Positions 1 through 64,000 of a stretch of DNA of 64,000 nt are shown piece after piece. The translations under genes and the position numbers were made by a program. How positions within the stretch are numbered: position 1 is the first letter of the stretch; each line of letters starts with the position of its first letter. Below the pieces are notes generated by a model. That model did not search any database and had not been told where the DNA came from. It saw only the letters and a list, made by a program, of their open reading frames with translations. Source of the DNA: Leptolyngbyaceae cyanobacterium C42_A2020_001 (GTDB lineage: Bacteria; Cyanobacteriota; Cyanobacteriia; Leptolyngbyales; Leptolyngbyaceae); the NCBI GenBank assembly GCA_015272515.1, contig JACYLN010000123.1:1-64000 (forward strand), given 5' to 3'.

Positions 1-54
1 GGCGTAGCCAGCGGATTTACAGTCCGCCCCCATTAACCACTCGGGCACCGACCC
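1..54 (-). tRNA. tRNA-Tyr(GUA), 3' part cut by window edge
   Basis: On the minus strand the sequence begins GGGTCGG (acceptor 5' arm), continues through a CCCGAGTGGTTAA D-arm, and has an anticodon arm GCGGACTGTAAATCCGC with GTA at positions 20-18. This is the typical cyanobacterial tRNA-Tyr. The long class II variable arm, T-arm and acceptor 3' strand lie before base 1, so the gene is partial here. It is divergent from the next gene. Confidence 0.9.
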
Positions 55-272
55 CCGCATCCACGATTACTGATAATACCACAATAGCGCGGATGCAAAG
101 GAGATTTATTGCAGATTTGTCGGGGAAAGTTCGGAAAATTCCAGACCAAACTGGACAGAGTTTGTATCAAAACATTAGGGGTTTTTACGTCATTGGTAGA
201 AACTCGTGATAGAAGTACGTTGGTCTCACATACTTCTTGTGGGTGGTCAGCAAGCAGAGAGGCGCGATCGCG

Positions 273-932
273 ATGCATGTCAGGCGGCACTACAAAACAT
301 TAGGATGGCTAGGGTTGTTTGTTGCAGCGCTTGTAGTCGTGTGCTTGTTCAGTCCCTTTAAGATGCTATTTGACGAAGCATTTTTAACCGCTGAGTTTAA
401 ACATCTAGGGACGTATGCCCCTCTATTGTTTGTGCTGGTTTTTACGATCGCGTTGACGCTAGGGTTTCCTGGAAATGTGTTAGCGGTTGTTGGCGGCGCT
501 GTTTTTGGATTGGCATGGGGAACGGTCTGGTCGTTGCTAGGAAGTACGCTGGGAGCAGTTGGAGCCTTTTGGTTAGGGCGCTATTTGCTTCATGATCAGG
601 TAATGCACCGTTTTGGAAATCATCCTTTACTTCAACGGTTAAATCAGGCGATCGGGCGTTCTCCCTTTCTGTTTACGCTCGCTGTGCGCTTCACACCGCT
701 TTCGCCATTTAGCCTAGTGAACTTTTTGTTTGGCTTGACCGCGATCGACCTAAAAACGTACACATTAGGAACCTTTCTGGGGCTAATTCCACTCACCCTT
801 GCCTACAGTTGGCTAGGAGTATCTGGGTATGCCGCCTTTCATGGGGGCGATCGCAGTCCCCTTTATCTGGTGTTCGGAGTGCTCACAGTTCTATCAATTC
901 TGCCGATGTTTGTCCAAAAACCTTCGCGGTAA
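273..932 (+). CDS. TVP38/TMEM64 (VTT/DedA-like) membrane protein
   Basis: A 219-residue polytopic inner-membrane protein of the VTT (SNARE-associated/DedA-like) family. The product has an N-terminal membrane segment, a conserved core with GFPGNVLAVVGGAVFG and GSTLGAVGAFWLGRYL, and the RFTPLSPFSLVNFLFGLT stretch typical of the family. The family is linked to lipid scrambling or transport and membrane homeostasis, but the substrate of this protein cannot be read from sequence. An in-frame start exists at 237, but ATG 273 is preferred because AGAGAGG lies about 11 bases upstream and the resulting N-terminus (MHVRRHYKTLGW) is a normal positively charged lead-in. It converges on a small minus-strand ORF. 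Confidence 0.88.
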   Translation: MHVRRHYKTLGWLGLFVAALVVVCLFSPFKMLFDEAFLTAEFKHLGTYAPLLFVLVFTIALTLGFPGNVLAVVGGAVFGLAWGTVWSLLGSTLGAVGAFWLGRYLLHDQVMHRFGNHPLLQRLNQAIGRSPFLFTLAVRFTPLSPFSLVNFLFGLTAIDLKTYTLGTFLGLIPLTLAYSWLGVSGYAAFHGGDRSPLYLVFGVLTVLSILPMFVQKPSR

Positions 933-948
933 TAGAACAGCAGTTTGC

Positions 949-1167
949 CTAGTCAAGCGGCATGGGCTTGAGAAACAACCAGCTTACAAAGAAGAAAGAC
1001 GCAGTGAACAGTTGAGTGATGTCGATCGCAGAGAGATAGCCATCGGCAAAGGAAGCAAAGCTTCGATCCGTAATACCAAACAGCCAGGAAGAAATCCCTA
1101 ACAGCCAGATGCCCCATCTCAACTTCCCTAACAGGGAGTCTTTTTTGGGTGATTCGTTGTTGCTCAT
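949..1167 (-). CDS. hypothetical small membrane protein
   Basis: A 72-residue ORF with a charged N-terminus (MSNNESPKKDSLLGKLRWG) followed by two hydrophobic stretches (about residues 19-31 and 53-66) ending in KPMPLD. The composition looks protein-like and it fills the gap between two plus-strand genes, but I recognise no family. No good ribosome binding site is visible. An overlapping plus-strand frame at 829-1101 looks like a shadow. It could be a real small two-segment membrane protein or chance. Confidence 0.45.
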   Translation of the reverse strand: MSNNESPKKDSLLGKLRWGIWLLGISSWLFGITDRSFASFADGYLSAIDITQLFTASFFFVSWLFLKPMPLD

Positions 1168-1397
1168 AATTTAGACACCATCTGACAAGATGAGAGACAC
1201 GGACAGCCAGGAAGATGGTTACTTCTCTTAATATTTATGTTAAAAAACATTTTATATTCTTGCCATATATCTCAAGAGGTAGTAGTGCTTTATGCTACGT
1301 AGAGCTAGGAAGCTGCCTGCTGAGTATAGAATTTGCTGAACGATAAAGCTGAAGGTGGTAGCGTGGAGTTGTTGGCTGGCTGAACGTTGCAAATCAG

Positions 1398-2294
1398 ATG
1401 GGATTGGAGTTTGAAGCAAACATGACACAACGCTCTGAACCTGATGATTTTCAAGGGATTATTCATTGGCCTGGCGATTTTGTAGCGGGAGCGCTCTATC
1501 CTATTCGCGCGATCGCCCTGTTTCAGCGATCGCCACGATTGTTGGCGTATGTGATAGTGCCAATTATCGTGAATCTTGTGTTGGGAGTTGCGCTCTATAT
1601 TGGGCTATTGCTACCAAGTTGGGAGGCAATTACTCACTGGAGTAGTGGATTGCCTGAAGGGGTCAAGGTGTGGATTGCAGAATTGCCAGTCTGGGCGCAT
1701 CGTTGGTTGGGCTGGTTACCACCGAGTGTAGCGGTATTGGATGACGTGGCACGTTGGATCTTGGCAGCCGCCTTGTTTGTTACGCTGGGTCTGCTATTGG
1801 TGCAGTTTGGGGCAATCGCAGGCGCACCCTGGTATGGAGCCTTAGCAGAACAGGTAGAGCACGCTTACACAGGGCAATTACCTGTCGTCTCCATGACTCC
1901 GGCACGAGCCATTCAAGATATTGGGCGGGCGATTGCCTTCCAGTTCAAGAAACTGCTGTTGTTGGGCGGCTTTGGTATTTTGCTGCTGCTGTTCAATTTC
2001 TTGCCACCCATTGGGCCGCTCCTGGCCAGTGTCGGTTGGTTAACCTTAGCTGGGGTGCTGGTTTTTCTTGATTTTATCGACCCCCCTCTGGAACGTCGCC
2101 GCTTGCGGTTTCGTACAAAATTAAGCCTGGTCACTCGCACGTTTCCTGCCAGTGCCACGTTTGGGTACATGAGTTTGTGGTTAGTGAGTATTCCCCTGCT
2201 CAACCTGGTAACCGTGCCCCTGTGTGTTGTAGCTGGCACTTTATTTTGCTGCAACTATGCCTTGCCAAGCTTGAAGGATGAAGCCAATAGCTAG
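1398..2294 (+). CDS. EI24 domain (CysZ-like) membrane protein
   Basis: A 298-residue membrane protein with several hydrophobic segments and the EI24 arrangement: an early GALYPIRAIALFQRSPRLLAY segment, a central hydrophobic hairpin, and a late FNFLPPIGPLLASVGW then FLDFIDPPLERRRLRF region. EI24-family bacterial proteins include the sulfate permease CysZ, but cyanobacterial members are uncharacterised, so sulfate transport is not asserted. An alternative ATG at 1422 would remove eight residues, and neither start has a strong ribosome binding site. Confidence 0.82.
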   Translation: MGLEFEANMTQRSEPDDFQGIIHWPGDFVAGALYPIRAIALFQRSPRLLAYVIVPIIVNLVLGVALYIGLLLPSWEAITHWSSGLPEGVKVWIAELPVWAHRWLGWLPPSVAVLDDVARWILAAALFVTLGLLLVQFGAIAGAPWYGALAEQVEHAYTGQLPVVSMTPARAIQDIGRAIAFQFKKLLLLGGFGILLLLFNFLPPIGPLLASVGWLTLAGVLVFLDFIDPPLERRRLRFRTKLSLVTRTFPASATFGYMSLWLVSIPLLNLVTVPLCVVAGTLFCCNYALPSLKDEANS

Positions 2295-2361
2295 TAGCCC
2301 ATCTTTCAATTTCCACATTTGCAGTAGAATGTCTGGGTTATTGGGTTAGCTGTGAAAACGC

Positions 2362-3399
2362 ATGAATTGGACTCAGTTGAACAGTGCGTTTACCCTGTTT
2401 CTCAGCCTGCTGGTGGAAGCAGTTCCTTTTTTGCTATTGGGGGTGCTGTTTTCGGGCGTGTTGCAGTTTTTTGTAGATGAACGCAAGTTGGTGCGGTTAA
2501 TGCCGCGCAATGCATTTTTAGGAGCACTATTTGGAAGCTGTATTGGCTTTCTGTTTCCAGTATGTGAGTGTGGAAATGTGCCAGTTGCTCGGCGATTGCT
2601 GATGCAGGGTGTGCCGTCATCGGTAGCGATCGGGTTTTTGCTGGCGGCTCCAACGATTAACCCAATCGTGTTTTGGGCAACGTGGACGGCGTTTCGCGAT
2701 CAACCGGAGATTGTCTTTCTCCGTATTGGCTGTTCGCTGGTCATTGCTGTTTTGCTGGGCTGGGTGTTCAGTAGTCAGAAGGATTTACGCCCGATGTTGC
2801 AGCCTACAGTTGCCCGTGCCATGCCTGCGAAGACAGGGGTGAGGGGAAAGGGTTTGGGAACTCAAAGTACTGAGAACGATGTGTCTTTGTTGCAGTCGGG
2901 AACGTACTTTTTAGGACAGGCGGAGCAACCTATTGATGTTTCGGAGTTTCAAGCAGCCGCGATCGCAGCAACAACGGCAGGTAAACCTTTTTCGTACAAA
3001 CTGAGTCTAATGCTGGAAAGCATGATTCAGGAGATGCGGGAATTGGGTGGGGTATTGATTCTGGGAAGCGCGATCGCGGCGCTTATTCAGGCATTTGTGC
3101 CGCGTGAGGCGGTCTTAGCATTGGGTCAGGGGCCAGTCACCTCGATTCTTGCCATGATGCTGCTAGCGGCGATCGTATCAATTTGCTCAACCGTCGATGC
3201 CTTTTTTGCGCTCTCATTCTCTTCCCTGTTTACCACGGGTTCACTGTTGGCATTCCTGGTTTACGGTCCCATGATTGACCTGAAAGGAATCGGCTTGATG
3301 ATGTCCATCTTCAAACCCAGAGCAGTGTTCTACCTGTTTGCCCTAGCAGGACAACTCACCTTCTTGTTTGCGCTACTTGTCAATTTGTACGGCAGTTAG
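2362..3399 (+). CDS. DUF318/ArsP_1-type permease
   Basis: A 345-residue permease of the DUF318 (ArsP_1, YcgR-like) family with about eight hydrophobic segments. The family motif PVCECGNVPVARRL is present, with Cys68 and Cys70. The second half repeats the fold with SAIAALIQAFVPREAVLALGQGP and STVDAFFALSFSSLF. Members are linked to export of organoarsenicals or metals, and this one's substrate is unknown. The next gene, eight bases downstream, encodes the DUF1980 partner that accompanies this permease in many bacteria (YcgQ/YcgR-like pair), which supports a two-component membrane complex. A soluble loop of roughly 80 residues (about 145-220) separates the two halves. Confidence 0.85.
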   Translation: MNWTQLNSAFTLFLSLLVEAVPFLLLGVLFSGVLQFFVDERKLVRLMPRNAFLGALFGSCIGFLFPVCECGNVPVARRLLMQGVPSSVAIGFLLAAPTINPIVFWATWTAFRDQPEIVFLRIGCSLVIAVLLGWVFSSQKDLRPMLQPTVARAMPAKTGVRGKGLGTQSTENDVSLLQSGTYFLGQAEQPIDVSEFQAAAIAATTAGKPFSYKLSLMLESMIQEMRELGGVLILGSAIAALIQAFVPREAVLALGQGPVTSILAMMLLAAIVSICSTVDAFFALSFSSLFTTGSLLAFLVYGPMIDLKGIGLMMSIFKPRAVFYLFALAGQLTFLFALLVNLYGS

Positions 3400-3406
3400 A
3401 AACCCT

Positions 3407-4162
3407 ATGGCTCGTTCTTCACGTTTTATTGGTGCCTGGATGGATGTGCTGGCGATCGCAGCTTGGGGCGTACTGTTTTTGAACTATTGGCTGACAGGCA
3501 AGCTCTACCTGCTGATTCACCCTAACTACATGTGGCTAACGGTTGCAGCAGCCATCGGTTTGCTAGCACTAGCAGTCTGGAGAGGCATTTTTTTACTGCA
3601 ACGGTCTAAAAGCCGTAACGTTGGTAACGATACGTCCCATATGACGCTTTTACCGACAGGGTGGAGCAGTACTTTGCTATTGGCAACTGCCATTCTCGGC
3701 TTAATCATTACCCCGCGCGCCTTCGCCAGCCAAACAGCAATTCAGCGAGGCGTAATCGATGCGCCCACATTAACACGAGTCAAACCGCAGGCATTTCGTG
3801 CCTCTTCTAACACCGAAGATAAATCCATCATTGATTGGGTCAGAACGTTAACCGTCTATCCAGAACCGGATGCCTACACCGGGCAAGCTGCCAAAGTTCA
3901 AGGCTTTGTCATTTACCCACCCGATCTGCCAAATCAATATCTGCTGATTTCCCGCTTTGTTCTCACCTGCTGTGCAGCGGATGCTTACCCAATTAGTTTG
4001 CCAGTCAAACTTACGGGAACCCACGAACAATACAAACCGGATACCTGGCTGGAAATTCAAGGACAAATGATGACTGAAACGCTCGGAGGGAAACGGCAAC
4101 TGGTTATTCGTGCTGCTGCCATTCAACCGATTGAAGAACCCAAAAATCCATACGATTATTAA
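3407..4162 (+). CDS. TIGR03943/DUF1980 permease-partner protein
   Basis: A 251-residue protein with three or four N-terminal hydrophobic segments and a C-terminal domain containing FVLTCCAADAYPISLPV, with adjacent Cys188-Cys189 in the conserved CCxAD signature of the DUF1980/YcgQ family. It begins at ATG 3407, just after the stop of the DUF318 permease, so the two are almost certainly cotranscribed. An earlier in-frame start at 3368 would overlap the permease and adds no conserved sequence. The C-terminal domain is like an OB-fold lipoyl-style soluble module. The paired cysteines suggest metal or thiol chemistry, which is inference. Confidence 0.82.
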   Translation: MARSSRFIGAWMDVLAIAAWGVLFLNYWLTGKLYLLIHPNYMWLTVAAAIGLLALAVWRGIFLLQRSKSRNVGNDTSHMTLLPTGWSSTLLLATAILGLIITPRAFASQTAIQRGVIDAPTLTRVKPQAFRASSNTEDKSIIDWVRTLTVYPEPDAYTGQAAKVQGFVIYPPDLPNQYLLISRFVLTCCAADAYPISLPVKLTGTHEQYKPDTWLEIQGQMMTETLGGKRQLVIRAAAIQPIEEPKNPYDY

Positions 4163-4377
4163 GAACCATCCAGTTGGGTGAAGGTTGGTGAGGTAGCTTC
4201 ACGTCAGAATCGGCTCATTTGGAAAAAGTTTGATTAGAATGCTTTTGGTTACAAGACATCAATAACTTTTGATACATTAGAACGTTTTGCAAACTGGGGT
4301 ACGACCCGGTATTCTGCTAAAGGCTATTCCATACGGATAGTTTGGGGACGATATCGTGAGAGGAGTGGTAGGTACGC

Positions 4378-6465
4378 ATGAGACCATCTCGTCAATTTTT
4401 AGCTGCTGGTGTGGGAGTATTAGTTGCTTTCGGTCAAACACCTTCAGGGCTGTCGCAGACCGTTGAAGAATTAACGGTTTCTGCTCCAGAGTCGGCTCAA
4501 TCGCCGAAACCCGCTGCAACATCGAAAGTTCCAGAAGCTGATAGTTCTCCTGCACAGGAGTCATCGGCGATTCAACAACAGGTTGGAAATAACAACCAGT
4601 CCAGTTCGGAGGTTACTTTGCCTTCAGATGCATTGGAAGCAAAACCTGATGCACCCAGGACACACTCAGGTAGCACAGTTTTAGACCAACCTACACCTGA
4701 GAAGAAACCAAACCAGAAGAAACCAGAGGTAAAGCGGGCGATCGCGCAACCCCAAAAGAAACCGAACTCAAAGAAACCAACCAGCGTAAAAAAAACTGCG
4801 GCTAAATCAAACACTCGTCAAGCAAAAACTGCAACCCCTGCGCTCCCAATCATTGAACCGATTGACCTATCGAACTTTAAAGCTCAACAGGCTCAAACAA
4901 CGCAGACAGCCCCTCCCCCTGTGACAACGCCCAGCCCAATGACCCCAACTCCAGCCACTCTTCCGGGGCAACTTAATCCCAATGGTTCTCTTTCTCTCCC
5001 AGGTGACGATGGATTCGTTCCAACTGCACCCATTGGATCCGCGAAACCAGGAGTCGCTCCCGACTATCTCAACCCTCCCCCCAACCCACTCTACTTCCCA
5101 ACTCGCCCCGAAGACGTGAAGGCGCGAGGCATTCAACCCATCACCTTGCAACAGGCGCTGGAACTTGGCAAACGCAACAACCGCGATCTACAACGAGCAT
5201 TCACCGATTTAGACCGCAGTCGGGCGGAACTTCGGGAAGCACAAGCCGCACTGTATCCCACTCTGACTGGGCAACTTGGGCTGACGCAATCTCAATCTCC
5301 TGGCGGACAGTTGCAAGAAGAAGCCGCAAGACAGCAACAAGCCAATATTCCACGGCAGTTTCGCCAAATTCCTGATGCAGATAATTCCAGCTTGCAGCTC
5401 AATGGGACTGTATCAGTAAATTACAACATCTACACATCAGGACTGCGCCCCGCTCAGATCCGAGGAAATGAACAAGTGGTTCGTTCGAGTGAGCTGAAAG
5501 TAGAGATTATTGAACAGAACGTTCGGCTGAATGTGGCAACGGCCTACTATAACCTTCAGCAGGCAGATGAAAACGTGCGGATTCAACAATCGGCAGTCCG
5601 CAACGCCGAAGCCAGTTTGCGAGACACGCAGGCTCAAGAGCGAGCAGGACTAGGCACCCGATTTGATGTGTTGCGGGCACAGGTGCAGCTTGCACGAGCT
5701 AGACAAGATTTGACCGTGGCATTGCGAGATCAACAGGTAAGACGGAGTGAACTGTCTCAGATTCTGGCAACCCCTCCCAACATTGACTTAGCAGCGGCGG
5801 ATCCGGTTCAGATTGCGGGAACATGGAACCTAACGTTGCCTCAGTCGATTGTTTTAGCTTTTAAGAATCGGGCTGAGCTAGCACAGCTTCTAGCTCAGCG
5901 GGAACGGTTTAACCAGGCACGAAAAGTTGCCCTCGCCAGCATTGGTCCAACGGTTGGATTGCGGGTTGATTACAACGTGGCGAATAATTTGCGGGACACG
6001 TTAGGGTTTGGAGATGGTTACTCGGTTTCCGCAAATCTCAACTGGAACTTTTTTGATGGGGGAGCAGCCAGAGCCAGAGCAAATCAGCAGGAGGCAAACC
6101 AGGCAAATGTTGAAATTCAATTTGCTCAACAGCGGGAAGACATCCAGCGCCGGGTTGAAGAGGCTTATTTCACCTTGCAGTCCAGTTTTTTGAACATTGA
6201 TACCAACCGTCAGGCAGTCGTTCAGGCAAGGGAAGCGTTACGATTAGCTAGGTTGCGATTTCAGGCAGGTGTTGGAACTCAAACAGAGGTAATCAACTCT
6301 GAGAACGATTTGACACTGGCAGAGGGACGGTTGGTTAATGCCATCCTGGATTACAACCGGGCGATCGCAACGTTGCAGCGGCAGGTCACAAATCTCCCCA
6401 TTGCCACAGGTTCTACAACTCCGTCTATCCCCACTCCAGCTCCAACAACCCGACCTACGTTTTAA
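4378..6465 (+). CDS. TolC family outer membrane protein with long P/K-rich N-terminus
   Basis: A 695-residue outer-membrane efflux channel. Residues 1-27 form a signal peptide. Residues about 28-245 are a low-complexity Pro/Lys/Ser/Thr/Gln-rich extension, and the TolC-type alpha-barrel domain runs from about 255 (ITLQQALELGKRNN) to 680. Both internal repeats show the expected beta hairpins, YNIYTSGLRPAQIRGNEQ and WNFFDGGAARARANQQ. TolC proteins form the trimeric exit duct for type I secretion and drug/glycolipid efflux. A GGAG lies 12 bases before the ATG. The LytM peptidase gene follows within about 40 bases and is probably cotranscribed. The extension of roughly 220 residues is longer than in textbook TolC. 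Confidence 0.92.
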   Translation: MRPSRQFLAAGVGVLVAFGQTPSGLSQTVEELTVSAPESAQSPKPAATSKVPEADSSPAQESSAIQQQVGNNNQSSSEVTLPSDALEAKPDAPRTHSGSTVLDQPTPEKKPNQKKPEVKRAIAQPQKKPNSKKPTSVKKTAAKSNTRQAKTATPALPIIEPIDLSNFKAQQAQTTQTAPPPVTTPSPMTPTPATLPGQLNPNGSLSLPGDDGFVPTAPIGSAKPGVAPDYLNPPPNPLYFPTRPEDVKARGIQPITLQQALELGKRNNRDLQRAFTDLDRSRAELREAQAALYPTLTGQLGLTQSQSPGGQLQEEAARQQQANIPRQFRQIPDADNSSLQLNGTVSVNYNIYTSGLRPAQIRGNEQVVRSSELKVEIIEQNVRLNVATAYYNLQQADENVRIQQSAVRNAEASLRDTQAQERAGLGTRFDVLRAQVQLARARQDLTVALRDQQVRRSELSQILATPPNIDLAAADPVQIAGTWNLTLPQSIVLAFKNRAELAQLLAQRERFNQARKVALASIGPTVGLRVDYNVANNLRDTLGFGDGYSVSANLNWNFFDGGAARARANQQEANQANVEIQFAQQREDIQRRVEEAYFTLQSSFLNIDTNRQAVVQAREALRLARLRFQAGVGTQTEVINSENDLTLAEGRLVNAILDYNRAIATLQRQVTNLPIATGSTTPSIPTPAPTTRPTF

Positions 6466-6501
6466 CTACTTTTGGCGCAACTATTTTCTGGGAACTTGAT
6501 G

Positions 6502-7560
6502 ATGAATCGGCAGATGAAATCCTCCATGCTTTCTCCTTTCAAGCTACAGCGATCGCTCTTTGCCTCCAGTATGGCGGTGATCAGCGTCTTTGGAGTCACT
6601 GGGAATCATATTCTCCTGGCTCAAACCCCTGATGCAGTCGATCCTACGTCCATCGAATCGGCTCCAACCCTTCCAGAGCCTGCTCCCGCTGCGCCCGAAC
6701 CTACTTACGTTCCATCACCCATCGATGTTGCACCCGCTGCGTCAGAGGTTCCTTCCAATGACCCTTACATCGACTCAACCAACTACGGCATTGGAGCTAC
6801 CGAGCGGACTCGTGATATCCCCCCTCCGTCTGTCAACGTGGGTGGTATTCAGGCTCCATCGCTTCCATCCTCTGTGTCAGTAGGTGGTATTACCCCTCCT
6901 AGCGTTAGTTGGGTTGGCACCACTCCTTCTCTAAAAGATTTTTATCGTCGTACTCTGCGTCCTCCGGGACGGTTAGGAAATGGGAACATTCGCCTAATTT
7001 TTCCGCTGTCGATTCCGGCTCCCATTACCTCGTTGTTTGGTTGGCGAGTACACCCCATCTTTGGCACACCCCGTTTTCATGCTGGAACCGACCTCGGAGC
7101 ACCTATTGGGACTCCTGTCCTCGCTGCCTATGCAGGGCGGGTAGCAATGGCAGATTTCTTAGGAGGCTATGGATTGGCGGTTGCACTCGACCATAACCAG
7201 GGTAAACAGCAAACGCTTTACGGTCACCTTTCAGAAGTGTTCGTGAAAGCGGGTGAAACGGTGAAGCAAGGCTCGGTAATTGGTCGAGTTGGGAGTACTG
7301 GCAACTCCACCGGACCGCACCTGCACTTTGAATATCGAGAGCTGACTGCTGATGGTTGGGTTGCCCTGGACCCTGGTGCTCAGTTGGAATACGCGCTGGC
7401 AGAACTGGTGAAAACGATGGAAATCTCCGAGAAAGGGATTGCTGGCGCAACCGGGTTACAGGTTTCTCAACGGGGAATTGCCGGCATTTCGGGTGAAATT
7501 GCCTGGAATGCGCCGCTTCAGCCGCAGGAAGCACCAGGCTCCCAGCAGGATAGTCGATAG
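6502..7560 (+). CDS. M23 (LytM) family metallopeptidase, exported
   Basis: A secreted or periplasmic peptidoglycan endopeptidase-like protein of about 352 residues. A signal sequence (about residues 5-40, ending LLAQ) is followed by a Pro-rich linker and a C-terminal LytM domain starting around residue 170. The zinc site is complete: His193 and Asp197 in RFHAGTDLG, and His273/His275 in GPHLHFE, with YGHLSEVF between. The protein is therefore predicted catalytically competent, unlike EnvC/NlpD-type activators. ATG 6499 or 6502 is preferred to the upstream TTG at 6472. Its position behind tolC suggests wall remodelling tied to envelope export. Confidence 0.9.
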   Translation: MNRQMKSSMLSPFKLQRSLFASSMAVISVFGVTGNHILLAQTPDAVDPTSIESAPTLPEPAPAAPEPTYVPSPIDVAPAASEVPSNDPYIDSTNYGIGATERTRDIPPPSVNVGGIQAPSLPSSVSVGGITPPSVSWVGTTPSLKDFYRRTLRPPGRLGNGNIRLIFPLSIPAPITSLFGWRVHPIFGTPRFHAGTDLGAPIGTPVLAAYAGRVAMADFLGGYGLAVALDHNQGKQQTLYGHLSEVFVKAGETVKQGSVIGRVGSTGNSTGPHLHFEYRELTADGWVALDPGAQLEYALAELVKTMEISEKGIAGATGLQVSQRGIAGISGEIAWNAPLQPQEAPGSQQDSR

Positions 7561-7565
7561 GCTTT

Positions 7566-8339
7566 TTAGTAACCGCCAATGCGTCCTCGGAGTTTGGCGA
7601 TGCGTTCTGCCTGCTTGAATAGCGCTAGCCCGATCGCAAAATAAATTCCTCCATTCAAAAATGCGATCGCCAATTGTCCCCAGTCCAACGCTTGGTTGCG
7701 TGCCATTAATTCCCGCAATACGCCTGCACCGGGAGTCATCGGCAATAGCCAGCCAACCAAGCGGGCAGGCATCTCCCAGGTTTCCACGGGCACCAGCATC
7801 GCCAGAAACAAACCAAACGGCAAAAACCCCAATATTTGCTGAACCTGTTTAACTAGCAACGACAGTCCTCCCATTGCCAGGGCAATCCCAAACGCACCCA
7901 AAATTACGGTTACAAGTGGCAGTAATAGAGTTGGCGTGAACGATAAGAATCGTCCAGTGACTGCCATGAGAATCAGCAGAATGCCAAAAATCTGCACCAA
8001 AATCACCGTTAACCGAGCCAGTGCACGGGTTAGAAAAATCTTGGCAGGGCTGAACGGCGAGAGAAAAAGTTGTTCTAATGTGCCGGTAAACGCCTCTTGC
8101 TGAAGCCCACCAGCGATATCTGCAATGATGAAGGTGACCAGCGACCATAGGGCATAACCGACGACGATCGAATCTAAGCGATCGCCAAACTGGGCGGCAG
8201 GTCCGGCCGCGTACTTAGTAGTCAGGAAAAAGCCGTAAAATGCTACGGCAATGCCCAAAATGCCTGCGATCGAGTCGAGGGCGTAGCGGCGTTGCTGAAT
8301 CCACTGCCGTTTCAGTTCTGCCCAAAAAATAGTAATCAT
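7566..8339 (-). CDS. ABC-2 type transporter permease
   Basis: A 257-residue six-segment inner-membrane permease. It contains a GGLQQEAFTGTLEQLFLSPF motif, typical of ABC-2 permeases (the short helix that contacts the ATPase), and a late LLPMTPGAGVLRELM region. The start ATG 8339 overlaps the TGA stop of the ATPase gene by four bases (ATGA), so the two are translationally coupled. The longer frame reaching 8489 is an overlap with the ATPase and is not used. The transported substrate (lipid, glycan or drug) is unknown. Confidence 0.88.
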   Translation of the reverse strand: MITIFWAELKRQWIQQRRYALDSIAGILGIAVAFYGFFLTTKYAAGPAAQFGDRLDSIVVGYALWSLVTFIIADIAGGLQQEAFTGTLEQLFLSPFSPAKIFLTRALARLTVILVQIFGILLILMAVTGRFLSFTPTLLLPLVTVILGAFGIALAMGGLSLLVKQVQQILGFLPFGLFLAMLVPVETWEMPARLVGWLLPMTPGAGVLRELMARNQALDWGQLAIAFLNGGIYFAIGLALFKQAERIAKLRGRIGGY

Positions 8340-9256
8340 GCCTCGTCTCCCCGCACCAGCTTCAAAAATACATCCGTCAAATTTGCCTGATCCTTCTGGA
8401 TTTGCAGAATCGGTAACGGCTTCAAAATGGCTAGCACCTGATACAGCATTGGCGCATCTGCCACATGAATAGTTCGCGATGTGGCGCATTCCAGCCCTAA
8501 CAGATGCAATTTTCGTACTCGTTCGGCATCAATCGGGCGTTCTGTTTCAATTACATAAGCGCTGCCGGAAAACTGCCGAATCAATTCATCCGTCGTTTCT
8601 TCGGTTACGATTTCGCCCTTGTTAATGATCGCAACCCGATTTGAGAGTTCTTCGGCGATCGCCAGTTGATGCGTCGTTAACAAAATCGCGCAGCCTTCCT
8701 GCACAATTTCTCGCACTAGTCGCTTCACATCTTCCGTCGCCTCCACATCCAGTCCCAGCGTCGGCTCATCCAGCAACAACAAGGACGGTTGATGCATCAA
8801 CGATACTGCGATCGCCAGCTTCTGCTGCATCCCTCGTGATAGCGACTGTACCAAAGCTCGGCGCTTGTGTGCCAGGTTAAATCGTTCCAGCAAGTCTGCG
8901 GCGCGTTTTCGGGCTGCGTTCTGGCTCATGCCACGCAATACCCCAAAATATTCCAAATTTTCTTCGGGGGTATAGCGCCAATAAACATTGCGGTTTCCTT
9001 CCAAGACTGCACCCAGCAATTTGAGCGCTTGCGGCTGGTGATGCGGGTCGCGATCGCAGATCCGTACCCAACCATCATCTGGACGAATCAACCCGGCAAT
9101 CATCTTAATGCTGGTCGTCTTTCCGGCACCATTAGGACCCAGAAATGCCAGAATTTCTCCGGCTGCCAACGTTAACGACACATCTCGAACCGCCTCAACT
9201 TCTCGCCCTTTTTCCCGGTAAAACTTTTTCAGATTTCGAGCTTCCAAAATTTGCAT
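8336..9256 (-). CDS. ABC transporter ATP-binding protein
   Basis: A 306-residue ATPase with all catalytic motifs: Walker A GPNGAGKTT, signature LSRGMQQKL, Walker B LLLLDEPTLGLD and the H-loop TTHQLAIAEEL. A C-terminal extension of about 85 residues matches the DUF4162-like domain found in ABC-2 exporter ATPases. The start at MQILEARN (9256) is the normal family start; seven extra residues upstream are not needed. It is coupled to the permease gene downstream by a four-base overlap, forming an exporter of the CcmA/NatA class. It is divergent from the DUF2358 gene. Confidence 0.9.
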   Translation of the reverse strand: MQILEARNLKKFYREKGREVEAVRDVSLTLAAGEILAFLGPNGAGKTTSIKMIAGLIRPDDGWVRICDRDPHHQPQALKLLGAVLEGNRNVYWRYTPEENLEYFGVLRGMSQNAARKRAADLLERFNLAHKRRALVQSLSRGMQQKLAIAVSLMHQPSLLLLDEPTLGLDVEATEDVKRLVREIVQEGCAILLTTHQLAIAEELSNRVAIINKGEIVTEETTDELIRQFSGSAYVIETERPIDAERVRKLHLLGLECATSRTIHVADAPMLYQVLAILKPLPILQIQKDQANLTDVFLKLVRGDEA

Positions 9257-9319
9257 AATCGAAAGGATAAAAGACAAGAAAATGAAGGAAATAAAATCCT
9301 CTTCGCCATTCCCCTATCT

Positions 9320-9772
9320 ATGCTAAACGCCCATTTAAGCTCTCAGGACTACAGCGCCAAAATTCAGGAAGCGATCGCGATTCTCAAACACGAGCTACCC
9401 ACCCTCTTTCAAAAAGACTTGTCTTACGACATCTACAGCCACGACATCTTTTTCAAAGATCCAGTTAACACTTTCAAAGGCAAACTTAACTATCGCATCA
9501 TCTTTTGGACACTGCGCTTCCATGGTCGCTTGTTCTTCACTGAACTCTGCTTTGATCTGCACGATGTGCAGCAAGCCAGCGAAAATACCATTCGTGCCGA
9601 TTGGACGGTGCGCGGCACCCTTCGCCTCCCCTGGAAACCTAAACTCTGCTTCAACGGTTACTCCATCTACAGCCTCAACTCCGATGCCCTGATTTCTGAA
9701 CACATCGACACCTGGGATCGGCCACCGGGTGAAATATTGAGCCAATTTTGGCGGAGAGGAGAGAAAGAATAG
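9320..9772 (+). CDS. DUF2358 family protein
   Basis: A 150-residue protein that looks like the cyanobacterial/plastid DUF2358 family. It has an N-terminal helix (IQEAIAILKHELPTLF), then YDIYSHDIFFKDPVNTFKG, a WTLRFHGRLFFTELCFDLHD strand region and a WTVRGTLRLPWKP core, all consistent with an NTF2-like fold. No catalytic residues are recognised and the function is unknown. Start ATG 9320 gives a normal length; an upstream frame from 9251 would overlap the divergent ABC gene. A purine-rich tract follows the stop. Confidence 0.8.
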   Translation: MLNAHLSSQDYSAKIQEAIAILKHELPTLFQKDLSYDIYSHDIFFKDPVNTFKGKLNYRIIFWTLRFHGRLFFTELCFDLHDVQQASENTIRADWTVRGTLRLPWKPKLCFNGYSIYSLNSDALISEHIDTWDRPPGEILSQFWRRGEKE

Positions 9773-9773
9773 G

Positions 9774-9842
9774 AGAGGCAGAAGGTAAGGGAGATAAAAA
9801 AGTTGAGGGAGATAAAGAAGTTGAGGGAGTTGAGGGAGTTAT
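9774..9842. repeat. purine-rich short tandem repeat
   Basis: After the DUF2358 stop the plus strand consists almost wholly of purines, built on repeats of GTTGAGGGA and GAGATAAA. Three copies of GTTGAGGGA lie within about 45 bases. Complementary pyrimidine-rich tracts of similar style occur elsewhere in the window. No coding potential is supported here. Confidence 0.7.
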
Positions 9843-9955
9843 GGAGTAGATGAGTAGGCGAATGAGCAAAATTCCAGTCACCGCTCGGCTGAGCGCGTTT
9901 GGTGACCTCAGCGGAACCGATCGCGCCGAAGCCCATTTACCTATTCACCCATTTT

Positions 9956-10147
9956 CTATTTCCCTTCCCGCCGATTAATGCAAGCAAGGTTTTGCGTGTG
10001 GCGGCACACTTTTTGCCAGAGGGTATCGCGGGTACCTGGTGGTCCAACCGAAAAGAGGACGCGATCGCCCCCCACCATTGGGATAATTTTTACCCCACAA
10101 ACCGAGCAGGATTGAATCTTTTGTTCGGACATAGACAAATCGGACAT
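9956..10147 (-). CDS. small conserved cysteine protein
   Basis: A 63-residue ORF carrying CSVCGVKIIPMVGGDRVLF, then GPPGTRDTLWQKVC and a C-terminal CINRREGK. The CxxC plus two later cysteines could form a small zinc ribbon. The pattern resembles an uncharacterised small protein of cyanobacteria. It is divergent from the FAD oxidoreductase gene. An overlapping plus-strand frame at 9899-10225 has less protein-like content and is treated as a shadow. ATG 10147 or ATG 10132 could be the start. Confidence 0.7.
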   Translation of the reverse strand: MSDLSMSEQKIQSCSVCGVKIIPMVGGDRVLFSVGPPGTRDTLWQKVCRHTQNLACINRREGK

Positions 10148-10221
10148 GAAGTTGCAAGTATTGTCTCACCAAACTTTTTTCTGGGACGATTTGTAACAGT
10201 TTCGCAAGAGCCATCGCATCT

Positions 10222-11814
10222 ATGACATTTACCCCCCTTTCCCCACCCCGCAGCTACGACATCATTGGGTTTGGCGATGAAGTTCCCGGCATCCTGGCAT
10301 TAGTCAGCGCATCCCGAGAATTTCAACGACGAACTCAACGCAAGCCTCGCACCCTATTGATGTTTAAGGGCAATTCCCTGCAAGGAATTGGGGGACATCT
10401 GGTGCGGGGCAGGCTGGCATACCTTGATCGCAGCAGCGTTCCAGCGGAGGTGCGTCAGGCACATGGATTACCGATTTTTGGTGATCCCTGTGCGTTGTAC
10501 AAGGAGTTCTTGCAGCGATCGCAGGTGAAGCAAATTGCGCTCGATCCAGTCAAAGCTGATGCAGCCCTGCGGGCAATGCTGAAAGAAGCGGAAGTGGATG
10601 TAATCAGCCAGGTCGAAATTCGCGCCGTTTTGAAGGATGGGGCAAAAATTCGCGGCATTCAAACCAATCGGGGCGAAACCTTTCTGGCAAAGCAATATAT
10701 TGATTCGACGGTCAATGCAGAACTAGCTCAGCTTGCCGGAGTTGAAAAATTGCGCGGCTTTGAAACCTTTGGGCTGCCAGAATCAGAACTCCCGGTGACG
10801 CTAGTGTTTGAAACCGAAGGATTGACCCCGCAGCGGTTAAAAGAGATTGAGTTGAACTTTCTCAAGCGGTTCTGTAATCCTTCAGATATTGCCGCTCAAA
10901 ACTTTATGTTTATGGCAGCAGGTACCAATCAACGGCTCACAGAGCAGTTCAAAAAAGAAATGCAGGAGAGTCTGAATACATCTCGCACAATGCACATTGG
11001 GCAAGATTTTATTGATGTGCGCTGTCGGGCGTTATCGATCGCGTTTCATGCCTTTCGGGGCAAGGCACTGTCACTCAAAGGCAGCGGCTTCATTCTCGAT
11101 CAGGCAAATATCGCCATCCTCGCACCCAATCGGTTGTCCTGGAATGCCCTGATGTTCTTCACCACAGGCTCTCAGGCAGAAGCCCTTGCCAGAGGATCTG
11201 CCAAACCTACGCCTGCCATGCTAGAGGAAATTAAACATCTCGATCGCTGGTTCAAGAGCCTGGGCGCGACGGCTGTTAAGCCTGCGGTGGAGCTTTATAT
11301 TCGCCATGCTGGCAATATTTTGAATCCGGTTGATCCCTTAAGTGGTGCTCAAATGTTGCAGGGTGGAGTATCTTCTGCCGAAGCCCTGGGCACCTTTGGT
11401 TATCACCTGGATGTGCGTGGTGGCATTGATGGACTCGGACCGAAAGCCCTGGAGAAAGGCATTAATAGCATCAGCTTTCACCATCCGCCGTTGTTTAATA
11501 TTGGCATCCAGCATGCGCTGGTGCAGAGTGTGCCCAACCTGGCAGTGGTGAGTCCTGGCTCCGGATTTGAAGGGTATGCCAGTGCGGCAGGGCGGATTGT
11601 GGAGTTCAACGCAGCAGTGGGGCAGGGATTGGGAATTGCAACGGCGATCGCACTACAAACGGGGCGAAACTTAGCAAGTATCACCAACCTGGAAGTGCGG
11701 CAGGTGCTTGACCAAACCGGACAGCGTTCCAAAATTTACGGTAAAGCCCAAACAACCGAAGCTGCCCGACTCGCCAAGTTTGAGACAATGTTAGGAGAAA
11801 TTGCGATCGCCTGA
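10222..11814 (+). CDS. FAD-dependent oxidoreductase
   Basis: A 530-residue protein with an N-terminal Rossmann-like segment DIIGFGDEVPGILALVSASREF, a PRTLLMFKGNSLQGIGGHLVRG region, and a C-terminal segment (NLAVVSPGSGFEGYASAAGRIVEFNAAVGQGLGIATAIAL) resembling the closing FAD-binding part of the FAD_oxidored (FAD-dependent oxidoreductase) family. The dinucleotide loop is GFGDEV rather than a strict GxGxxG, so cofactor binding at the N-terminus is somewhat atypical. The substrate is unknown. Long stretches have no recognised motif. It begins at ATG 10222 and converges on the DUF2996 gene 11 bases later. Confidence 0.72.
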   Translation: MTFTPLSPPRSYDIIGFGDEVPGILALVSASREFQRRTQRKPRTLLMFKGNSLQGIGGHLVRGRLAYLDRSSVPAEVRQAHGLPIFGDPCALYKEFLQRSQVKQIALDPVKADAALRAMLKEAEVDVISQVEIRAVLKDGAKIRGIQTNRGETFLAKQYIDSTVNAELAQLAGVEKLRGFETFGLPESELPVTLVFETEGLTPQRLKEIELNFLKRFCNPSDIAAQNFMFMAAGTNQRLTEQFKKEMQESLNTSRTMHIGQDFIDVRCRALSIAFHAFRGKALSLKGSGFILDQANIAILAPNRLSWNALMFFTTGSQAEALARGSAKPTPAMLEEIKHLDRWFKSLGATAVKPAVELYIRHAGNILNPVDPLSGAQMLQGGVSSAEALGTFGYHLDVRGGIDGLGPKALEKGINSISFHHPPLFNIGIQHALVQSVPNLAVVSPGSGFEGYASAAGRIVEFNAAVGQGLGIATAIALQTGRNLASITNLEVRQVLDQTGQRSKIYGKAQTTEAARLAKFETMLGEIAIA

Positions 11815-11825
11815 ACTCCAGCAAT

Positions 11826-12296
11826 TTAATTCCGCACCAGCCACTTCTGAGCATTCAACCGTTGGAGTGTCCAAAACACCAGCAATCCTAAATCGGACTT
11901 GCGCTCGTCAATCCGGAACGACTCCAACGTGCTGGCAAAATTTCCGCTTTCTGAGTAGGAAAATCCTTTTTTGCCGTTGATTTCGTCATCAAAAAAGTAG
12001 AGATTGAATTGGCGGGGTTGTTTGTAACCGCTGTTCCAGCGACCCACCACTTGGGAACAGGGTGGATACTGGGAAAACCCTTTCACTGCGATCGCCGTTT
12101 TCTCAAAACTCAACTCAACCCCAGAAATCCCTTGCTGCTCTAACCCAGTTTTGAGAGCTGGCAAGAAATCGTCCTGAATAAAGGTGGCAAAGGGTTTATC
12201 TTCAAGGGCAGGAGCCTTTTCTTTTTTGGGCTTGGCAGCGGGTTTTGCGTCAGCAGCTTCTTCCTTTACGGAATCTGGAGTTGTTTCTTCTGGCAT
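11826..12296 (-). CDS. DUF2996 family protein
   Basis: A 156-residue protein with an Ala/Lys/Glu-rich N-terminus (about residues 1-35) and a C-terminal DUF2996 domain: KPFATFIQDDFLPALKTGL, SQYPPCSQVVGRWNSGYKQPRQF and the closing LGLLVFWTLQRLNAQKWLVRN. The family occurs in cyanobacteria and plastids, and a land-plant homologue has been linked to chloroplast complex assembly; no catalytic role is apparent. MPEETTP (12296) is chosen as the start; 21 further residues upstream look non-conserved. Confidence 0.82.
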   Translation of the reverse strand: MPEETTPDSVKEEAADAKPAAKPKKEKAPALEDKPFATFIQDDFLPALKTGLEQQGISGVELSFEKTAIAVKGFSQYPPCSQVVGRWNSGYKQPRQFNLYFFDDEINGKKGFSYSESGNFASTLESFRIDERKSDLGLLVFWTLQRLNAQKWLVRN

Positions 12297-12470
12297 AGCT
12301 TTCAGATGAATCCTTTGCAGAATCTCAGGGACAAAATAGAGAGGCATCAGCAGGATCACCTCCCGTCACTACCAGATTGTAATGGAATTGGGGAAAGGAG
12401 ACGTATAGATGATTTTGGGGGTTGGGATTGAGTTGAATAATAGATAGCGTTGCGGGTAAGGAGAAAACGA

Positions 12471-13328
12471 TTGAACACTGCGATCGATTTGCATGTACTA
12501 GTTCGGGGACGGGGATTCCCCATTCTTTGCCTGCATGGGCATCCTGGTTCGGGACAGAGCATGTCTGTATTTACCAATCATCTTTCTAAACGATTTAAAA
12601 CCTTTGCCCCTGACTTGCGCGGCTATGGCAAAAGCCAGGCTACTGCCGCCTTTGAAATGACAGATCATTTGCTGGATCTCGATCGCCTATTGGATCGCCA
12701 TCACATTGAGCGCTGCTTGATTTTAGGTTGGTCGCTAGGGGGAATTTTGGCGCTGGAAATGGCGCTGCGATCGCCCGAGCGAGTCAGTGGCTTGATTCTG
12801 GTGGCTACCTCCGCCCGTCCCTGGGGCAACCATCCCGCCATTTCCTGGCAAGATAACGCGCTCACTGGAGTTGCTGCCGTTCTTAATCGCCTCAGTCCTG
12901 GCTGGCAATGGAATATTGATGCTTTTGGGCGGCGATCGCTGTTTCGCTACCTGATCCAGCAACACACTCCAGAAACCTACCACTACCTGGCCCAGGAAGC
13001 GATGCCTGCTTACCTGCAAACCTCTCCGCAAGCAACTCGCGCTTTATTTAGTGCCATCCAGCAGGGATACAATCGCCTCTCCGATCTGTCGCAAATCCCA
13101 TGTCCGTCTTTGGTGCTGGCGGGGGAATGCGATCGCCACATTACGGCTGCATCCAGCCAGGAAACGGCAAAAGCCTTACCCAATGCAGAGTGGCATTGCT
13201 ACCCCCACACTGCCCATTTGTTTCCCTGGGAAATTCCTACACAAGTATTAATGACCATTGATCAGTGGATCTACTGTCACCCCCAGATCATCCAATACGA
13301 TTTCGGGAACAAAACAGATGCAGGTTAG
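12471..13328 (+). CDS. alpha/beta hydrolase
   Basis: A 285-residue soluble alpha/beta-hydrolase fold enzyme. The oxyanion-hole motif LCLHGHPGSG is near residue 25, the nucleophile is Ser88 in GWSLGG, and the catalytic His lies in HTAHLFPWE near the C-terminus; the acid is likely the Asp in GECDRH. A TTG start at 12471 is preferred because a perfect AAGGAG (12458-12463) lies seven bases upstream; the TTG at 12450 would place this site inside the gene. Substrate is unknown: esterase, haloperoxidase-like or C-C hydrolase are all possible. Confidence 0.85.
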   Translation: MNTAIDLHVLVRGRGFPILCLHGHPGSGQSMSVFTNHLSKRFKTFAPDLRGYGKSQATAAFEMTDHLLDLDRLLDRHHIERCLILGWSLGGILALEMALRSPERVSGLILVATSARPWGNHPAISWQDNALTGVAAVLNRLSPGWQWNIDAFGRRSLFRYLIQQHTPETYHYLAQEAMPAYLQTSPQATRALFSAIQQGYNRLSDLSQIPCPSLVLAGECDRHITAASSQETAKALPNAEWHCYPHTAHLFPWEIPTQVLMTIDQWIYCHPQIIQYDFGNKTDAG

Positions 13329-13525
13329 GGGAATAAATTCCCAATTCCGTAGTCTCCGTTTTTATACTTTGAAGTTTTGATGAACCCAGCATCCGAAAAT
13401 CCGTAGGCATCTCTATGAATTCAGCAAGAGTTTGTGAATGTACTGGTTTCCTCTCAAAGAACACTCCACAATACTGAGAATGTAAATGACCTATTTTACT
13501 GATAGTGAATTTTGGTGAGCACTCA

Positions 13526-14002
13526 ATGGCAATGAACGAGTCAACCTTTTCCGTTTTACTAGAGGATTTAAAGAGTTCAAACGAAACGATCCGCGATCGC
13601 GCCACTCGCGAACTCTGGCGGCTCTGGTTTGAACAAAAAGGCATGATTGGATTAGAAGTTCTCCGCCGTGCCCAACTGTTGTTGGAACTACGAGACTTTA
13701 GCAGAGCCGAAGAGCTGCTGAACAAGCTAATCAGTCAGCAGCCCGATTTTGCCGAAGCCTGGAATCGACGAGCCGTTTTGCACTACATCCAGGGGCGTTA
13801 CTGGGAAGCGATCGCTGATTGTGAAGAGGTAGTTCGCCTCAACCCCATTCACTTTGGAGCGCTCCACGGTTTGGGACTATGCCACATGGCACTCGGCAAC
13901 TATCAAGCAGCCATCCAGATATTTCGGCGGGCACTGGATGTACAGCCCTTCTCCCTGGAAAATCAACGGCTAATTCTAGAATGTATCCTCAAACTCAGCT
14001 AG
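13526..14002 (+). CDS. tetratricopeptide repeat protein
   Basis: A 158-residue protein with an N-terminal helical segment (LLEDLKSSNETIRDRATRELWRLWF) followed by three TPR-like units from about residue 52: LRDFSRAEELLNKLI, FAEAWNRRAVLHYIQGRYWEAIADCEEVV and FGALHGLGLCHMALGNYQAAIQIFRRAL. TPRs mediate protein contacts, so this is a scaffold or adaptor; its partner is unknown. An upstream GTG at 13505 is possible, but ATG 13526 gives a cleaner N-terminus. Confidence 0.85.
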   Translation: MAMNESTFSVLLEDLKSSNETIRDRATRELWRLWFEQKGMIGLEVLRRAQLLLELRDFSRAEELLNKLISQQPDFAEAWNRRAVLHYIQGRYWEAIADCEEVVRLNPIHFGALHGLGLCHMALGNYQAAIQIFRRALDVQPFSLENQRLILECILKLS

Positions 14003-14087
14003 AGGCTGGTTCCAGTCTCCTATCTTTCGAGGCAGTGATTCACGCGCCCCCTCACTGAATCACCGCTTCCAGAATCAAAGTTTTCAG

Positions 14088-15120
14088 TTAATCCACCGTC
14101 CCAGAATCAGACGTTACTGCCTCAGCCGCAACTGCTTCTGGAGTTGCTTTGGTGGTCAAGGAAGCAACCCATTGAGCAATTTCCTTGCGCTGATTCACTA
14201 AAATGACACTGACTAACGTGAGAACCACCCCAATCCATTGCAGCGTGGTTGGTTTTTCCCCCAGCGTTAAATAGCTAAACAACAAGGCAAATACCGGCGT
14301 GAGAAAAATTAAGGCGCTCACGCTCGTCACGTTGCCTGTTGCTGCTAGATAGAAGAACATGCCATAGGTCACAGCCGTACCAAAGATCGTGGCGTAGCCT
14401 AACCCAGCCCATTCACCCCAATGCAGATTGCCAACCTGGTTTGATTCATACAGCCACGACAAGATCAACAACGGCACTCCACCAATCACCATGTGCCATG
14501 CCGTCCCCACCACTGGGTCCGCGTATTGTTTCACATAACGAACGATGATGGTGCCAAATGACAGCGCTAGGGCCGCAATGATCATCAACATTTCCCCGCT
14601 CTGAAGCACCTTGTCCCAGCTAAAAGCCGCCATATCAATCTGGCTGCTGCCTTGCAACAGGCCGTAAATAAATTTTTCGGGTAAGCCGCAAAGCGCCACT
14701 CCAGCTAAACCAACGAGTAATCCCAGCCAGCCCCAAAAACCAATCAGATCACCCAGGATGAAGCGCGATAACAAGGCAACGACAAGCGGCTGCGTGTCGA
14801 TTAAGACCGAACCAAGTCCTGCCCCTGTGTGAACTAACCCTTCTGTTAAAAACCCTTGAAACATCGCGCCATCGACAATGCCAAAGAGTACGATCCAGAG
14901 CCAGGCTTTCCATCCTTTGGGTTGGGGGCAGTTTTGCGATCGCGCCAAACGCCAGAATCAAAAAACCCGCAGGCACCAACCGAAAGCCCGCCAGAAATAG
15001 CGGTGTGGTGTTTGGCAGCACAAATTTCATCACCACCATTGCAGTTCCCAAAAAGAAGAACGGCGCAGTCAGAAACAACGGTGATTTTGAAAGATCTGAA
15101 TTCTCTTGCGGTACTTGCAT
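14088..15120 (-). pseudogene. EamA/DMT family transporter, frameshifted
   Basis: The product is split over two frames. The first frame (start ATG 15120) encodes MQVPQENSDLSKSP and two membrane segments through GFLILAFGAIAKLP. The second frame (14088 to about 14930) supplies GWKAWLWIVLFGIVDGAMFQGF and the remaining eight membrane segments of a normal ten-segment EamA exporter. The frames differ by one base. Removing one base from the G run at 14924-14928 (C run on the coding strand) restores a smooth junction AIAKLPQPKGWKAWLW. The rest of the gene is undamaged, so this is either a recent frameshift or an assembly error. The EamA family exports amino acids or other metabolites. Confidence 0.85.
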
Positions 15121-15239
15121 AGTGAATCAATGCCCATCGAAAGTATGAGTGTGCCAAAGGCTACACTTCACAGATTCTAGAAGCCGATGGATGGGTCAAA
15201 TTACCATGCTCGATACCGCTCATCGTGCAAAGCGTCAGT

Positions 15240-17036
15240 TTACAGTTCAAATAGTACGCCATTGCGGGCAGACAGATTGGCGTTGTAGTAAGGGTCTTGG
15301 TACTGCAAGCTTTCAAAATAATCTTTCCATTTTGTGTTCAAGTGTTCCCATTCTTTAGGGCGCAACCCAGGAGTACGACTTACTGATTCGTAATGCACCA
15401 ATTGTGCGTAGGGGGTGACTACATTGCGATAGCCTGCCTGGTGCGCCTTCAAACACAAGTCCACATCGTTATAGTTAAGCGGGAAGGTTTCATCCATGCC
15501 GCCCAACTCAAAAAATACCTGCCGCCGCATCATCAAGCACGCCGCCGTAATTACCAGATAATTGCGATTCACGATGTTGGAAAGGAAATAGCCAGGATGA
15601 TCGCCCTGGGCTTCCCGGTAAGCGTGTCCGGCATTACCACCAAGCACCATCACGCCCACATGCTGAATTCTGCCATCCGCAAACAGTAGTTTGGCTCCCA
15701 CGGCCCCAATTTCGGTTTGTTGGGCAAACTCCAACATTGATTCCAGCCAATCAGGGGTTACCACTTCTACGTCATCATTAAGCAGTAGGAGGATATCACC
15801 CGTGGCTGCCTGCGCTCCCAAGTTAATGCGTTGAGAGAAGTTGAAAGGGTCGGCACAACGAACCAAATTTAAATCAGCCCCTTTAACTACATCCAAAACG
15901 GCATCGGGCACGTCGTAGCCATCTACTAACACAATTTCAAAGTTGCGGTAGGTGCTGCGATCGCGAATGCTGCGAATGCATTGCTCCAGCAAGCAGATTG
16001 TGCCCGTAGGCGTTTCTAACGTTGCGCCTCCACTGGGTATGACAATGCTAATGCGGGGATTGCCGATAATAGTTCGTCGAACCCGAAAAAAACCTTCTCG
16101 TGGTCCCGCTTCCACCCGTCCTGGATAGGGGCTGCGTGCCACCATTTCTGCCAAAGCTCGATACGCCGCTTCATACGCCCACGGTTTCGCTTCATGGCTG
16201 GAAGTAACAGAAGCTGGAATCACACGCCAGTGATAAAGAATTTTGGGAATGTGATAGATATTTTGGGTTTTCTCCACCACCCGCAACACCAAATCATAAT
16301 CCTGCGAACCATCAAATTCGGGACGGAATCCTCCAATGTCGCGAATCAAACTGGTGCGGTATACGCCTAAGTGGCAGGTATACATACAAGCATGGAAGTA
16401 ATCAGGTGACCAGTCGGGTTTAAAGAAAGGGTCGCAGCGTTTGCCCGCGGGATCAATTTTGTCTTCGTCGCTGTAGATAAAATCGGCATCCGGATGCTGA
16501 TTGATGAGTTTGGCGTTCTCATACAGGGCATCGATCGCCAATTCATCATCGTGATCCAGCAGGGCAATGTAATCTCCCGTTGCTAGTTCCAGAGCCGTAT
16601 TGCTGGCAGCAACAATGTTTCCGTTTGTTTCGCGGAACACCACTTTGATGCGGGAGTCTAATTTGCTGTAACGGTTGAGCAAAGGCTTGATGTGCTGAGT
16701 AGTGGAGGCATCATCGGCGATACACAGTTCCCAATCTGGATAAATTTGGTTGATAACCGAGTCGATCGCTTTTTTGAGCCACTTTTCTTCCACGTTATAA
16801 ACCGGAAGAATCACTGAAAACGTGGGACGGAGATGCCATTGGGTGAGTTGTTGTTTTGCTTGAGCAATTTTGGTAGGTGTCCACTGGCGCTCAGCAACCC
16901 ACTGTGGATAAGTAATTTCTCTGTGAAACCGAGCTTTTAAGCGGTCATAAACAAAGTGAATGAAGCCTCGTGTCCCTCGTTCCCGCCATGCTTGATACAG
17001 TTTACCGACCTTCTTAAAAACAGAGGAGGTTTTCAT
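15240..17036 (-). CDS. two-domain GT2 family glycosyltransferase
   Basis: A 598-residue protein with two GT-A (GT2) domains. The first starts near residue 73 (FSVILPVYN) with the nucleotide-sugar/metal motif DHDD at 161-164 and SDEDKI at 189-194. The second starts at about 329 (ISIVIPSGG) with NDDVE at 420-424 and the late GGMDETFPLNYNDVDLCLK acceptor-site region. Such tandem enzymes build O-antigen or exopolysaccharide chains at the cytoplasmic membrane. There is no signal or strong membrane segment. The GT2 gene upstream lies 38 bases away on the same strand, so the two probably act in one surface-glycan pathway. Confidence 0.9.
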   Translation of the reverse strand: MKTSSVFKKVGKLYQAWRERGTRGFIHFVYDRLKARFHREITYPQWVAERQWTPTKIAQAKQQLTQWHLRPTFSVILPVYNVEEKWLKKAIDSVINQIYPDWELCIADDASTTQHIKPLLNRYSKLDSRIKVVFRETNGNIVAASNTALELATGDYIALLDHDDELAIDALYENAKLINQHPDADFIYSDEDKIDPAGKRCDPFFKPDWSPDYFHACMYTCHLGVYRTSLIRDIGGFRPEFDGSQDYDLVLRVVEKTQNIYHIPKILYHWRVIPASVTSSHEAKPWAYEAAYRALAEMVARSPYPGRVEAGPREGFFRVRRTIIGNPRISIVIPSGGATLETPTGTICLLEQCIRSIRDRSTYRNFEIVLVDGYDVPDAVLDVVKGADLNLVRCADPFNFSQRINLGAQAATGDILLLLNDDVEVVTPDWLESMLEFAQQTEIGAVGAKLLFADGRIQHVGVMVLGGNAGHAYREAQGDHPGYFLSNIVNRNYLVITAACLMMRRQVFFELGGMDETFPLNYNDVDLCLKAHQAGYRNVVTPYAQLVHYESVSRTPGLRPKEWEHLNTKWKDYFESLQYQDPYYNANLSARNGVLFEL

Positions 17037-17074
17037 TCAACGTCCTACCGTGGTGAAATGAACAACAAAGCAGG

Positions 17075-18025
17075 TTACTCAACCGTAATTAATGGATCAA
17101 GAGTTTCCACTTTTAACCCAAGCCGCTTGCGAAATTGGTTCCAGTGGTGTTTTACTCGCCAAAACCAACTGTTTTTGACGATACTAGCGATCGCAAACAT
17201 GCGGGCTTCTGCCTGTTGCAGTTGTAATTCAGTCTTTTGTATTTGTAATTCAGCTTGATGTAGACGGTGATGGGCAGATTGAGCATCGGCTCTAACCATA
17301 ACCAGGTGTTGAAACAGAGCCTCGATATGATTGGTATAGAGAGCCGGGTGATTCTTGAAAATTTGTGTGTAACTCTTCACCCAATAGTCCTGTGTCATTT
17401 GCTGACTTCGAGAGTTTGGGACCTCTCGATGAAAATACAGCACCTCTGGAATCTGCACCACACCTCGTCCCAACTCAATCAACGACAGCCAAAAATCGTA
17501 ATCTTCCCACCCCCAAACCATGTTCTCGTGGTAGCCTCCCACTTTTTCCCAATCGGCTTTGCGGTACAGGCTCGTATTGAAGATCATGTTTCCCAGCAAG
17601 ATTTCAGGAAAATTGTAGGTCGGCAAGTCAAATCGACCGCTTTGCTCTCCAAATAACTCTGCCTGAGAATAAACGATGCCAATATTGGGGTCGGACTCTA
17701 GGATGGGAACGGTTTTTTCGAGGAAGGTGGGTGCAATGCGATCGTCTGCATCGAGCGGCAAAATGTATTGCCCTCTTGCCTGCTGAATGCCCGTGTTGCG
17801 AGCAGCCGAAGGCCCACGATTCGACGTGTGAATGATTGAGAGATGTGGTTTTTGATAGGTCTGAAGCAACTGAATCGTATGCTCATCGGTAGACCCATCG
17901 TTAATTAAGATAATTTCTATAGGTTGATAAGTCTGGGCAAGCACACTTTCCACCGCGTCTTCCACGTATTGTCCCTGGTTGTAGCAGGGCATGATGACGG
18001 AAACGGTAGGCGACGACGGACTCAT
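17075..18025 (-). CDS. GT2 family glycosyltransferase with C-terminal coiled coil
   Basis: A 316-residue enzyme. The GT-A domain starts at residue 8 (VSVIMPCYNQGQYVEDAVESVL), has EIILINDGSTDE, the DxD-type PLDADDRIAP motif and the acceptor region VGGYHENMVWGWEDYDFWLSL. After about residue 235 comes a heptad-rich coiled coil rich in Gln, Leu and Glu (HHRLHQAELQIQKTELQLQQ), perhaps for dimerisation or tethering to the neighbouring glycosyltransferase. It precedes the two-domain glycosyltransferase by 38 bases on the same strand. Acceptor and donor sugars are unknown. Confidence 0.88.
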   Translation of the reverse strand: MSPSSPTVSVIMPCYNQGQYVEDAVESVLAQTYQPIEIILINDGSTDEHTIQLLQTYQKPHLSIIHTSNRGPSAARNTGIQQARGQYILPLDADDRIAPTFLEKTVPILESDPNIGIVYSQAELFGEQSGRFDLPTYNFPEILLGNMIFNTSLYRKADWEKVGGYHENMVWGWEDYDFWLSLIELGRGVVQIPEVLYFHREVPNSRSQQMTQDYWVKSYTQIFKNHPALYTNHIEALFQHLVMVRADAQSAHHRLHQAELQIQKTELQLQQAEARMFAIASIVKNSWFWRVKHHWNQFRKRLGLKVETLDPLITVE

Positions 18026-18245
18026 ATTGGTAGCGTTCAGATTTCAGTTGCATCGGCTTGAGAGACTTTGTTGCAGTGCCGACGTAGTGCTGTTATCAAT
18101 CACGCGCCGTCAGCAAGCCGCGATCGCCGATTCTTGATCGCAGCAAAACCTGACTATACTCTACACACATTTGTTATCTCATCATGAACAAAAATTCGTG
18201 GGTTGCTTGAGACAGCCACAATCATGAATTCTTAGAGGAATGTCC

Positions 18246-18614
18246 TCATTCATCTGCTGCTTTTTGATCGGAAGAAGACGCGGGGTGTTTCGCCCGCTGA
18301 ATGATCAGTTGAATTGCTAATGCCAGTAGCCCGATCGCAGCTAGCCCAAATACCCCTATTCCCAGCGTGGTCATCCCCACAACCAACGTTCGCACGGCAG
18401 AAGAAATGCGTTGAACAATCAAACTGGTGGAGTGGATTTTATGAACAGCGAAGGATTGGGCGATCGCATGCGTCATCAAATACATGGCATAAGCGAGTAC
18501 TCCCGCCAACCCACTGCCAATCAAACACCGCAACGGGGTCAGTGGTGGATTGCCGGAATCGGAGGAATTGGGCGATGGCGTTGGTAACTCGGTTATTGGG
18601 GGACCCTCACTCAT
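18246..18614 (-). CDS. DUF3082 family membrane protein
   Basis: A 122-residue protein with a Pro/Ser-rich N-terminus (about residues 1-25), two hydrophobic segments (about 27-52 and 78-108) and a hydrophilic tail. The layout and LRCLIGSGLAGVLAYAMYLMT segment match the cyanobacterial DUF3082 family. It lies 55 bases downstream of ispE on the same strand, an arrangement I associate with cyanobacteria, and is probably the last gene of the purM-rsmA-ispE operon. Function is unknown. Confidence 0.8.
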   Translation of the reverse strand: MSEGPPITELPTPSPNSSDSGNPPLTPLRCLIGSGLAGVLAYAMYLMTHAIAQSFAVHKIHSTSLIVQRISSAVRTLVVGMTTLGIGVFGLAAIGLLALAIQLIIQRAKHPASSSDQKAADE

Positions 18615-18669
18615 GATTTCTACTCCAACGTTAACTGTGGACTAACGACATAGGATGTGAGATGGTTCA

Positions 18670-19614
18670 CTACTTAGCGACTTGAATTCCGCAGGGTCTA
18701 AATTCAGCAACCCAGAGGTCTAAGTCGGGGTCGGTGGTCTTGCTGGCAACAGCCTGCTTCATCTGGTTCGCCTGCTCCCGAGAATTGAGAAGAGCAAACA
18801 CGGTGGGTCCTGACCCTGACATCATGGCTCCTAATGGCTGAAACTGCTGAAACGTATCTCGCAAGGCAGCGACATTGGGATGCGCTGGCAGTACTACTTT
18901 TTCCAGATCGTTGTAGAGCAAACGCCCAATTTCAACCGAATCACGATGGGCGATCGCGGCAATCATCGGTCCAGAGTGAACCTGCTGGAGCCGTTGCTGT
19001 AGGTCGTGAGGTTCCTTTAAATAGGACTCACCGAATTTTTGGCGATAGGTTTTGTATGCCCAAGGGGTTGAAACTGATAGGCTGCGGTATTTTGCCAGCA
19101 CAACATAAATATTCTCCAGATCTGGCAAGGCAGCTAATTCTTCACCCCGTCCTGTTGCCAGAGCCGTTCCACCCATTACACAAAAGGGAATATCCGATCC
19201 TAACGTTGCGCCTAGCTCTTGAATTTCGGATTGGGTCAGTCCCAATTCCCACAACAAATCCAGCCCCACCAACACAGCCGCCGCATTCGTAGACCCGCCC
19301 GCCAAGCCTGCCCCAATGGGAATGTGCTTATGAATAGTGATGTCAACGCCGCCATAGCGAGCAAAGGCTGCCGGAAATTGTTGCCGCATCAGCTCGGCTG
19401 CTCGATATGCCAGATTGCTGGGATCATTGGGCACTTGTGGATGGTCACAAAACACGCGATTGTCATTGGTGCCATTGGCGCGGATATCTACCTGATCTGC
19501 CAGATCAATGCTCTGCATCACCATCACGAGTTCGTGAAAGCCATCGGGGCGATCGCCTAAAATTTCCAGGTACAAATTAATTTTGGCCGGAGCAATTAAG
19601 GAATAGGAGCGCAT
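18670..19614 (-). CDS. ispE: 4-diphosphocytidyl-2-C-methyl-D-erythritol kinase
   Basis: IspE phosphorylates CDP-methylerythritol in the MEP isoprenoid pathway, which feeds carotenoid, chlorophyll phytol and quinone synthesis. The 314-residue GHMP-kinase product has PAKINLYLEI at residues 9-18, the ATP loop PIGAGLAGGSTNAAAVL and the C-terminal MMSGSGPTVFAL motif. ATG 19614 (MRSYSLIAPAKIN) is the conserved start. An upstream GTG at 19671 overlaps the rsmA stop and is less likely. It lies behind rsmA and ahead of the DUF3082 gene. Confidence 0.95.
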   Translation of the reverse strand: MRSYSLIAPAKINLYLEILGDRPDGFHELVMVMQSIDLADQVDIRANGTNDNRVFCDHPQVPNDPSNLAYRAAELMRQQFPAAFARYGGVDITIHKHIPIGAGLAGGSTNAAAVLVGLDLLWELGLTQSEIQELGATLGSDIPFCVMGGTALATGRGEELAALPDLENIYVVLAKYRSLSVSTPWAYKTYRQKFGESYLKEPHDLQQRLQQVHSGPMIAAIAHRDSVEIGRLLYNDLEKVVLPAHPNVAALRDTFQQFQPLGAMMSGSGPTVFALLNSREQANQMKQAVASKTTDPDLDLWVAEFRPCGIQVAK

Positions 19615-19667
19615 GAGTCCCAAAGCGGTAAGGCACAAGCCTGAATTATATAGTTCTTTCCCTGCCT

Positions 19668-20531
19668 TCACACCTGATTACTGAGAGCAACCCACTGTTC
19701 CACACTCAGATCTTCAGCCCTAACTTGAGAATTAACTCCCATTGTTTCTAATAGTTCGCTCAAAGCTTCTCGACTGATCACTCCCTGCAAGTTATTTCGC
19801 AACATTTTGCGCTTACTGCTAAATCCTAACTTCAGCAATGTTTCCAGTTTTTTAGGATCATTGGCAGGAGCGGTCATAGGTCTTGGGCGCAAACGAATCA
19901 CGGCTGAATCAACTTTGGGTGGCGGTTGAAATGCTTTTGCCGGCACATCACAAATGAAGTCGCACGCCGCTAAATACTGGACTCGCACAGAGAGTGCTCC
20001 AAAATGGCTAGAACCCGCATTAGCTCGGAGCCTGAGCGCTATTTCTCGCTGCACTAGAAGCACAATTGACTCGAAAGGATGGGGGTTGGGTTGGGCGATC
20101 GTTCCCAACAGTTTTTCGAGAATTGGACCAGTAATGTTGTAAGGAATATTGGCAACTACTTTATTGGGATTTTGAAAGTTAGGAAGTGGCGCAAGCAGTG
20201 GCTCTAGATCAAGTGATAAAAAATCGCCTTGCAGCAACAAAAAGTTATCAATTTTGCCAAACTTTTTAACCAAAAACTCACATAAATCCCGATCAATTTC
20301 AACGGCAACTACGGCATCGGCATGGTCTAGCAGGGGGCGAGTTAAAACACCTTTTCCAGGACCAATTTCTAACACGCGATCGCCCCGCACCAAGCCTTGA
20401 GCATCCCCTTTTTTCAAATCTGCGGCTGCCACAATCCGGCTCAACGCTTTCTCACTACGTAGCCAGTGTTGCCCAAATTGCTTGCGTGGTTTTAGCACAG
20501 CCTTACTCCGGTAACCCAACGAGTTTGCCAT
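19668..20531 (-). CDS. rsmA: 16S rRNA dimethyladenosine transferase
   Basis: RsmA (KsgA) dimethylates two adjacent adenosines in the 3' hairpin of 16S rRNA late in small-subunit assembly. The 287-residue product has RKQFGQHWL, the SAM-binding [16 protein letters not shown] and the catalytic [11 protein letters not shown] motif, and a C-terminal helical domain containing [14 protein letters not shown]. Start ATG 20531 lies within the purM coding region, so the two genes overlap by 29 bases in different frames. An upstream TTG at 20540 is possible. Confidence 0.94.
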
Positions 20532-21531
20532 CTCCAGCAATCACGTCACCGATCGCGAATGCTGCAACATCTTGAGATTCAAACCAGGCAATCGTGGAAT
20601 CAGCCTGACTTGGTGGCACCAACACCACAAACCCAACCCCCATGTTGAACGTATTGAACATTCCTGCCGGACTGACACTCCCTTCTGCGGCGAGCCACCG
20701 AAACACGGATGGAACCATCCAACTAGTAGGATCAACCCGCACCGATTGTCCTGTTCCCAAACATCGAGGCAGATTTTCCGGCAGTCCCCCTCCTGTAATG
20801 TGCGCCATGCCATGAATTTCCAACCCCGCTTTACGGGCATCGAGAATTGGTTTTACGTAAATCTGGGTGGGGGTCAGTAGTATCTCTCCTAAGGATTGCG
20901 GGGCAAAGGGTTCGGGACAATCATCCCAGGCGAACCCACGATCGCTGACAATTTTTCGCACCAGGCTAAACCCATTACTGTGCACTCCGCTACTGGGAAG
21001 CGCGATCGCCACATCCCCAATCTGCACCTGAGACCCATCTAAAAGTTGACTCTTTTCCACAATCCCCACACAAAAACCTGCCAGGTCATACTCACCCGAC
21101 TGATAAAAACCAGGCATTTCAGCCGTTTCACCTCCCAGCAAAGCGCACCCTGCCATCCGGCATCCGGCCGCAATTCCTGAAACCACATCTGCCAGTTGCG
21201 CCTCGTCCAGGTATCCAGTCGCCAAATAATCCAAGAAAAATAGCGGTTCTGCCCCAGAAGTCAGCACATCGTTAACACACATTGCCACCAGATCAATCCC
21301 CACAGTTTCGTGACGTTTGAGGCTATGAGCCAGTTTGAGCTTCGTGCCTACGCCATCAGTTCCCGACACCAACACAGGCTCTTGGTATCCAGCAGGCAAT
21401 TGAAACAAACCACTAAAGCCACCCAATCTCCCCAAAACTTCTGGACGCGTTGTGCTGCCCACCATTGAGCGAATGCGCTCCACAAAGGCACGCCCCGCTT
21501 CTACATCAACTCCTGCATCTCGATATTCCAT
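20503..21531 (-). CDS. purM: phosphoribosylformylglycinamidine cyclo-ligase
   Basis: PurM (AIR synthetase) closes the imidazole ring in purine synthesis using ATP. The 342-residue product has the family N-terminus ([18 protein letters not shown]), [13 protein letters not shown] for substrate binding, the [12 protein letters not shown] motif and the C-terminal [14 protein letters not shown]. It is full length and starts the minus-strand run purM-rsmA-ispE-DUF3082. Its last 29 bases overlap the start of rsmA. Confidence 0.95.
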
Positions 21532-21917
21532 GCCAAAACTACTGCCACCGTCATGTTGCCGGATGTCATTGTACTCTTTTCGCTTTGATACACCGGAAGA
21601 CTGCGAGTTATGTTAAGTTATGTAACAAGTTATATAAAGTTTTATTAAGAGGCCGGACAAAAAATTCGAGAAATAAAAATCTGGGATTTTGCCCCAATCG
21701 ATGTTTCAGTTTTTTCCAATTTTGTAAAGTCCCAGTAAACCTTCTTCGCGATTCAGCGTAACCCTGATCCCCAGCGCAAAAACTTCGTGATAGTCTGTTG
21801 CAGTTCGATTTTTAGGAGTGAACACGGAACGAGTACGGGTTACACAACGAGTGATTGACGAATTTATTGACTTTGCAATCCTCGAACCCCAATTGAAGTG
21901 CTTCTCATCTATCGCTT
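21532..21917. other. 386-base divergent intergenic region
   Basis: This is the spacer between the purM and RlpA-like genes, which point away from each other, so it must hold both promoters. An AT-rich stretch at about 21605-21645 contains repeats of the type TTATG/TTATA (GTTATGTTAAGTTATGTAAC). No ORF, RNA gene or convincing riboswitch is visible. Confidence 0.7.
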
Positions 21918-23153
21918 ATGAATCACAAACTTCTCAGCAGTCTGACTGCGTCTCTGTTGATTGCAACTCTGGGTGTACCGCTATCAAGTAACGCCATCCC
22001 TCCTGAACAAACTAGTCAGGATTCTGAGCCAACGACCAACCGCGCAAGCTCTGAACCAGATGCAAGCGCTGAAGCAGGCTCAAGCGACGCTATAGCACAA
22101 ACAGGCTCCTCAGGGAGTACCGTTGCAAAACTCGGCAAACAGTCGAATGAGGTTGTGAAAGTTGGTGACCAACAATCTCAAACAGCACCCCAAGCTTCTA
22201 CCACTATTGTTGCGAAGGTGCAGCCTCACACAGTCTCTGGGCGCGAAGCGGCAACGCTTTATGTCCGTAACATCCCAATCTTAACCTTCCTGGGGTCGAA
22301 CAGGGCTACACCCGACGGGGTGAAGTTGGGAACTCAAATCCAATCTACATCAGAAGAAACTTCATCGACTAAGGCAAAATCGCTCGATAAAGTAAGCTCT
22401 TCTGGAGGATCGCTTACATCTGTTCTCAGGTCATCTTTTACGCTCTCTGAGCCATCTTTAGACTCCTTCAAACTTGAAGCTTTAGATGACGCTTCTGCAA
22501 AAGCAAATCCCGTTTGGCGAGCTACCGTCATCGCAGCACGCATTAACCAACTCCATCGCGATGGCATCGGTGCCGAAAGTATTACTGTTGGCTGGGATAA
22601 CCAGCAAAAAGAAGCAACCTCCGGCGATCGCTTCGTGATCAAGACCAACCGAGTGGCGATCGCGCTAATTGATTCAAACACCATCCTTCCTGACACCACG
22701 CGCAATCCCGAACAGGATGCGCTTCAGGCAACCAATCGTCTGAGACGAGTGTTGGGCAACGCCGCTCCCCTGCGGGAAATTGACGGTCAGCCCGGCGCTA
22801 GAGGAGGTCAAGAATTTTCGATGGGACCAATCCGAATGCGCTTAACCGGGTTTGCCTCCTGGTATGGTCCAGGGTTCCACGGCAACCAAAGCGCTAGCGG
22901 AGAACGGTTTAACCAACACGCCATGACAGCCGCCCATCGCACCTTGCCCTTTGGTACGCGGGTGCTTGTCACTAACCTGGACAATGGGCAATCGGTAGTT
23001 GTACGAATTAACGACCGAGGACCGTTTCATGGCAATCGCGTCATTGATCTGTCCACCGCAGCGGCTCGTGTTTTAGGTCTCATTCAGTCTGGAGTTGCCC
23101 CAGTCCGTCTGGATGTGATTGATTCCCGTAGCGCTTCGGCCGCTGGTAATTAG
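21918..23153 (+). CDS. RlpA-like double-psi beta-barrel protein
   Basis: A 411-residue exported protein with a signal peptide (about residues 1-27), a long Ser/Thr/Ala/Glu-rich linker, and a C-terminal DPBB domain at about residues 313-403 containing SWYGPGFHGNQSASGERFN, MTAAHRTLPFGTRVLVTN and RINDRGPFHGNRVIDLS. This matches the RlpA domain, which in Pseudomonas is a lytic transglycosylase at septa and in other bacteria a peptidoglycan-binding protein. The conserved Asp and His of the DPBB (RINDRGPFH, AHRTLP) are present. No SPOR domain follows, unlike E. coli RlpA. Confidence 0.88.
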   Translation: MNHKLLSSLTASLLIATLGVPLSSNAIPPEQTSQDSEPTTNRASSEPDASAEAGSSDAIAQTGSSGSTVAKLGKQSNEVVKVGDQQSQTAPQASTTIVAKVQPHTVSGREAATLYVRNIPILTFLGSNRATPDGVKLGTQIQSTSEETSSTKAKSLDKVSSSGGSLTSVLRSSFTLSEPSLDSFKLEALDDASAKANPVWRATVIAARINQLHRDGIGAESITVGWDNQQKEATSGDRFVIKTNRVAIALIDSNTILPDTTRNPEQDALQATNRLRRVLGNAAPLREIDGQPGARGGQEFSMGPIRMRLTGFASWYGPGFHGNQSASGERFNQHAMTAAHRTLPFGTRVLVTNLDNGQSVVVRINDRGPFHGNRVIDLSTAAARVLGLIQSGVAPVRLDVIDSRSASAAGN

Positions 23154-23235
23154 TGATTTTTGAGGCTTGTTCAGTCACCGTGCTAGAGGATTGAAAAATC
23201 TTGGCTGGGCTAGTCTCATTCCGTCTCCGCTGCTG

Positions 23236-24477
23236 TCAAAGCAGTTCTCCGCGCAGTCCATCTAACATCTCGTTCTGTTCCACTCCTTTGCTTTGAATCA
23301 ATACGCCAAAGTTCCCAAGCCCCGTGGGATCGATTAGCGTTTGTAAAGCATCTCGACGGCGGAGAACTGTTTGAATCGTATTTGCGTCAGTGGCAGTTGA
23401 TTGGCTGAGGGTAGCAAGGCGATCGCCCAAGCCAAGTGCCATCAAAAAAAGCCCCTGTTTTGTAAACCCTACTGGGTTTAGCCCCCATTGTTCGCCGTAC
23501 TTTGTCAAAGCGGTGAAATCGATATGAGCCGTGATGTCTTGCTGTCCAATATGCAGATACGGGTTGGAATGATAGCTATGACGGTAGTAACACTGTAAAG
23601 TTCCCTGGCTGCGAACGGGATGGTAGTAGCGATCGCTAGGGTAACCGTAGTCAATCGTCAACACATATCCTTGTCGTAGTCGTTTTGCAACGTTGGCAAT
23701 CCAATCTAGAGCTGCTAAGTTCACCTCTGTTCGGTATCCATCGGGGTAACGAGGTGCAGTTAAATCAATGCCAACTAAGTCAAAATAGCTTGCTAAGTCA
23801 GGCGTAGAAAGCTCGTCAATCACTTCAACAAAATTGAGTGAGGGGCGATCTCCTTCTGCCAAAGCCACATAAATTTCCTGCAATTTTCCGTCCTGCCAAA
23901 TTACCTGATGCACTGGTAGGGCATCTACTAATTCATTAGAAAAGAAGCACCCCGTGACCGATTCGGGTGGTAAGCCTTCTAGGGTGCGCCAGGAAAGAGA
24001 AAGTCCAGCCTCGGCAAAGGGTTGCAAACGCTGCTGCTGTTCATCAATCAGCGCCTGTGCCCGTTCAATAATGATGTAATCTAAACAGGCAAACAAGTCA
24101 GAATATTGATGTTGCAAATAACGCAGGATATCGCCTGCTAATAACCCTTGCCCTGCACCCATTTCAACCAGCGTGAAGCGATCTGGTTGGTGGAGTAGGT
24201 ACCACATTTGGACAAACTGTTTTGCCAGGAGTTCACCAAAATCTGCGCCTAGATGGGGTGAGGTAAAAAAATCTCCAGTTGCGCCAATTTTGCTTGGGCC
24301 TGAGGCGTAATATCCATGCTGAGGATGGTACAGCACCCATTCCATAAAGTCTGCAAACGTAATCCGAGAATGAAGGCTCCCGGTAATCTGACAGGTAATA
24401 AAGTTACCGAGAGCCTTGTGATTGCCCTTGTTGTCCAATTCCACTGGTTCAATTCCTGGGTCGAGGTTGACCACCAC
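23236..24477 (-). CDS. MidA/NDUFAF7-like SAM-dependent methyltransferase
   Basis: A 413-residue class I methyltransferase. Key segments are ITFADFMEWVLYHPQHGYYA near residue 38, TGDFFTSPHLGADFGELLAK, the SAM motif VEMGAGQGLLAGDIL near residue 104 and FFSNELVDALPVHQV. These match the NDUFAF7/MidA family; in mitochondria NDUFAF7 symmetrically dimethylates an arginine of complex I. In cyanobacteria the target could be an NDH-1 subunit, which is inference. The start is GTG 24477 (or GTG 24474). Confidence 0.88.
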   Translation of the reverse strand: MVVNLDPGIEPVELDNKGNHKALGNFITCQITGSLHSRITFADFMEWVLYHPQHGYYASGPSKIGATGDFFTSPHLGADFGELLAKQFVQMWYLLHQPDRFTLVEMGAGQGLLAGDILRYLQHQYSDLFACLDYIIIERAQALIDEQQQRLQPFAEAGLSLSWRTLEGLPPESVTGCFFSNELVDALPVHQVIWQDGKLQEIYVALAEGDRPSLNFVEVIDELSTPDLASYFDLVGIDLTAPRYPDGYRTEVNLAALDWIANVAKRLRQGYVLTIDYGYPSDRYYHPVRSQGTLQCYYRHSYHSNPYLHIGQQDITAHIDFTALTKYGEQWGLNPVGFTKQGLFLMALGLGDRLATLSQSTATDANTIQTVLRRRDALQTLIDPTGLGNFGVLIQSKGVEQNEMLDGLRGELL

Positions 24478-24643
24478 CGATAGCGGCTTTTATTGTGACA
24501 CAGCTTGAGGATTCGACTAAACAGCAATGCGATTGTATTCAGACATGGTCGCTGCGGGTGCACTTCCCAGCGATCGCTATTCAATTGTTTCAACACCACA
24601 CTCCGCACTTAAAACCCACACTTAAACAAATTTTCCATTGACA

Positions 24644-24841
24644 CTACTCACCAACACTGGCATATTCTCCATTGCCTACATCAAACAACAGCGCAAAGTG
24701 GGATTGAGGTTGCATCTGCTTCAGTGCCTTTAGATAGGCTTCTGCTTCATTACGACGGCGAAAGCGGCTCACGGTTAGTTGCTTCAAGTTCGGTAACAGT
24801 TTGTTCACAACCCAGGGATTCAATCGTTGTTGGTAACTCAT
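24644..24841 (-). CDS. small conserved hypothetical protein
   Basis: A 65-residue basic protein: LNPWVVNKLLPNLKQLTVSRFRRRNEAEAYLKALKQ, then FALLFDVGNGEYA. It looks like a short uncharacterised cyanobacterial family with an alpha/beta fold. The start ATG at 24841 fits the composition. No catalytic residues are evident. It lies 166 bases upstream of the MidA-like gene on the same strand and is divergent from the STAND-WD40 gene. Confidence 0.65.
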   Translation of the reverse strand: MSYQQRLNPWVVNKLLPNLKQLTVSRFRRRNEAEAYLKALKQMQPQSHFALLFDVGNGEYASVGE

Positions 24842-25185
24842 ACTTCACGTCTCACTTTTTTGGCTAATGTTTGAATGAACTGAAAGAACACCTGGTTTAA
24901 CTGACGCAACACAGCTAAGACCCTGTAACCGCTACATCTAGTGTTCCTTGAAATCTGACACTACTATAGATAGTGTTTTAAGCTTGAAACCGCAAGCGTT
25001 TTTACAATTCCACACAATTCATGGGGTTCGTTTTTAGAGGATTGTGCTAGCTCCTGCGTCTATTGCCCACAGGCTCAAGTGTCTACCCCCATCGGGTGGT
25101 ATTTTTAAACCTTTTCGGGAACATTTCTGCGCTCCTGTGAAGCAACCACCATTGAATGTTCCTGTTGGGTTTAGGGTGTTAAGCC
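24842..25185. other. 344-base divergent intergenic region
   Basis: This region separates the small minus-strand gene from the large STAND-WD40 gene. It is AT-rich in the middle and contains a spaced group of TAGTGT/ACACTA half-sites (listed separately). No ORF or RNA gene is supported. Confidence 0.65.
24939..24976. promoter_or_regulatory. candidate operator: three TAGTGT/ACACTA half-sites
   Basis: TAGTGT occurs at 24939-24944 and 24971-24976, and its reverse complement ACACTA at 24958-24963. The last two form a six-base-pair inverted repeat around CTATAGA. Such spaced half-sites suit a dimeric repressor or activator. No known regulator matches and chance cannot be excluded in AT-rich DNA. 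Confidence 0.3.
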
Positions 25186-28100
25186 ATGACGATTGAAGAA
25201 GCTTTGTCCGTTCTGGATGGCGTTCTCGGTCAAATCACGCTCAACGATACACAAGAGTTAGTATTTCGGCACGCCTGGGAGGATTGGACATACGAACAAA
25301 TTGCCGAGCAGTTTGGTTACACAACTGACTATGTAAAGAATGTCGGTTCCCAGTTGTGGGATTCCTTATCGCATCGACTGGGGGTGCGAGTCACAAAAAG
25401 AAATGTTCAATCGGTTGTGCGGCGATGGGCACGGCAACAGTGCAGCAGTGTTACCCCTACATCTCAAACGGTTAAGTCTCGCGATACGCGCCAAGATTTA
25501 GGCGAAGCTCCGGACGTTTCCAGCTTTGCGGGACGTGTTGAAGAACTAGAAACCGTGAAACAGTGGGTGACTGGCGATCGCAGCGCCCCTACTCCCACAA
25601 CGCCGTGTCGCTTAATTGCCCTGTTGGGAATGGGTGGTATGGGAAAAACGTCCCTGGCAGTGATGCTGGCACGCCAGGTTGAATCACAGTTTGATGCCAT
25701 TGTGTGGAGATCGCTACGAAACGCTCCTCCGGTTGAAGAGTTACTCGGCAGTTTGATTCAGTTTTTGTCCAATGGTGCAGAGACGGAGTCAACTCTGCCA
25801 GGCGATCGCCATAGCCGCATGACTCGCTTAATTGAGCATCTCCGGTCTCAGCGCTGCCTGATCATTCTTGACAATGCCGAGTCTGTTTTACCATGCCATG
25901 AACCTGCAAAGGAACTCTCCGACACCGGCTACAGCGAATTACTCGATCTCCTGAGTGACCTGCCCCATGAAGGTTGCGTTGTGCTCACCAGTCGGGAAAA
26001 ACCTGACGCGATCGCCTGGAAAGAAGGCGTAACTCTTCCTGTGCGATCGCTGCAACTGAGTGGACTCAACAACCAGGAAGCCCAAGCCATTTTTGCGTCA
26101 AAAGGGCACTTTGTTGCCTCAGAAGCAGAATGGCAAACCTTAATTCAGCACTATGCCGGAAATCCCCTTGCACTCAAAATGGTTGCTGCTGCGATTCAAG
26201 AAATTTTCAACAGCAACATCTCCGAATTTCTAAGAGTCCTTGGCACCCTCGTCTTCGATGACATTCGTGACCTGCTCGATCGCCAGTTCAACCGCCTCTC
26301 CTTCATGGAAAAAGAGGTGATGTTTTGGATTGCCGTCAACCGCGAAGTCATTTCCTTTACTGAGTTGCGGGATGATATCCTGTGCCCCATCTCTCGCCAA
26401 AAGCTTCCTGGAATTCTGCGCTCCTTAAAACATCGTTTTCTCATTGAGGCAACCCCAGACGGTTTCACCCAACAGCCTGTTGTCATGGAATACGTCACCA
26501 ACCGCTTCATTGAACAGATCAGCCGAGAAATCCTCGCACCATCCCCCTCACCTTCTTCACCCGTCCCCCTGCTCCAAACCCACGCCCTATTGAAAGCAAC
26601 CACAAAAGACTACATCCGCGATAGCCAGACGCGCCTGATTCTGGCTCCCATCACCGATCGCTTACTCGCACTGTTGCGATCGCCACTCGCGGTCGAGCAG
26701 CGCTGCCGCAATTGTCTGGCAGAACTGCAACAGACTTCCCCCCCCTTACCTGGCTATGCGGCAGGCAACTTGATCAATTTGCTCCATCATTTCCAAACAG
26801 ATTTGGCCCAACTGAACCTGTCTAAACTCACGATTCGGCAAGCCCAGTTTCAGAAGACTGATTTACATTACGTTAATCTGGAGAACACCGAGATTGTGCG
26901 CTCCGTCTTTCTGGAATCATTAGGAGCAGTGTGGTCTGTAGCATTCAGTCCGGATGGAACGCTCTTGGCAGCCGGAGACTCCGCTGGGGATATCCACTTC
27001 TGGCGTGTTGCTGACCATCAAAAAGTCATCACCTGTAAAGGACATACCAATTGGGTTTGCGCGATCGCCTTCAGTCCCGATGGCAAAACCCTCGCCAGTG
27101 GCAGCGTGGGCAATGTTGTGAAATTGTGGGATGTTGCAACCGGGCAATGCCGCAAAACCCTGCGAGGACACGCCGAATGGGTAATTGCGGTCGCCTTCAG
27201 CCCGGATGGTAGGTTACTCGCTACCAGCGGCGCAGACCGCATGATTAAACTTTGGAATCCGGTTACGGGAGCCTGTGTGCAAACGATTGAAGCTCATGTT
27301 GACTGGGTTTGCGCGATCTCCTTCAGTCCAGATAGCAGCCTCCTTGTCAGCGGCAGTGATGATGCCACTCTCAAACTTTGGGCTGTACAAACGGCAACCT
27401 GCCTGCAAACCTTCACCGGACATAGCAGCCATGTGCGGGCAGTCATGTTTAGTCCAGATGGTGAGCGGCTAGCAAGTGGTAGTAGCGATGGCACCGTGAA
27501 ACTGTGGAATGTCTCATCCGGCAAATGCCTCCACACATTGACAGGGCACACCAGACCCGTTCGCTCAGTTGCCTATGCACCTGCCCCAAACGGCGATCGC
27601 GCGCACAGCGAGTTAGTTAGCAGCAGTGAAGATGGTTCCCTCAGGCGTTGGGAAGATCAGACAGGGCACTGTCTCGCCGTATTGCATGGGCACAGCGGGC
27701 ACATTCGTTCTGTGGCAATTCATCCCAAAGGACAGCTAGCTGCCAGTGGTAGCGCCGACCAAACGGTGAAATTATGGAACCTGCAAACGGGGCACTGTTT
27801 GAGAACCCTGCGAGGCTATACCAATTTTGTGTTAGCAGTGGCTTGCGCTCCGATTCCCGATGATCCCCAACAACCTCAACTCATCGCCAGCGGACACAGC
27901 GATCGCGCCGTTCGAGTCTGGAATTTGCAAACGGGCGAGTGTTTACAGACGCTCAAAGGGCACACCAACGAAGTGTGGGGAGTCGCATTTAGCCCAGATG
28001 GTCAACGCCTTGCCAGCAGCAGCACCGATCAAACCATTCGCCTGTGGGACGTGAAAACCGGAGAGTGCCTCAACCTGCTTAGAGGTCATACCGATTGGAT

Positions 28101-28848
28101 TCATGCGATCGCGTTTAGCCCAGATGGTCAACGCCTTGCCAGCAGCAGTTCCGACCAAACTATTCGCCTGTGGGACAGTTTAACTGGAAGCTGTCTCAAA
28201 ACCCTGCATGGACACGATAGCCACGTCTGGTCAGTGGCATTTAGCCCCACACCTGGCAACGATGGGGGATGGATTCTTGCCAGCAGCAGCGATGATCAAA
28301 CCGTCAAACTTTGGAACGTGACCACCGGGGAGTGTACTCAAACGTTTACAGGGCACACGCGCCGCGTTCAGGCAGTTACCTTCAGCCCCGATGGAGCCTG
28401 GCTAGCCAGCAGCAGCAGTGATCAGACGATTGCGATTTGGGATGTGAGAACAGGGCGTTGTTTAAGAACGCTTACTAACGATGGAGATCATGTGCGATCG
28501 CTGGCTTTTAGCTCGTTCCAGTCTCCCTTTTTCCAACAAACAGGACATTTGCTTCTTGCAAGCTACGCCGAAAATAGCGTCAAAGTCTGGGATGCCAATA
28601 CGGGCGAATGCTTCCGTGTGTTGGAAGGACACACAAGCCGCATCTGGTCGGTTACCCTTAGCCCAGATGGTCAAACGCTGATCAGCGGCGGTGAAGATGG
28701 AACCCTGCGCCTTTGGGATATAGAACTGGGTAAATGTGTAGCACTTTTACAAAATTTCCGCCCCTACGAAGGGATGGCGATCGCTGGAATTAGAGGGCTA
28801 ACCGACGCTCAAAAAACCACCCTTAAATCGTTGGGAGCTGTGGAATAA
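25186..28848 (+). CDS. STAND NTPase (NB-ARC) with N-terminal HTH and 14 WD40 repeats
   Basis: A 1220-residue protein. Residues 1-85 form a helical HTH-like domain (DWTYEQIAEQFGYTTDYVKNVG) of the vMAP (vWA-MoxR-associated) N-terminal type. The NB-ARC NTPase domain follows, with Walker A GMGGMGKT at 148-155, Walker B LIILDN near 225-230 and TSREKP and GNPLALK motifs. A winged-helix/spacer region reaches about residue 560. Residues about 580-1186 hold 14 WD40 blades, enough for two seven-bladed propellers. STAND proteins are ligand-triggered oligomerising switches used in signalling and defence. No known effector domain is attached, so the HTH domain may be the output. The gene is flanked by housekeeping genes. 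Confidence 0.88.
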   Translation: MTIEEALSVLDGVLGQITLNDTQELVFRHAWEDWTYEQIAEQFGYTTDYVKNVGSQLWDSLSHRLGVRVTKRNVQSVVRRWARQQCSSVTPTSQTVKSRDTRQDLGEAPDVSSFAGRVEELETVKQWVTGDRSAPTPTTPCRLIALLGMGGMGKTSLAVMLARQVESQFDAIVWRSLRNAPPVEELLGSLIQFLSNGAETESTLPGDRHSRMTRLIEHLRSQRCLIILDNAESVLPCHEPAKELSDTGYSELLDLLSDLPHEGCVVLTSREKPDAIAWKEGVTLPVRSLQLSGLNNQEAQAIFASKGHFVASEAEWQTLIQHYAGNPLALKMVAAAIQEIFNSNISEFLRVLGTLVFDDIRDLLDRQFNRLSFMEKEVMFWIAVNREVISFTELRDDILCPISRQKLPGILRSLKHRFLIEATPDGFTQQPVVMEYVTNRFIEQISREILAPSPSPSSPVPLLQTHALLKATTKDYIRDSQTRLILAPITDRLLALLRSPLAVEQRCRNCLAELQQTSPPLPGYAAGNLINLLHHFQTDLAQLNLSKLTIRQAQFQKTDLHYVNLENTEIVRSVFLESLGAVWSVAFSPDGTLLAAGDSAGDIHFWRVADHQKVITCKGHTNWVCAIAFSPDGKTLASGSVGNVVKLWDVATGQCRKTLRGHAEWVIAVAFSPDGRLLATSGADRMIKLWNPVTGACVQTIEAHVDWVCAISFSPDSSLLVSGSDDATLKLWAVQTATCLQTFTGHSSHVRAVMFSPDGERLASGSSDGTVKLWNVSSGKCLHTLTGHTRPVRSVAYAPAPNGDRAHSELVSSSEDGSLRRWEDQTGHCLAVLHGHSGHIRSVAIHPKGQLAASGSADQTVKLWNLQTGHCLRTLRGYTNFVLAVACAPIPDDPQQPQLIASGHSDRAVRVWNLQTGECLQTLKGHTNEVWGVAFSPDGQRLASSSTDQTIRLWDVKTGECLNLLRGHTDWIHAIAFSPDGQRLASSSSDQTIRLWDSLTGSCLKTLHGHDSHVWSVAFSPTPGNDGGWILASSSDDQTVKLWNVTTGECTQTFTGHTRRVQAVTFSPDGAWLASSSSDQTIAIWDVRTGRCLRTLTNDGDHVRSLAFSSFQSPFFQQTGHLLLASYAENSVKVWDANTGECFRVLEGHTSRIWSVTLSPDGQTLISGGEDGTLRLWDIELGKCVALLQNFRPYEGMAIAGIRGLTDAQKTTLKSLGAVE
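27985..28147 (+). repeat. near-identical WD40 blade DNA (blades 9 and 10)
   Basis: TTTAGCCCAGATGGTCAACG followed by CCTTGCCAGCAGCAG occurs in two consecutive blades, 126 bases (42 codons) apart, with first copy starting near 27988 and the second near 28114. The bases, not only the residues, match, so these blades duplicated or converted recently. Confidence 0.8.
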
Positions 28849-28927
28849 ACCTCGTTTACCCCTCGTCAGGGATCATTAAACTTTGTTAAAGTCAAGGCGT
28901 GTCTAACCGAATCGCTGGAGAGTATCA

Positions 28928-30643
28928 ATGCTGCGCCTGGAACATATCAGCAAAATTTATCCCACTGGGGAAGTTTTGAAAGATGTCAATTGGGAAGTGA
29001 AACCAGGCGATCGCATCGGTTTAGTCGGCGTAAACGGAGCGGGAAAATCTACTCAGCTTAAGATTATTGCCGGAGAAATTGAACCCACCAGCGGTGAAGT
29101 GATTCGTCCTGCCAGTTTGCGAATTGCTTACCTCACGCAGGAGTTTGAGGTTGATCCCGGTCGCACGGTACGAGAGGAATTTTGGCGAGCATTCAAAGAA
29201 GCCAACGAAGTGCACGAAGCACTGACCCAGGTGCATCACGACATGGAAACCGCTAATCCCGACACATTGGACAAACTGATCCACAAAATGGACAAGCTCC
29301 AGCGTCAGTTTGAGGCGATGGATGGCTACGGACTCGATTCCAAAATTGAGAAGATCCTGCCCGAACTTGGATTTGACTCGGAAGATGGCGATCGCCTCGT
29401 TAGTGCTTTTAGCGGTGGCTGGCAGATGCGGATGAGTTTGGGCAAAATTTTACTGCAAGAACCCGACATTCTACTGCTGGATGAACCGACCAACCACTTA
29501 GACCTGGAAACCATTGAATGGCTGGAAATCTACCTCAAGAGGATCGATACTCCAATGGTCATCGTCTCTCACGACCGCGAGTTTCTCGATCGTCTGTGTA
29601 CCCAAATTGTTGAAACTGAGCGCGGCATTTCCACCACTTATTTAGGGAACTATTCGGCTTACCTTCAGCAAAAAGAAGAAAGTCGCGATGCTCAACTCGC
29701 TGCCTACGAACGCCAACAAAAAGAACTGGAAAAACAGCAGGCATTTGTCGATCGCTTCCGTGCCAGCGCCACCCGTAGCACGCAGGCAAAAAGCCGCGAG
29801 AAACAACTGGAAAAAATTGACCGTATCGAAGCTCCAGAAGAGGGTGTGCGGACACTGAGATTTAAGTTTCCCCCCGCCCCTCGCAGTGGTCGCGAAGTCG
29901 TGGTGATCAAAGACTTAACTCATACCTATGGTGAAAAAATTCTGTTTTTGGGTGCGGAACTGTTGGTTGAACGGGGTGATCGCATCGCCATTTTAGGTCC
30001 CAACGGTGCAGGTAAATCCACCCTGCTACACCTGATCACAGGTATGGAAAAACCCACCGATGGGACTGTAGAACTGGGACAGCACAACGTGATCCCCAGC
30101 TATTTTGAACAAAACCAGGCAGAAGCATTGGATCTGCAAAAAACCGTCATAGAAACTATTCATGATGAAGTGCCCGACTGGACGAATGAAGAAGTCCGCA
30201 CGCTACTAGGACGCTTTCTATTCAGCAACGACACCGTGTTCAAAAAGGTGGAAGCCTTAAGTGGCGGCGAAAAAGCTCGGCTTGCTCTGGCAAAAATGCT
30301 GCTGCAACCTGCTAATTTGCTGATGCTGGATGAGCCGACGAACCACCTGGATATTCCGGCCAAAGAAATGCTCGAAGCGGCATTGCAAAACTACGACGGC
30401 ACCGCCATTATCATTTCCCACGATCGCTATTTTATTTCCCAGGTTGCCAACAAAATTGTAGAAATTCGAGATGGAGAACTGCGCCTCTACCGGGGCGACT
30501 ACCACTACTACCTGGACAAAATCGCCGAAGAAAAAGATAGAGCCAGACTAGAAGCGATCGAGGCTGAAAAGGCCGCTAAAGCTGAAGCAAAACGTGCCAA
30601 ACAAAAGGATAAAGAGAAAACACGCAAAGCCAGTAAAACGTGA
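28928..30643 (+). CDS. ABC-F family ATPase
   Basis: A 571-residue ABC-F protein with two ATPase domains and no membrane segments. Domain 1 has Walker A GVNGAGKST, signature FSGGWQMRM and LLLDEPTNHLDLETIEWLE; domain 2 has GPNGAGKST, LSGGEKARLALAKM and LDEPTNHLDI. The linker between them is the charged P-site tRNA interaction motif region (RFRASATRSTQAKSREK). The C-terminus is Lys/Glu/Ala-rich. ABC-F proteins bind the ribosomal E site and rescue or regulate translation (EttA, Uup class). Which subtype this is cannot be assigned confidently. Confidence 0.92.
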   Translation: MLRLEHISKIYPTGEVLKDVNWEVKPGDRIGLVGVNGAGKSTQLKIIAGEIEPTSGEVIRPASLRIAYLTQEFEVDPGRTVREEFWRAFKEANEVHEALTQVHHDMETANPDTLDKLIHKMDKLQRQFEAMDGYGLDSKIEKILPELGFDSEDGDRLVSAFSGGWQMRMSLGKILLQEPDILLLDEPTNHLDLETIEWLEIYLKRIDTPMVIVSHDREFLDRLCTQIVETERGISTTYLGNYSAYLQQKEESRDAQLAAYERQQKELEKQQAFVDRFRASATRSTQAKSREKQLEKIDRIEAPEEGVRTLRFKFPPAPRSGREVVVIKDLTHTYGEKILFLGAELLVERGDRIAILGPNGAGKSTLLHLITGMEKPTDGTVELGQHNVIPSYFEQNQAEALDLQKTVIETIHDEVPDWTNEEVRTLLGRFLFSNDTVFKKVEALSGGEKARLALAKMLLQPANLLMLDEPTNHLDIPAKEMLEAALQNYDGTAIIISHDRYFISQVANKIVEIRDGELRLYRGDYHYYLDKIAEEKDRARLEAIEAEKAAKAEAKRAKQKDKEKTRKASKT

Positions 30644-30715
30644 TGTAACATTCTTATTTTGTCAGGGAACTTTAGAGGGAGTCATCCCTTGTGCTCTTCT
30701 CTAGAGTCCCACTGC

Positions 30716-33178
30716 ATGATACACAATCTTCCCCACAAGCGCGCTCCCCTGCCGTTTTTCTCTGTTCTAGCGGCTGCCATTGTATATTATGCTACCGCAA
30801 AGTTAGGGCAACACCTGGCCATTCCACCAGGCTTTATTACACCGGTTTATCCACCTTCTGGAATTGCAGTATCAGTGCTGTTGCTGTGGGGGTATCAGGT
30901 TAGTAGCGGCATCTGGCTAGGGGCATTTGTGGCATCTGCCTGGACCCTTTGGGCAAATTCAGGCAATTTAGCAATGGCGATCGCCGCAGGGTTAGGCATT
31001 GCCACAGGTTCTCTGTTTCAAGCCTGGACAGGTTACACCCTGATTTCCCGATTTATTGGTAGGCGCAACCTTTTCAGCAATGCCATCAACGTTGCCACAT
31101 TCACAGGCATCGAGATTCTAAGTTGCATAGTTAGCCCCACCTTCGGCTGCACCGCGATGCTGCTGACTGGGTTTATTCAACCAGCAGATTACGCCAACAG
31201 TTGGGTCACCTTTTGGCTGGGAGATGCCGCCGGGGTGTTAATCGTGGCACCGTTACTGCTTGTTTGGGTAGATCGTTGGCAAAATCGTACCCAGTATCGC
31301 GATCGCCCAGGCAACCGCGATCGCGCAACCTGGCAACCCATTGTTGAAATCGGAATTTGGCTATTGCTGCTGGCACTGGTGGGCATGATTGCTTTTGGCT
31401 ACAGGTACCCCGTGGAATACTTGCTAATTCCTCTACTGGTATGGGCAGCCTTTCGGTTTGGGCAACGGTTCATCACAGTGGCAGTGTTACTGGTGTCAAT
31501 GCTGACGATCGCAGGCGCAATTCGAGGCACCAGCTCATTTAACCGCGATAGCTTAAATGAATCGTTGCTGTTGCTGCAAACCTTTGTAGGAGCTATCACC
31601 GTCACAACCCTCATTCTGTCAGCAGTGATCATTGAGCGAGAACAAGCCAACACCCGCCTAGCCCTCGCCAATGAAGAGTTAGAAGCCAAAGTGGAAGAGC
31701 GTACACTGGCACTCCGCCAATCAAAAGAAGCCGCAGAAGTGGCAAACCACGCAAAGAGTGAGTTTCTCGCCAATATGAGCCATGAGCTGCGTACCCCGCT
31801 AAATGGCATTTTAGGGTACGTTCAGGTAATGCGGCGATCGACTAACTTAAGCGATCGCGACCAAAAAGGGCTAGACATTATCCAGCAATGCGGCTCCCAT
31901 CTACTGACACTGATTAACGACGTTCTCGATCTCTCAAAAATCGAAGCGCGAAAAATGGAGATGTACCCCATTGATTTGCACTTCCTGGCTTTTTTGCAAA
32001 GCGTTATTGAAATTTGCAGCATCCACGCTGAGCAAAAAGGGTTGACCTTCAGCTACGACCTCGATCCCCAACTGCCGATCGGCATTCATATTGATGAAAA
32101 GCGGCTACGTCAGGTATTAATCAATTTGCTCAACAATGCAATTAAATTTACCGATCACGGGCAAGTCACGTTCAATGTAAAACTCGTCTCACCCTCCGAG
32201 ATTACGAGTTCTACACTGAACACGATCCGCTTTGAAGTTCACGATACTGGCATCGGGATCAGCCCCGATCAGATTGAAAAAATCTTCTTGCCTTTTGAGC
32301 AAGTGGGTGAATCATCCCGGAAATCCGAAGGGACAGGGCTAGGACTGGCGATCACCCAAAAAATTATTCACCTGATGGGAGGGCAACTTCAGGTACAAAG
32401 CCAACTTGGTCAGGGCAGCACCTTTTTCTTTGAACTCACATTACCAACCGCTGCGGAATGGGCAAAACCCGTCACTCTCCACCATGAGCAGGCGATCGCA
32501 GGCTTTGTTGGTCACCCCCGCACCATTCTCGTCATTGATGACAAGTGGGAAAATCGCTCTGTCATTAGTGGATTGCTCGAACCGTTGGGCTTTAGGGTGC
32601 TCGAAGCCGAAAATGGGCAAACCGGATTAGCAAAAATTCTTGAAGCCAAACCAGACCTGATCATTACAGATTTGATGATGCCCATCATGGATGGATTTGC
32701 GTTAATGGCTTATTTGCGGCAATCCCTTGAACTGCGAGAAATTCCCGTCGTCGTATCTTCTGCCAGCGTTTTTGAAACCGATCAACACAAAAGCCTCAAT
32801 GCTGGCGCAGACGAATTCTTAGCAAAACCAGTCCAATCAGAGCACCTGCTGACCGTGTTGCAGAAATGGCTCAATCTAAAGTGGGTTTATAAAGATGTAC
32901 ACCCCTCAGATTCCCCTACTTCAGCAGTAGAAACAGTCAATTCAGGCAATTCAGATTTTCAGCCAATCCTGCCGCCCTCCATAGAGGAACTAACCCATCT
33001 CTACGACCTGGCAATGCAAGGACGAGTCAAAGCGTTACGCAATCGGGCAGAAACCCTTGAGCAATTGGACGAGCAACTGGCTCCCTTTGCCCACAAGCTG
33101 CAAGCACTAGCTCAAAGTTTTCAAATTGAGGAAATCCAAGAATTTTTGGCAGCCTACCTCAACGTGAAATCTGTATAA
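30716..33178 (+). CDS. MASE1-containing hybrid histidine kinase
   Basis: An 820-residue membrane sensor. About eight hydrophobic segments (residues 15-300) form the MASE1 sensory domain. A coiled coil ([18 protein letters not shown]) leads into HisKA with phospho-accepting His356 ([10 protein letters not shown]), then HATPase with the N box [13 protein letters not shown] and G1/G2 boxes [10 protein letters not shown] and GTGLGLAI. A receiver domain carries phospho-acceptor Asp652 (TDLMMP). The last 75 residues are a helical tail of the type often attached to cyanobacterial hybrid kinases. ATG 30716 is preferred to the upstream start at 30659. Its stop is 21 bases before the next kinase gene, so the two form an operon. 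Confidence 0.9.
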
Positions 33179-33199
33179 CCTAGCTTTATCAAACCAACC

Positions 33200-34525
33200 A
33201 TGAGTGATCCTGTGAATAACGTAATTCTGGTCGTTGATGACAACCCAACCAATTTGGAAGTTCTTTCAGAAGCGCTAATTGATGCTGGGTTTGAGGTTGG
33301 CGTTGCCACCAGTGGCGAAGGAGCCATCAAACAAATTCAATACAATCCTCCTGATCTAGTACTGTTGGATGTGATGATGCCAGGCATAAGCGGGTTTGAA
33401 ACGTGTCATCGCCTCAAATCGAACCCTGCAACCCAGGAAACGCCCATTATTTTTATGACGGCATTGTCTGAACCTGTGAACAAAGTTAAAGGGCTGTCGT
33501 TGGGAGCAGTAGATTACATCACGAAGCCGTTTCAGCAAGAAGAAGTATTGGCACGCGTGAAAGTGCATTTGCAACTGCGCCAACTGCATCATGAACTAGC
33601 AGAACGCAATCGCCAACTCAAACACCTGACTGAGAATTTGGAACAAACGATCGCAGAACGCACTGCCACCCTAGAACAAACTCAAGTGCAACTGGTGCAG
33701 TCTGAAAAGTTGTCATCTTTGGGGCAGTTAGTGGCTGGAGTTGCCCATGAAATTAATAATCCGATCGGCTGTATTTCAAGCAATCTGGCTCCGGCAAAAG
33801 AATACGTAACAGAAATCATCCGTATCTTGCAATGCTATCAACAGCGCTATGCTCACTTGGATGCAGAACTAGCAGCGGAAGCAGCAGCAGTTGATCTGGA
33901 CTTTATGTTGGAAGATTTACCCAAAATTCTGCATTCCATCGAGTCAAGTGCAGTCAGAATTCGAGATATCTCAACCTCGCTCCGCAACTTTTCGCGCTCA
34001 GATGCCACCTATCTTGTAGCTGTTAACATCCACGAAGGGCTGGATAGCACGTTAATGATTTTGCATCATCGCCTCAAAGCGTGCGGTGATCGCCCCGAAA
34101 TTCAGGTTGTCAAACACTATGGTCAAATCCCCTTAGTAGAGTGCTATCCAGGGCAAGTTAACCAGGTATTGATGAATCTCCTGAGTAACGCGATTGATGC
34201 ATTAGAAGACGATCTAAAGTCCAATCCTACACTTGAAAAAACACCCACGATTACGATCTCAACCGAGCAATCAGACTTAGACCACATTCGGGTTCGTATC
34301 GCAGATAATGGACCTGGCATTGCTGAATCTATTTTGCAAAATTTGTTTCAACCCTTCTTCACGACTAAATCCGTTGGCAAGGGAACTGGTTTGGGGTTAT
34401 CCATCAGCCGTCAAATCATTCAAGATAAGCATCACGGCAACCTGCGGTGTTGTTCAAAACCAGGTGAAGGAACGGAGTTTTGCGTTGAAATCCCAGTTTT
34501 GCAAAAAGCGATCGCCGTAGAGTGA
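33200..34525 (+). CDS. receiver-histidine kinase (REC-HisKA-HATPase)
   Basis: A 441-residue soluble kinase. An N-terminal receiver domain has phospho-acceptor Asp57 (LLDVMMPG). A coiled coil (RQLKHLTENLEQTIAERTATLEQTQVQLVQ) connects to a HisKA-like helix with His183 in VAGVAHEINNPIG, then HATPase with LSNAIDALED, ADNGPGIAES and GTGLGLSIS. It lacks membrane segments and an output domain. Twenty-one bases separate it from the MASE1 hybrid kinase, so phosphate could pass from that protein's receiver to Asp57 or between subunits. The regulated target must be elsewhere. Confidence 0.9.
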   Translation: MSDPVNNVILVVDDNPTNLEVLSEALIDAGFEVGVATSGEGAIKQIQYNPPDLVLLDVMMPGISGFETCHRLKSNPATQETPIIFMTALSEPVNKVKGLSLGAVDYITKPFQQEEVLARVKVHLQLRQLHHELAERNRQLKHLTENLEQTIAERTATLEQTQVQLVQSEKLSSLGQLVAGVAHEINNPIGCISSNLAPAKEYVTEIIRILQCYQQRYAHLDAELAAEAAAVDLDFMLEDLPKILHSIESSAVRIRDISTSLRNFSRSDATYLVAVNIHEGLDSTLMILHHRLKACGDRPEIQVVKHYGQIPLVECYPGQVNQVLMNLLSNAIDALEDDLKSNPTLEKTPTITISTEQSDLDHIRVRIADNGPGIAESILQNLFQPFFTTKSVGKGTGLGLSISRQIIQDKHHGNLRCCSKPGEGTEFCVEIPVLQKAIAVE

Positions 34526-34699
34526 GAATTACTTGACAATCTTCGTTGGTTAAACCAGGGTTGTATTAGGAAACTTTGCTGAATCTTACTTTTAATCAAC
34601 GTCTGATGACAATCTTCAGGTTGGGTAACCCTCCTGACCCGACAATACCAGTCGCAATGCTATGATTTCGTAGAAATTACTTTGGAAGGGCTAGTTTGT

Positions 34700-36298
34700 A
34701 TGGCGCAAGCGCCTGTCTCTCCTGTAGTACTGGTTATTTTAGATGGTTGGGGCTATCGCGAAGATGCCGATGGCAACGCAGTCAAGGCAGCAAAAACACC
34801 CATAATCGATAGTCTTTGGCAAGCTTACCCCCACACCACCATCCGTACCTCTGGCAAAGATGTAGGATTACCCGACGGTCAAATGGGTAACTCGGAAGTG
34901 GGACACCTAAATATTGGTGCTGGGCGAGTTGTGCCGCAAGAACTGGTCAGAATTTCAGATGCGGTTGAAGATGGCACACTCCTAAGCAATTCAGCACTGG
35001 TCAAGCTTTGTCAAACTGTTAAGCAAGCGAACGGTAAACTTCACCTGGTTGGGCTTTGCTCCGATGGCGGAGTTCATTCCCATCTCACCCATCTGTTTGG
35101 ATTGCTGGAAATGGCAAAAGACCAGCAACTTACGGACGTTTGTATTCATGTGGTCGCCGATGGGCGTGATACCCTGCCAGACTCTGGTAAAGGTTACGTT
35201 CAGCAGCTTTTGGATGCCATTGACCAAATTGGCGTTGGCAGAATTGTGACACTTAGCGGTCGCTATTACAGCATGGATCGCGATCGCCGCTGGGATCGAG
35301 TTCAGAAAGCCTACAACGTGATGACCCAGGATGGAGACGGTGATGGGCGCTCCGTATTGGATCTGATTCAAGCATCCTATGAAGCTGGCGTTACCGATGA
35401 GTTCATTCTGCCAATTCGCATCGCTCCCGGAGCCGTAGAGCCTGGGGATGGCGTAATCTTCTTCAACTTCCGCCCCGATCGCGCCCGCCAGCTAACTCAA
35501 GCATTTGTTGATCCCAGCTTCCAGGGATTTGAGCGAGAACCCATTCAACCGCTATCTTTTGCCACCTTCACCCAATACGATTCCAGTTTGTCAGTTGCGG
35601 TAGCGTTTGAACCTCAAGACTTAACCAACATTCTTGGCGAAGTAATCGCTAAACACGGTCTACGCCAATTCCGCACTGCTGAAACTGAGAAGTATGCTCA
35701 CGTCACTTACTTTTTTAACGGCGGGATTGAGGAACCGTTTGAGGGTGAGGATCGAGAATTGATCCCCAGTCCTCAAGTGGCAACCTACGATAGCGCTCCT
35801 TCCATGTCTGCCGCTGCTGTAACTGATGTGGCAATTCGGGCGATCGAAAAACGCATCTACTCGCTAGTCGTGATCAACTATGCCAACCCCGACATGGTGG
35901 GACACACAGGCAAAATGGAAGCAACCGTGGAAGCGCTGGAAACCGTCGATAAATGCCTGGGACGATTGCTAGAAGGCATCATTCGCGCTGGTGGCACCGC
36001 CATCATCATTGCGGATCATGGCAACGCCGAAGTGATGTGGGATGAAAAAGGCAACCCCTGGACGGCTCATACTACCAATCCAGTTCCCTTCATCCTGGTA
36101 GAAGGCGAAGGGTTGAAGATCCCGGGACATGGCACTGAGGTTCGCCTGCGTTCCGATGGTCGTCTGGCAGATATTGCTCCCACCATTCTGGAAATTCTCA
36201 AACTGCCCCAGCCTCCTGAAATGACTGGGCGTTCTATGTTCCTCCCCGTAGAGTTTGGCGTGAACCCAGCTCGAACTCCCGTTCGTTTGGTGCGATAA
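34700..36298 (+). CDS. gpmI: 2,3-bisphosphoglycerate-independent phosphoglycerate mutase
   Basis: GpmI interconverts 3- and 2-phosphoglycerate in glycolysis using two manganese ions. The 532-residue product begins MAQAPVSPVVLVILDGWG and has the active-site Ser65 in GQMGNSEVGHLNIG, VADGRDTLPDSGKG, FNFRPDRARQ, EKYAHVTYFFNGG and the closing metal-site motif IADHGNAE and AHTTNPVP. ATG 34700 is preferred with GGAAGGG about ten bases upstream; the frame extends to 34682 but without conserved residues. It is followed after 208 bases by secG on the same strand, with a shared transcript possible. Confidence 0.96.
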   Translation: MAQAPVSPVVLVILDGWGYREDADGNAVKAAKTPIIDSLWQAYPHTTIRTSGKDVGLPDGQMGNSEVGHLNIGAGRVVPQELVRISDAVEDGTLLSNSALVKLCQTVKQANGKLHLVGLCSDGGVHSHLTHLFGLLEMAKDQQLTDVCIHVVADGRDTLPDSGKGYVQQLLDAIDQIGVGRIVTLSGRYYSMDRDRRWDRVQKAYNVMTQDGDGDGRSVLDLIQASYEAGVTDEFILPIRIAPGAVEPGDGVIFFNFRPDRARQLTQAFVDPSFQGFEREPIQPLSFATFTQYDSSLSVAVAFEPQDLTNILGEVIAKHGLRQFRTAETEKYAHVTYFFNGGIEEPFEGEDRELIPSPQVATYDSAPSMSAAAVTDVAIRAIEKRIYSLVVINYANPDMVGHTGKMEATVEALETVDKCLGRLLEGIIRAGGTAIIIADHGNAEVMWDEKGNPWTAHTTNPVPFILVEGEGLKIPGHGTEVRLRSDGRLADIAPTILEILKLPQPPEMTGRSMFLPVEFGVNPARTPVRLVR

Positions 36299-36418
36299 AC
36301 GAGTTAGCATAGATTTTCTCAGGGGTTTACCTTTAAACTAGGTGGGCAACCTTTGCAGCTTAGGACATTGAATAATTCAAAATGTCAAATTGAAGATGGT
36401 AAACCTTTGCTGGTAATC

Positions 36419-36458
36419 ATTTTGAACTTTTCATTTTGAATTGGTTCTCATTCCTTAG
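36419..36458. repeat. AT-rich dispersed repeat, copy 1
   Basis: The sequence starting ATTTTGAACTTTTCATTTT and ending TTCTCATTCCTTA is closely similar to the sequence at 52384-52430 (ATTTTGAACTTTTAACTTT through TTCTTATTCCTTA). The shared blocks are in the same order and orientation, differing by an eight-base insertion and a few substitutions. This copy lies upstream of secG. Confidence 0.55.
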
Positions 36459-36506
36459 CTGGGTCTCAATTGCGATCTAGCTTCAATCTTTAATCAAAAA
36501 TCTGTT

Positions 36507-36740
36507 ATGGCGCTGACACTGGTTCTGAAAATAATCTGGATTCTTTCGGCAGTAGGTTTAGTCATTGTGGTGTTGCTTCACAGCCCCAAAGGAGATGGTT
36601 TGGGGAGTCTGGGTGGGCAAGCTCAACTTTTCACCAGCACCAAAAGCGCTGAGCTTACCCTCAATCGGGTAACCTGGGTGCTCACAGTTTTCTTCATGGG
36701 CTTAACCGTTATCCTCAGCGCAAACTGGTTACCCAAGTAG
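36507..36740 (+). CDS. secG: preprotein translocase subunit SecG
   Basis: SecG is the small accessory subunit of the SecYEG protein-export channel. The 77-residue product has two membrane segments with the conserved central loop HSPKGDGLGSLGGQAQLFTSTKSAE and the typical RVTWVLTVFF second segment. It is full length. It lies between gpmI and the metzincin-like protease gene; gpmI-secG linkage is common in cyanobacteria. Confidence 0.93.
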   Translation: MALTLVLKIIWILSAVGLVIVVLLHSPKGDGLGSLGGQAQLFTSTKSAELTLNRVTWVLTVFFMGLTVILSANWLPK

Positions 36741-36755
36741 CTGAAGCAGTTTCGG

Positions 36756-37625
36756 ATGAAGCAGTTTCAGCAGCATCAGCGTCTTATCAAACAGCGATCG
36801 CTTCTCAGTGTAGCGATCGCTGTTTGCATTGCCCTGGTCATTCCCCTACTTCATTCCCCCCTTACCTCCGCCCGCCCCTCTTTCTCCCCATCCTCCCTCG
36901 AAAACCTGCTCGCCAAACTTCCCCCACCTCGCCCTCACCCGCTCCCGCTCCGTCTCTCACAATGGCAAGATCCCACCCACTCTGGCGACTACTTCGATCA
37001 AATTCAACCTGCGATCGTGGGAGCTTTAATTTGGTCAACCTTTCCAATTACGGTCTATGTTCAACCGCCGACTGAAACAGAAAACACCAATCCTTTTACA
37101 GCAAAACGGGCAAAAACCTGGGTGCTGGCAATTGAAAAAGCGGTTCAAGAGTGGAACGCGTACCTGCCCTTAAAGCAAGTTGCTCAAGAAAACGCAGACA
37201 TTACTATCCTGCGCTCTACACCACCCATCCGAGTAAGCGATCGTCCCCAACCCTCTTCAAGTGATGCTCCTGAAACGGTGAGTCCCCAGAAACCACACCC
37301 ACTTCCAACCCTGCGTGCCCGTTCTGCCGAAACCCGGTTTGACCTGTACGCGAAGAAGCCTACCCTCAATTCCCAGCCTCAACTGGCACATCGCATGACC
37401 ATCTACATCCGTCCAGATCAGGCAGCCGACTATTTACAAGCCGCCGCCCGCCACGAACTGGGACACGCCCTCGGCATTTGGGGACATAGCCCCCAGCCAA
37501 CCGATGCTTTGTATCGATCGCAAGTTCGCAACCCCGCAAAGATTTCTGCCCGCGACCTGAATACTCTCAAACGCGTGTACGAACAACCCACCCGCTTAGG
37601 CTGGGAAATGCCATTCCAAAAGTAA
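36756..37625 (+). CDS. exported metzincin-like (M10-type) metalloprotease
   Basis: A 289-residue protein with a signal sequence (about residues 14-42), a Pro-rich linker, and a zincin domain. The zinc motif HELGHALGIWGH begins at His233: the first and second His and the Glu are in place, but the third His is at +11, one residue later than the canonical HExxHxxGxxH. The expected Met-turn region reads PTDALYRS, so Leu replaces the usual Met. Related bacterial secreted proteases show the HELGHALGxWGH form. Activity is plausible but unproven. It begins 15 bases after secG and carries a twin-HIP1 hairpin in its first codons. Confidence 0.8.
   Translation: MKQFQQHQRLIKQRSLLSVAIAVCIALVIPLLHSPLTSARPSFSPSSLENLLAKLPPPRPHPLPLRLSQWQDPTHSGDYFDQIQPAIVGALIWSTFPITVYVQPPTETENTNPFTAKRAKTWVLAIEKAVQEWNAYLPLKQVAQENADITILRSTPPIRVSDRPQPSSSDAPETVSPQKPHPLPTLRARSAETRFDLYAKKPTLNSQPQLAHRMTIYIRPDQAADYLQAAARHELGHALGIWGHSPQPTDALYRSQVRNPAKISARDLNTLKRVYEQPTRLGWEMPFQK
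36788..36826. repeat. twin-HIP1 inverted repeat (hairpin) inside a CDS start
   Basis: A perfect 15-base-pair inverted repeat, CAAACAGCGATCGCT at 36788-36802 and its reverse complement at 36812-36826, with a nine-base loop. Each arm contains one HIP1 octamer. It lies in the signal-peptide codons of the metzincin-like gene, 48 bases after secG. A similar element occurs at 52258-52301. It could act as a secG terminator or attenuator of the protease. Confidence 0.85.
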
Positions 37626-37640
37626 GGAGGAATTGTTGGG

Positions 37641-38768
37641 ATGCAGCATTCTGCCAAACACACCACTTCCAAAACCGTCCATTTCCCGCTCCTCTCCCTC
37701 ACCCCACCCTTTCCCGCATCCCTTCGCGCCGCCCTCCTCACCTGGTATTCTCAACATGGGCGCACTCTCCCGTGGCGAGAGACTCACGACCCCTACGCCA
37801 TCTGGGTATCTGAGATCATGCTGCAACAAACCCAAGTAAAAACAGTGATCCCTTACTACGATCGCTGGTTGGCTCGGTTTCCCACCGTTGAAGTATTAGC
37901 CAGCGCCGAGCAGCAAGACGTTCTCAAACTGTGGCAGGGATTGGGTTATTACGCTCGTGCCCGCAACTTGCATCAAGCCGCTCAAGCAATCGTGCTTCGC
38001 TATGACGGAATTGTCCCGGCTGATTTGCAGGCATTAATGAGTTTGCCGGGGATCGGACGCACGACTGCCGGAGGAATCTTGAGTGCAGCATTTAACCAGC
38101 CTGTGGCAATCTTAGATGGTAATGTTAAGCGAGTATTGGCACGGCTCGTTGCCCTCCAAATTCCCACCAGCAAAGCGATCGCCCATCTCTGGCAATTGTC
38201 AGAAACTCTGCTCGATCCCAATCAGCCGCGTGACTTTAACCAGGCGTTGATGGATTTAGGCGCAACTATTTGCTTACCCCATCAACCCCTCTGCGATCGC
38301 TGCTCCTGGCAAACTAACTGTCACGCCCATAATTTAGGTATTCAAGCTGAACTTCCCATGACTGAACCTCGGACTCCCATTCCCCGCAAAATCATTGGTG
38401 TTGCCGTAATCTGGAATGATCAGGGGCAGATTTTGATTGATCGCCGCAAACAAAGTGGGCTGCTGGGCGGGATGTGGGAATTTCCCGGAGGCAAGGTAAA
38501 ACCGGATGAAACCATCGAAGCCTGCATTCAGCGAGAAATTCGCGAAGAACTGGGGATTGAGATTGAAGTGGGCGATCGCTTGATCGTGGTAGACCATACC
38601 TACAGCCACTTCCATGTCACCCTTAACGTTCATCATTGCTACCATCGCAGCGGCGAACCCCAACCGATTGAATGCGACGAAATCCGCTGGGTTACCCTGG
38701 CAGAGATCGATCAATTCCCCTTTCCAAAAGCCAATATGCGGATTATTGAGGCATTACGCTCTTCTTGA
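37641..38768 (+). CDS. mutY: A/G-specific adenine glycosylase with NUDIX-type domain
   Basis: MutY removes adenine mispaired with 8-oxoguanine or G. The 375-residue product has an HhH-GPD glycosylase domain: VSEIMLQQTQVKTV (catalytic Glu), LPGIGRTTAGGI helix-hairpin-helix and ILDGNVKRVLAR (catalytic Asp), followed by the [4Fe-4S] ligands C-x6-C-x2-C-x5-C (CLPHQPLCDRCSWQTNC). The C-terminal domain has a full NUDIX box, with GGKVKPDE through REIREELG, and recognises 8-oxoG. A strong AAGGAGG lies ten bases upstream of ATG 37641 and overlaps the previous gene's stop. The first 40 residues are Pro/Leu-rich and come from a pyrimidine-rich tract. Confidence 0.95.
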   Translation: MQHSAKHTTSKTVHFPLLSLTPPFPASLRAALLTWYSQHGRTLPWRETHDPYAIWVSEIMLQQTQVKTVIPYYDRWLARFPTVEVLASAEQQDVLKLWQGLGYYARARNLHQAAQAIVLRYDGIVPADLQALMSLPGIGRTTAGGILSAAFNQPVAILDGNVKRVLARLVALQIPTSKAIAHLWQLSETLLDPNQPRDFNQALMDLGATICLPHQPLCDRCSWQTNCHAHNLGIQAELPMTEPRTPIPRKIIGVAVIWNDQGQILIDRRKQSGLLGGMWEFPGGKVKPDETIEACIQREIREELGIEIEVGDRLIVVDHTYSHFHVTLNVHHCYHRSGEPQPIECDEIRWVTLAEIDQFPFPKANMRIIEALRSS

Positions 38769-38940
38769 TACACGAAACACCTCCCTGGTAATCAATAACT
38801 GCTAAGGTAAAAATCTCTAAATCGCGTTCAACTCAAAGGTTGGCGCTTTCTTCAGATAAAACTATGGATTGGGCCAGGAAGGTCTATTTTATACGTCAAC
38901 TTTGAATTTCCCACGTTATTTATCCGTTAAGGGAGCATCT

Positions 38941-40215
38941 ATGGCAAGTGAAAAAAATGGATCAAACGGTTCAAAGTCAAAACACATTGTTCTGACCTCC
39001 CACCCTGCCCGGTTTGGACCAAAGCCGATCGCGATTCACTGGGGAAAAGCCGATCCGATTCAGCGCGGTCCCATTATTGGCACCCTCTCTAATGCCTCTC
39101 ACCGCAACGTGATCGGCACTCATTCCGGGTCTTATGGAGTTTACCGGGCATTGGCAGTCGCCAGCGGGCAACTTCAATCTGATCACCGAGCCGACTTAAC
39201 CAATACTTCTCCTGCCGAGCACATCGGCCCCCACCCCTCCTGGTCTGATCCCAACAAAATTGTGTCGCTCGACCCGTTTGGCGCATTAGTTGGAGAAGTC
39301 TACCTGTCGCTGTATGAAAAGGGTTACGACATTCGCCCAACGATCGCCATTACCAAAGCTCATATCAATATGCCGGAGCTAGGAGAAGCCATTGCCAAAG
39401 GTCGCTTAGAAGTAGACGGCAAGTTTATGAAGGACGGAGGCGATCTGGTGGTTACGAAAGCCGCGATCGAGCCAGTTTGGTACCTGCCTGGGATTGCTCA
39501 ACGGTTAGGGGTAAGCGAATCCGATCTGCGCCGTGCATTGTTTGAGCAAACCGGTGGGATGTTCCCAGAACTGGTGACCCGTCCCGATTTACACGTGTTC
39601 TTACCACCAATTGGGGGATCAACGGTTTACATTTTTGGCGATCCCGCTGATATTGCCGACCCTAACAAGTCTCTGGCGGTGCGAGTGCACGACGAATGCA
39701 ATGGTTCAGATGTGTTTGGGTCAGACATTTGCACCTGCCGTCCTTACTTAGTTCATGGCATTGAAGAATGTGTGCGAATGGCGCAAAGTGGTGGCGTTGG
39801 CATCATTGTTTATCTCCGTAAAGAGGGGCGTGCTCTGGGTGAGGTGACTAAATTTTTGGTGTACAACGCTCGCAAACGACAGGAAGGTGGCGATCGCGCC
39901 AATGCTTACTTCACCCGGACTGAGTGCGTTGCCGGCGTGCAGGATATGCGCTTCCAGGAGCTGATGCCCGATATTTTGCACTGGCTAGGAGTGACGCGCA
40001 TCGATCGCCTGGTTTCCATGAGCAACATGAAGTACAACGCTATCACTCAATCAGGTATTGAAGTTATCGAACGCGTTCCCATCCCAGAAGACTTGATTCC
40101 CGCCGATGCTCAGGTAGAAATTGAAGCGAAGAAAGCTGCGGGCTACTACACAGATGGCGTAGTGCTGACAGAAGTTGACCTGGCAACCGTTAAAGGACGC
40201 ACATTAGCGGAGTAG
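38941..40215 (+). CDS. GTP cyclohydrolase II-like protein, URC1 type
   Basis: A 424-residue protein related to GTP cyclohydrolase II. The zinc-ligand motif C-x10-C-x-C is intact (Cys253, Cys264, Cys266 in DECNGSDVFGSDICTC), while the usual RQEGRGIGL loop reads RKEGRALGEV and other RibA residues differ. Adjacency to a URC4/urg3 gene identifies it with URC1-type proteins, which act in the uracil catabolic (URC) pathway described in Lachancea kluyveri, not riboflavin synthesis. The exact chemistry of this step is not fixed. ATG 38941 has GGGAG five bases upstream; an earlier in-frame start at 38869 adds a non-conserved segment. The next gene begins three bases after the stop. Confidence 0.88.
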   Translation: MASEKNGSNGSKSKHIVLTSHPARFGPKPIAIHWGKADPIQRGPIIGTLSNASHRNVIGTHSGSYGVYRALAVASGQLQSDHRADLTNTSPAEHIGPHPSWSDPNKIVSLDPFGALVGEVYLSLYEKGYDIRPTIAITKAHINMPELGEAIAKGRLEVDGKFMKDGGDLVVTKAAIEPVWYLPGIAQRLGVSESDLRRALFEQTGGMFPELVTRPDLHVFLPPIGGSTVYIFGDPADIADPNKSLAVRVHDECNGSDVFGSDICTCRPYLVHGIEECVRMAQSGGVGIIVYLRKEGRALGEVTKFLVYNARKRQEGGDRANAYFTRTECVAGVQDMRFQELMPDILHWLGVTRIDRLVSMSNMKYNAITQSGIEVIERVPIPEDLIPADAQVEIEAKKAAGYYTDGVVLTEVDLATVKGRTLAE

Positions 40216-40218
40216 ACG

Positions 40219-41487
40219 GTGACCGAGATCAACTCAACTGCATCAATTCAAACCGCGATCGCCTATTTGCGGTCTCCTCAGGCGATTCGAGACCGGTGCG
40301 GTCAACTGTTTGAGCTTGCCTGTGCTGATCGCCTGCGCTATTTCCGAGTAGACCTGTCTCAACTGGAGACAACCGCTGACTACGTACTTCAGGTCATTCG
40401 GGAAACCTATCCCAACCTTGAGGTGCCCTTTCATAGTCGCTGGCGACATTTTGAAGTGGGTAAATCGCCGCGACTGGAGCAACTAAAAACCCGATTAGCG
40501 GGATTACCGCCCCGCGATCGCGCCAAAGCCAAGTTGGATCTGGCGATCATCAGCGTCTTGCTAGATGCCGGGGCAGGATCTGATTGGAACTATGTTGAAG
40601 CTTCTACTGGAGAAGTATTTAAACGCTCAGAAGGGTTAGCCGTTGCCAGCTTTCAAATGTTTTGTGATGGGCTGTTCTCTAGTTCTGAACAAGCATTGCA
40701 AGTAGACGCGATCGCCCTGCAAAACCTGTCCCAAACCACTTTAGAACAGGGCTTTCAAGTCAACCCATCCAATCCTCTTATAGGCGTAGAGGGGCGCGTT
40801 GCCCTACTCCAGCGACTAGGAGCGGTTTTAACCCAACATCAAGACTTATTTGGGAGAGAAACTCCCCGTCCTGGCAATCTTGTAGACTTCTTGCAAAGCC
40901 AGTCTCAAGGCGAAACCATCTCCGCCACCACCGTTCTAAATGTCATCCTTACCGGGTTTAGCGACATTTGGGCAGGCAGACTTACCCTCGGCGGCATCAA
41001 CTTAGGCGACACCTGGACTCATTCCGCTCTCAAACCCGATTCCCTATCTCCCATTTCCCATTCCCCATCCTCTACTTTTGTCCCCTTCCATAAACTCTCC
41101 CAGTGGCTCACATATTCTCTGTTAGAACCACTGCAAGAACTTGGCTTCCAAATTACCGGGCTAACCGAAATGACCGGATTGCCGGAATACCGTAATGGCG
41201 GACTGTGCGTTGACCTGGGACTGTTGCAGGTAAAAAATCCATCTATTTTGCAACAGCCCCAACCTGTCGATGCAGAAGCGATCGTGGAGTGGCGTGCCCT
41301 CACTGTCATTTGTCTCGATCGCATCGCTGACACCATGCGAACGAAGCTTGGCATGACCACTGAAACCTTGCCCCTGGTTAAAGTGCTGCAAGGTGGCACC
41401 TGGACAGCCGGACGCAAAATCGCTGCCGAACTGCGGCCCGGTGGCATCCCCCCGATTCAGATTGTCAGTGATGGCACCGTGTTTTGA
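40219..41487 (+). CDS. URC4/urg3 family protein (DUF1688)
   Basis: A 422-residue protein of the DUF1688 (URC4/urg3) family. Recognisable parts are TAIAYLRSPQAIRDRCGQLFELA near the N-terminus, FHSRWRHFEVG, LLDAGAGSDWNYVEASTG and the C-terminal VEWRALTVICLDRIAD and RPGGIPPIQIVSDGTVF. URC4 is required for uracil catabolism in yeasts; its biochemical activity is not settled. The GTG start at 40219 is three bases past the URC1-type stop, so translation is coupled. A Ser/Pro-rich insert (PDSLSPISHSPSSTF) is encoded by a pyrimidine tract at 41038-41088 and may be a lineage-specific insertion. Confidence 0.88.
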   Translation: MTEINSTASIQTAIAYLRSPQAIRDRCGQLFELACADRLRYFRVDLSQLETTADYVLQVIRETYPNLEVPFHSRWRHFEVGKSPRLEQLKTRLAGLPPRDRAKAKLDLAIISVLLDAGAGSDWNYVEASTGEVFKRSEGLAVASFQMFCDGLFSSSEQALQVDAIALQNLSQTTLEQGFQVNPSNPLIGVEGRVALLQRLGAVLTQHQDLFGRETPRPGNLVDFLQSQSQGETISATTVLNVILTGFSDIWAGRLTLGGINLGDTWTHSALKPDSLSPISHSPSSTFVPFHKLSQWLTYSLLEPLQELGFQITGLTEMTGLPEYRNGGLCVDLGLLQVKNPSILQQPQPVDAEAIVEWRALTVICLDRIADTMRTKLGMTTETLPLVKVLQGGTWTAGRKIAAELRPGGIPPIQIVSDGTVF

Positions 41488-41495
41488 AATTAATC

Positions 41496-43379
41496 CTAGA
41501 ACGTGAACGTGGTTCGTATAACGGGCACATACACTGTGCGATTCTCCTCAAACCCCTCCGGATTGAAAATGACAAACAACCCCGGTGTAACGCTGATATT
41601 GTCTGAAACACGGATATTCAAAAATCCTTCTGCCTGGTAAGGCGTAGCTGTTTCAGGATCAACCGCCCGCCCACCTGTGCCAATTCGATGCAAAGGGCTA
41701 CCAAATATCACCCCGGCAGAACCGCCTTTTGTCAACACGTCCTTCACCTGAAAACCTACCAGCCAACTGAGGAAGTTGGTTGACGCATTCACATTTACGA
41801 GTTCACTTTGAATATAGGTGGCAGAGCCTGCCAGGGTGACTCGCGGCGAGATGCGCCACGCCACACTGGCACCAAACGTGTTGAGCTGAATTCCCTGATC
41901 GGCGATCGCAAACAGAGGAATACCACCACCCCGTGCCAGTTCACCAGCCGTTGGATTAAACAAAATTGCCCCAATGTCTGCGGATGATAGCCCTGTTCCC
42001 AGAATATTGACCTGGTGGTAGCTGTGAGCATAGTTCAACCCGATATCAAAATTCTTAGACGGAGACAACGTTAACTGCGTTGCCACCACATAACTGCCAT
42101 TGAAAATGCCTGCTCCCAGTGGTGTACCGGGAAAACCAGCATTCCCTGGTAGCGCTGCATTCACACTGCCGTACAGTGCTCGCAGATCGATCCCTTCTGC
42201 AATGTTGAAAATAAATCCCGCCGCAGATGCCAGCCCGGTTTGCGACGTTCCCCCCGATACTCGATGCGCCGCTGGTAAGGTAGCAAACCGTGAAACAGCT
42301 CCCTGCCCTTCATTCGCCCAGGGCAAAATGGATGGAAACGCATCAGACACTTCTGCGCTGGTGCCTGCAAAAGCCGTGAGCTTATTGGCAACTGGGAAAA
42401 TATACAGCAGTTTATAAAGCTGAATCGAGTTATTGCCTCCTTGAACTGCCAGGTTTTGCGGGTTAACCGTGGGAAATTGCGCTTCGTAGCCGAGGCGTAC
42501 ATTACTGGAGCTACCAAACAGCACATCGCCATAGCCCAACGTGCTTGCCAAACTGTTGCCCGTGTTGGGTAAAACTCCAGCTCCTGTGAGAACACTGGAA
42601 CTGGCACCAAAGTTGTAGGCTTGTAATCCTGTAATTAGCAAATCTTTGCCAGAGAAACTGGTGAGCAGATTGAGCCGTACTCGGTTGTTAAACACAACTT
42701 CGGCATCGCGACCAGCCGCTGGACTTATCAGGGTTCTGCCACCCAATACGTTCGTATTGGTGTTGTTGATAAAACTAGCATTGCCGCCGGGATAGGCACC
42801 ATAAGCACTTGAGAGGCTAAAGATGGCTTCACCGCTAAGCCGAGTTGTTGTTGAAAATTGTTGTTTTTCCAGGGTGGCAGTTCGGACATCCAGCGCCTCG
42901 ATGCGTCCGCGTATGGTGGCCAGTTCAGCCGCAAATTCTTCTTGCAACCGCTTGACCACTTCCAGGTCTTCTTTCCGCACAAAATCGGCGGTTGCTGCCG
43001 CAATCAGTTCTTGAATTTTATCGAGACAGGCGTTTAAGCCAGCGGCAAATTCGTAGCGGGTTGTGGCGCGGTTGCCGCGATAGGTTTTGTCGGGATAGCC
43101 CACAATGCAACCGTAGCGCTCTACCAGCGATTGCAACGCTTGATATGCCCAATCTGTGGGTTTGACATCCGACAGTTGAGATACGGATGTAACCTGTGCC
43201 ATTGAGGCTGGAGCAACTTGAAGATTTTGGTCAAGTTGGGAAACTGAAGAAACAGGAGTGGCAGGATCAATGGCAGAGTCGGCAGTTTGGGCGATCGCCC
43301 CTGGCACGATCGCTAGCGTTCCCACCCATAAAGACATCCAACCGATGGATTGTAACCACTGAAAACGAAAAGTATTCAC
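41496..43379 (-). CDS. iron uptake porin (SLH-OprB family)
   Basis: A 627-residue outer-membrane porin. A GTG start at 43379 with GAGGA five bases upstream gives VNTFRFQWLQSIGW and a signal peptide ending IAQ. An SLH domain (about residues 65-125: LSDVKPTDWAYQALQSLVERYGCIVGYPD) precedes a coiled coil (VRKEDLEVVKRLQEEFAAEL) and the OprB-type beta-barrel, which ends in a Phe-terminated strand (TTFTF). Cyanobacterial homologues of this group mediate iron uptake. It converges on the URC4 gene with nine bases between. The longer frame to 43466 is rejected. Confidence 0.9.
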   Translation of the reverse strand: MNTFRFQWLQSIGWMSLWVGTLAIVPGAIAQTADSAIDPATPVSSVSQLDQNLQVAPASMAQVTSVSQLSDVKPTDWAYQALQSLVERYGCIVGYPDKTYRGNRATTRYEFAAGLNACLDKIQELIAAATADFVRKEDLEVVKRLQEEFAAELATIRGRIEALDVRTATLEKQQFSTTTRLSGEAIFSLSSAYGAYPGGNASFINNTNTNVLGGRTLISPAAGRDAEVVFNNRVRLNLLTSFSGKDLLITGLQAYNFGASSSVLTGAGVLPNTGNSLASTLGYGDVLFGSSSNVRLGYEAQFPTVNPQNLAVQGGNNSIQLYKLLYIFPVANKLTAFAGTSAEVSDAFPSILPWANEGQGAVSRFATLPAAHRVSGGTSQTGLASAAGFIFNIAEGIDLRALYGSVNAALPGNAGFPGTPLGAGIFNGSYVVATQLTLSPSKNFDIGLNYAHSYHQVNILGTGLSSADIGAILFNPTAGELARGGGIPLFAIADQGIQLNTFGASVAWRISPRVTLAGSATYIQSELVNVNASTNFLSWLVGFQVKDVLTKGGSAGVIFGSPLHRIGTGGRAVDPETATPYQAEGFLNIRVSDNISVTPGLFVIFNPEGFEENRTVYVPVIRTTFTF

Positions 43380-43843
43380 AAGATTCCTCACACAAACGAA
43401 GGGGTCATGAATCACCACGGGAAGCCATGCAGCAGCCACGCTCAACGGTGAATCACTCAGCGGCATTGCAGCAACCCGTGCGTATTTAAGTGTTAAAACT
43501 CCAGCAAGTTAAAACTCCAGCAAACGCTCATCAGTAAAGCAGCGTTCACCAGCAAAGCAATGGTACAGACTGAAGTTGCGGTTTCAGGCAAGCTAGAGCC
43601 AAATAAGAGTCTAAATACTCAAAACACAGACACTTCTAAATGAAGCATGTGAATTTTAACAATCTAAAATCGTGATCCCTTCCACCTTTGAATTGTAAAC
43701 ATCGGTGGTGACGCAGTTACGTCTATGAATGCTTTGAAATAGTTATCACTCTCATAGGCAAATGATGTTTAAAGACTTTTGGGGATGGCGCGATCGCTCA
43801 TAATCAAGTGGAAGCTGCACTGAGTTAATTGACAGGAGGACGT
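43380..43843. other. 464-base divergent intergenic region
   Basis: This separates the iron-porin gene from the phytase-like lipoprotein gene, which point away from each other, so it holds two promoters. A short direct repeat (TTAAAACTCCAGCAA) occurs twice around 43492-43522. A Fur box would be expected for the porin but none can be assigned confidently. No ORF is supported. Confidence 0.6.
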
Positions 43844-45034
43844 GTGGGCGATCGCAAATTCAGACCAATGATAGGGATAATCACACTAGTCATGATGCTG
43901 ATCCCATTGCTCACAGGTTGTGACCTACCCCAAGTCAGTGCTGAAGAGCGGATATTTTTGAACTTAAACCTAGACTTTTTGGGGGAATATAAACTGCCCA
44001 AAATGAACTTTCAGGAAACGCCTGTGGGTGGACTGTCAGCCATCACCTACGATCGCCAGCGTGACCTGTTCTACGCCATTTCAGACGATCGCAGCGATTT
44101 TGCGCCCGCCCGCTTCTATACACTCAAGTTAGCGATCGACTCAACGGCTCCCCAAGCCCCCAAAATCCAGACAGTCAATCTTCAAAACGTGACGACCATC
44201 ACTAATGAAGATGGCAAGCCGTATGCTAAAGGCACAGTTGACCCGGAGGGGATTGCCCTGTCACCGCTGGAAACACTGTTCATTTCCAGCGAAGGAATTC
44301 CTAAACAAGACATTCCCCCATTCGTGCGTGAATTTGACCTGAAAACAGGACAGTGGAAACGGAGCCTGCCAATTCCCAAACGCTACGCCCCAAAAATCGA
44401 AGCTGGCAAGCTAGTTCAAGGGGTGGGCGATAACTTAGGGTTTGAAGCGCTGACACTAGGCAGCATCAGTCCCGGTGCGATCGAGCCTTTCCGCCTGTTC
44501 ACCGCCACCGAGTCAGCCCTGACCCAAGACGCTTCGCCAGAGCACCCCCAGCAAGGAGCCAGTCGCAATCGTCTGCTGCATTACTCTGTTGATCCCAGCC
44601 ATGCGCTGCTTGTATCTGAGCAACTATATTCAATGGAAACTCCACCAGAGGGCGCTCTCTACCACGGGTTAACCGAGCTTCTAGCCATAGACCAGGGGGG
44701 GCATTTTCTGAGCTTGGAGCGATCATTTGGAGCGAAAGGGTTCAGCGTCAAACTGTATCAACTGGCATTTGGTAGCGCCACCGACACTATCCGCATCGAG
44801 AGCCTGAAAGGGACGCTCCCTGGTGTACAGCCTGTTCGCAAGAAGTTGATACTTGACCTAACCGAATTGGGCATCCGCCTCGATAATTTAGAAGGGATGA
44901 CCCTGGGACCACGCTTACCAGATGGGACTTCCAGCCTGGTACTGGTGAGCGATGACAATTTCAATCCTCAACAGGTAACCCAGTTTCTGCTATTTCGTCT
45001 GCGGGCGATCGCACAAGATAAGCCTGTACACTAA
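43844..45034 (+). CDS. phytase-like/esterase-like lipoprotein
   Basis: A 396-residue protein with a lipoprotein signal peptide: a basic N-terminus, a hydrophobic stretch (IGIITLVMMLIPLL) and the lipobox LLTGC near residue 26. The mature part contains FLGEYKLPKMNFQETPVGGLSAITYD, LFYAISDDRSDFAPARFY and VDPEGIALSPLETLFISSEG, matching the esterase-like activity of phytase family (Phytase-like beta propeller). AGGAGG ends four bases before the GTG at 43844, and an in-frame TTG at 43829 and ATG at 43883 are alternatives. It may hydrolyse phosphate or sugar esters at the periplasmic face; the substrate is unknown. Confidence 0.8.
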   Translation: MGDRKFRPMIGIITLVMMLIPLLTGCDLPQVSAEERIFLNLNLDFLGEYKLPKMNFQETPVGGLSAITYDRQRDLFYAISDDRSDFAPARFYTLKLAIDSTAPQAPKIQTVNLQNVTTITNEDGKPYAKGTVDPEGIALSPLETLFISSEGIPKQDIPPFVREFDLKTGQWKRSLPIPKRYAPKIEAGKLVQGVGDNLGFEALTLGSISPGAIEPFRLFTATESALTQDASPEHPQQGASRNRLLHYSVDPSHALLVSEQLYSMETPPEGALYHGLTELLAIDQGGHFLSLERSFGAKGFSVKLYQLAFGSATDTIRIESLKGTLPGVQPVRKKLILDLTELGIRLDNLEGMTLGPRLPDGTSSLVLVSDDNFNPQQVTQFLLFRLRAIAQDKPVH

Positions 45035-45191
45035 ATATATCGGTTTGTTGCGTTGTATCGTACTTTGTGACATTAATAGATGACACCGACTATGAGCGTG
45101 TTCAGGCTGAGGTTCATATTAATGAATACGCAGATTTGTTTAGGCTAAGGGTTACACCTGAACCAGTGATAAAGCGCCGCTGAGGCATGGC

Positions 45192-46487
45192 ATGCAGGTA
45201 TCTCCTGAGAAAAACATAAACGCCGACACTCCTTTGCAGCTCTTGCTGTTCGTAGACAAGCGCCCTAGTTCGAGGGAGCAAGTTCGGCAGGTTCGTAGTG
45301 CCTTGAAAGAGCTAAAAGAAGAATGCGATTTTGAAGTTCAATTCATTGACGTAACTGAACAGCCGTATTTAGCTGAGTATTTTCGGTTAGTTGCCACACC
45401 TGCCTTGATCAAAATTCATCCAGAACCGAGGCAAACGCTTGCCGGGAGCAATCTGGTACAACAACTAGAGCAATGGTGGCCCCAGTGGCAACGTTCCGTT
45501 GCAGAGTACTTAGAAAAAACCAGCCAATCTTTACCAGAAGACAACATAGCTACGGAGAAAGTTTTGTTGGCGATGGCAAATCAAACTCAGCGAGAAGAAA
45601 TAGGGTTGGGCATTGCTAATACAACGCAGCCTTCCTTAGAAATTACATCTACCAATATGAGCGATCGCCCAGAAACGCCGTCTCTCGTAAAATCCGTCTC
45701 CTATTCGGCGGAACAAATCCAGCTTTCCGACGAAATCTTTCGTTTACGGCAGGAAAAAGAAGAACTGCAACACCAACTCCAGTTCAAAGATCAGATCATT
45801 TCCATGCTGGCGCATGATTTGCGAAACCCTCTTACCGCCGCATCGATCGCGCTCGAAACCCTAGAGATGGGCTACAACCCCAAAGATGGCTCAGAGTCGC
45901 GGCTCACTCCTGCTCTCACTTTGCAGTTACTCAAACACGCCCGCACCCAAACCAGGGTCATTGATCGCATGATTACAGATATCCTGCAAGCGGCGCGAGG
46001 CACCGGAGCCGAACTGCGAATTCAACCAGAAAAGCTAAACATGGGCAAGTTATGCCTGGACGTATTAGAGCATTTGAAAGACCGCTTTCAGGCAAAGTCG
46101 CTGCACGTTGACAAAGACATTCCCTCAGACCTGCCAAACGTTTTAGCCGATCAAGAACGCATTCGTCAGGTAATTGTCAACTTGCTAGACAACGCCATTA
46201 AATACACCCCTGTTGGGGGCACCATTCAACTTTCAGCCCTACACCGCACCACCCAAAAAATTCAAATTAGCGTATGCGACAACGGTCCTGGGATTCCTAT
46301 TGAGAACCAGGAACACATTTTCGAGGAACGTTATCGCCTCAAGCGAGATGAAGACAAAGATGGCTATGGCATTGGTTTGTCTCTCTGCCAACGCATTATT
46401 CGAGCACACTACGGGCGCATCTGGGTAGACTCTACCGCCAATCAGGGAAGTTGTTTTCACTTTACCCTTCCCGTGTTTCAAGGTTAG
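45192..46487 (+). CDS. sasA: circadian clock-associated sensor kinase SasA
   Basis: SasA binds KaiC through an N-terminal KaiB-like thioredoxin-fold domain and passes phosphate to RpaA, driving circadian transcription. Here the 431-residue protein has the KaiB-like domain at about residues 14-105 ([24 protein letters not shown] and [14 protein letters not shown]), a coiled coil, HisKA with His208 in [12 protein letters not shown], and HATPase with [22 protein letters not shown] and [12 protein letters not shown] lies six bases before ATG 45192. No kai genes are in the window. Its TAG stop overlaps the YqiA-like gene's TAA stop on the opposite strand by four bases. Confidence 0.92.
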
Positions 46488-47137
46488 ACAGCATTTTTTA
46501 ATTTCAGGTCACAAAACTCATAGACAAGCTGCCAGATTTGATCACTCACATTGGTCAACGCGTGGTCGCTGTCTACTTCAACCAGCCGCACCCACGGGCG
46601 AGATTTGGTAAACTCAACACTGGATTGCAACGGGATCACCTCATCATGCTCGCCATGCACAATCAGAGTAGGGATCTGCCGTTGAATTTCAGCTTCGCGA
46701 TATTGGGCAGCATCTTCGGCAAAGCGATAGCTGATCGGTAGCATCTTCTCTTCACCGTGGTGATACACCGACAGAAACCCCTCTGTTTTCCACTGTTGCA
46801 CCTGTTCGTATCCCAACTGGGGAATCCAGTGAGACAGAAACCCAAAGGCAGGTGCTAGTAGAACCAGACGTTCCACTTGGGGGTGGGTTTGTCCTAGCCA
46901 GGCAGCCGTTAACCCACCAAAGCTAGAGCCAATTAAGGTAACTGTAGCCGGAGCAGGGGGAAGTTCTGCTTCAACCTGTTGCAACTGCCGGGTCAGCGTA
47001 AGATGGGTAAAGTCTCCCTGGTTGAGATCGGGAATGTGGAGCGGAATACCAAGTTGAGCGAAGCGATCGCGCAAGTCCTTTGCCTTTGCAGACTGAGGTC
47101 CTGAAGCAAACCCGTGTAGGTAAATAAAATCGTGCAT
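46484..47137 (-). CDS. YqiA/YcfP-type alpha/beta-fold hydrolase
   Basis: A 217-residue esterase-like protein. It starts [19 protein letters not shown] (oxyanion region), has the nucleophile motif GSSFGG near residue 72 and [14 protein letters not shown] plus VDSDHALT for the Asp-His pair. This matches the YqiA/YcfP family of small hydrolases. The substrate is unknown. Its TAA stop overlaps the sasA TAG stop on the other strand by four bases (TTAG at 46484-46487). Confidence 0.85.
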
Positions 47138-47216
47138 TCTTTTCAGGTCATCCTTAAGTTACAACTGCCAGGCTTTGGCGATCGCTGCGTTCTTGCGAGT
47201 TCTTGCAATCAATCCC

Positions 47217-48257
47217 CTAAGCCAGTTGCGGCTCCACCACGGATGCCACAGGTGCAGAAGATTGAGCCGGAACAGACGAACTCAACACGTTCACCATTTT
47301 GCTCACAACCTTGCGATGCGTCCAGTATCCAGTGTGACTATGTGCTAACGGAATGCCCCAATTGGTGACGGCAACGTCTTCTAGCTGGCACGTCCAGTTC
47401 TGCGGATTGCGTCCAAATAAACGAGTTAATGGGAAGGCAACGGCATCTAGTGGATCATAGAAGTTGTACCAGCCGCGATCGCAGCCCCGCACTGGGTTAA
47501 AGATTTTTTGGAAGGGGTGATCATTTAGCCATAGTGTGCCATTTCGCAGCATGAATAATCCAATGGGTGCCCCCAGCGTAAAGAAGTAACGGAAACGTTC
47601 TTGTAATAAGGGTGCAATCGCGGGATCAGTCGGATCAGGTAATTCACGCTGTGGCTCTCGTTTTTGCAGATGACAATCCTCCGGTCGTTCTGCCTGGTTC
47701 AGCTTGGGCAGGTAAGGATCATCAGGATTTCCTTGAAACAGGTGATGCAAGTAATCAAACGCCAACACCGAACCGAGGGAGTGAGCCACAATGCTATAAG
47801 TTGCATCTTTATCGGCTTGTAGTACCTTTTCCAGTCCTTGCCACTCGCCATGCCCAAACCAAATCTGTTCCCATAAGGTACGGCGAATCAAGTTCACATC
47901 TTTTGAAACATAGGCAATTACATCGCCCAAAAAGAATGTGGCAAAACTATGGGCCTTGTAGGGAATAAAGTTGAGTAACCGCTGGAAAAAGGATTGCTTT
48001 TGATAATTCATCAGGTTGGGGTAGCAATCTTCAAACAAAAGCTGTTGCACACTCGATATACTCTGGGGGACAGCATCCAGTTTTTCGTGCCAGTTGATAT
48101 AACCATGCTCAAACCCTTGAGTAAATGAGCTTCCCGTGATGGTTTCAAAGTTTTTTGACAGTTGCTTCCAGAGCTGGGCAAAGCTAGGATCAAATGCCTG
48201 ACCGATTTTTTGGGGTTCACCCATACCGTGAATGAAGATCAGATAGTGCTTAGACAT
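47217..48257 (-). CDS. lipase-like alpha/beta hydrolase
   Basis: A 346-residue protein with an N-terminal YLIFIHGMGEPQ, typical of lipase-like alpha/beta hydrolases, and the nucleophile motif AHSLGS near residue 160. A TLGAPIGLFMLRNG strand and a FYDPLDAVAFPLTRLFG segment (likely carrying the acid residue) follow, and AHSHTGYWTH probably supplies the catalytic His. It lacks an obvious signal peptide. ATG 48257 is favoured with GGAGA nine bases upstream. The C-terminal 25 residues are Ser/Ala/Val-rich. The preferred substrate (acylglycerol or other ester) is unknown. Confidence 0.78.
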   Translation of the reverse strand: MSKHYLIFIHGMGEPQKIGQAFDPSFAQLWKQLSKNFETITGSSFTQGFEHGYINWHEKLDAVPQSISSVQQLLFEDCYPNLMNYQKQSFFQRLLNFIPYKAHSFATFFLGDVIAYVSKDVNLIRRTLWEQIWFGHGEWQGLEKVLQADKDATYSIVAHSLGSVLAFDYLHHLFQGNPDDPYLPKLNQAERPEDCHLQKREPQRELPDPTDPAIAPLLQERFRYFFTLGAPIGLFMLRNGTLWLNDHPFQKIFNPVRGCDRGWYNFYDPLDAVAFPLTRLFGRNPQNWTCQLEDVAVTNWGIPLAHSHTGYWTHRKVVSKMVNVLSSSVPAQSSAPVASVVEPQLA

Positions 48258-48350
48258 GAAATTCTCCAAAGGGGGCTTTGTTACGTCTCAGCTACAGTCT
48301 GAAAACTCTTCAGTTCGGATGACAATTGTCATCAGTTTGAGTGGTTTGAT

Positions 48351-48821
48351 CTAAAACGGCGCATCCATGCGATCGCGCTTCCCACCCCGTTGTTTAATCA
48401 CCTCATTGAGTTTCTGGCGTTGCTCTGCTGTCAGCACTTCTCGAATTGCCAGCATACTTTCCATCCGGGTATCTCCCAACTTCTGCTTTAAAGATTGAAG
48501 CTGGTCAAACTTTTGGCGCAGTTGATCGGTAGAGGCATTCCCTGCCATCAATTGTTTTAATTCTTGTTGTGCCTGTCGAACTGCCTGCCGTTGCTCAGTT
48601 AAGCGAGGCTCGTAGCGGCTGCGAATCTCTCGAATCCTCTGCACCTGTTCCGAACTCAGGTTGAGTGCTTTTAGCCAATCGGCACGCTCAGAACGACGTT
48701 GAGCTTGGCGCAGCGGGAATTGAACATTGGGGTTTGCCAGAACGATCGCGTCGGTCAAGCCTACCCCCCCTCCAGTTAAAAGGAGTAGAGCCGCGATCGC
48801 AGCAATCGAACGAACAGACAT
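48351..48821 (-). CDS. Spy/CpxP-like periplasmic protein
   Basis: A 156-residue protein with a signal peptide (about residues 1-25, AIAALLLLTGGGVGL) and a helical, Arg/Gln/Glu-rich mature domain. The LSSEQVQRIREIRSRYEPRLTEQ and LTAEQRQKLNEVIKQ segments are the two LTxxQ-type motifs of the Spy/CpxP/CnrX family. GGAG lies a few bases upstream of the start. It is the third gene of a sigma - anti-sigma - Spy-like operon, 38 bases after the anti-sigma gene. Spy-like proteins act as periplasmic chaperones or metal/stress sensors; here a sensor role is suggested by the context. Confidence 0.86.
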   Translation of the reverse strand: MSVRSIAAIAALLLLTGGGVGLTDAIVLANPNVQFPLRQAQRRSERADWLKALNLSSEQVQRIREIRSRYEPRLTEQRQAVRQAQQELKQLMAGNASTDQLRQKFDQLQSLKQKLGDTRMESMLAIREVLTAEQRQKLNEVIKQRGGKRDRMDAPF

Positions 48822-48859
48822 GGGTTGAATCTCCAAAAAATCAGGTGAAATCAAACGAA

Positions 48860-49252
48860 TTAATTAACGGGGGGTTCATCCGTTAGAGGAAGTAGTTCCT
48901 CCGTTTCGCTGGGTGGTTGTTCGGCAAGGTTACCCTGCCACGTACTTTCAATGAAGGTTTCTAGCTCTGCAAGTTCCGCGTCTGTCGGCTGCTGACGTGG
49001 TATCCACGCTTGATAGCCAACAATGGTTGCCACAAATCCTGCCGCGATCGCAGAGGGTAACAACCAGGCAACTCGGCGGGAAGGACGCGATCGCTGGGCG
49101 ATCAGCGGTTCACTCAGCCCAATTGCTTGTGGTGTATCATCAATCACAGCAAGGATACGGTTCTCCAAATCTGCGGCAGCGGGGGGAACAGTTGGACAAT
49201 TTTGCTGCAAAAAATTGGTTAAGTGATGGTCATCTTCAGGAAACGAGTTCAT
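48860..49252 (-). CDS. putative membrane anti-sigma factor
   Basis: A 130-residue protein with a cytoplasmic N-terminal region (about residues 1-58), one membrane segment (VAWLLPSAIAAGFVATIVGY, about 62-80) and a short acidic periplasmic tail. The position immediately behind an ECF sigma gene, with a four-base ATGA overlap, argues strongly for an anti-sigma factor. I see no HCC zinc-finger anti-sigma motif, so it belongs to a non-ZAS class. The acidic tail would face the Spy-like protein in the periplasm. Confidence 0.78.
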   Translation of the reverse strand: MNSFPEDDHHLTNFLQQNCPTVPPAAADLENRILAVIDDTPQAIGLSEPLIAQRSRPSRRVAWLLPSAIAAGFVATIVGYQAWIPRQQPTDAELAELETFIESTWQGNLAEQPPSETEELLPLTDEPPVN

Positions 49253-49833
49253 AGTTGGACTCCTTCTGTTTCTAAAAACTGGCGCATGGCAGCGCGGGCG
49301 TGAAATAAGCGAGATTTTACAGTTCCAAGTGGAATTTCTAAGATTTCAGCAATGTCTTTTTGAGGAACTTCTTCCAGGTCATGCAGCACCAATACCGTGC
49401 GATGGTCAAAGCTGAGATGCTCTAATCCTCGCTGTACCAGGTCTTGATAGTGCAGATGCATGACATCCGGAGCATCTTGTTGGGTAGAGGTATGAGTTGT
49501 GAGCCGTTGAAGTTGCGATCGCCCTTTTGCCGCCGCCTGCCGGTAATCTGCTGCCACATTCCAGGCGATGCGGTAGAGCCAGGTAGAAAATTTGGCTGAT
49601 TGCCGAAACTTAGGCAATCCTCTCCAGGCACGTAAGAAAACCTCCTGTACCAAATCATCCAACACAGAACCATCGCAAAGCTGGTAAAGAATCGCTCTTA
49701 CCCGTTGCTGATGCCGTCGATAAAGCGATCGGAAGCTTTGAGTATCTCCCTGAAGACTTTGCTGCACCAGCCTACTGTCATCATTTTCAGAATGGCTACC
49801 GTCTGACACTGTTTGCACCACAAACACCTGCAA
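49249..49833 (-). CDS. ECF-family RNA polymerase sigma factor
   Basis: A 194-residue group IV (ECF) sigma factor. Region 2 (SFRSLYRRHQQRVRAILYQLCDGSVLDDLVQEVFLRAW) has the core-binding and -10 contacts, and region 4 (VLVLHDLEEVPQKDIAEILEIPLGTVKSRLFHARAAMRQFL) carries the -35 HTH. The TTG start at 49833 is supported by GGAGG six bases upstream; a GTG at 49827 is the alternative. It heads the operon with the anti-sigma and Spy-like genes. The ECF subgroup and its regulon are not determined. Confidence 0.92.
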   Translation of the reverse strand: MQVFVVQTVSDGSHSENDDSRLVQQSLQGDTQSFRSLYRRHQQRVRAILYQLCDGSVLDDLVQEVFLRAWRGLPKFRQSAKFSTWLYRIAWNVAADYRQAAAKGRSQLQRLTTHTSTQQDAPDVMHLHYQDLVQRGLEHLSFDHRTVLVLHDLEEVPQKDIAEILEIPLGTVKSRLFHARAAMRQFLETEGVQL

Positions 49834-50008
49834 AACGATCCTCCACCCGGTTAGTTAATCACAAACTTAGACCCAATGACTCCACAAAAGGTTCATTGAC
49901 CAGCGTTGGAAATTTGAGAAAGACGGGAATACTGAAGAAAGACGCGTTCCTGAAGCGAACACGGTAGAGTAAACCTATCAATTACTGGATCTATTTATCA
50001 CGCTGTCC

Positions 50009-50920
50009 ATGTCTTCCGTTCCCACCCTCGCTGAATCGGTCGTGCTCCTCACTGGTGCCTCCACAGGCATTGGTGCTGCTTTGGCAAAAATGTTGGCAAC
50101 TCGTTATTCAGGCATCCGATTAGTGTTGGCTGCTCGCAACCAAGAGCGGCTAGAGCAGGTTGCCGCAGTGTGCCAACAGGCAGGCGCAGAGACGCTGGTT
50201 GTTCCCACTGATTTGTCTCAAATAGAACAAGGACAGGCACTTGCCCAGATAGCGCTAGACCATTTTGGGCGGGTGGATGTGTTGGTGAACAACGCTGGTT
50301 ACGGGCAGATGGGGCCTCTAGAACTCATGACTCCTGATGAGTGTCGGCGGCAGTTTGAGGTGAATGTGCTAGGACCTCTGGCGTTAACCCAAACTATTAT
50401 TCCATCCATGCGCGATCGCGGCGGCGGCAGAATCATCAACATCAGCTCCATTGGTGGCAGAACCGCGTTCCCTTTTGGTGGACTCTACAGCGGTTCCAAA
50501 TTTGCCCTCGAAGCCCTCAGCGATGCTCTCCGCATGGAGCTAGAGCCATTCAATATCAAAGTCAGCGTGGTTGAGCCAGGGGCAGTTCACAACGAATTCT
50601 TGGATGTGGTCAAGCAAGAAATTGAAACCGCCATACCCGATCCAGAAAACACACCCTATCGCGCCGCCTTTGCTACTTTTGGCGAGTTGGATAAACGCAC
50701 CAAAGCAACTGCCTGGACTTCCGATCAGGTTGCTGAAGTCATCATCAGAGTGTTGAAAGCTAAACAGCCCCGCCCCCGCTATGTGGCGGCAACAGCCGGT
50801 GGTTTTTTAGTGTTTCTATTAACCAAAGTGCTGCCCACAAAAGCAGTTGATCGGTTTTGGCAGCGGTTTTATGGAATTGACCAGATTGCAAAAGACTGGA
50901 GGTATCAAAAACAAATTTAA
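50009..50920 (+). CDS. SDR family oxidoreductase
   Basis: A 303-residue short-chain dehydrogenase. The cofactor motif TGASTGIGAALAKM is near residue 15, with the NNAGYG motif, the catalytic Ser (NISSIGG) and the YSGSK active-site Tyr/Lys pair. The C-terminus has a hydrophobic segment (GGFLVFLLTKVL), which suggests membrane association, as in the 17-beta-HSD12-like classical SDRs. The substrate is unknown. It starts at ATG 50009, well separated from the divergent ECF operon, which begins about 175 bases upstream. Confidence 0.9.
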   Translation: MSSVPTLAESVVLLTGASTGIGAALAKMLATRYSGIRLVLAARNQERLEQVAAVCQQAGAETLVVPTDLSQIEQGQALAQIALDHFGRVDVLVNNAGYGQMGPLELMTPDECRRQFEVNVLGPLALTQTIIPSMRDRGGGRIINISSIGGRTAFPFGGLYSGSKFALEALSDALRMELEPFNIKVSVVEPGAVHNEFLDVVKQEIETAIPDPENTPYRAAFATFGELDKRTKATAWTSDQVAEVIIRVLKAKQPRPRYVAATAGGFLVFLLTKVLPTKAVDRFWQRFYGIDQIAKDWRYQKQI

Positions 50921-51131
50921 GATTGCTTATTTTGGATTGACTATCACGAATTGTTTGAAAAATTGTATGTTTTTCAGTTCAAGATTTGTTTTACTTCGTG
51001 ACGATACTTTATCAAACTAAGTAACATCTAGGCTAGGACACGGGGTGTGAACCAACCAAAGCGCTGAGATTTACTAACTAGCCTGATTTTTTGTTCGTCT
51101 ACTTGTCCTCCTACAGAGTTGAGCTAGAGCT

Positions 51132-52229
51132 GTGGTTGAATCGAATGGAAACGACTGTCAAGTCACAATTCTGGAGAAAACCTGCCGGATTAGTATTCCG
51201 CCCGTTTTTACCGTAAAGAAGGCATTGGAGTTTAAGCAAAGTTTCCAACAAGCCTGTCAAAACAATCCAGACCTGACCCATGTTTCACTAGATTTTAGCG
51301 AAACAAAATTCATGGACAGTAGTGGGATTGGAGCATTGGTTGCTAGCCGCAAGTTAGCTCAAAAACAAGGGTTTGAATTGGTTTTACAAAACGTTTCACA
51401 GCAGGTTTTGTCTGCCCTTGCCCTTGCCGATCTTGATAAGTTTTTTGTGATTGAACAAGCTCCACCCGCGCCAAAAACTTCCACCTCAACGGCGGCAGCA
51501 AATGCATCGAGCGATCGCCTCCCCAGAGGAACAGCAGCATCCCTAAGTTCGCCTTCTGCAAAGCTGGTGCCCAAGCGATTCAGAAACATGGTGAAGTCTG
51601 AGGAGCAACCGTTTATCACTCATCCATCCGTGAAGTCTGTGCCAAAACGCGTTATGGATGTAGTAGGCGCGTTAATCGGTTTGGCAATTACGGCAGTCTT
51701 GTTCCCTTTCATTGCGATCGCCATTAAGCTTGACAGTCGCGGACCCATTTTCTTTGGACAGGTGCGCTGTTCACAAATGGGTAAACGCTTCAAAATGTGG
51801 AAGTTTCGTTCTATGTGTACCGATGCCGAAGCGAAAAAACATCTGGTGCAAAACGAAGCCGAAGGAGCCATCTTTAAAGCTAAGAATGACCCCCGAATTA
51901 CTCGTGTCGGTCGCATCTTGCGAAAGACCAGTTTGGATGAATTACCCCAATTTTGGAATGTGTTGAAAGGCGAGATGAGCCTGGTTGGCACTCGTCCTCC
52001 CACACCAGACGAAGTGGAGAAGTATGAAATTTTGCAATGGCAACGGCTCGACATTAAACCTGGAATGACAGGTGAATGGCAGGTGAACGGACGCTCTTCT
52101 GTGAAAAACTTTGAAGACATCGTTCGCCTCGACTTGAAGTATCAAGAAAACTGGAGCCTCAAATACGATGTTGAATTGATCTTCAAAACTATTTGGGTCA
52201 TCTTCAACAAAAACTCTGGTGCTATGTAA
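51132..52229 (+). CDS. STAS domain - polyprenyl-phosphate sugar transferase fusion
   Basis: A 365-residue two-domain protein. Residues 1-105 form a STAS (anti-sigma-factor antagonist-like) domain: VSLDFSETKFMDSSGIGALVASRKLA, where the serine in MDSSGIG is the phosphorylation site in SpoIIAA-type proteins. A Ser/Ala/Pro-rich linker (about 108-150) leads to a bacterial sugar transferase domain: one membrane segment (DVVGALIGLAITAVLFPFIAIAI), the KMWKFRSM motif, LRKTSLDELPQFWNVLKGEMSLVGTRPP and GMTGEWQVNGRSS. Such enzymes attach the first sugar-phosphate to undecaprenyl phosphate for exopolysaccharide synthesis. The fusion suggests that initiation is switched by partner binding or phosphorylation. 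The start is GTG 51132. Confidence 0.88.
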   Translation: MVESNGNDCQVTILEKTCRISIPPVFTVKKALEFKQSFQQACQNNPDLTHVSLDFSETKFMDSSGIGALVASRKLAQKQGFELVLQNVSQQVLSALALADLDKFFVIEQAPPAPKTSTSTAAANASSDRLPRGTAASLSSPSAKLVPKRFRNMVKSEEQPFITHPSVKSVPKRVMDVVGALIGLAITAVLFPFIAIAIKLDSRGPIFFGQVRCSQMGKRFKMWKFRSMCTDAEAKKHLVQNEAEGAIFKAKNDPRITRVGRILRKTSLDELPQFWNVLKGEMSLVGTRPPTPDEVEKYEILQWQRLDIKPGMTGEWQVNGRSSVKNFEDIVRLDLKYQENWSLKYDVELIFKTIWVIFNKNSGAM

Positions 52230-52257
52230 CCCAGTGGTCGAATGGTTCTGGTCTTAA

Positions 52258-52301
52258 AGTGAAAAGCGATCGCTTCTTAACCGGAGCGATCGCTTTTCAC
52301 T
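52258..52301. terminator. perfect 17-bp twin-HIP1 hairpin
   Basis: AGTGAAAAGCGATCGCT at 52258-52274 pairs perfectly with its reverse complement at 52285-52301, leaving a ten-base loop. It starts 29 bases after the STAS-sugar transferase stop, so it could serve as its terminator or stabilise the mRNA end. No U-run follows, so classical Rho-independent termination is uncertain. Confidence 0.7.
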
Positions 52302-52383
52302 ACCAACACACCTGAGAGGAGAGCGTCAAATCCACTCTATTAAAAGTGGCAAAGCTAAAAGTGGCAAAGCCTCAGTAGAAACC

Positions 52384-52430
52384 ATTTTGAACTTTTAACT
52401 TTTCATTTTTAATTAATTCTTATTCCTTAA
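52384..52430. repeat. AT-rich dispersed repeat, copy 2
   Basis: ATTTTGAACTTTTAACTTTT through AATTCTTATTCCTTA resembles the element at 36419-36458. It lies between the twin-HIP1 hairpin and the 3' end of the MoeZ-like gene, and its last four bases overlap that gene's stop codon. It could be a remnant dispersed repeat. Confidence 0.5.
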
Positions 52431-53599
52431 TATTCCGGTACTGAAGGATCAACCTCTCTGCTCCAGGCGGTAATTCCACCCTTCACATTGATGCCGTCAA
52501 CGCCCGCCTGCTTCAAAATGCCGATTGCCTTTGCCGAGCGACCACCCATCTTGCAATGCACCACGAGTTTGTGACCATTGACGAGTTCCTTCACCTTGTC
52601 AACCCCATTGCCATTCTCAATATCTGGCAGCGGTACCAATACAGAACCAGGAATTCGGGCAATTTCATACTCATTGGGATTCCGCACATCCAACAGCACA
52701 AAATCATCATCTCCACTATCGAGAAGTTGCCTCAACTCCTGTACCGTCATCTCCTGCAAGTCAGACTGCTGCTGGGCTTCGGCGGCTTTTGCCTGGGGAA
52801 TACCACAGAACATTTCGTAATCGATCAACTTATCAATCACGGGACGCTCTGGATTGGGTCGTAGCTTCAGTTCTCGGAATTTCATATCCAGCGCATTGAA
52901 TAGCAACAGGCGACCATTCAACGTTGTGCCCTTGCCCAAAATGATCTTGATGGTTTCGGTTGCCTGAATCACACCAATAATCCCCGGCAGAATCCCCAAC
53001 ACGCCGCCCTCTGCACAGGAGGGCACGAGTCCGGGTGGGGGAGGTTCGGGGTACAGATCGCGGTAGTTGGGACCATCTTCGTAGTTAAAGACGGTTGCCT
53101 GCCCTTCAAAGCGGTAAATGGAGCCGTAGACATTGGGTTTGCCCAACAGCACGCAGGCATCATTGACCAGGTAGCGGGTGGGGAAGTTGTCGGTTCCGTC
53201 TACTACGATGTCGTAGGGTTCGGCGATTTGCAGAGCATTTTCGGAACTCAGGCGAGTTTCGTATAAATCCACCTGGCAGTAGGGGTTAATTTCCAGAATC
53301 CGATCTTTGGCAGAGTGGATTTTAGGCTTGCCGACCCAGGAGGTGCCATGAATCACCTGGCGCTGGAGGTTAGAGCGATCCACCACATCAAAATCCACAA
53401 TGCCAATGCGCCCAATCCCGGCCGCTGCAAGATAAAGCAGCAAGGGAGAACCCAGTCCGCCTGTACCAATACACAAAACGCTGGCAGCTTTCAGGCGCTT
53501 TTGACCTTCCAAGCCCACTTCTGGCAAGATCAAATGTCGTGAATAGCGTTCATATTCTTCTTTTTCGAGCTGGATTTCATCCAGGTTGGGATTCAGCAT
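52427..53599 (-). CDS. MoeZ/MoeB-type E1-like adenylyltransferase with rhodanese domain
   Basis: A 390-residue fusion of a ThiF/MoeB adenylating domain (about residues 18-270) and a C-terminal rhodanese domain (about 285-385). ATP-binding GTGGLGSPLLLYLAAAGIG and DRSNLQRQ are present. The zinc CxxC of E. coli MoeB is lost: the sequence reads NYRDLYPEPPPPGLVPSCAEGGV, as in MoeZ. The rhodanese active-site Cys lies in VVHCKMGGRS. The enzyme adenylates and thiolates ubiquitin-like sulfur carriers (MoaD/ThiS/CysO types). ATG 53599 is the start; the frame extends much further upstream through a low-complexity region without homology. Confidence 0.9.
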   Translation of the reverse strand: MLNPNLDEIQLEKEEYERYSRHLILPEVGLEGQKRLKAASVLCIGTGGLGSPLLLYLAAAGIGRIGIVDFDVVDRSNLQRQVIHGTSWVGKPKIHSAKDRILEINPYCQVDLYETRLSSENALQIAEPYDIVVDGTDNFPTRYLVNDACVLLGKPNVYGSIYRFEGQATVFNYEDGPNYRDLYPEPPPPGLVPSCAEGGVLGILPGIIGVIQATETIKIILGKGTTLNGRLLLFNALDMKFRELKLRPNPERPVIDKLIDYEMFCGIPQAKAAEAQQQSDLQEMTVQELRQLLDSGDDDFVLLDVRNPNEYEIARIPGSVLVPLPDIENGNGVDKVKELVNGHKLVVHCKMGGRSAKAIGILKQAGVDGINVKGGITAWSREVDPSVPEY

Positions 53600-53663
53600 A
53601 GTCAGTGTTTGCGGTGATGAATTGAGTAGATAAAGAGCTGGTGCAAGAATGGGGATGGGAGAT

Positions 53664-53674
53664 AGGGTGTAGGG
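53664..53674. repeat. AGGGTGTAGGG 11-mer (reverse-complement copy)
   Basis: This is the reverse complement of CCCTACACCCT found three times at 57264-57307. It sits in a purine-rich stretch (on the plus strand) between the moeZ-like and JAMM protease genes, in the moeZ-like leader. Confidence 0.6.
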
Positions 53675-53682
53675 TATGGGGG

Positions 53683-54201
53683 TTAGGGGAAGGGTAGAGT
53701 AGAGCAGGTAGCAGACTTGGTTGGAAGGGTGGCAAACTCGATCGCTTCGGGTTGAAATTGGTGAGCTTCGTTTAAGTGCCAACTTTGGAGATCCTGGGCA
53801 GTTCCTTGTTGCACGGAGATGATGACGTAGGAGTAGTGCTGCCAGGCAAGGCGGCGATCGCATTCGGAAGGAACCGCTGCCTGATCAGGATGGGAGTGGT
53901 AGATGCCAATGATCTCCAGCCCACAGTTCCGAGCCTCCCGCATGACGGTCAACATCTCTTGGGGGTTGACCCAGTAGCGATGAGATTTGGAACAGGATAA
54001 TCCATCGTCTAAGTCACGAGTTTGTAGCTCGTGAGGGGTGTTTTCATCCCAGGCATTTTCCACAGCACGAACTGCAACGACGTGTTTCATCGGCTGTTGC
54101 CCCAATCTGCCAAGCATCAATCCGCAACACTCGTTGGGATAGGCTTGTTCAGCGTGCGATCGCATCGCTTGTAGGTGGTCAGCACAAAGGATTAAGGACA
54201 C
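53683..54201 (-). CDS. M67 (JAMM) family metallopeptidase
   Basis: A 172-residue Mec/Rad24-like JAMM protease. The motif HxH-x7-S-x2-D is complete (HSHPDQAAVPSECD), and the upstream Glu lies in NECCGLMLG. In actinobacteria the related Mec protease cleaves CysO-cysteine, releasing cysteine from a sulfur carrier. The gene sits 84 bases upstream of the MoeZ-like activating enzyme on the same strand, which is the expected neighbour. The GTG start at 54201 lacks an obvious binding site. The last residues (KSATCSTLPFP) come from a low-complexity tract. Confidence 0.88.
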   Translation of the reverse strand: MSLILCADHLQAMRSHAEQAYPNECCGLMLGRLGQQPMKHVVAVRAVENAWDENTPHELQTRDLDDGLSCSKSHRYWVNPQEMLTVMREARNCGLEIIGIYHSHPDQAAVPSECDRRLAWQHYSYVIISVQQGTAQDLQSWHLNEAHQFQPEAIEFATLPTKSATCSTLPFP

Positions 54202-54230
54202 TGCTAGAAAGGGAAAATTGCTTAAGTATT

Positions 54231-54398
54231 TTATTGTAAGCCAGGATCAGAACCAACCTGCCAATCTTCCATTTTTTGAAGGCTAGAATGGGGTTGCCCC
54301 GGCATGTTAGGAGCAAGTTGCCATCCGGTAACCCTATCACCGACCGATGTTGTCTTGTGGTGATTCAGTCCTTGCCTATCTGAATACTTGTTCTCCAT
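54231..54398 (-). CDS. putative small hypothetical protein
   Basis: A 55-residue hydrophilic ORF beginning MENKYSDRQGLNHHKTTSV with GWQLAPNMPGQPHSSL in the middle. The composition is protein-like and it sits on the same strand 30 bases upstream of the JAMM gene, which favours a real short gene. No family is recognised and no strong binding site is visible. Chance is a real possibility. Confidence 0.4.
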   Translation of the reverse strand: MENKYSDRQGLNHHKTTSVGDRVTGWQLAPNMPGQPHSSLQKMEDWQVGSDPGLQ

Positions 54399-54478
54399 AT
54401 CAGCGTTGCTACGGGGCACCCTAATTTTTCCAAATATCCTGAAAGCGGCTCAGTTCGTTGTTGCGTCAAAAGTTCAGC

Positions 54479-55330
54479 ATGGTTCGTCGAGAAGTCATTA
54501 TCAAAGATACCCATCGCGGCTTGTATTACCGGGATGGGGTGCTTACCAAAGTGTTGAGCGCTGGACGCTACGTGATTCCCTACCCAATTAACTTGGGCTT
54601 TTTTCGTCAATCAAAGGTCGAGATCGTGTTGGTGGATGTGCGGGAACGGGATTTGACCATCAAAGGGCAGGAAATTCTCACAGCGGATAAGGTGGCGGTG
54701 CGGGTGAGCATTGTGGTGCAGTTCCGAGTCACCGATCCCCGTGCGGCACTGCATGAAGTGGAGAATTACGAAGATCGGCTGTACAGTGATGTGCAATTGG
54801 CGGCGCGGCGATCGCTCGCTTCTATGTCGCTAGAAGAAATTTTGACGAATCGCAATCGGCTGAATGAAGACATTTTGCAGGATGTGCAGGAAGTTGCCAG
54901 CCGCTATGGAGTGACGATTCTACGAGCCGATGTCAAAGATTTGATCTTTCCCGGCAATCTTCAGGAAATTATGAACCGGGTGCTGGCAGCAGAACGCATG
55001 AGCCAGGCGCATCTAGTAGAAGCTCGCACCAAAGCCGAAGTGCAGCAGATTGAGGCTCAAGCCGCTACCGAAACTCAACGATTGGAGATTGAAACGCGAG
55101 TAGAAGCAGCCCGGCAAGCAGCCCGGGCAGAAGCGGAAGTCCAACGGATCAAAACAGCGGCGGATATTCAGGCATTGCAGCAACGAGAACAAGCTGCTCA
55201 AGCCTACTCCAGCCACCCCGCTTTGCTGCGATTGCAGGAACTGGAAACCTTACGTGAACTGGCGAAAACTGCCAACGCCCGGATTTACATCAATATGGAT
55301 CGAGCTGAGACAAATGGCGATCGCGATTAG
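54479..55330 (+). CDS. slipin/SPFH (band 7) family protein without membrane anchor
   Basis: A 283-residue SPFH/stomatin-like protein. It has the slipin core VLSAGRYVIP, VDVRERDLTIKGQEILTADKVAVRVSIVVQFRV, YSDVQLAARRSLASMSLEEIL and RADVKDLIFPGN (about residues 20-170), then a long Ala/Glu/Gln/Arg-rich coiled coil (about 178-245) typical of oligomerising SPFH proteins. Unlike classical stomatins it has no N-terminal membrane hairpin. ATG 54479 is used; an upstream in-frame TTG at 54458 is possible. It converges on the nuclease-like gene with stop codons overlapping by four bases. Confidence 0.85.
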   Translation: MVRREVIIKDTHRGLYYRDGVLTKVLSAGRYVIPYPINLGFFRQSKVEIVLVDVRERDLTIKGQEILTADKVAVRVSIVVQFRVTDPRAALHEVENYEDRLYSDVQLAARRSLASMSLEEILTNRNRLNEDILQDVQEVASRYGVTILRADVKDLIFPGNLQEIMNRVLAAERMSQAHLVEARTKAEVQQIEAQAATETQRLEIETRVEAARQAARAEAEVQRIKTAADIQALQQREQAAQAYSSHPALLRLQELETLRELAKTANARIYINMDRAETNGDRD

Positions 55331-55995
55331 GCAATTTTAGAGGTTAGAGAGCAGTTCTGTTCCCCTATCGCTTTGAGGGTTTGTAGCACTTGTAGAGCGT
55401 GATCGTGCTCAAATAGGTAAAGCGGTGGCAATAGTTGATAGGTCGGTGGAGTTCTTTTCTGAAGTTGCACAAATTGATAGTTGATGCCATTGGTCACCAA
55501 ACCCCACACAGACTCTTGGTGTTCTAAGCCTTTATAGGTGTAGGCGAGTAACTGTGGCAATCCAGCCGAAAGGTCAATCGCACTATTCTTCGCCTCAATA
55601 ACTAATATCCATAATGTCTGTTTGTTGTCTCCATAGCTCTCAGATTCCTGATGAATCACTAAGACATCTATCCGTCCTGAAACTTCGGTATCTTCGTCTA
55701 AAACTGAAATGCGGGCGATCGCTTCTTCCAACTTCAGTTCAAACGGGTAGCGGTAAAATCCTGCCAATCTCAGCAACGGGTAAACGGTCAAAACTTTGAT
55801 AAGTCCTTCGGAAACCTTACCTGAAGCCAAATAGTTTTCAAAATCGGTAGCAACTTGGGCAAGTTCTTGTTGCTCGTAGTCAGTTAACGGTGCTAGCGCC
55901 AGTAAATCTGTCACGTTAGCTATGGGGAACCTTTGTAGCCCAAGTAGCTGATGAACTTGTTGCAAGCTTAGTTTTTCAGCATTTAGGGTAACCAT
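55327..55995 (-). CDS. PD-(D/E)XK nuclease-like protein
   Basis: A 222-residue protein with a N-terminal helical region and a central SGRIDVLVI ... WILVIEAKNS segment, matching the D...(E)xK core of PD-(D/E)XK nucleases. A VWGLVTNGINYQFVQL segment follows. Similar proteins in cyanobacteria are annotated as restriction endonuclease subunit R-like. No methyltransferase partner is nearby, so it may be an orphan or a non-restriction nuclease. The start at MVTLNAEKL (55995) is preferred over 56022. It overlaps the slipin stop by four bases. Confidence 0.75.
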   Translation of the reverse strand: MVTLNAEKLSLQQVHQLLGLQRFPIANVTDLLALAPLTDYEQQELAQVATDFENYLASGKVSEGLIKVLTVYPLLRLAGFYRYPFELKLEEAIARISVLDEDTEVSGRIDVLVIHQESESYGDNKQTLWILVIEAKNSAIDLSAGLPQLLAYTYKGLEHQESVWGLVTNGINYQFVQLQKRTPPTYQLLPPLYLFEHDHALQVLQTLKAIGEQNCSLTSKIA

Positions 55996-56030
55996 TAGAG
56001 CATTTCCACACCTCTTTATCATGCCGCAGC

Positions 56031-56762
56031 TTAGTGCATTCTTGCTGCGCCCAGGTAGAGTTCGCCGACTTTGGGATCGTTGAGTAGATCAATGCCGCGT
56101 CCTTCAAACCGATCTTTCCCCGCTTCCAGCACATAGCCTCGATCTGCCATCTCCAGAGCTTTGCGGGCATTTTGTTCGACTAAAGCGATCGCCGTTCCGC
56201 TGCGGTTAATTTCCCGAATCTGCTCAAACACGCTATTTACCAACATGGGAGACAGTGCCGCTGAAGGTTCATCCAGTAGCAGCAAACTGGGTTTCAGCAT
56301 TAGCGCTCTACCCATTGCCAGCATTTGCCGTTCTCCACCAGAAAGGGTTCCTGCCCGTTGTTTGCGACGATCTGCCAGCTTGGGGAAGCGCGAAAAAATT
56401 TCCTCTTTCAATGGTTGAATCGGTTCATCTAGCACAAACGCCCCCATCTCCAGGTTTTCATCCACCGTGAGGGAGCGAAACACGTTGGCAATTTGCGGTA
56501 CGTAGCACATCCCCCGTTGCACGATCGCGTCCGACTTTAACCCGGCAATATTTTCGCCCTGAAACACAATCTTGCCCGTATGGGGAGTCAGCAAGCCAAA
56601 GATCGCCTTTGCCAGGGTAGATTTTCCTGCTCCGTTGGGACCAATTACTGCTACCAACTCTCCCGGATAAATCCGAAAGTTTACGCCTTGCAAGATATCC
56701 AGGTCTTTAACGTATCCAGCAAAAACATTTTCAACTTCAAGAATGGGCGCAGAGTCAGGCAT
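56031..56762 (-). CDS. LivF-type branched-chain/neutral amino acid ABC transporter ATPase
   Basis: A 243-residue ATP-binding protein with Walker A GPNGAGKST, signature LSGGERQM, Walker B LLLLDEPSAALSP and the H-loop region ALVEQNARKALE. Gene size and motifs (GYVKDLDILQGVNF, IFGLLTPHTGKIVFQG) fit the LivF/NatE subfamily. Permeases and the LivG partner are absent here, so it is an orphan in this window. It starts at ATG 56762. Confidence 0.87.
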   Translation of the reverse strand: MPDSAPILEVENVFAGYVKDLDILQGVNFRIYPGELVAVIGPNGAGKSTLAKAIFGLLTPHTGKIVFQGENIAGLKSDAIVQRGMCYVPQIANVFRSLTVDENLEMGAFVLDEPIQPLKEEIFSRFPKLADRRKQRAGTLSGGERQMLAMGRALMLKPSLLLLDEPSAALSPMLVNSVFEQIREINRSGTAIALVEQNARKALEMADRGYVLEAGKDRFEGRGIDLLNDPKVGELYLGAARMH

Positions 56763-56884
56763 GGCGATTGTCGATTGATGATTTCAGATTTTAGAGGAAG
56801 GTTGGGCATTTCGGATTCTAAACCGCGATCGCGGGTCAGATCGAATCCATCTCAAATCAACAATCTCCAAGCTAATCATCGTAA

Positions 56885-57112
56885 CTATTGAGGAGTTTTT
56901 TGCAGATCAGGGCGTTCTTCCGGCGCGATCGCCCCTTCAACTGGGCAAACTTGAAGGCAAATTCCACAGTCAATACAGGTGGAAAAGTCAATCCAGTACC
57001 AATCAGTGCCCTTCATGTTTTTACCTGGACCCGGATGAATGCAGGCAACCGGGCAAGCATCGACACAATCGGCAACGCCTTCGCAAGTTTCAGTAACAAT
57101 CGTATGAGGCAC
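56885..57112 (-). CDS. bacterial-type ferredoxin, two [4Fe-4S] clusters
   Basis: A 75-residue ferredoxin with eight cysteines in two groups: Cys10, 16, 20, 24 (CEGVADCVDACPVAC) and Cys46, 49, 52, 56 (CIDCGICLQVCP). The wide C-x5-C spacing in the first group resembles the seven/eight-iron type. It is a small electron carrier of unknown partner. The start is probably GTG 57112. It follows a purine-rich, low-complexity region (plus strand) extending to about 57180. Confidence 0.9.
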   Translation of the reverse strand: MPHTIVTETCEGVADCVDACPVACIHPGPGKNMKGTDWYWIDFSTCIDCGICLQVCPVEGAIAPEERPDLQKTPQ

Positions 57113-57263
57113 GGCTTGATGAGGGATGGGTGGGTGGGTGAGTAGGTGGATGGTGGGAAGAGGAGTAGAGAGGTTGGGGGAATTCTATGCACTCACCCCA
57201 GTCCTCACCTTTTAACTCTTTGGCTCCAATCAATAATCTAAAATCTGTAATTTCAAATCCTTC

Positions 57264-57307
57264 CCCTACACCCTATACCCTACACCCTTTTCATCACCCT
57301 ACACCCT
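57264..57307. repeat. CCCTACACCCT 11-mer, three copies
   Basis: The 11-mer CCCTACACCCT occurs at 57264-57274, 57278-57288 and 57297-57307, within a pyrimidine-rich stretch just after the hisZ stop codon. A fourth copy lies in reverse orientation at 53664-53674. No coding function. Confidence 0.85.
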
Positions 57308-57311
57308 TTTT

Positions 57312-58553
57312 CTACACTGGATTGATCGTCTCAACTTTGGCTTCGCCTTGAGCGGAAATCCAGACAATGCTGCCAATGCGCCGATGCCGGGCATAGTCGT
57401 AAATTTCAGCAGGGGTGCGATCGCCCAAATCTAGCTCAACCCGAACCAAATCCGCAGCGGCGCGGAGGTGTTGGGCGTAAGAGAGAGCATGGGGATAGGC
57501 TTGGGCATTTTCTGGAACCACTAGCCAACCAATGGCAGGCGTTTGTTGGGGTAATTGCCCAGTGGGAACCAGCACTTGCTGCAAATGCTCGATTTGTAGT
57601 GCAAAGCCAATTCCAGGATAGGTTTGCCCTTGCGGATCATAGAGTCCCAATAGTTGGTCATACCGTCCACCTTGTCCTAGCACTTGCAGTCCGGCGGGGT
57701 GTTCGCTGACCACTTCAAACACGATGCCAGTATAGTAATCGAGGGTTTGGATCAGGCTGAGGTCAAGGATGAGCGGAAGGGGCGTAGACGGGTGGGGGAG
57801 TGAGGGAGTGGAGGCAGATTGCAGAAGATCAATCAGGGATTTGAGATTATCGAGGCTGAGGCGCTGGGAGTCACTGAGTTCGAGTTGGGCGACTTTTTGC
57901 AGCACGTCCGTTGGATGACCCCGTAGGTCAAGGAGGAGGAGGGCACGATCGCGTAGTTCTGGCGATAGGGGCAGTGTTTCCAGGGTGACCCGATCCAGGT
58001 TGGCGATCGCGTGGCGAATTTTGGGCTGTAGGGTTTCGGGGAAGGGAGATAGAAGCGATCGCGTCAGCCCAGCCTCTCCCAACATCAGAGACCATTGGTT
58101 TAAGCCAAGACTTTGCAAACAATCTACGACCAACAGCAAAATTTCGGCATCTGCCAGCAAGCCACTGCTGCCAAGCAATTCTACGCCTGCCTGGTAAAAC
58201 TCTTGCTGACGATTGTGGCTACTTTCTTGGGCACGACGAAACACATTGGCGTTGTAATAGAGCCGTAGAGGATGGGTGGCTCCTGCCATGCGAGTGACCA
58301 CTGTTCGGGCGATGGAAGCGGTGAGTTCTGGACGCAACCCCAACTCTTCTTCATTTTCTTGCAGTTGCAATACCGTAGAACGCTGAATTGCGCCCCCCGC
58401 CATCAGAGTATCGAGCCGCTCCAGCGTCGATGTGATAATCCGATGATACCCCCACCGATGAAAGACCTGCTGAAGACGGTTTTCAATCCAACGTTTCTGG
58501 GCTACGTCCAGGGGTAACAGATCCCTGGCTCCAACCGGAGGCTGATACACCAT
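57312..58553 (-). CDS. hisZ: ATP phosphoribosyltransferase regulatory subunit
   Basis: HisZ is the HisRS-like regulatory subunit that joins the short catalytic HisG to start histidine synthesis. The 413-residue protein has the class II tRNA synthetase-like motifs: VGARDLLPLDVAQKRWIE near the start, LRPELTASIARTV (motif 2 region), RLYYNANVFRRAQ and DYYTGIVFEVV, with QVLGQGGRYDQLLGLY. HisG itself is not in the window. A Pro/Ser-rich stretch (QSASTPSLPHPSTPLP) near residues 245-265 comes from a purine-rich tract on the plus strand. It overlaps the J-domain gene stop by one base. Confidence 0.92.
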   Translation of the reverse strand: MVYQPPVGARDLLPLDVAQKRWIENRLQQVFHRWGYHRIITSTLERLDTLMAGGAIQRSTVLQLQENEEELGLRPELTASIARTVVTRMAGATHPLRLYYNANVFRRAQESSHNRQQEFYQAGVELLGSSGLLADAEILLLVVDCLQSLGLNQWSLMLGEAGLTRSLLSPFPETLQPKIRHAIANLDRVTLETLPLSPELRDRALLLLDLRGHPTDVLQKVAQLELSDSQRLSLDNLKSLIDLLQSASTPSLPHPSTPLPLILDLSLIQTLDYYTGIVFEVVSEHPAGLQVLGQGGRYDQLLGLYDPQGQTYPGIGFALQIEHLQQVLVPTGQLPQQTPAIGWLVVPENAQAYPHALSYAQHLRAAADLVRVELDLGDRTPAEIYDYARHRRIGSIVWISAQGEAKVETINPV

Positions 58554-59554
58554 TACTTTTTCTTCCCACCAAATAGACCAAACAAGCCGCCACCCGATTT
58601 ATCGTCTGGTTTGTTCGACTTTGGGCTAGGCTTTTGCGGCGACGTTTTTGCACTGGTCTTGGTTCCTTGAGTGGCTGCACTCGTCTTGCCGGTATTTTTT
58701 TGTTGCAACAGATCTAATTTCTGCTTGCCCTCAATCGCGATCGCATTTTGGGGATCTGTTTCCAGGGCTTTATCAAAATGAATTCTTGCCATCGTAGCCT
58801 GGTTTTGTCGCAGATAAACCGTTCCTAGTAGGGCGTGGCAACGACTGTTTCTGGGTTCAAGTTGCAACGCATCCCGCAGTTCTAGAACTGCCTGAGCAAA
58901 ATTGTTCTTTGCCGTATATCCTTCTGCCCGGCGGCAATACTGATCGGCTACCGACTCACGCCGGGGTGAAGTATTTGGTGTTTTTGTGGCGACGGGACGG
59001 TTAGATGACTGGGAAGAGTCGGGAATATTGCTTCCGGTATAAATCGTCTTCTTATTCGCATCAGCAGTTGCAACGGCTCCTTGTCCTTCTTTTCGCATCA
59101 GATAAACCATATTCAGTTCACTGAGCTGCCCAATAATGTCTAACGCCTGATCTAAATGCTCAAATTGCTTATCTGCCAAACTTTTTAGGGAAGCGCGGTA
59201 AAAATGATCAGGGTTACTCGCGATGGATAACTCTTTGCCCAAATTGCCCAGTTCAATGCCACCTTGCTTAGCTGCTTGTTGCGCTTTGAGCTTTACGACT
59301 AAATCGTATTCAACTCGTTCTTTCTCTTGAGAAAGTTTTTCCCAGGCAGGGTTGACCAATTTTGAGAGAAATTGACTGGCACGTTGTTTATCTTCCTCAC
59401 TTTCTGAGGCGCAGCTATCGGGGTGCAGACGGCGGGCAATTTTGAGATAGCGTTTGCGGATGGTTTGGGTATCCGCGTCAATTGGCACTCCCAAAACAGC
59501 GTGCTGATCAACAAAATCAAACAGAAATAGCCCTCGATCAATTTGGAAAGACAT
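58553..59554 (-). CDS. J-domain protein with TPR repeats
   Basis: A 333-residue protein. The N-terminal J-domain-like segment (about residues 16-80) carries HPD at 44-46 (RRLHPDSC). The middle is helical. Residues about 205-280 hold TPR units (YCRRAEGYTAKNNFAQAVLELRDAL, SRCHALLGTVYLRQNQATMARIHFDKAL), and the tail is Lys/Ser/Thr-rich with a final GGGLFGLFGGKKK. J domains stimulate DnaK; dnaK is 1.6 kb downstream on the opposite strand. The ORF is full length and directly adjoins hisZ. Confidence 0.85.
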   Translation of the reverse strand: MSFQIDRGLFLFDFVDQHAVLGVPIDADTQTIRKRYLKIARRLHPDSCASESEEDKQRASQFLSKLVNPAWEKLSQEKERVEYDLVVKLKAQQAAKQGGIELGNLGKELSIASNPDHFYRASLKSLADKQFEHLDQALDIIGQLSELNMVYLMRKEGQGAVATADANKKTIYTGSNIPDSSQSSNRPVATKTPNTSPRRESVADQYCRRAEGYTAKNNFAQAVLELRDALQLEPRNSRCHALLGTVYLRQNQATMARIHFDKALETDPQNAIAIEGKQKLDLLQQKNTGKTSAATQGTKTSAKTSPQKPSPKSNKPDDKSGGGLFGLFGGKKK

Positions 59555-59617
59555 TATGGTACTCGCCTGACTGCCATTGAGTTCTCTCTAGTGTAATCTT
59601 ACCTATTGCGGTCTGCG

Positions 59618-60466
59618 CTAGCGTAGTTTACTAAAGCGATCGCCATCTGCCCATACGTTAATTGGGGGAACGTTTTGCAAAGCCTGACTCAAACGAGCGT
59701 GAATTTGCCCATTAGTTGCCAGAATACGCCCAGACCGTAGATCAAAAGCGCTACCGTCATAAGCGGTGACAGTTCCGCCTGCCTCTTGCAAAATCACCAC
59801 GCCCGCCGTCACATCCCAGGGAGAAAGCCCGCGTTCCCAGTAGCCATCAAGCCGCCCACAGGCTACGTAAGCCAGATCCATTGAAGCAGAGCCACTGCGC
59901 CTCACACCTTGAGTCAGGTGAGTGAGATAACAGAATTCCGCGTAATTATTATCGACAGTTTGATGGCGATCATATGCAAAGCCCGTCACTAATAAACTTT
60001 TTTCTAGTTCACGGGTGGCAGAAACCTGAATTGGGTGTTGGTTGCAGGTTGCCCCCAAACCGGATGCTGCTCGAAACAGCTCCTGCCGAAACGGATCGTA
60101 AATGACCCCTAATTGCGGGATGCCTTCGATCATCAAGCCGATAGAAACTGCCGAGATTGGATACCTGTGGGCATAGTTGGTGGTGCCATCCAGGGGATCG
60201 ATCGCCCAGAGGAAGGGATTGTGGCGATCGCCAATTTGCCCAGACTCCTCTGCCAGAATGGCGTGATCAGGTACAAAGCGATGCAGCACATCCAAAATTT
60301 TGGCTTCGGCAGCTTTGTCGGCTTCGGTCACCAAATCGCCCGGTCGCCCTTTCTCCTGAATCTGCTTCAAATTATCCGCATAGTCTTGCAAGACGGCACC
60401 CGCGACATAAGCCGCTTCCGTTGCAAGGTCAAGAAAGCTCTGGAGTTGGTTTGGGTCAACAATCAT
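59618..60466 (-). CDS. inositol monophosphatase family protein
   Basis: A 282-residue magnesium-dependent phosphatase. The metal site is complete: Glu73/Glu74 (EESG) and Asp90 and Asp93 (DPLDGTTN), with GDLVTEADKAAE near residue 43 and SGSASMDLAYVACGRLDGYWERGLSPWDVTAG at the C-terminal metal-site motif. Members hydrolyse inositol phosphates, PAP, or sugar phosphates; the exact substrate is not certain. It starts three bases after the ferredoxin gene's stop. Confidence 0.9.
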   Translation of the reverse strand: MIVDPNQLQSFLDLATEAAYVAGAVLQDYADNLKQIQEKGRPGDLVTEADKAAEAKILDVLHRFVPDHAILAEESGQIGDRHNPFLWAIDPLDGTTNYAHRYPISAVSIGLMIEGIPQLGVIYDPFRQELFRAASGLGATCNQHPIQVSATRELEKSLLVTGFAYDRHQTVDNNYAEFCYLTHLTQGVRRSGSASMDLAYVACGRLDGYWERGLSPWDVTAGVVILQEAGGTVTAYDGSAFDLRSGRILATNGQIHARLSQALQNVPPINVWADGDRFSKLR

Positions 60467-60469
60467 GGT

Positions 60470-60838
60470 CTAGTCTTCATCCAACGGCAATCCACGCCGC
60501 ACTTTTCCTTTGCCAAAATAGCGTCCAAATTGCAGCTCGTAAACCTCGTCTTCATCCTGGGTTTCAACTTCTAAATCAGAGCGAGCATAACTGACGCATA
60601 ACAGAGCATAGCCTTGCCGTTGCAAATCGGGGGAAAGTCCCATTGCCTCTGGCTGATATAAATCCCCAGATAGGACGCGCACGGCACAGGTAGTGCAGGC
60701 TCCGTTGCGGCAGGCAAAGGGAAGATCTGCACCTTGATTTTCGGCAGTGTGAAGAATATAGCGGTCTTCCGGGGCTTGAATGGTGTAAATCTGATTCGTG
60801 CGGCGATCGCGAATACTAACAGTGTAAGAACAAGTCAT
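60470..60838 (-). CDS. [2Fe-2S] ferredoxin, C-terminally extended type
   Basis: A 122-residue plant-type ferredoxin. The cluster ligands are Cys43, 48, 51 (CRNGACTTC) and Cys81 (LLCVSY), the canonical C-x4-C-x2-C-x29-C pattern. Compared with the usual 97-residue PetF it has a C-terminal extension of about 25 residues (YELQFGRYFGKGKVRR), as in FdC2-like ferredoxins of cyanobacteria and plastids. It is cotranscribed with the phosphatase gene, three bases apart. Redox partner is unknown. Confidence 0.9.
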   Translation of the reverse strand: MTCSYTVSIRDRRTNQIYTIQAPEDRYILHTAENQGADLPFACRNGACTTCAVRVLSGDLYQPEAMGLSPDLQRQGYALLCVSYARSDLEVETQDEDEVYELQFGRYFGKGKVRRGLPLDED

Positions 60839-60921
60839 GAATTAAAATTTGGCTACCAGAGTGGTACTTCGTTCTGCTAATATAATCATCCTGTGGCTGT
60901 TGATACAGCGCAACTTTTTTT

Positions 60922-61008
60922 GGAGAGATGGCCGAGTGGTTGAAGGCGCAGCACTGGAAATGCTGTTTACGGGTAACTGTAACGAGGGTTCGAATCCCTC
61001 TCTCTCCG
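60922..61008 (+). tRNA. tRNA-Ser(GGA)
   Basis: Full class II tRNA. The acceptor arm GGAGAGA pairs with TCTCTCC (61001-61007), and G at 61008 is the discriminator. The anticodon loop CTGGAAA carries GGA at 60956-60958 between CAGCA and TGCTG. The variable arm (TTTACGGGTAACTGTAACG) and T-arm GAGGGTTCGAATCCCTC are normal. CCA is not encoded. Confidence 0.97.
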
Positions 61009-61164
61009 TTCCAGACTATTACTAAGCTATTACTCAGTTGGGGCAGTCGATTTAGAGGCTTGGCGGGTTGACCTTGTGCGATCGCCAAGACACATTTCAT
61101 TGGCACGATACAATAGATGCAAAAATCTGCGTCAGTCGGGCAGAGTAGGGGAGAACAAACGGGA

Positions 61165-63729
61165 ATGGGAAGAGTCGTCGGCATAGACTTGGGCACTACA
61201 AACTCAGTGGTTGCAGTGATGGAAGGCGGAAAACCCGTCGTCATTGCAAATGCAGAGGGAATGCGGACAACTCCCTCCGTCGTTGGGTTCAGCAAAGACG
61301 GTGAGCGCATGGTGGGGCAGTTGGCGCGTCGTCAAGCGGTGCTCGACCCGCAAAATACTTTTTTTGGCATCAAGCGGTTTATTGGGCGCAAATACACCGA
61401 ACTCACCCCCGAATCAAAACGAGTACCCTACACCATCCGCAAAAACGAGAACGGCAACATTCAGATCAAATGCCCACGCTTGCAGAAAGAGTTTGCGCCG
61501 GAAGAACTGGCAGCGATGATTTTGAAAAAGCTGGCAGAAGAAGCCAGCCGCTATCTGGGCGAACCCGTTACTGGAGCCGTCATCACCGTTCCGGCTTACT
61601 TCAACGATTCGCAGCGACAAGCAACCCGTGATGCGGGACGAATTGCCGGATTGGAAGTGAAGCGGATTTTGAATGAACCTACGGCTGCCTCGCTTGCCTA
61701 TGGGCTGGAACGACGCGATAGCCAAACCATTCTGGTGTTTGACCTGGGTGGGGGCACATTTGATGTCTCCATTTTAGAAGTGGGAGAGGGCGTTTTTGAG
61801 GTGAAGGCGACCGCAGGTGACACCCAATTGGGCGGCAATGATTTTGACAAAAAGATTGTGGATTGGTTGGCAGAACAATTTTTGGAGAAAGAAGGGGTGG
61901 ATTTGCGGCGCGATCGCCAATCTCTGCAACGCCTGACCGAAGCGGCGGAAAAAGCCAAAATTGAGCTTTCCGGCGTAACCATTACCGAAATTAACCTGCC
62001 TTTCATTACCGCTACTGAAGACGGACCTAAACACATTGAAACTCGCCTCACCCGCGCTGAGTTTGAAGGACTCTGTGGCGATCTGCTAACTCGGTTGCGC
62101 GGTCCCGTGCGCCAGGCAATGCGCGATGCTGGACTCAACCCTGCCCAAATTGACGAGGTGGTGCTGGTAGGAGGCTCTACTCGCATTCCCATCGTGCAGC
62201 AATTGGTTCGCAGTTTTATTGATCGAGAACCCAACCAGAACGTAAACCCGGATGAAGTTGTGGCAGTAGGGGCAGCAATTCAAGCGGGAATTTTGGGTGG
62301 GGAAATTAAAGACATTCTGCTGCTAGACGTAACTCCGTTATCGCTGGGGCTAGAAACCGTGGGCGGCTTGATGAAAAAATTGATCCCCCGGAACACAACG
62401 ATTCCGGTACGGCGATCGGATATTTTCTCGACTGGAGAAGATAACCAAACTCTGGTAGAAATTCACGTCCTCCAGGGTGAGCGGGAAATGGCAACAGGCA
62501 ATAAATCGCTCGGTCGCTTCAAACTTACGGGCATTCCACCTGCACCACGAGGCATTCCGCAAGTTCAGGTAGCGTTTGACATTGATGCAAACGGTATTTT
62601 GCAAGTCACGGCAATGGATCGCACCACCGGGCGAGAGCAGAGCATCACCATTCAGGGAGCCTCAACTCTGAGTGAGGATGAAGTGAATCGGATGATTCGG
62701 GATGCTCAAGAGGCGGCAGAAGCCGATCGCTTGAAGAAAGAGAAAGTCCAGAAACGTAACGATTCTGAATCTTTGATTCTCAAAGCCGAACGGCAACTGC
62801 GCGAGGCAACGTTGGATTTTGGGATGCAGTTTGTTAGCAGCTACCGCAGCCGGATCGAGGCTGCATCTCAGCAGTTGAAAGCGGCTCTGGTGGAAAATGA
62901 CGAACGCGGCATCGATCGCTATCAAGCCGATCTGCAAGATGCTCTATCGGATCTGACCCGCGAAGTCTATCAACGCAACAAAGAAGAGGAAGAAGCCGAT
63001 AGCTTGCTGGGCGCAATCAAAAGCTTCTTCACCGACGACGATGACGATTATTACGACTACGACGATCGCCGTAGCTATGGTGGTTACGGCAGCACTGGCG
63101 GCTATGGCAGTAGTAGCTATGGCGGCAGTCGCTATGGCAGCAGCACAACTAACTATGACTATGGGTCGTCTCGCAGTAGTTCTAACCGTTGGGACGATGA
63201 CCGCTGGGATAACAGCGATCGCTATAGCTCCCGCGATACCAACAATCGAGCTAGCTCCAGCAATCGCGATCCTTATAACAGTCGCGATAGCTACAGCAAC
63301 CGCGATAGCTACGGTAGTCGAGACACCTACAACAATCGAGATAGCTACAATAGTCGCGAGAATTATGGCAATCGAGACAGTTACAGTAACCGCGACACCC
63401 CTAGTCGAGACAGCTACAATTCACGAGATACCTACAGCAATTCGCGAGACAGCTACAGTAATCGTGATGTGAGCAGCCGCGACCCCAATACGCGCGATAG
63501 TTACGGGTCATCTCGCAGCGAGAATCAGTACAGTAGTTCAGATCAGGATGTTCGAGGCAATCGTCGCAATCGAGATGATCGGTATTATGATAACGATCGC
63601 TCCTCTAGCGCTCCCCCGCCCAATCGAGACAGCCGCGATCGCGCCAATCGCCCCTCTGCTCGCCCTCCCAAAAATCCCCGCCCCAACTTGTATCAGGACA
63701 ACTGGGATGACGACGATGAATGGCTCTAA
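61165..63729 (+). CDS. dnaK: Hsp70 chaperone DnaK with long RDSY-repeat tail
   Basis: An 854-residue DnaK paralogue. Residues 1 to about 610 are typical: [48 protein letters not shown] and the substrate-binding [21 protein letters not shown]. Residues 624-854 form a disordered tail: an acidic stretch, Gly/Tyr/Ser-rich segments ([15 protein letters not shown]), a period-six repeat of the RDSYxx type (residues about 701-783) and an acidic end (NWDDDDEWL). The canonical C-terminal EEVD-type end is absent. Start ATG 61165 gives the standard [10 protein letters not shown]; 61117 adds 16 residues. A dnaJ gene begins 198 bases downstream. Confidence 0.95.
63265..63513 (+). repeat. hexapeptide (18-base) RDSYxx tandem repeat in dnaK
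   Basis: About 14 units of consensus RD(S/T)Y(S/N)(N/S), such as [12 protein letters not shown] and RDSYGS, run in a row, with some units shortened (RDVSS, RDTPS). The underlying bases vary at wobble positions, so the repeat is held at protein level rather than being a fresh DNA duplication. Charged R/D and aromatic Y alternate regularly. Confidence 0.9.
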
Positions 63730-63927
63730 TGGTTGTTGCAGGAGAGATTAACCTTGTCTACGCTCAAATCCATCAGTTTGCCTCAGAAAAAACCTCTAGT
63801 TTTTGAGTTTGACGTGGTTTAGATAGCGGATAAGGCAGATCGGGAAGATTAAATACTACCTGCCCTTCCTCACCCTCCTGAACTTTTGTTCTCCCTCCTG
63901 ACTCCCTCCCTTCTGGCTTCTGTCTCT

Positions 63928-64000
63928 ATGCAAAACTTTCGGAATTACTACGACATCTTAGGAGTCAACAAAGACGCAACCGCAGAGGAAGTCAAAAAAT
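63928..64000 (+). CDS. DnaJ-family cochaperone, N-terminus only
   Basis: The frame from ATG 63928 encodes MQNFRNYYDILGVNKDATAEEV, the start of a J domain, and runs off the window end. The first residues match DnaJ helix I and II; the HPD motif and later domains are outside. A pyrimidine-rich tract (about 63865-63925) precedes the start. It is on the same strand as dnaK and likely in the same operon. Confidence 0.85.
   Translation, partial: MQNFRNYYDILGVNKDATAEEVKK

Follow-up and report, generated by a model that had tools for sequence, protein, structure and literature searches.

A cyanobacterial operon for an ECF sigma factor, a membrane anti-sigma factor and a Spy-like protein, with a predicted role in envelope stress

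Introduction

The classical functional relative of the operon described here is CnrYXH of Cupriavidus metallidurans pMOL28, in which an ECF sigma factor works with a membrane anti-sigma factor and with CnrX, a periplasmic protein whose Ni/Co site is formed by the histidine ligands H42, H46 and H119. In E. coli, the theme of Spy, tripartite efflux and a protease runs through the Bae and Cpx regulons. A third precedent is the CirYZ-spy operon of Phocaeicola vulgatus, in which deletion of the anti-sigma gene raises itself and spy, and which is induced in colitis (PMC13114119).

The SigH-type sigma factors of cyanobacteria belong to group 3 (ECF) and include Sll0856 of Synechocystis and Tlr0317 of Thermosynechococcus; their function has been called unclear (PMC2758279). 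In Synechocystis, sigH shows a late rise in heat and its mutant tolerated all the conditions tried (PMC3264485), while sigH goes up about 1.6-1.9-fold in ethanol (PMC3564720) and its transcript falls to 0.30 with copper (PMC4182526). The SigH mentioned in one further Synechocystis paper is the Mycobacterium protein and was set aside. In the open-access literature we found no description of the downstream anti-sigma factor, Spy-like gene, promoter or regulon of a SigH-type sigma factor, nor of sll0857 and sll0858, and subscription journals may contain an earlier one.

Little is known about the way in which cyanobacteria detect damage to the periplasm or the outer membrane. The operon analysed here lies in a window of 64,000 nucleotides from Leptolyngbyaceae cyanobacterium C42_A2020_001, the whole stretch that was studied, and an earlier note on that sequence had suggested that it could be an independent cyanobacterial counterpart of CnrYXH, serving metal or envelope stress. 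We consider it likely that the three genes form a conserved, autoregulated envelope-stress ECF system of SigH type, for which a mechanism and a regulon can be predicted.

Organization of the operon

The operon consists of three minus-strand genes and their promoter, with the following features:

49867..49895, minus strand: ECF-type promoter of the operon, TGAACCTTT-N14-GTCTAA (-35 and -10), from a phylogenetic footprint and a whole-genome pattern search
49249..49833, minus strand: ECF sigma factor, probably SigH-type, with regions 2 and 4 and a TTG start (NF009171, Pfam)
48860..49252, minus strand: membrane anti-sigma factor with a single span, from a family that Pfam does not model (linkage to the sigma gene, hydropathy)
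49136..49231, minus strand: predicted sigma-binding part of the anti-sigma factor, residues 8-17 and 29-39 (AlphaFold2, conservation)
49004..49072, minus strand: transmembrane segment of the anti-sigma factor, about residues 61-83 (hydropathy 1.91; model helix 65-83)
48926..48982, minus strand: conserved helix of the predicted periplasmic tail of the anti-sigma factor, residues 91-109, motif LExFxExxW (AlphaFold2, conservation)
48351..48821, minus strand: exported, helical Spy-like protein that begins at ATG and has a signal peptide at about residues 1-29 (PF07813, PF13801)

A Shine-Dalgarno sequence, GGAGG, lies 6 nt upstream of the TTG start of the sigma gene. The three genes, the ATGA shared by the sigma stop and the anti-sigma start (49249-49252) and the gap of 38 nt between the anti-sigma and Spy-like genes were all found where the earlier note had placed them; the promoter is an addition to its account.

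Two other genes of the window are recorded here for their own sake. One, at 51132-52229 on the plus strand, encodes a protein that joins a STAS domain to a bacterial sugar transferase (PF01740 and PF02397), which looks like an unusual combination, and the other, at 45192-46487 on the plus strand, encodes a KaiB-domain histidine kinase (SasA-type clock output kinase).

Distribution in cyanobacteria

The conservation of the trio was evaluated in an even class-wide sample of 116 cyanobacterial genomes from 33 families. An intact sigma gene is present in 64 of them, in one copy each, and one more genome has a truncated copy. With a profile built from 54 members and a threshold of E up to 1e-8, the anti-sigma family was detected in exactly these 64 genomes, directly behind the sigma gene in every one (64/64) and nowhere else, the next best match having an E value of 2.7e-5; in one genome (G111) the pair is divided between two contig ends. 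The four-base overlap (-4) between sigma and anti-sigma genes is found at 108 of the 115 distinct loci. Such recurrence of linkage and overlap is far beyond chance.

Iterated profiles place a Spy-like gene directly after the anti-sigma gene in 57 of the 64 sigma-positive genomes, so that the trio is present in 22 of the 33 families, and strong Spy homologues occur in only 4 of the 51 sigma-less genomes. The combination proposed in the earlier note is thus genuine and conserved across cyanobacteria. The note had also named the separation of the Spy-like gene from the other two in neighbouring genomes as an observation that would speak against it; this holds for a minority, namely the seven sigma-positive genomes without a linked Spy-like gene, all of one genus (g24), and two Chamaesiphon among the named loci, in which no Spy-like gene adjoins the sigma and anti-sigma genes. 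Since these organisms keep the anti-sigma factor, and since its tail motif persists in g24, the Spy-like protein is not obligatory for signalling.

Three of the sampled genomes bear on the age of the system: G013 and G047, which we take to be Gloeobacter violaceus and G. kilaueensis, and G094, presumably Anthocerotibacter. If the Gloeobacter identities are right, that genus carries the trio alongside thylakoid-bearing lineages; given vertical inheritance, the trio would then have arisen before the thylakoid-less and thylakoid-bearing groups parted and would be as old as the cyanobacteria themselves.

The sigma factor

The first gene encodes a protein of about 190 residues in which Pfam recognizes region 2 (Sigma70_r2, residues 37-101) and region 4 (r4_2, residues 132-183), while region 3 is absent, as expected of an ECF (group 3/4) sigma factor. 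It matches NCBIfam NF009171 (PRK12518) with 290 bits, the cut-off being 208, and it is the only sigma of this type in the window genome. Two further ECF sigma factors are encoded there: one is followed directly by a zf-HC2 protein and is taken as SigG-SapG, and the protein downstream of the other is read from its sequence as RskA-like.

The relation to SigH rests on Thermosynechococcus. The named records of this genus carry the trio, and its genomes encode just two short ECF sigma factors, the trio sigma and another that shares 68% identity with the SigG-like sigma encoded in the window genome. Since the sigma table published for Thermosynechococcus contains only SigG and SigH (PMC2758279), the trio sigma would be the SigH-type one by elimination, and it is probably orthologous to the group formed by Sll0856 and Tlr0317.

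The anti-sigma factor

The anti-sigma factor matches no Pfam family, and 27 of the 54 family members score weakly, under the cut-off, against NF052375 ("anti-sigma factor"). Both properties attributed to it in the earlier note hold: there is one hydrophobic segment, and the zinc-finger motif is absent. More precisely, the window protein lacks Hx3Cx2C/zf-HC2 and none of the 54 members has such a Pfam match, so that it falls outside the zinc-bearing class I domains. Comparison with solved structures by sequence revealed no relation.

In the AlphaFold2 model, the N-terminus forms two short helices (residues 8-17 and 29-39) with a proline-rich loop between them, at a pLDDT of about 92. This region has the motif LxxFL...PxxPP...LE; in the family alignment F14 is invariant, and L11, L15, P23, L29 and E30 are conserved at 91-98%. 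The membrane helix (65-83) is followed by the tail helix (91-109), with a pLDDT of about 91 for residues 91-100 and with L97, E98, F100 and W105 conserved at 74-83%. The model thus has the general shape of CnrY (two short helices, one span, a periplasmic helix), and no sequence relation to that protein was found.

Some lineages have variants of this plan. In five loci that appear to belong to the deepest-branching, Gloeobacterales-like lineages (L059, L065, L068, L069 and L071), the tail ends in FAVDPxTxLYxVR[FLIM] and has no LExFxExxW, and the anti-sigma and Spy-like genes overlap by 14-17 nt. Two of them, both of family f33, repeat the N-terminal sigma-binding motif, four times in L068 (3988-4581) and twice in L069 (3813-4259), as if one anti-sigma factor could clasp several sigma factors or bind one more tightly. 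A single frame of 327 residues that joins the anti-sigma factor to the Spy-like protein (L130) was set aside: the joining part resembles intergenic DNA and the genome is a low-coverage MAG, so the frame is probably an error and possibly a fusion.

The Spy-like protein

The third protein exceeds the cut-offs of both PF07813 (LTXXQ) and PF13801 (Metal_resist), and its family profile matches E. coli Spy (1.3e-11), CpxP (8.5e-4) and ZraP (2e-3), with no match to CnrX. The AlphaFold2 model is a four-helix hairpin (pLDDT 84, core 97-98). Its best full-length matches in Foldseek and VIA-align include ZraP, CpxP, CnrX and NccX, interspersed with generic helical bundles; because of these bundles, a Z near 10 is not decisive for the fold on its own. 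Superposition on CnrX aligns about 105 residues at 2.6-3.4 A. Sequence and model together assign the protein to the Spy/CpxP/ZraP (LTXXQ) family and, as judged by sequence, its nearest relative is E. coli Spy and not CnrX.

The window protein contains neither histidine nor cysteine, the family conserves neither, and no alignment column exceeds 27% His; a metal site of the CnrX type was consequently rejected. The metal-sensing idea of the earlier note finds no support, since the protein is nearest to Spy and has no His or Cys, and copper lowers the Synechocystis sigH transcript (PMC4182526).

Related Spy-like genes occur in other settings. One locus (L163, G022:C1:283000-294500) holds a cluster of three long proteins (334-392 residues) that match the Spy-like profile. 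In five others (L157, L158, L161, L162 and L166), which are sigma-less genomes or unlinked paralogues, histidine kinase or response regulator genes adjoin the Spy-like gene, an arrangement that would be, by analogy, that of CpxP.

Promoter and predicted regulon

The sigma gene is preceded by a conserved sequence of ECF type, with the consensus TGAACCTTT-N14-GTCT(A/T)A. The form TGAAC-N18-GTCT was found in 92 of 119 distinct upstream regions, in 91 of them with a spacer of exactly 18, where 0.1 is expected, and the inclusion of lineage variants raises the count to 115 of 119, against 3.5 expected. Expected counts come from Markov-resampled sequence; in two resampling runs the expectation for the strict promoter was 0.6 (spacers 18-24) and 0.08 (spacer 18). 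One variant belongs to family f23, in which the -10 element preceding the sigma gene reads GTCAAA, as it also does at several of the family's second Spy-like genes. A conserved ECF-type promoter before the sigma gene is the mark of an autoregulated ECF operon, and the sigma factor itself would be the one to use it.

The regulon was explored by whole-genome pattern searches against a reversed-pattern control. Across 39 genomes belonging to the family of the window, 38 strict sites were found, against 0 in the control. Classification by profile and by reading of the loci assigned them as follows:

sigma operon: 17 of 38
second, unlinked Spy-like gene (about 150 residues, LTXXQ): 14 of 38
MacA-type adaptor: 2 of 38, with a MacB permease seen downstream of one
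RND adaptor with an AcrB-type pump behind it: 1 of 38
S41/CtpA-type protease, named from sequence: 1 of 38
small exported protein: 1 of 38
no class given: 2 of 38, one at a contig end

Across the class, the strict promoter gave 18 sites against 2 in the control, and all but one are in sigma-positive genomes. In the window genome, TGAACTTTT...GTCTAA stands 60 nt before the ATG of the second Spy-like gene, and a degenerate site, TGAACCAAT...GTCTAA, which is not significant on its own, is associated with macAB; a strict site at C15:19461 has no gene behind it and was treated as chance. The looser pattern TGAACY-N17-GTCTNA, which picks up the macAB site, gave 12 matches in that genome against 9 in the control, so most of these are noise, and only those with a counterpart in relatives were retained.

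A strict site precedes the second Spy-like gene in roughly half of the sigma-positive genomes that were examined and in 1 of the 13 without the sigma (p = 0.013, or 3e-4 with variants, values that are rough given hand counts and related genomes). In one genome with no detected sigma (L262, G034:C59), the second Spy-like gene still has a strict site in front of it, and the congener G048 does have the sigma; either recent loss of the sigma gene or an assembly gap would account for this. The occurrence of the promoter before the operon and before genes for a second Spy-like protein, efflux adaptors and a CtpA-type protease leads us to predict an autoregulated envelope-stress regulon, which favours the envelope-stress option of the earlier note.

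Proposed mechanism and alternative readings

Genes, linkage, promoter and its recurrence before the targets can be read in the DNA, and on them a mechanism may be proposed. At rest, the two short helices at the N-terminus of the anti-sigma factor would clasp the sigma factor; periplasmic stress, the predicted inducing signal, would pass through the single membrane span and the conserved tail helix and free the sigma factor. Once free, it would use TGAACCTTT-N14-GTCTWA promoters to transcribe its own operon, the gene for the second Spy-like protein and those for tripartite efflux adaptors (MacAB, RND), as well as a CtpA-type protease gene in at least one relative. The linked Spy-like protein would be a chaperone-type periplasmic output and possibly, with a chance of about one half, also a CpxP-like feedback partner that contacts the tail of the anti-sigma factor. 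The trio would then probably be a general cyanobacterial alarm for envelope damage and not a metal sensor. The Synechocystis data fit envelope stress weakly better than metal, only if SigH is the orthologue, and the tolerance of the sigH mutant counts against the envelope-stress reading.

The role of the third gene is the point at which the closest alternative departs from this mechanism: the Spy-like protein would be output only, a co-transcribed chaperone, and the anti-sigma factor would sense alone or via proteolysis. The second, unlinked Spy-like gene has the same promoter, g24 and Chamaesiphon keep the sigma and anti-sigma genes without a linked Spy-like gene (g24 with the tail motif), and CirYZ-spy has been described as a sigma/anti-sigma pair with a co-transcribed chaperone (PMC13114119). 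However, the linkage of the Spy-like gene to the anti-sigma gene is kept in 22 families, no such linkage was found for the second Spy-like gene, some Spy-like paralogues adjoin histidine kinases, as CpxP does, and the tail helix is conserved. We give output alone slightly less than an even chance, and the choice between the Spy-like protein as a sensor and as output only is about evenly balanced.

It is improbable that the promoter is read by another sigma factor (SigG or group 2), with the trio as one target among others. An AAC in the -35 element is common to ECF promoters and the window genome has two more ECF sigma factors, but the promoter precedes the trio sigma's own operon in nearly all genomes, and its strict sites are nearly confined to genomes with that sigma, whereas SigG is present in all the strains analysed (PMC2758279); the single second-Spy site among the 13 sigma-negative genomes points the same way. 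A metal sensor like CnrYXH, in which the Spy-like protein would release the anti-sigma tail on binding a metal ion, is very unlikely in spite of the same three functional parts, the CnrX fold match, the PF13801 ("heavy-metal resistance") assignment and the RND adaptor among the predicted targets of a relative, given a protein with no His or Cys and a family that conserves neither, a profile that prefers Spy (hhalign probability to CnrX 1.5%), no linked metal pump and the decrease of sigH with copper.

Beyond the preferred reading of an autoregulated envelope-stress system, a broader one is offered tentatively, as somewhat more doubtful than not: the system would descend from the common ancestor of all oxygenic cyanobacteria, an undescribed anti-sigma family would read periplasmic folding through a Spy-like chaperone on its tail helix, and the core regulon would be Spy and tripartite efflux. 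The trio supplies a defined promoter and a predicted regulon, brings in an anti-sigma family that Pfam does not model and points to candidate partners, and the SigH-type sigma factors, long known without a clear role, gain a concrete candidate function.

Comparison with known systems

As far as the open literature shows, the trio in cyanobacteria is new, and so are its promoter, the family of its anti-sigma factor and the regulon predicted for it. The anti-sigma gene directly downstream of an ECF sigma gene is shared with cyanobacterial SigG-SapG, which differs in its sigma factor (SigG is 32% identical to the trio sigma), in the zf-HC2 domain of the putative anti-sigma factor behind it in the window genome and in having no Spy gene. 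The closest sequence match of the Spy-like protein is with E. coli Spy/CpxP, and the predicted regulon shares its theme with BaeSR/CpxAR; control in E. coli is exerted by two-component systems and not by an ECF sigma factor.

CnrYXH resembles the trio in its ECF sigma factor (27% identity), in a single-span anti-sigma factor with two short helices, as far as the trio model predicts them, and in a periplasmic partner of the same fold. In contrast, its genes run in the order Y-X-H and not sigma, anti-sigma, Spy-like, CnrY and CnrX have no detectable sequence relation to the corresponding trio proteins, its His-based metal site is absent from the trio, and no efflux genes are linked to the latter; the independence from CnrYXH suggested in the earlier note is therefore borne out. 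A non-cyanobacterial contig of Chitinivibrionales (L148) carries, one after another, an ECF sigma gene, a gene with a weak match to the anti-sigma factor and a Spy-like gene. The layout is thus not unique to the trio, since this contig and CirYZ-spy have the same order, the latter with a co-transcribed Spy-like chaperone in a different phylum and with a likeness to the trio that rests on gene order.
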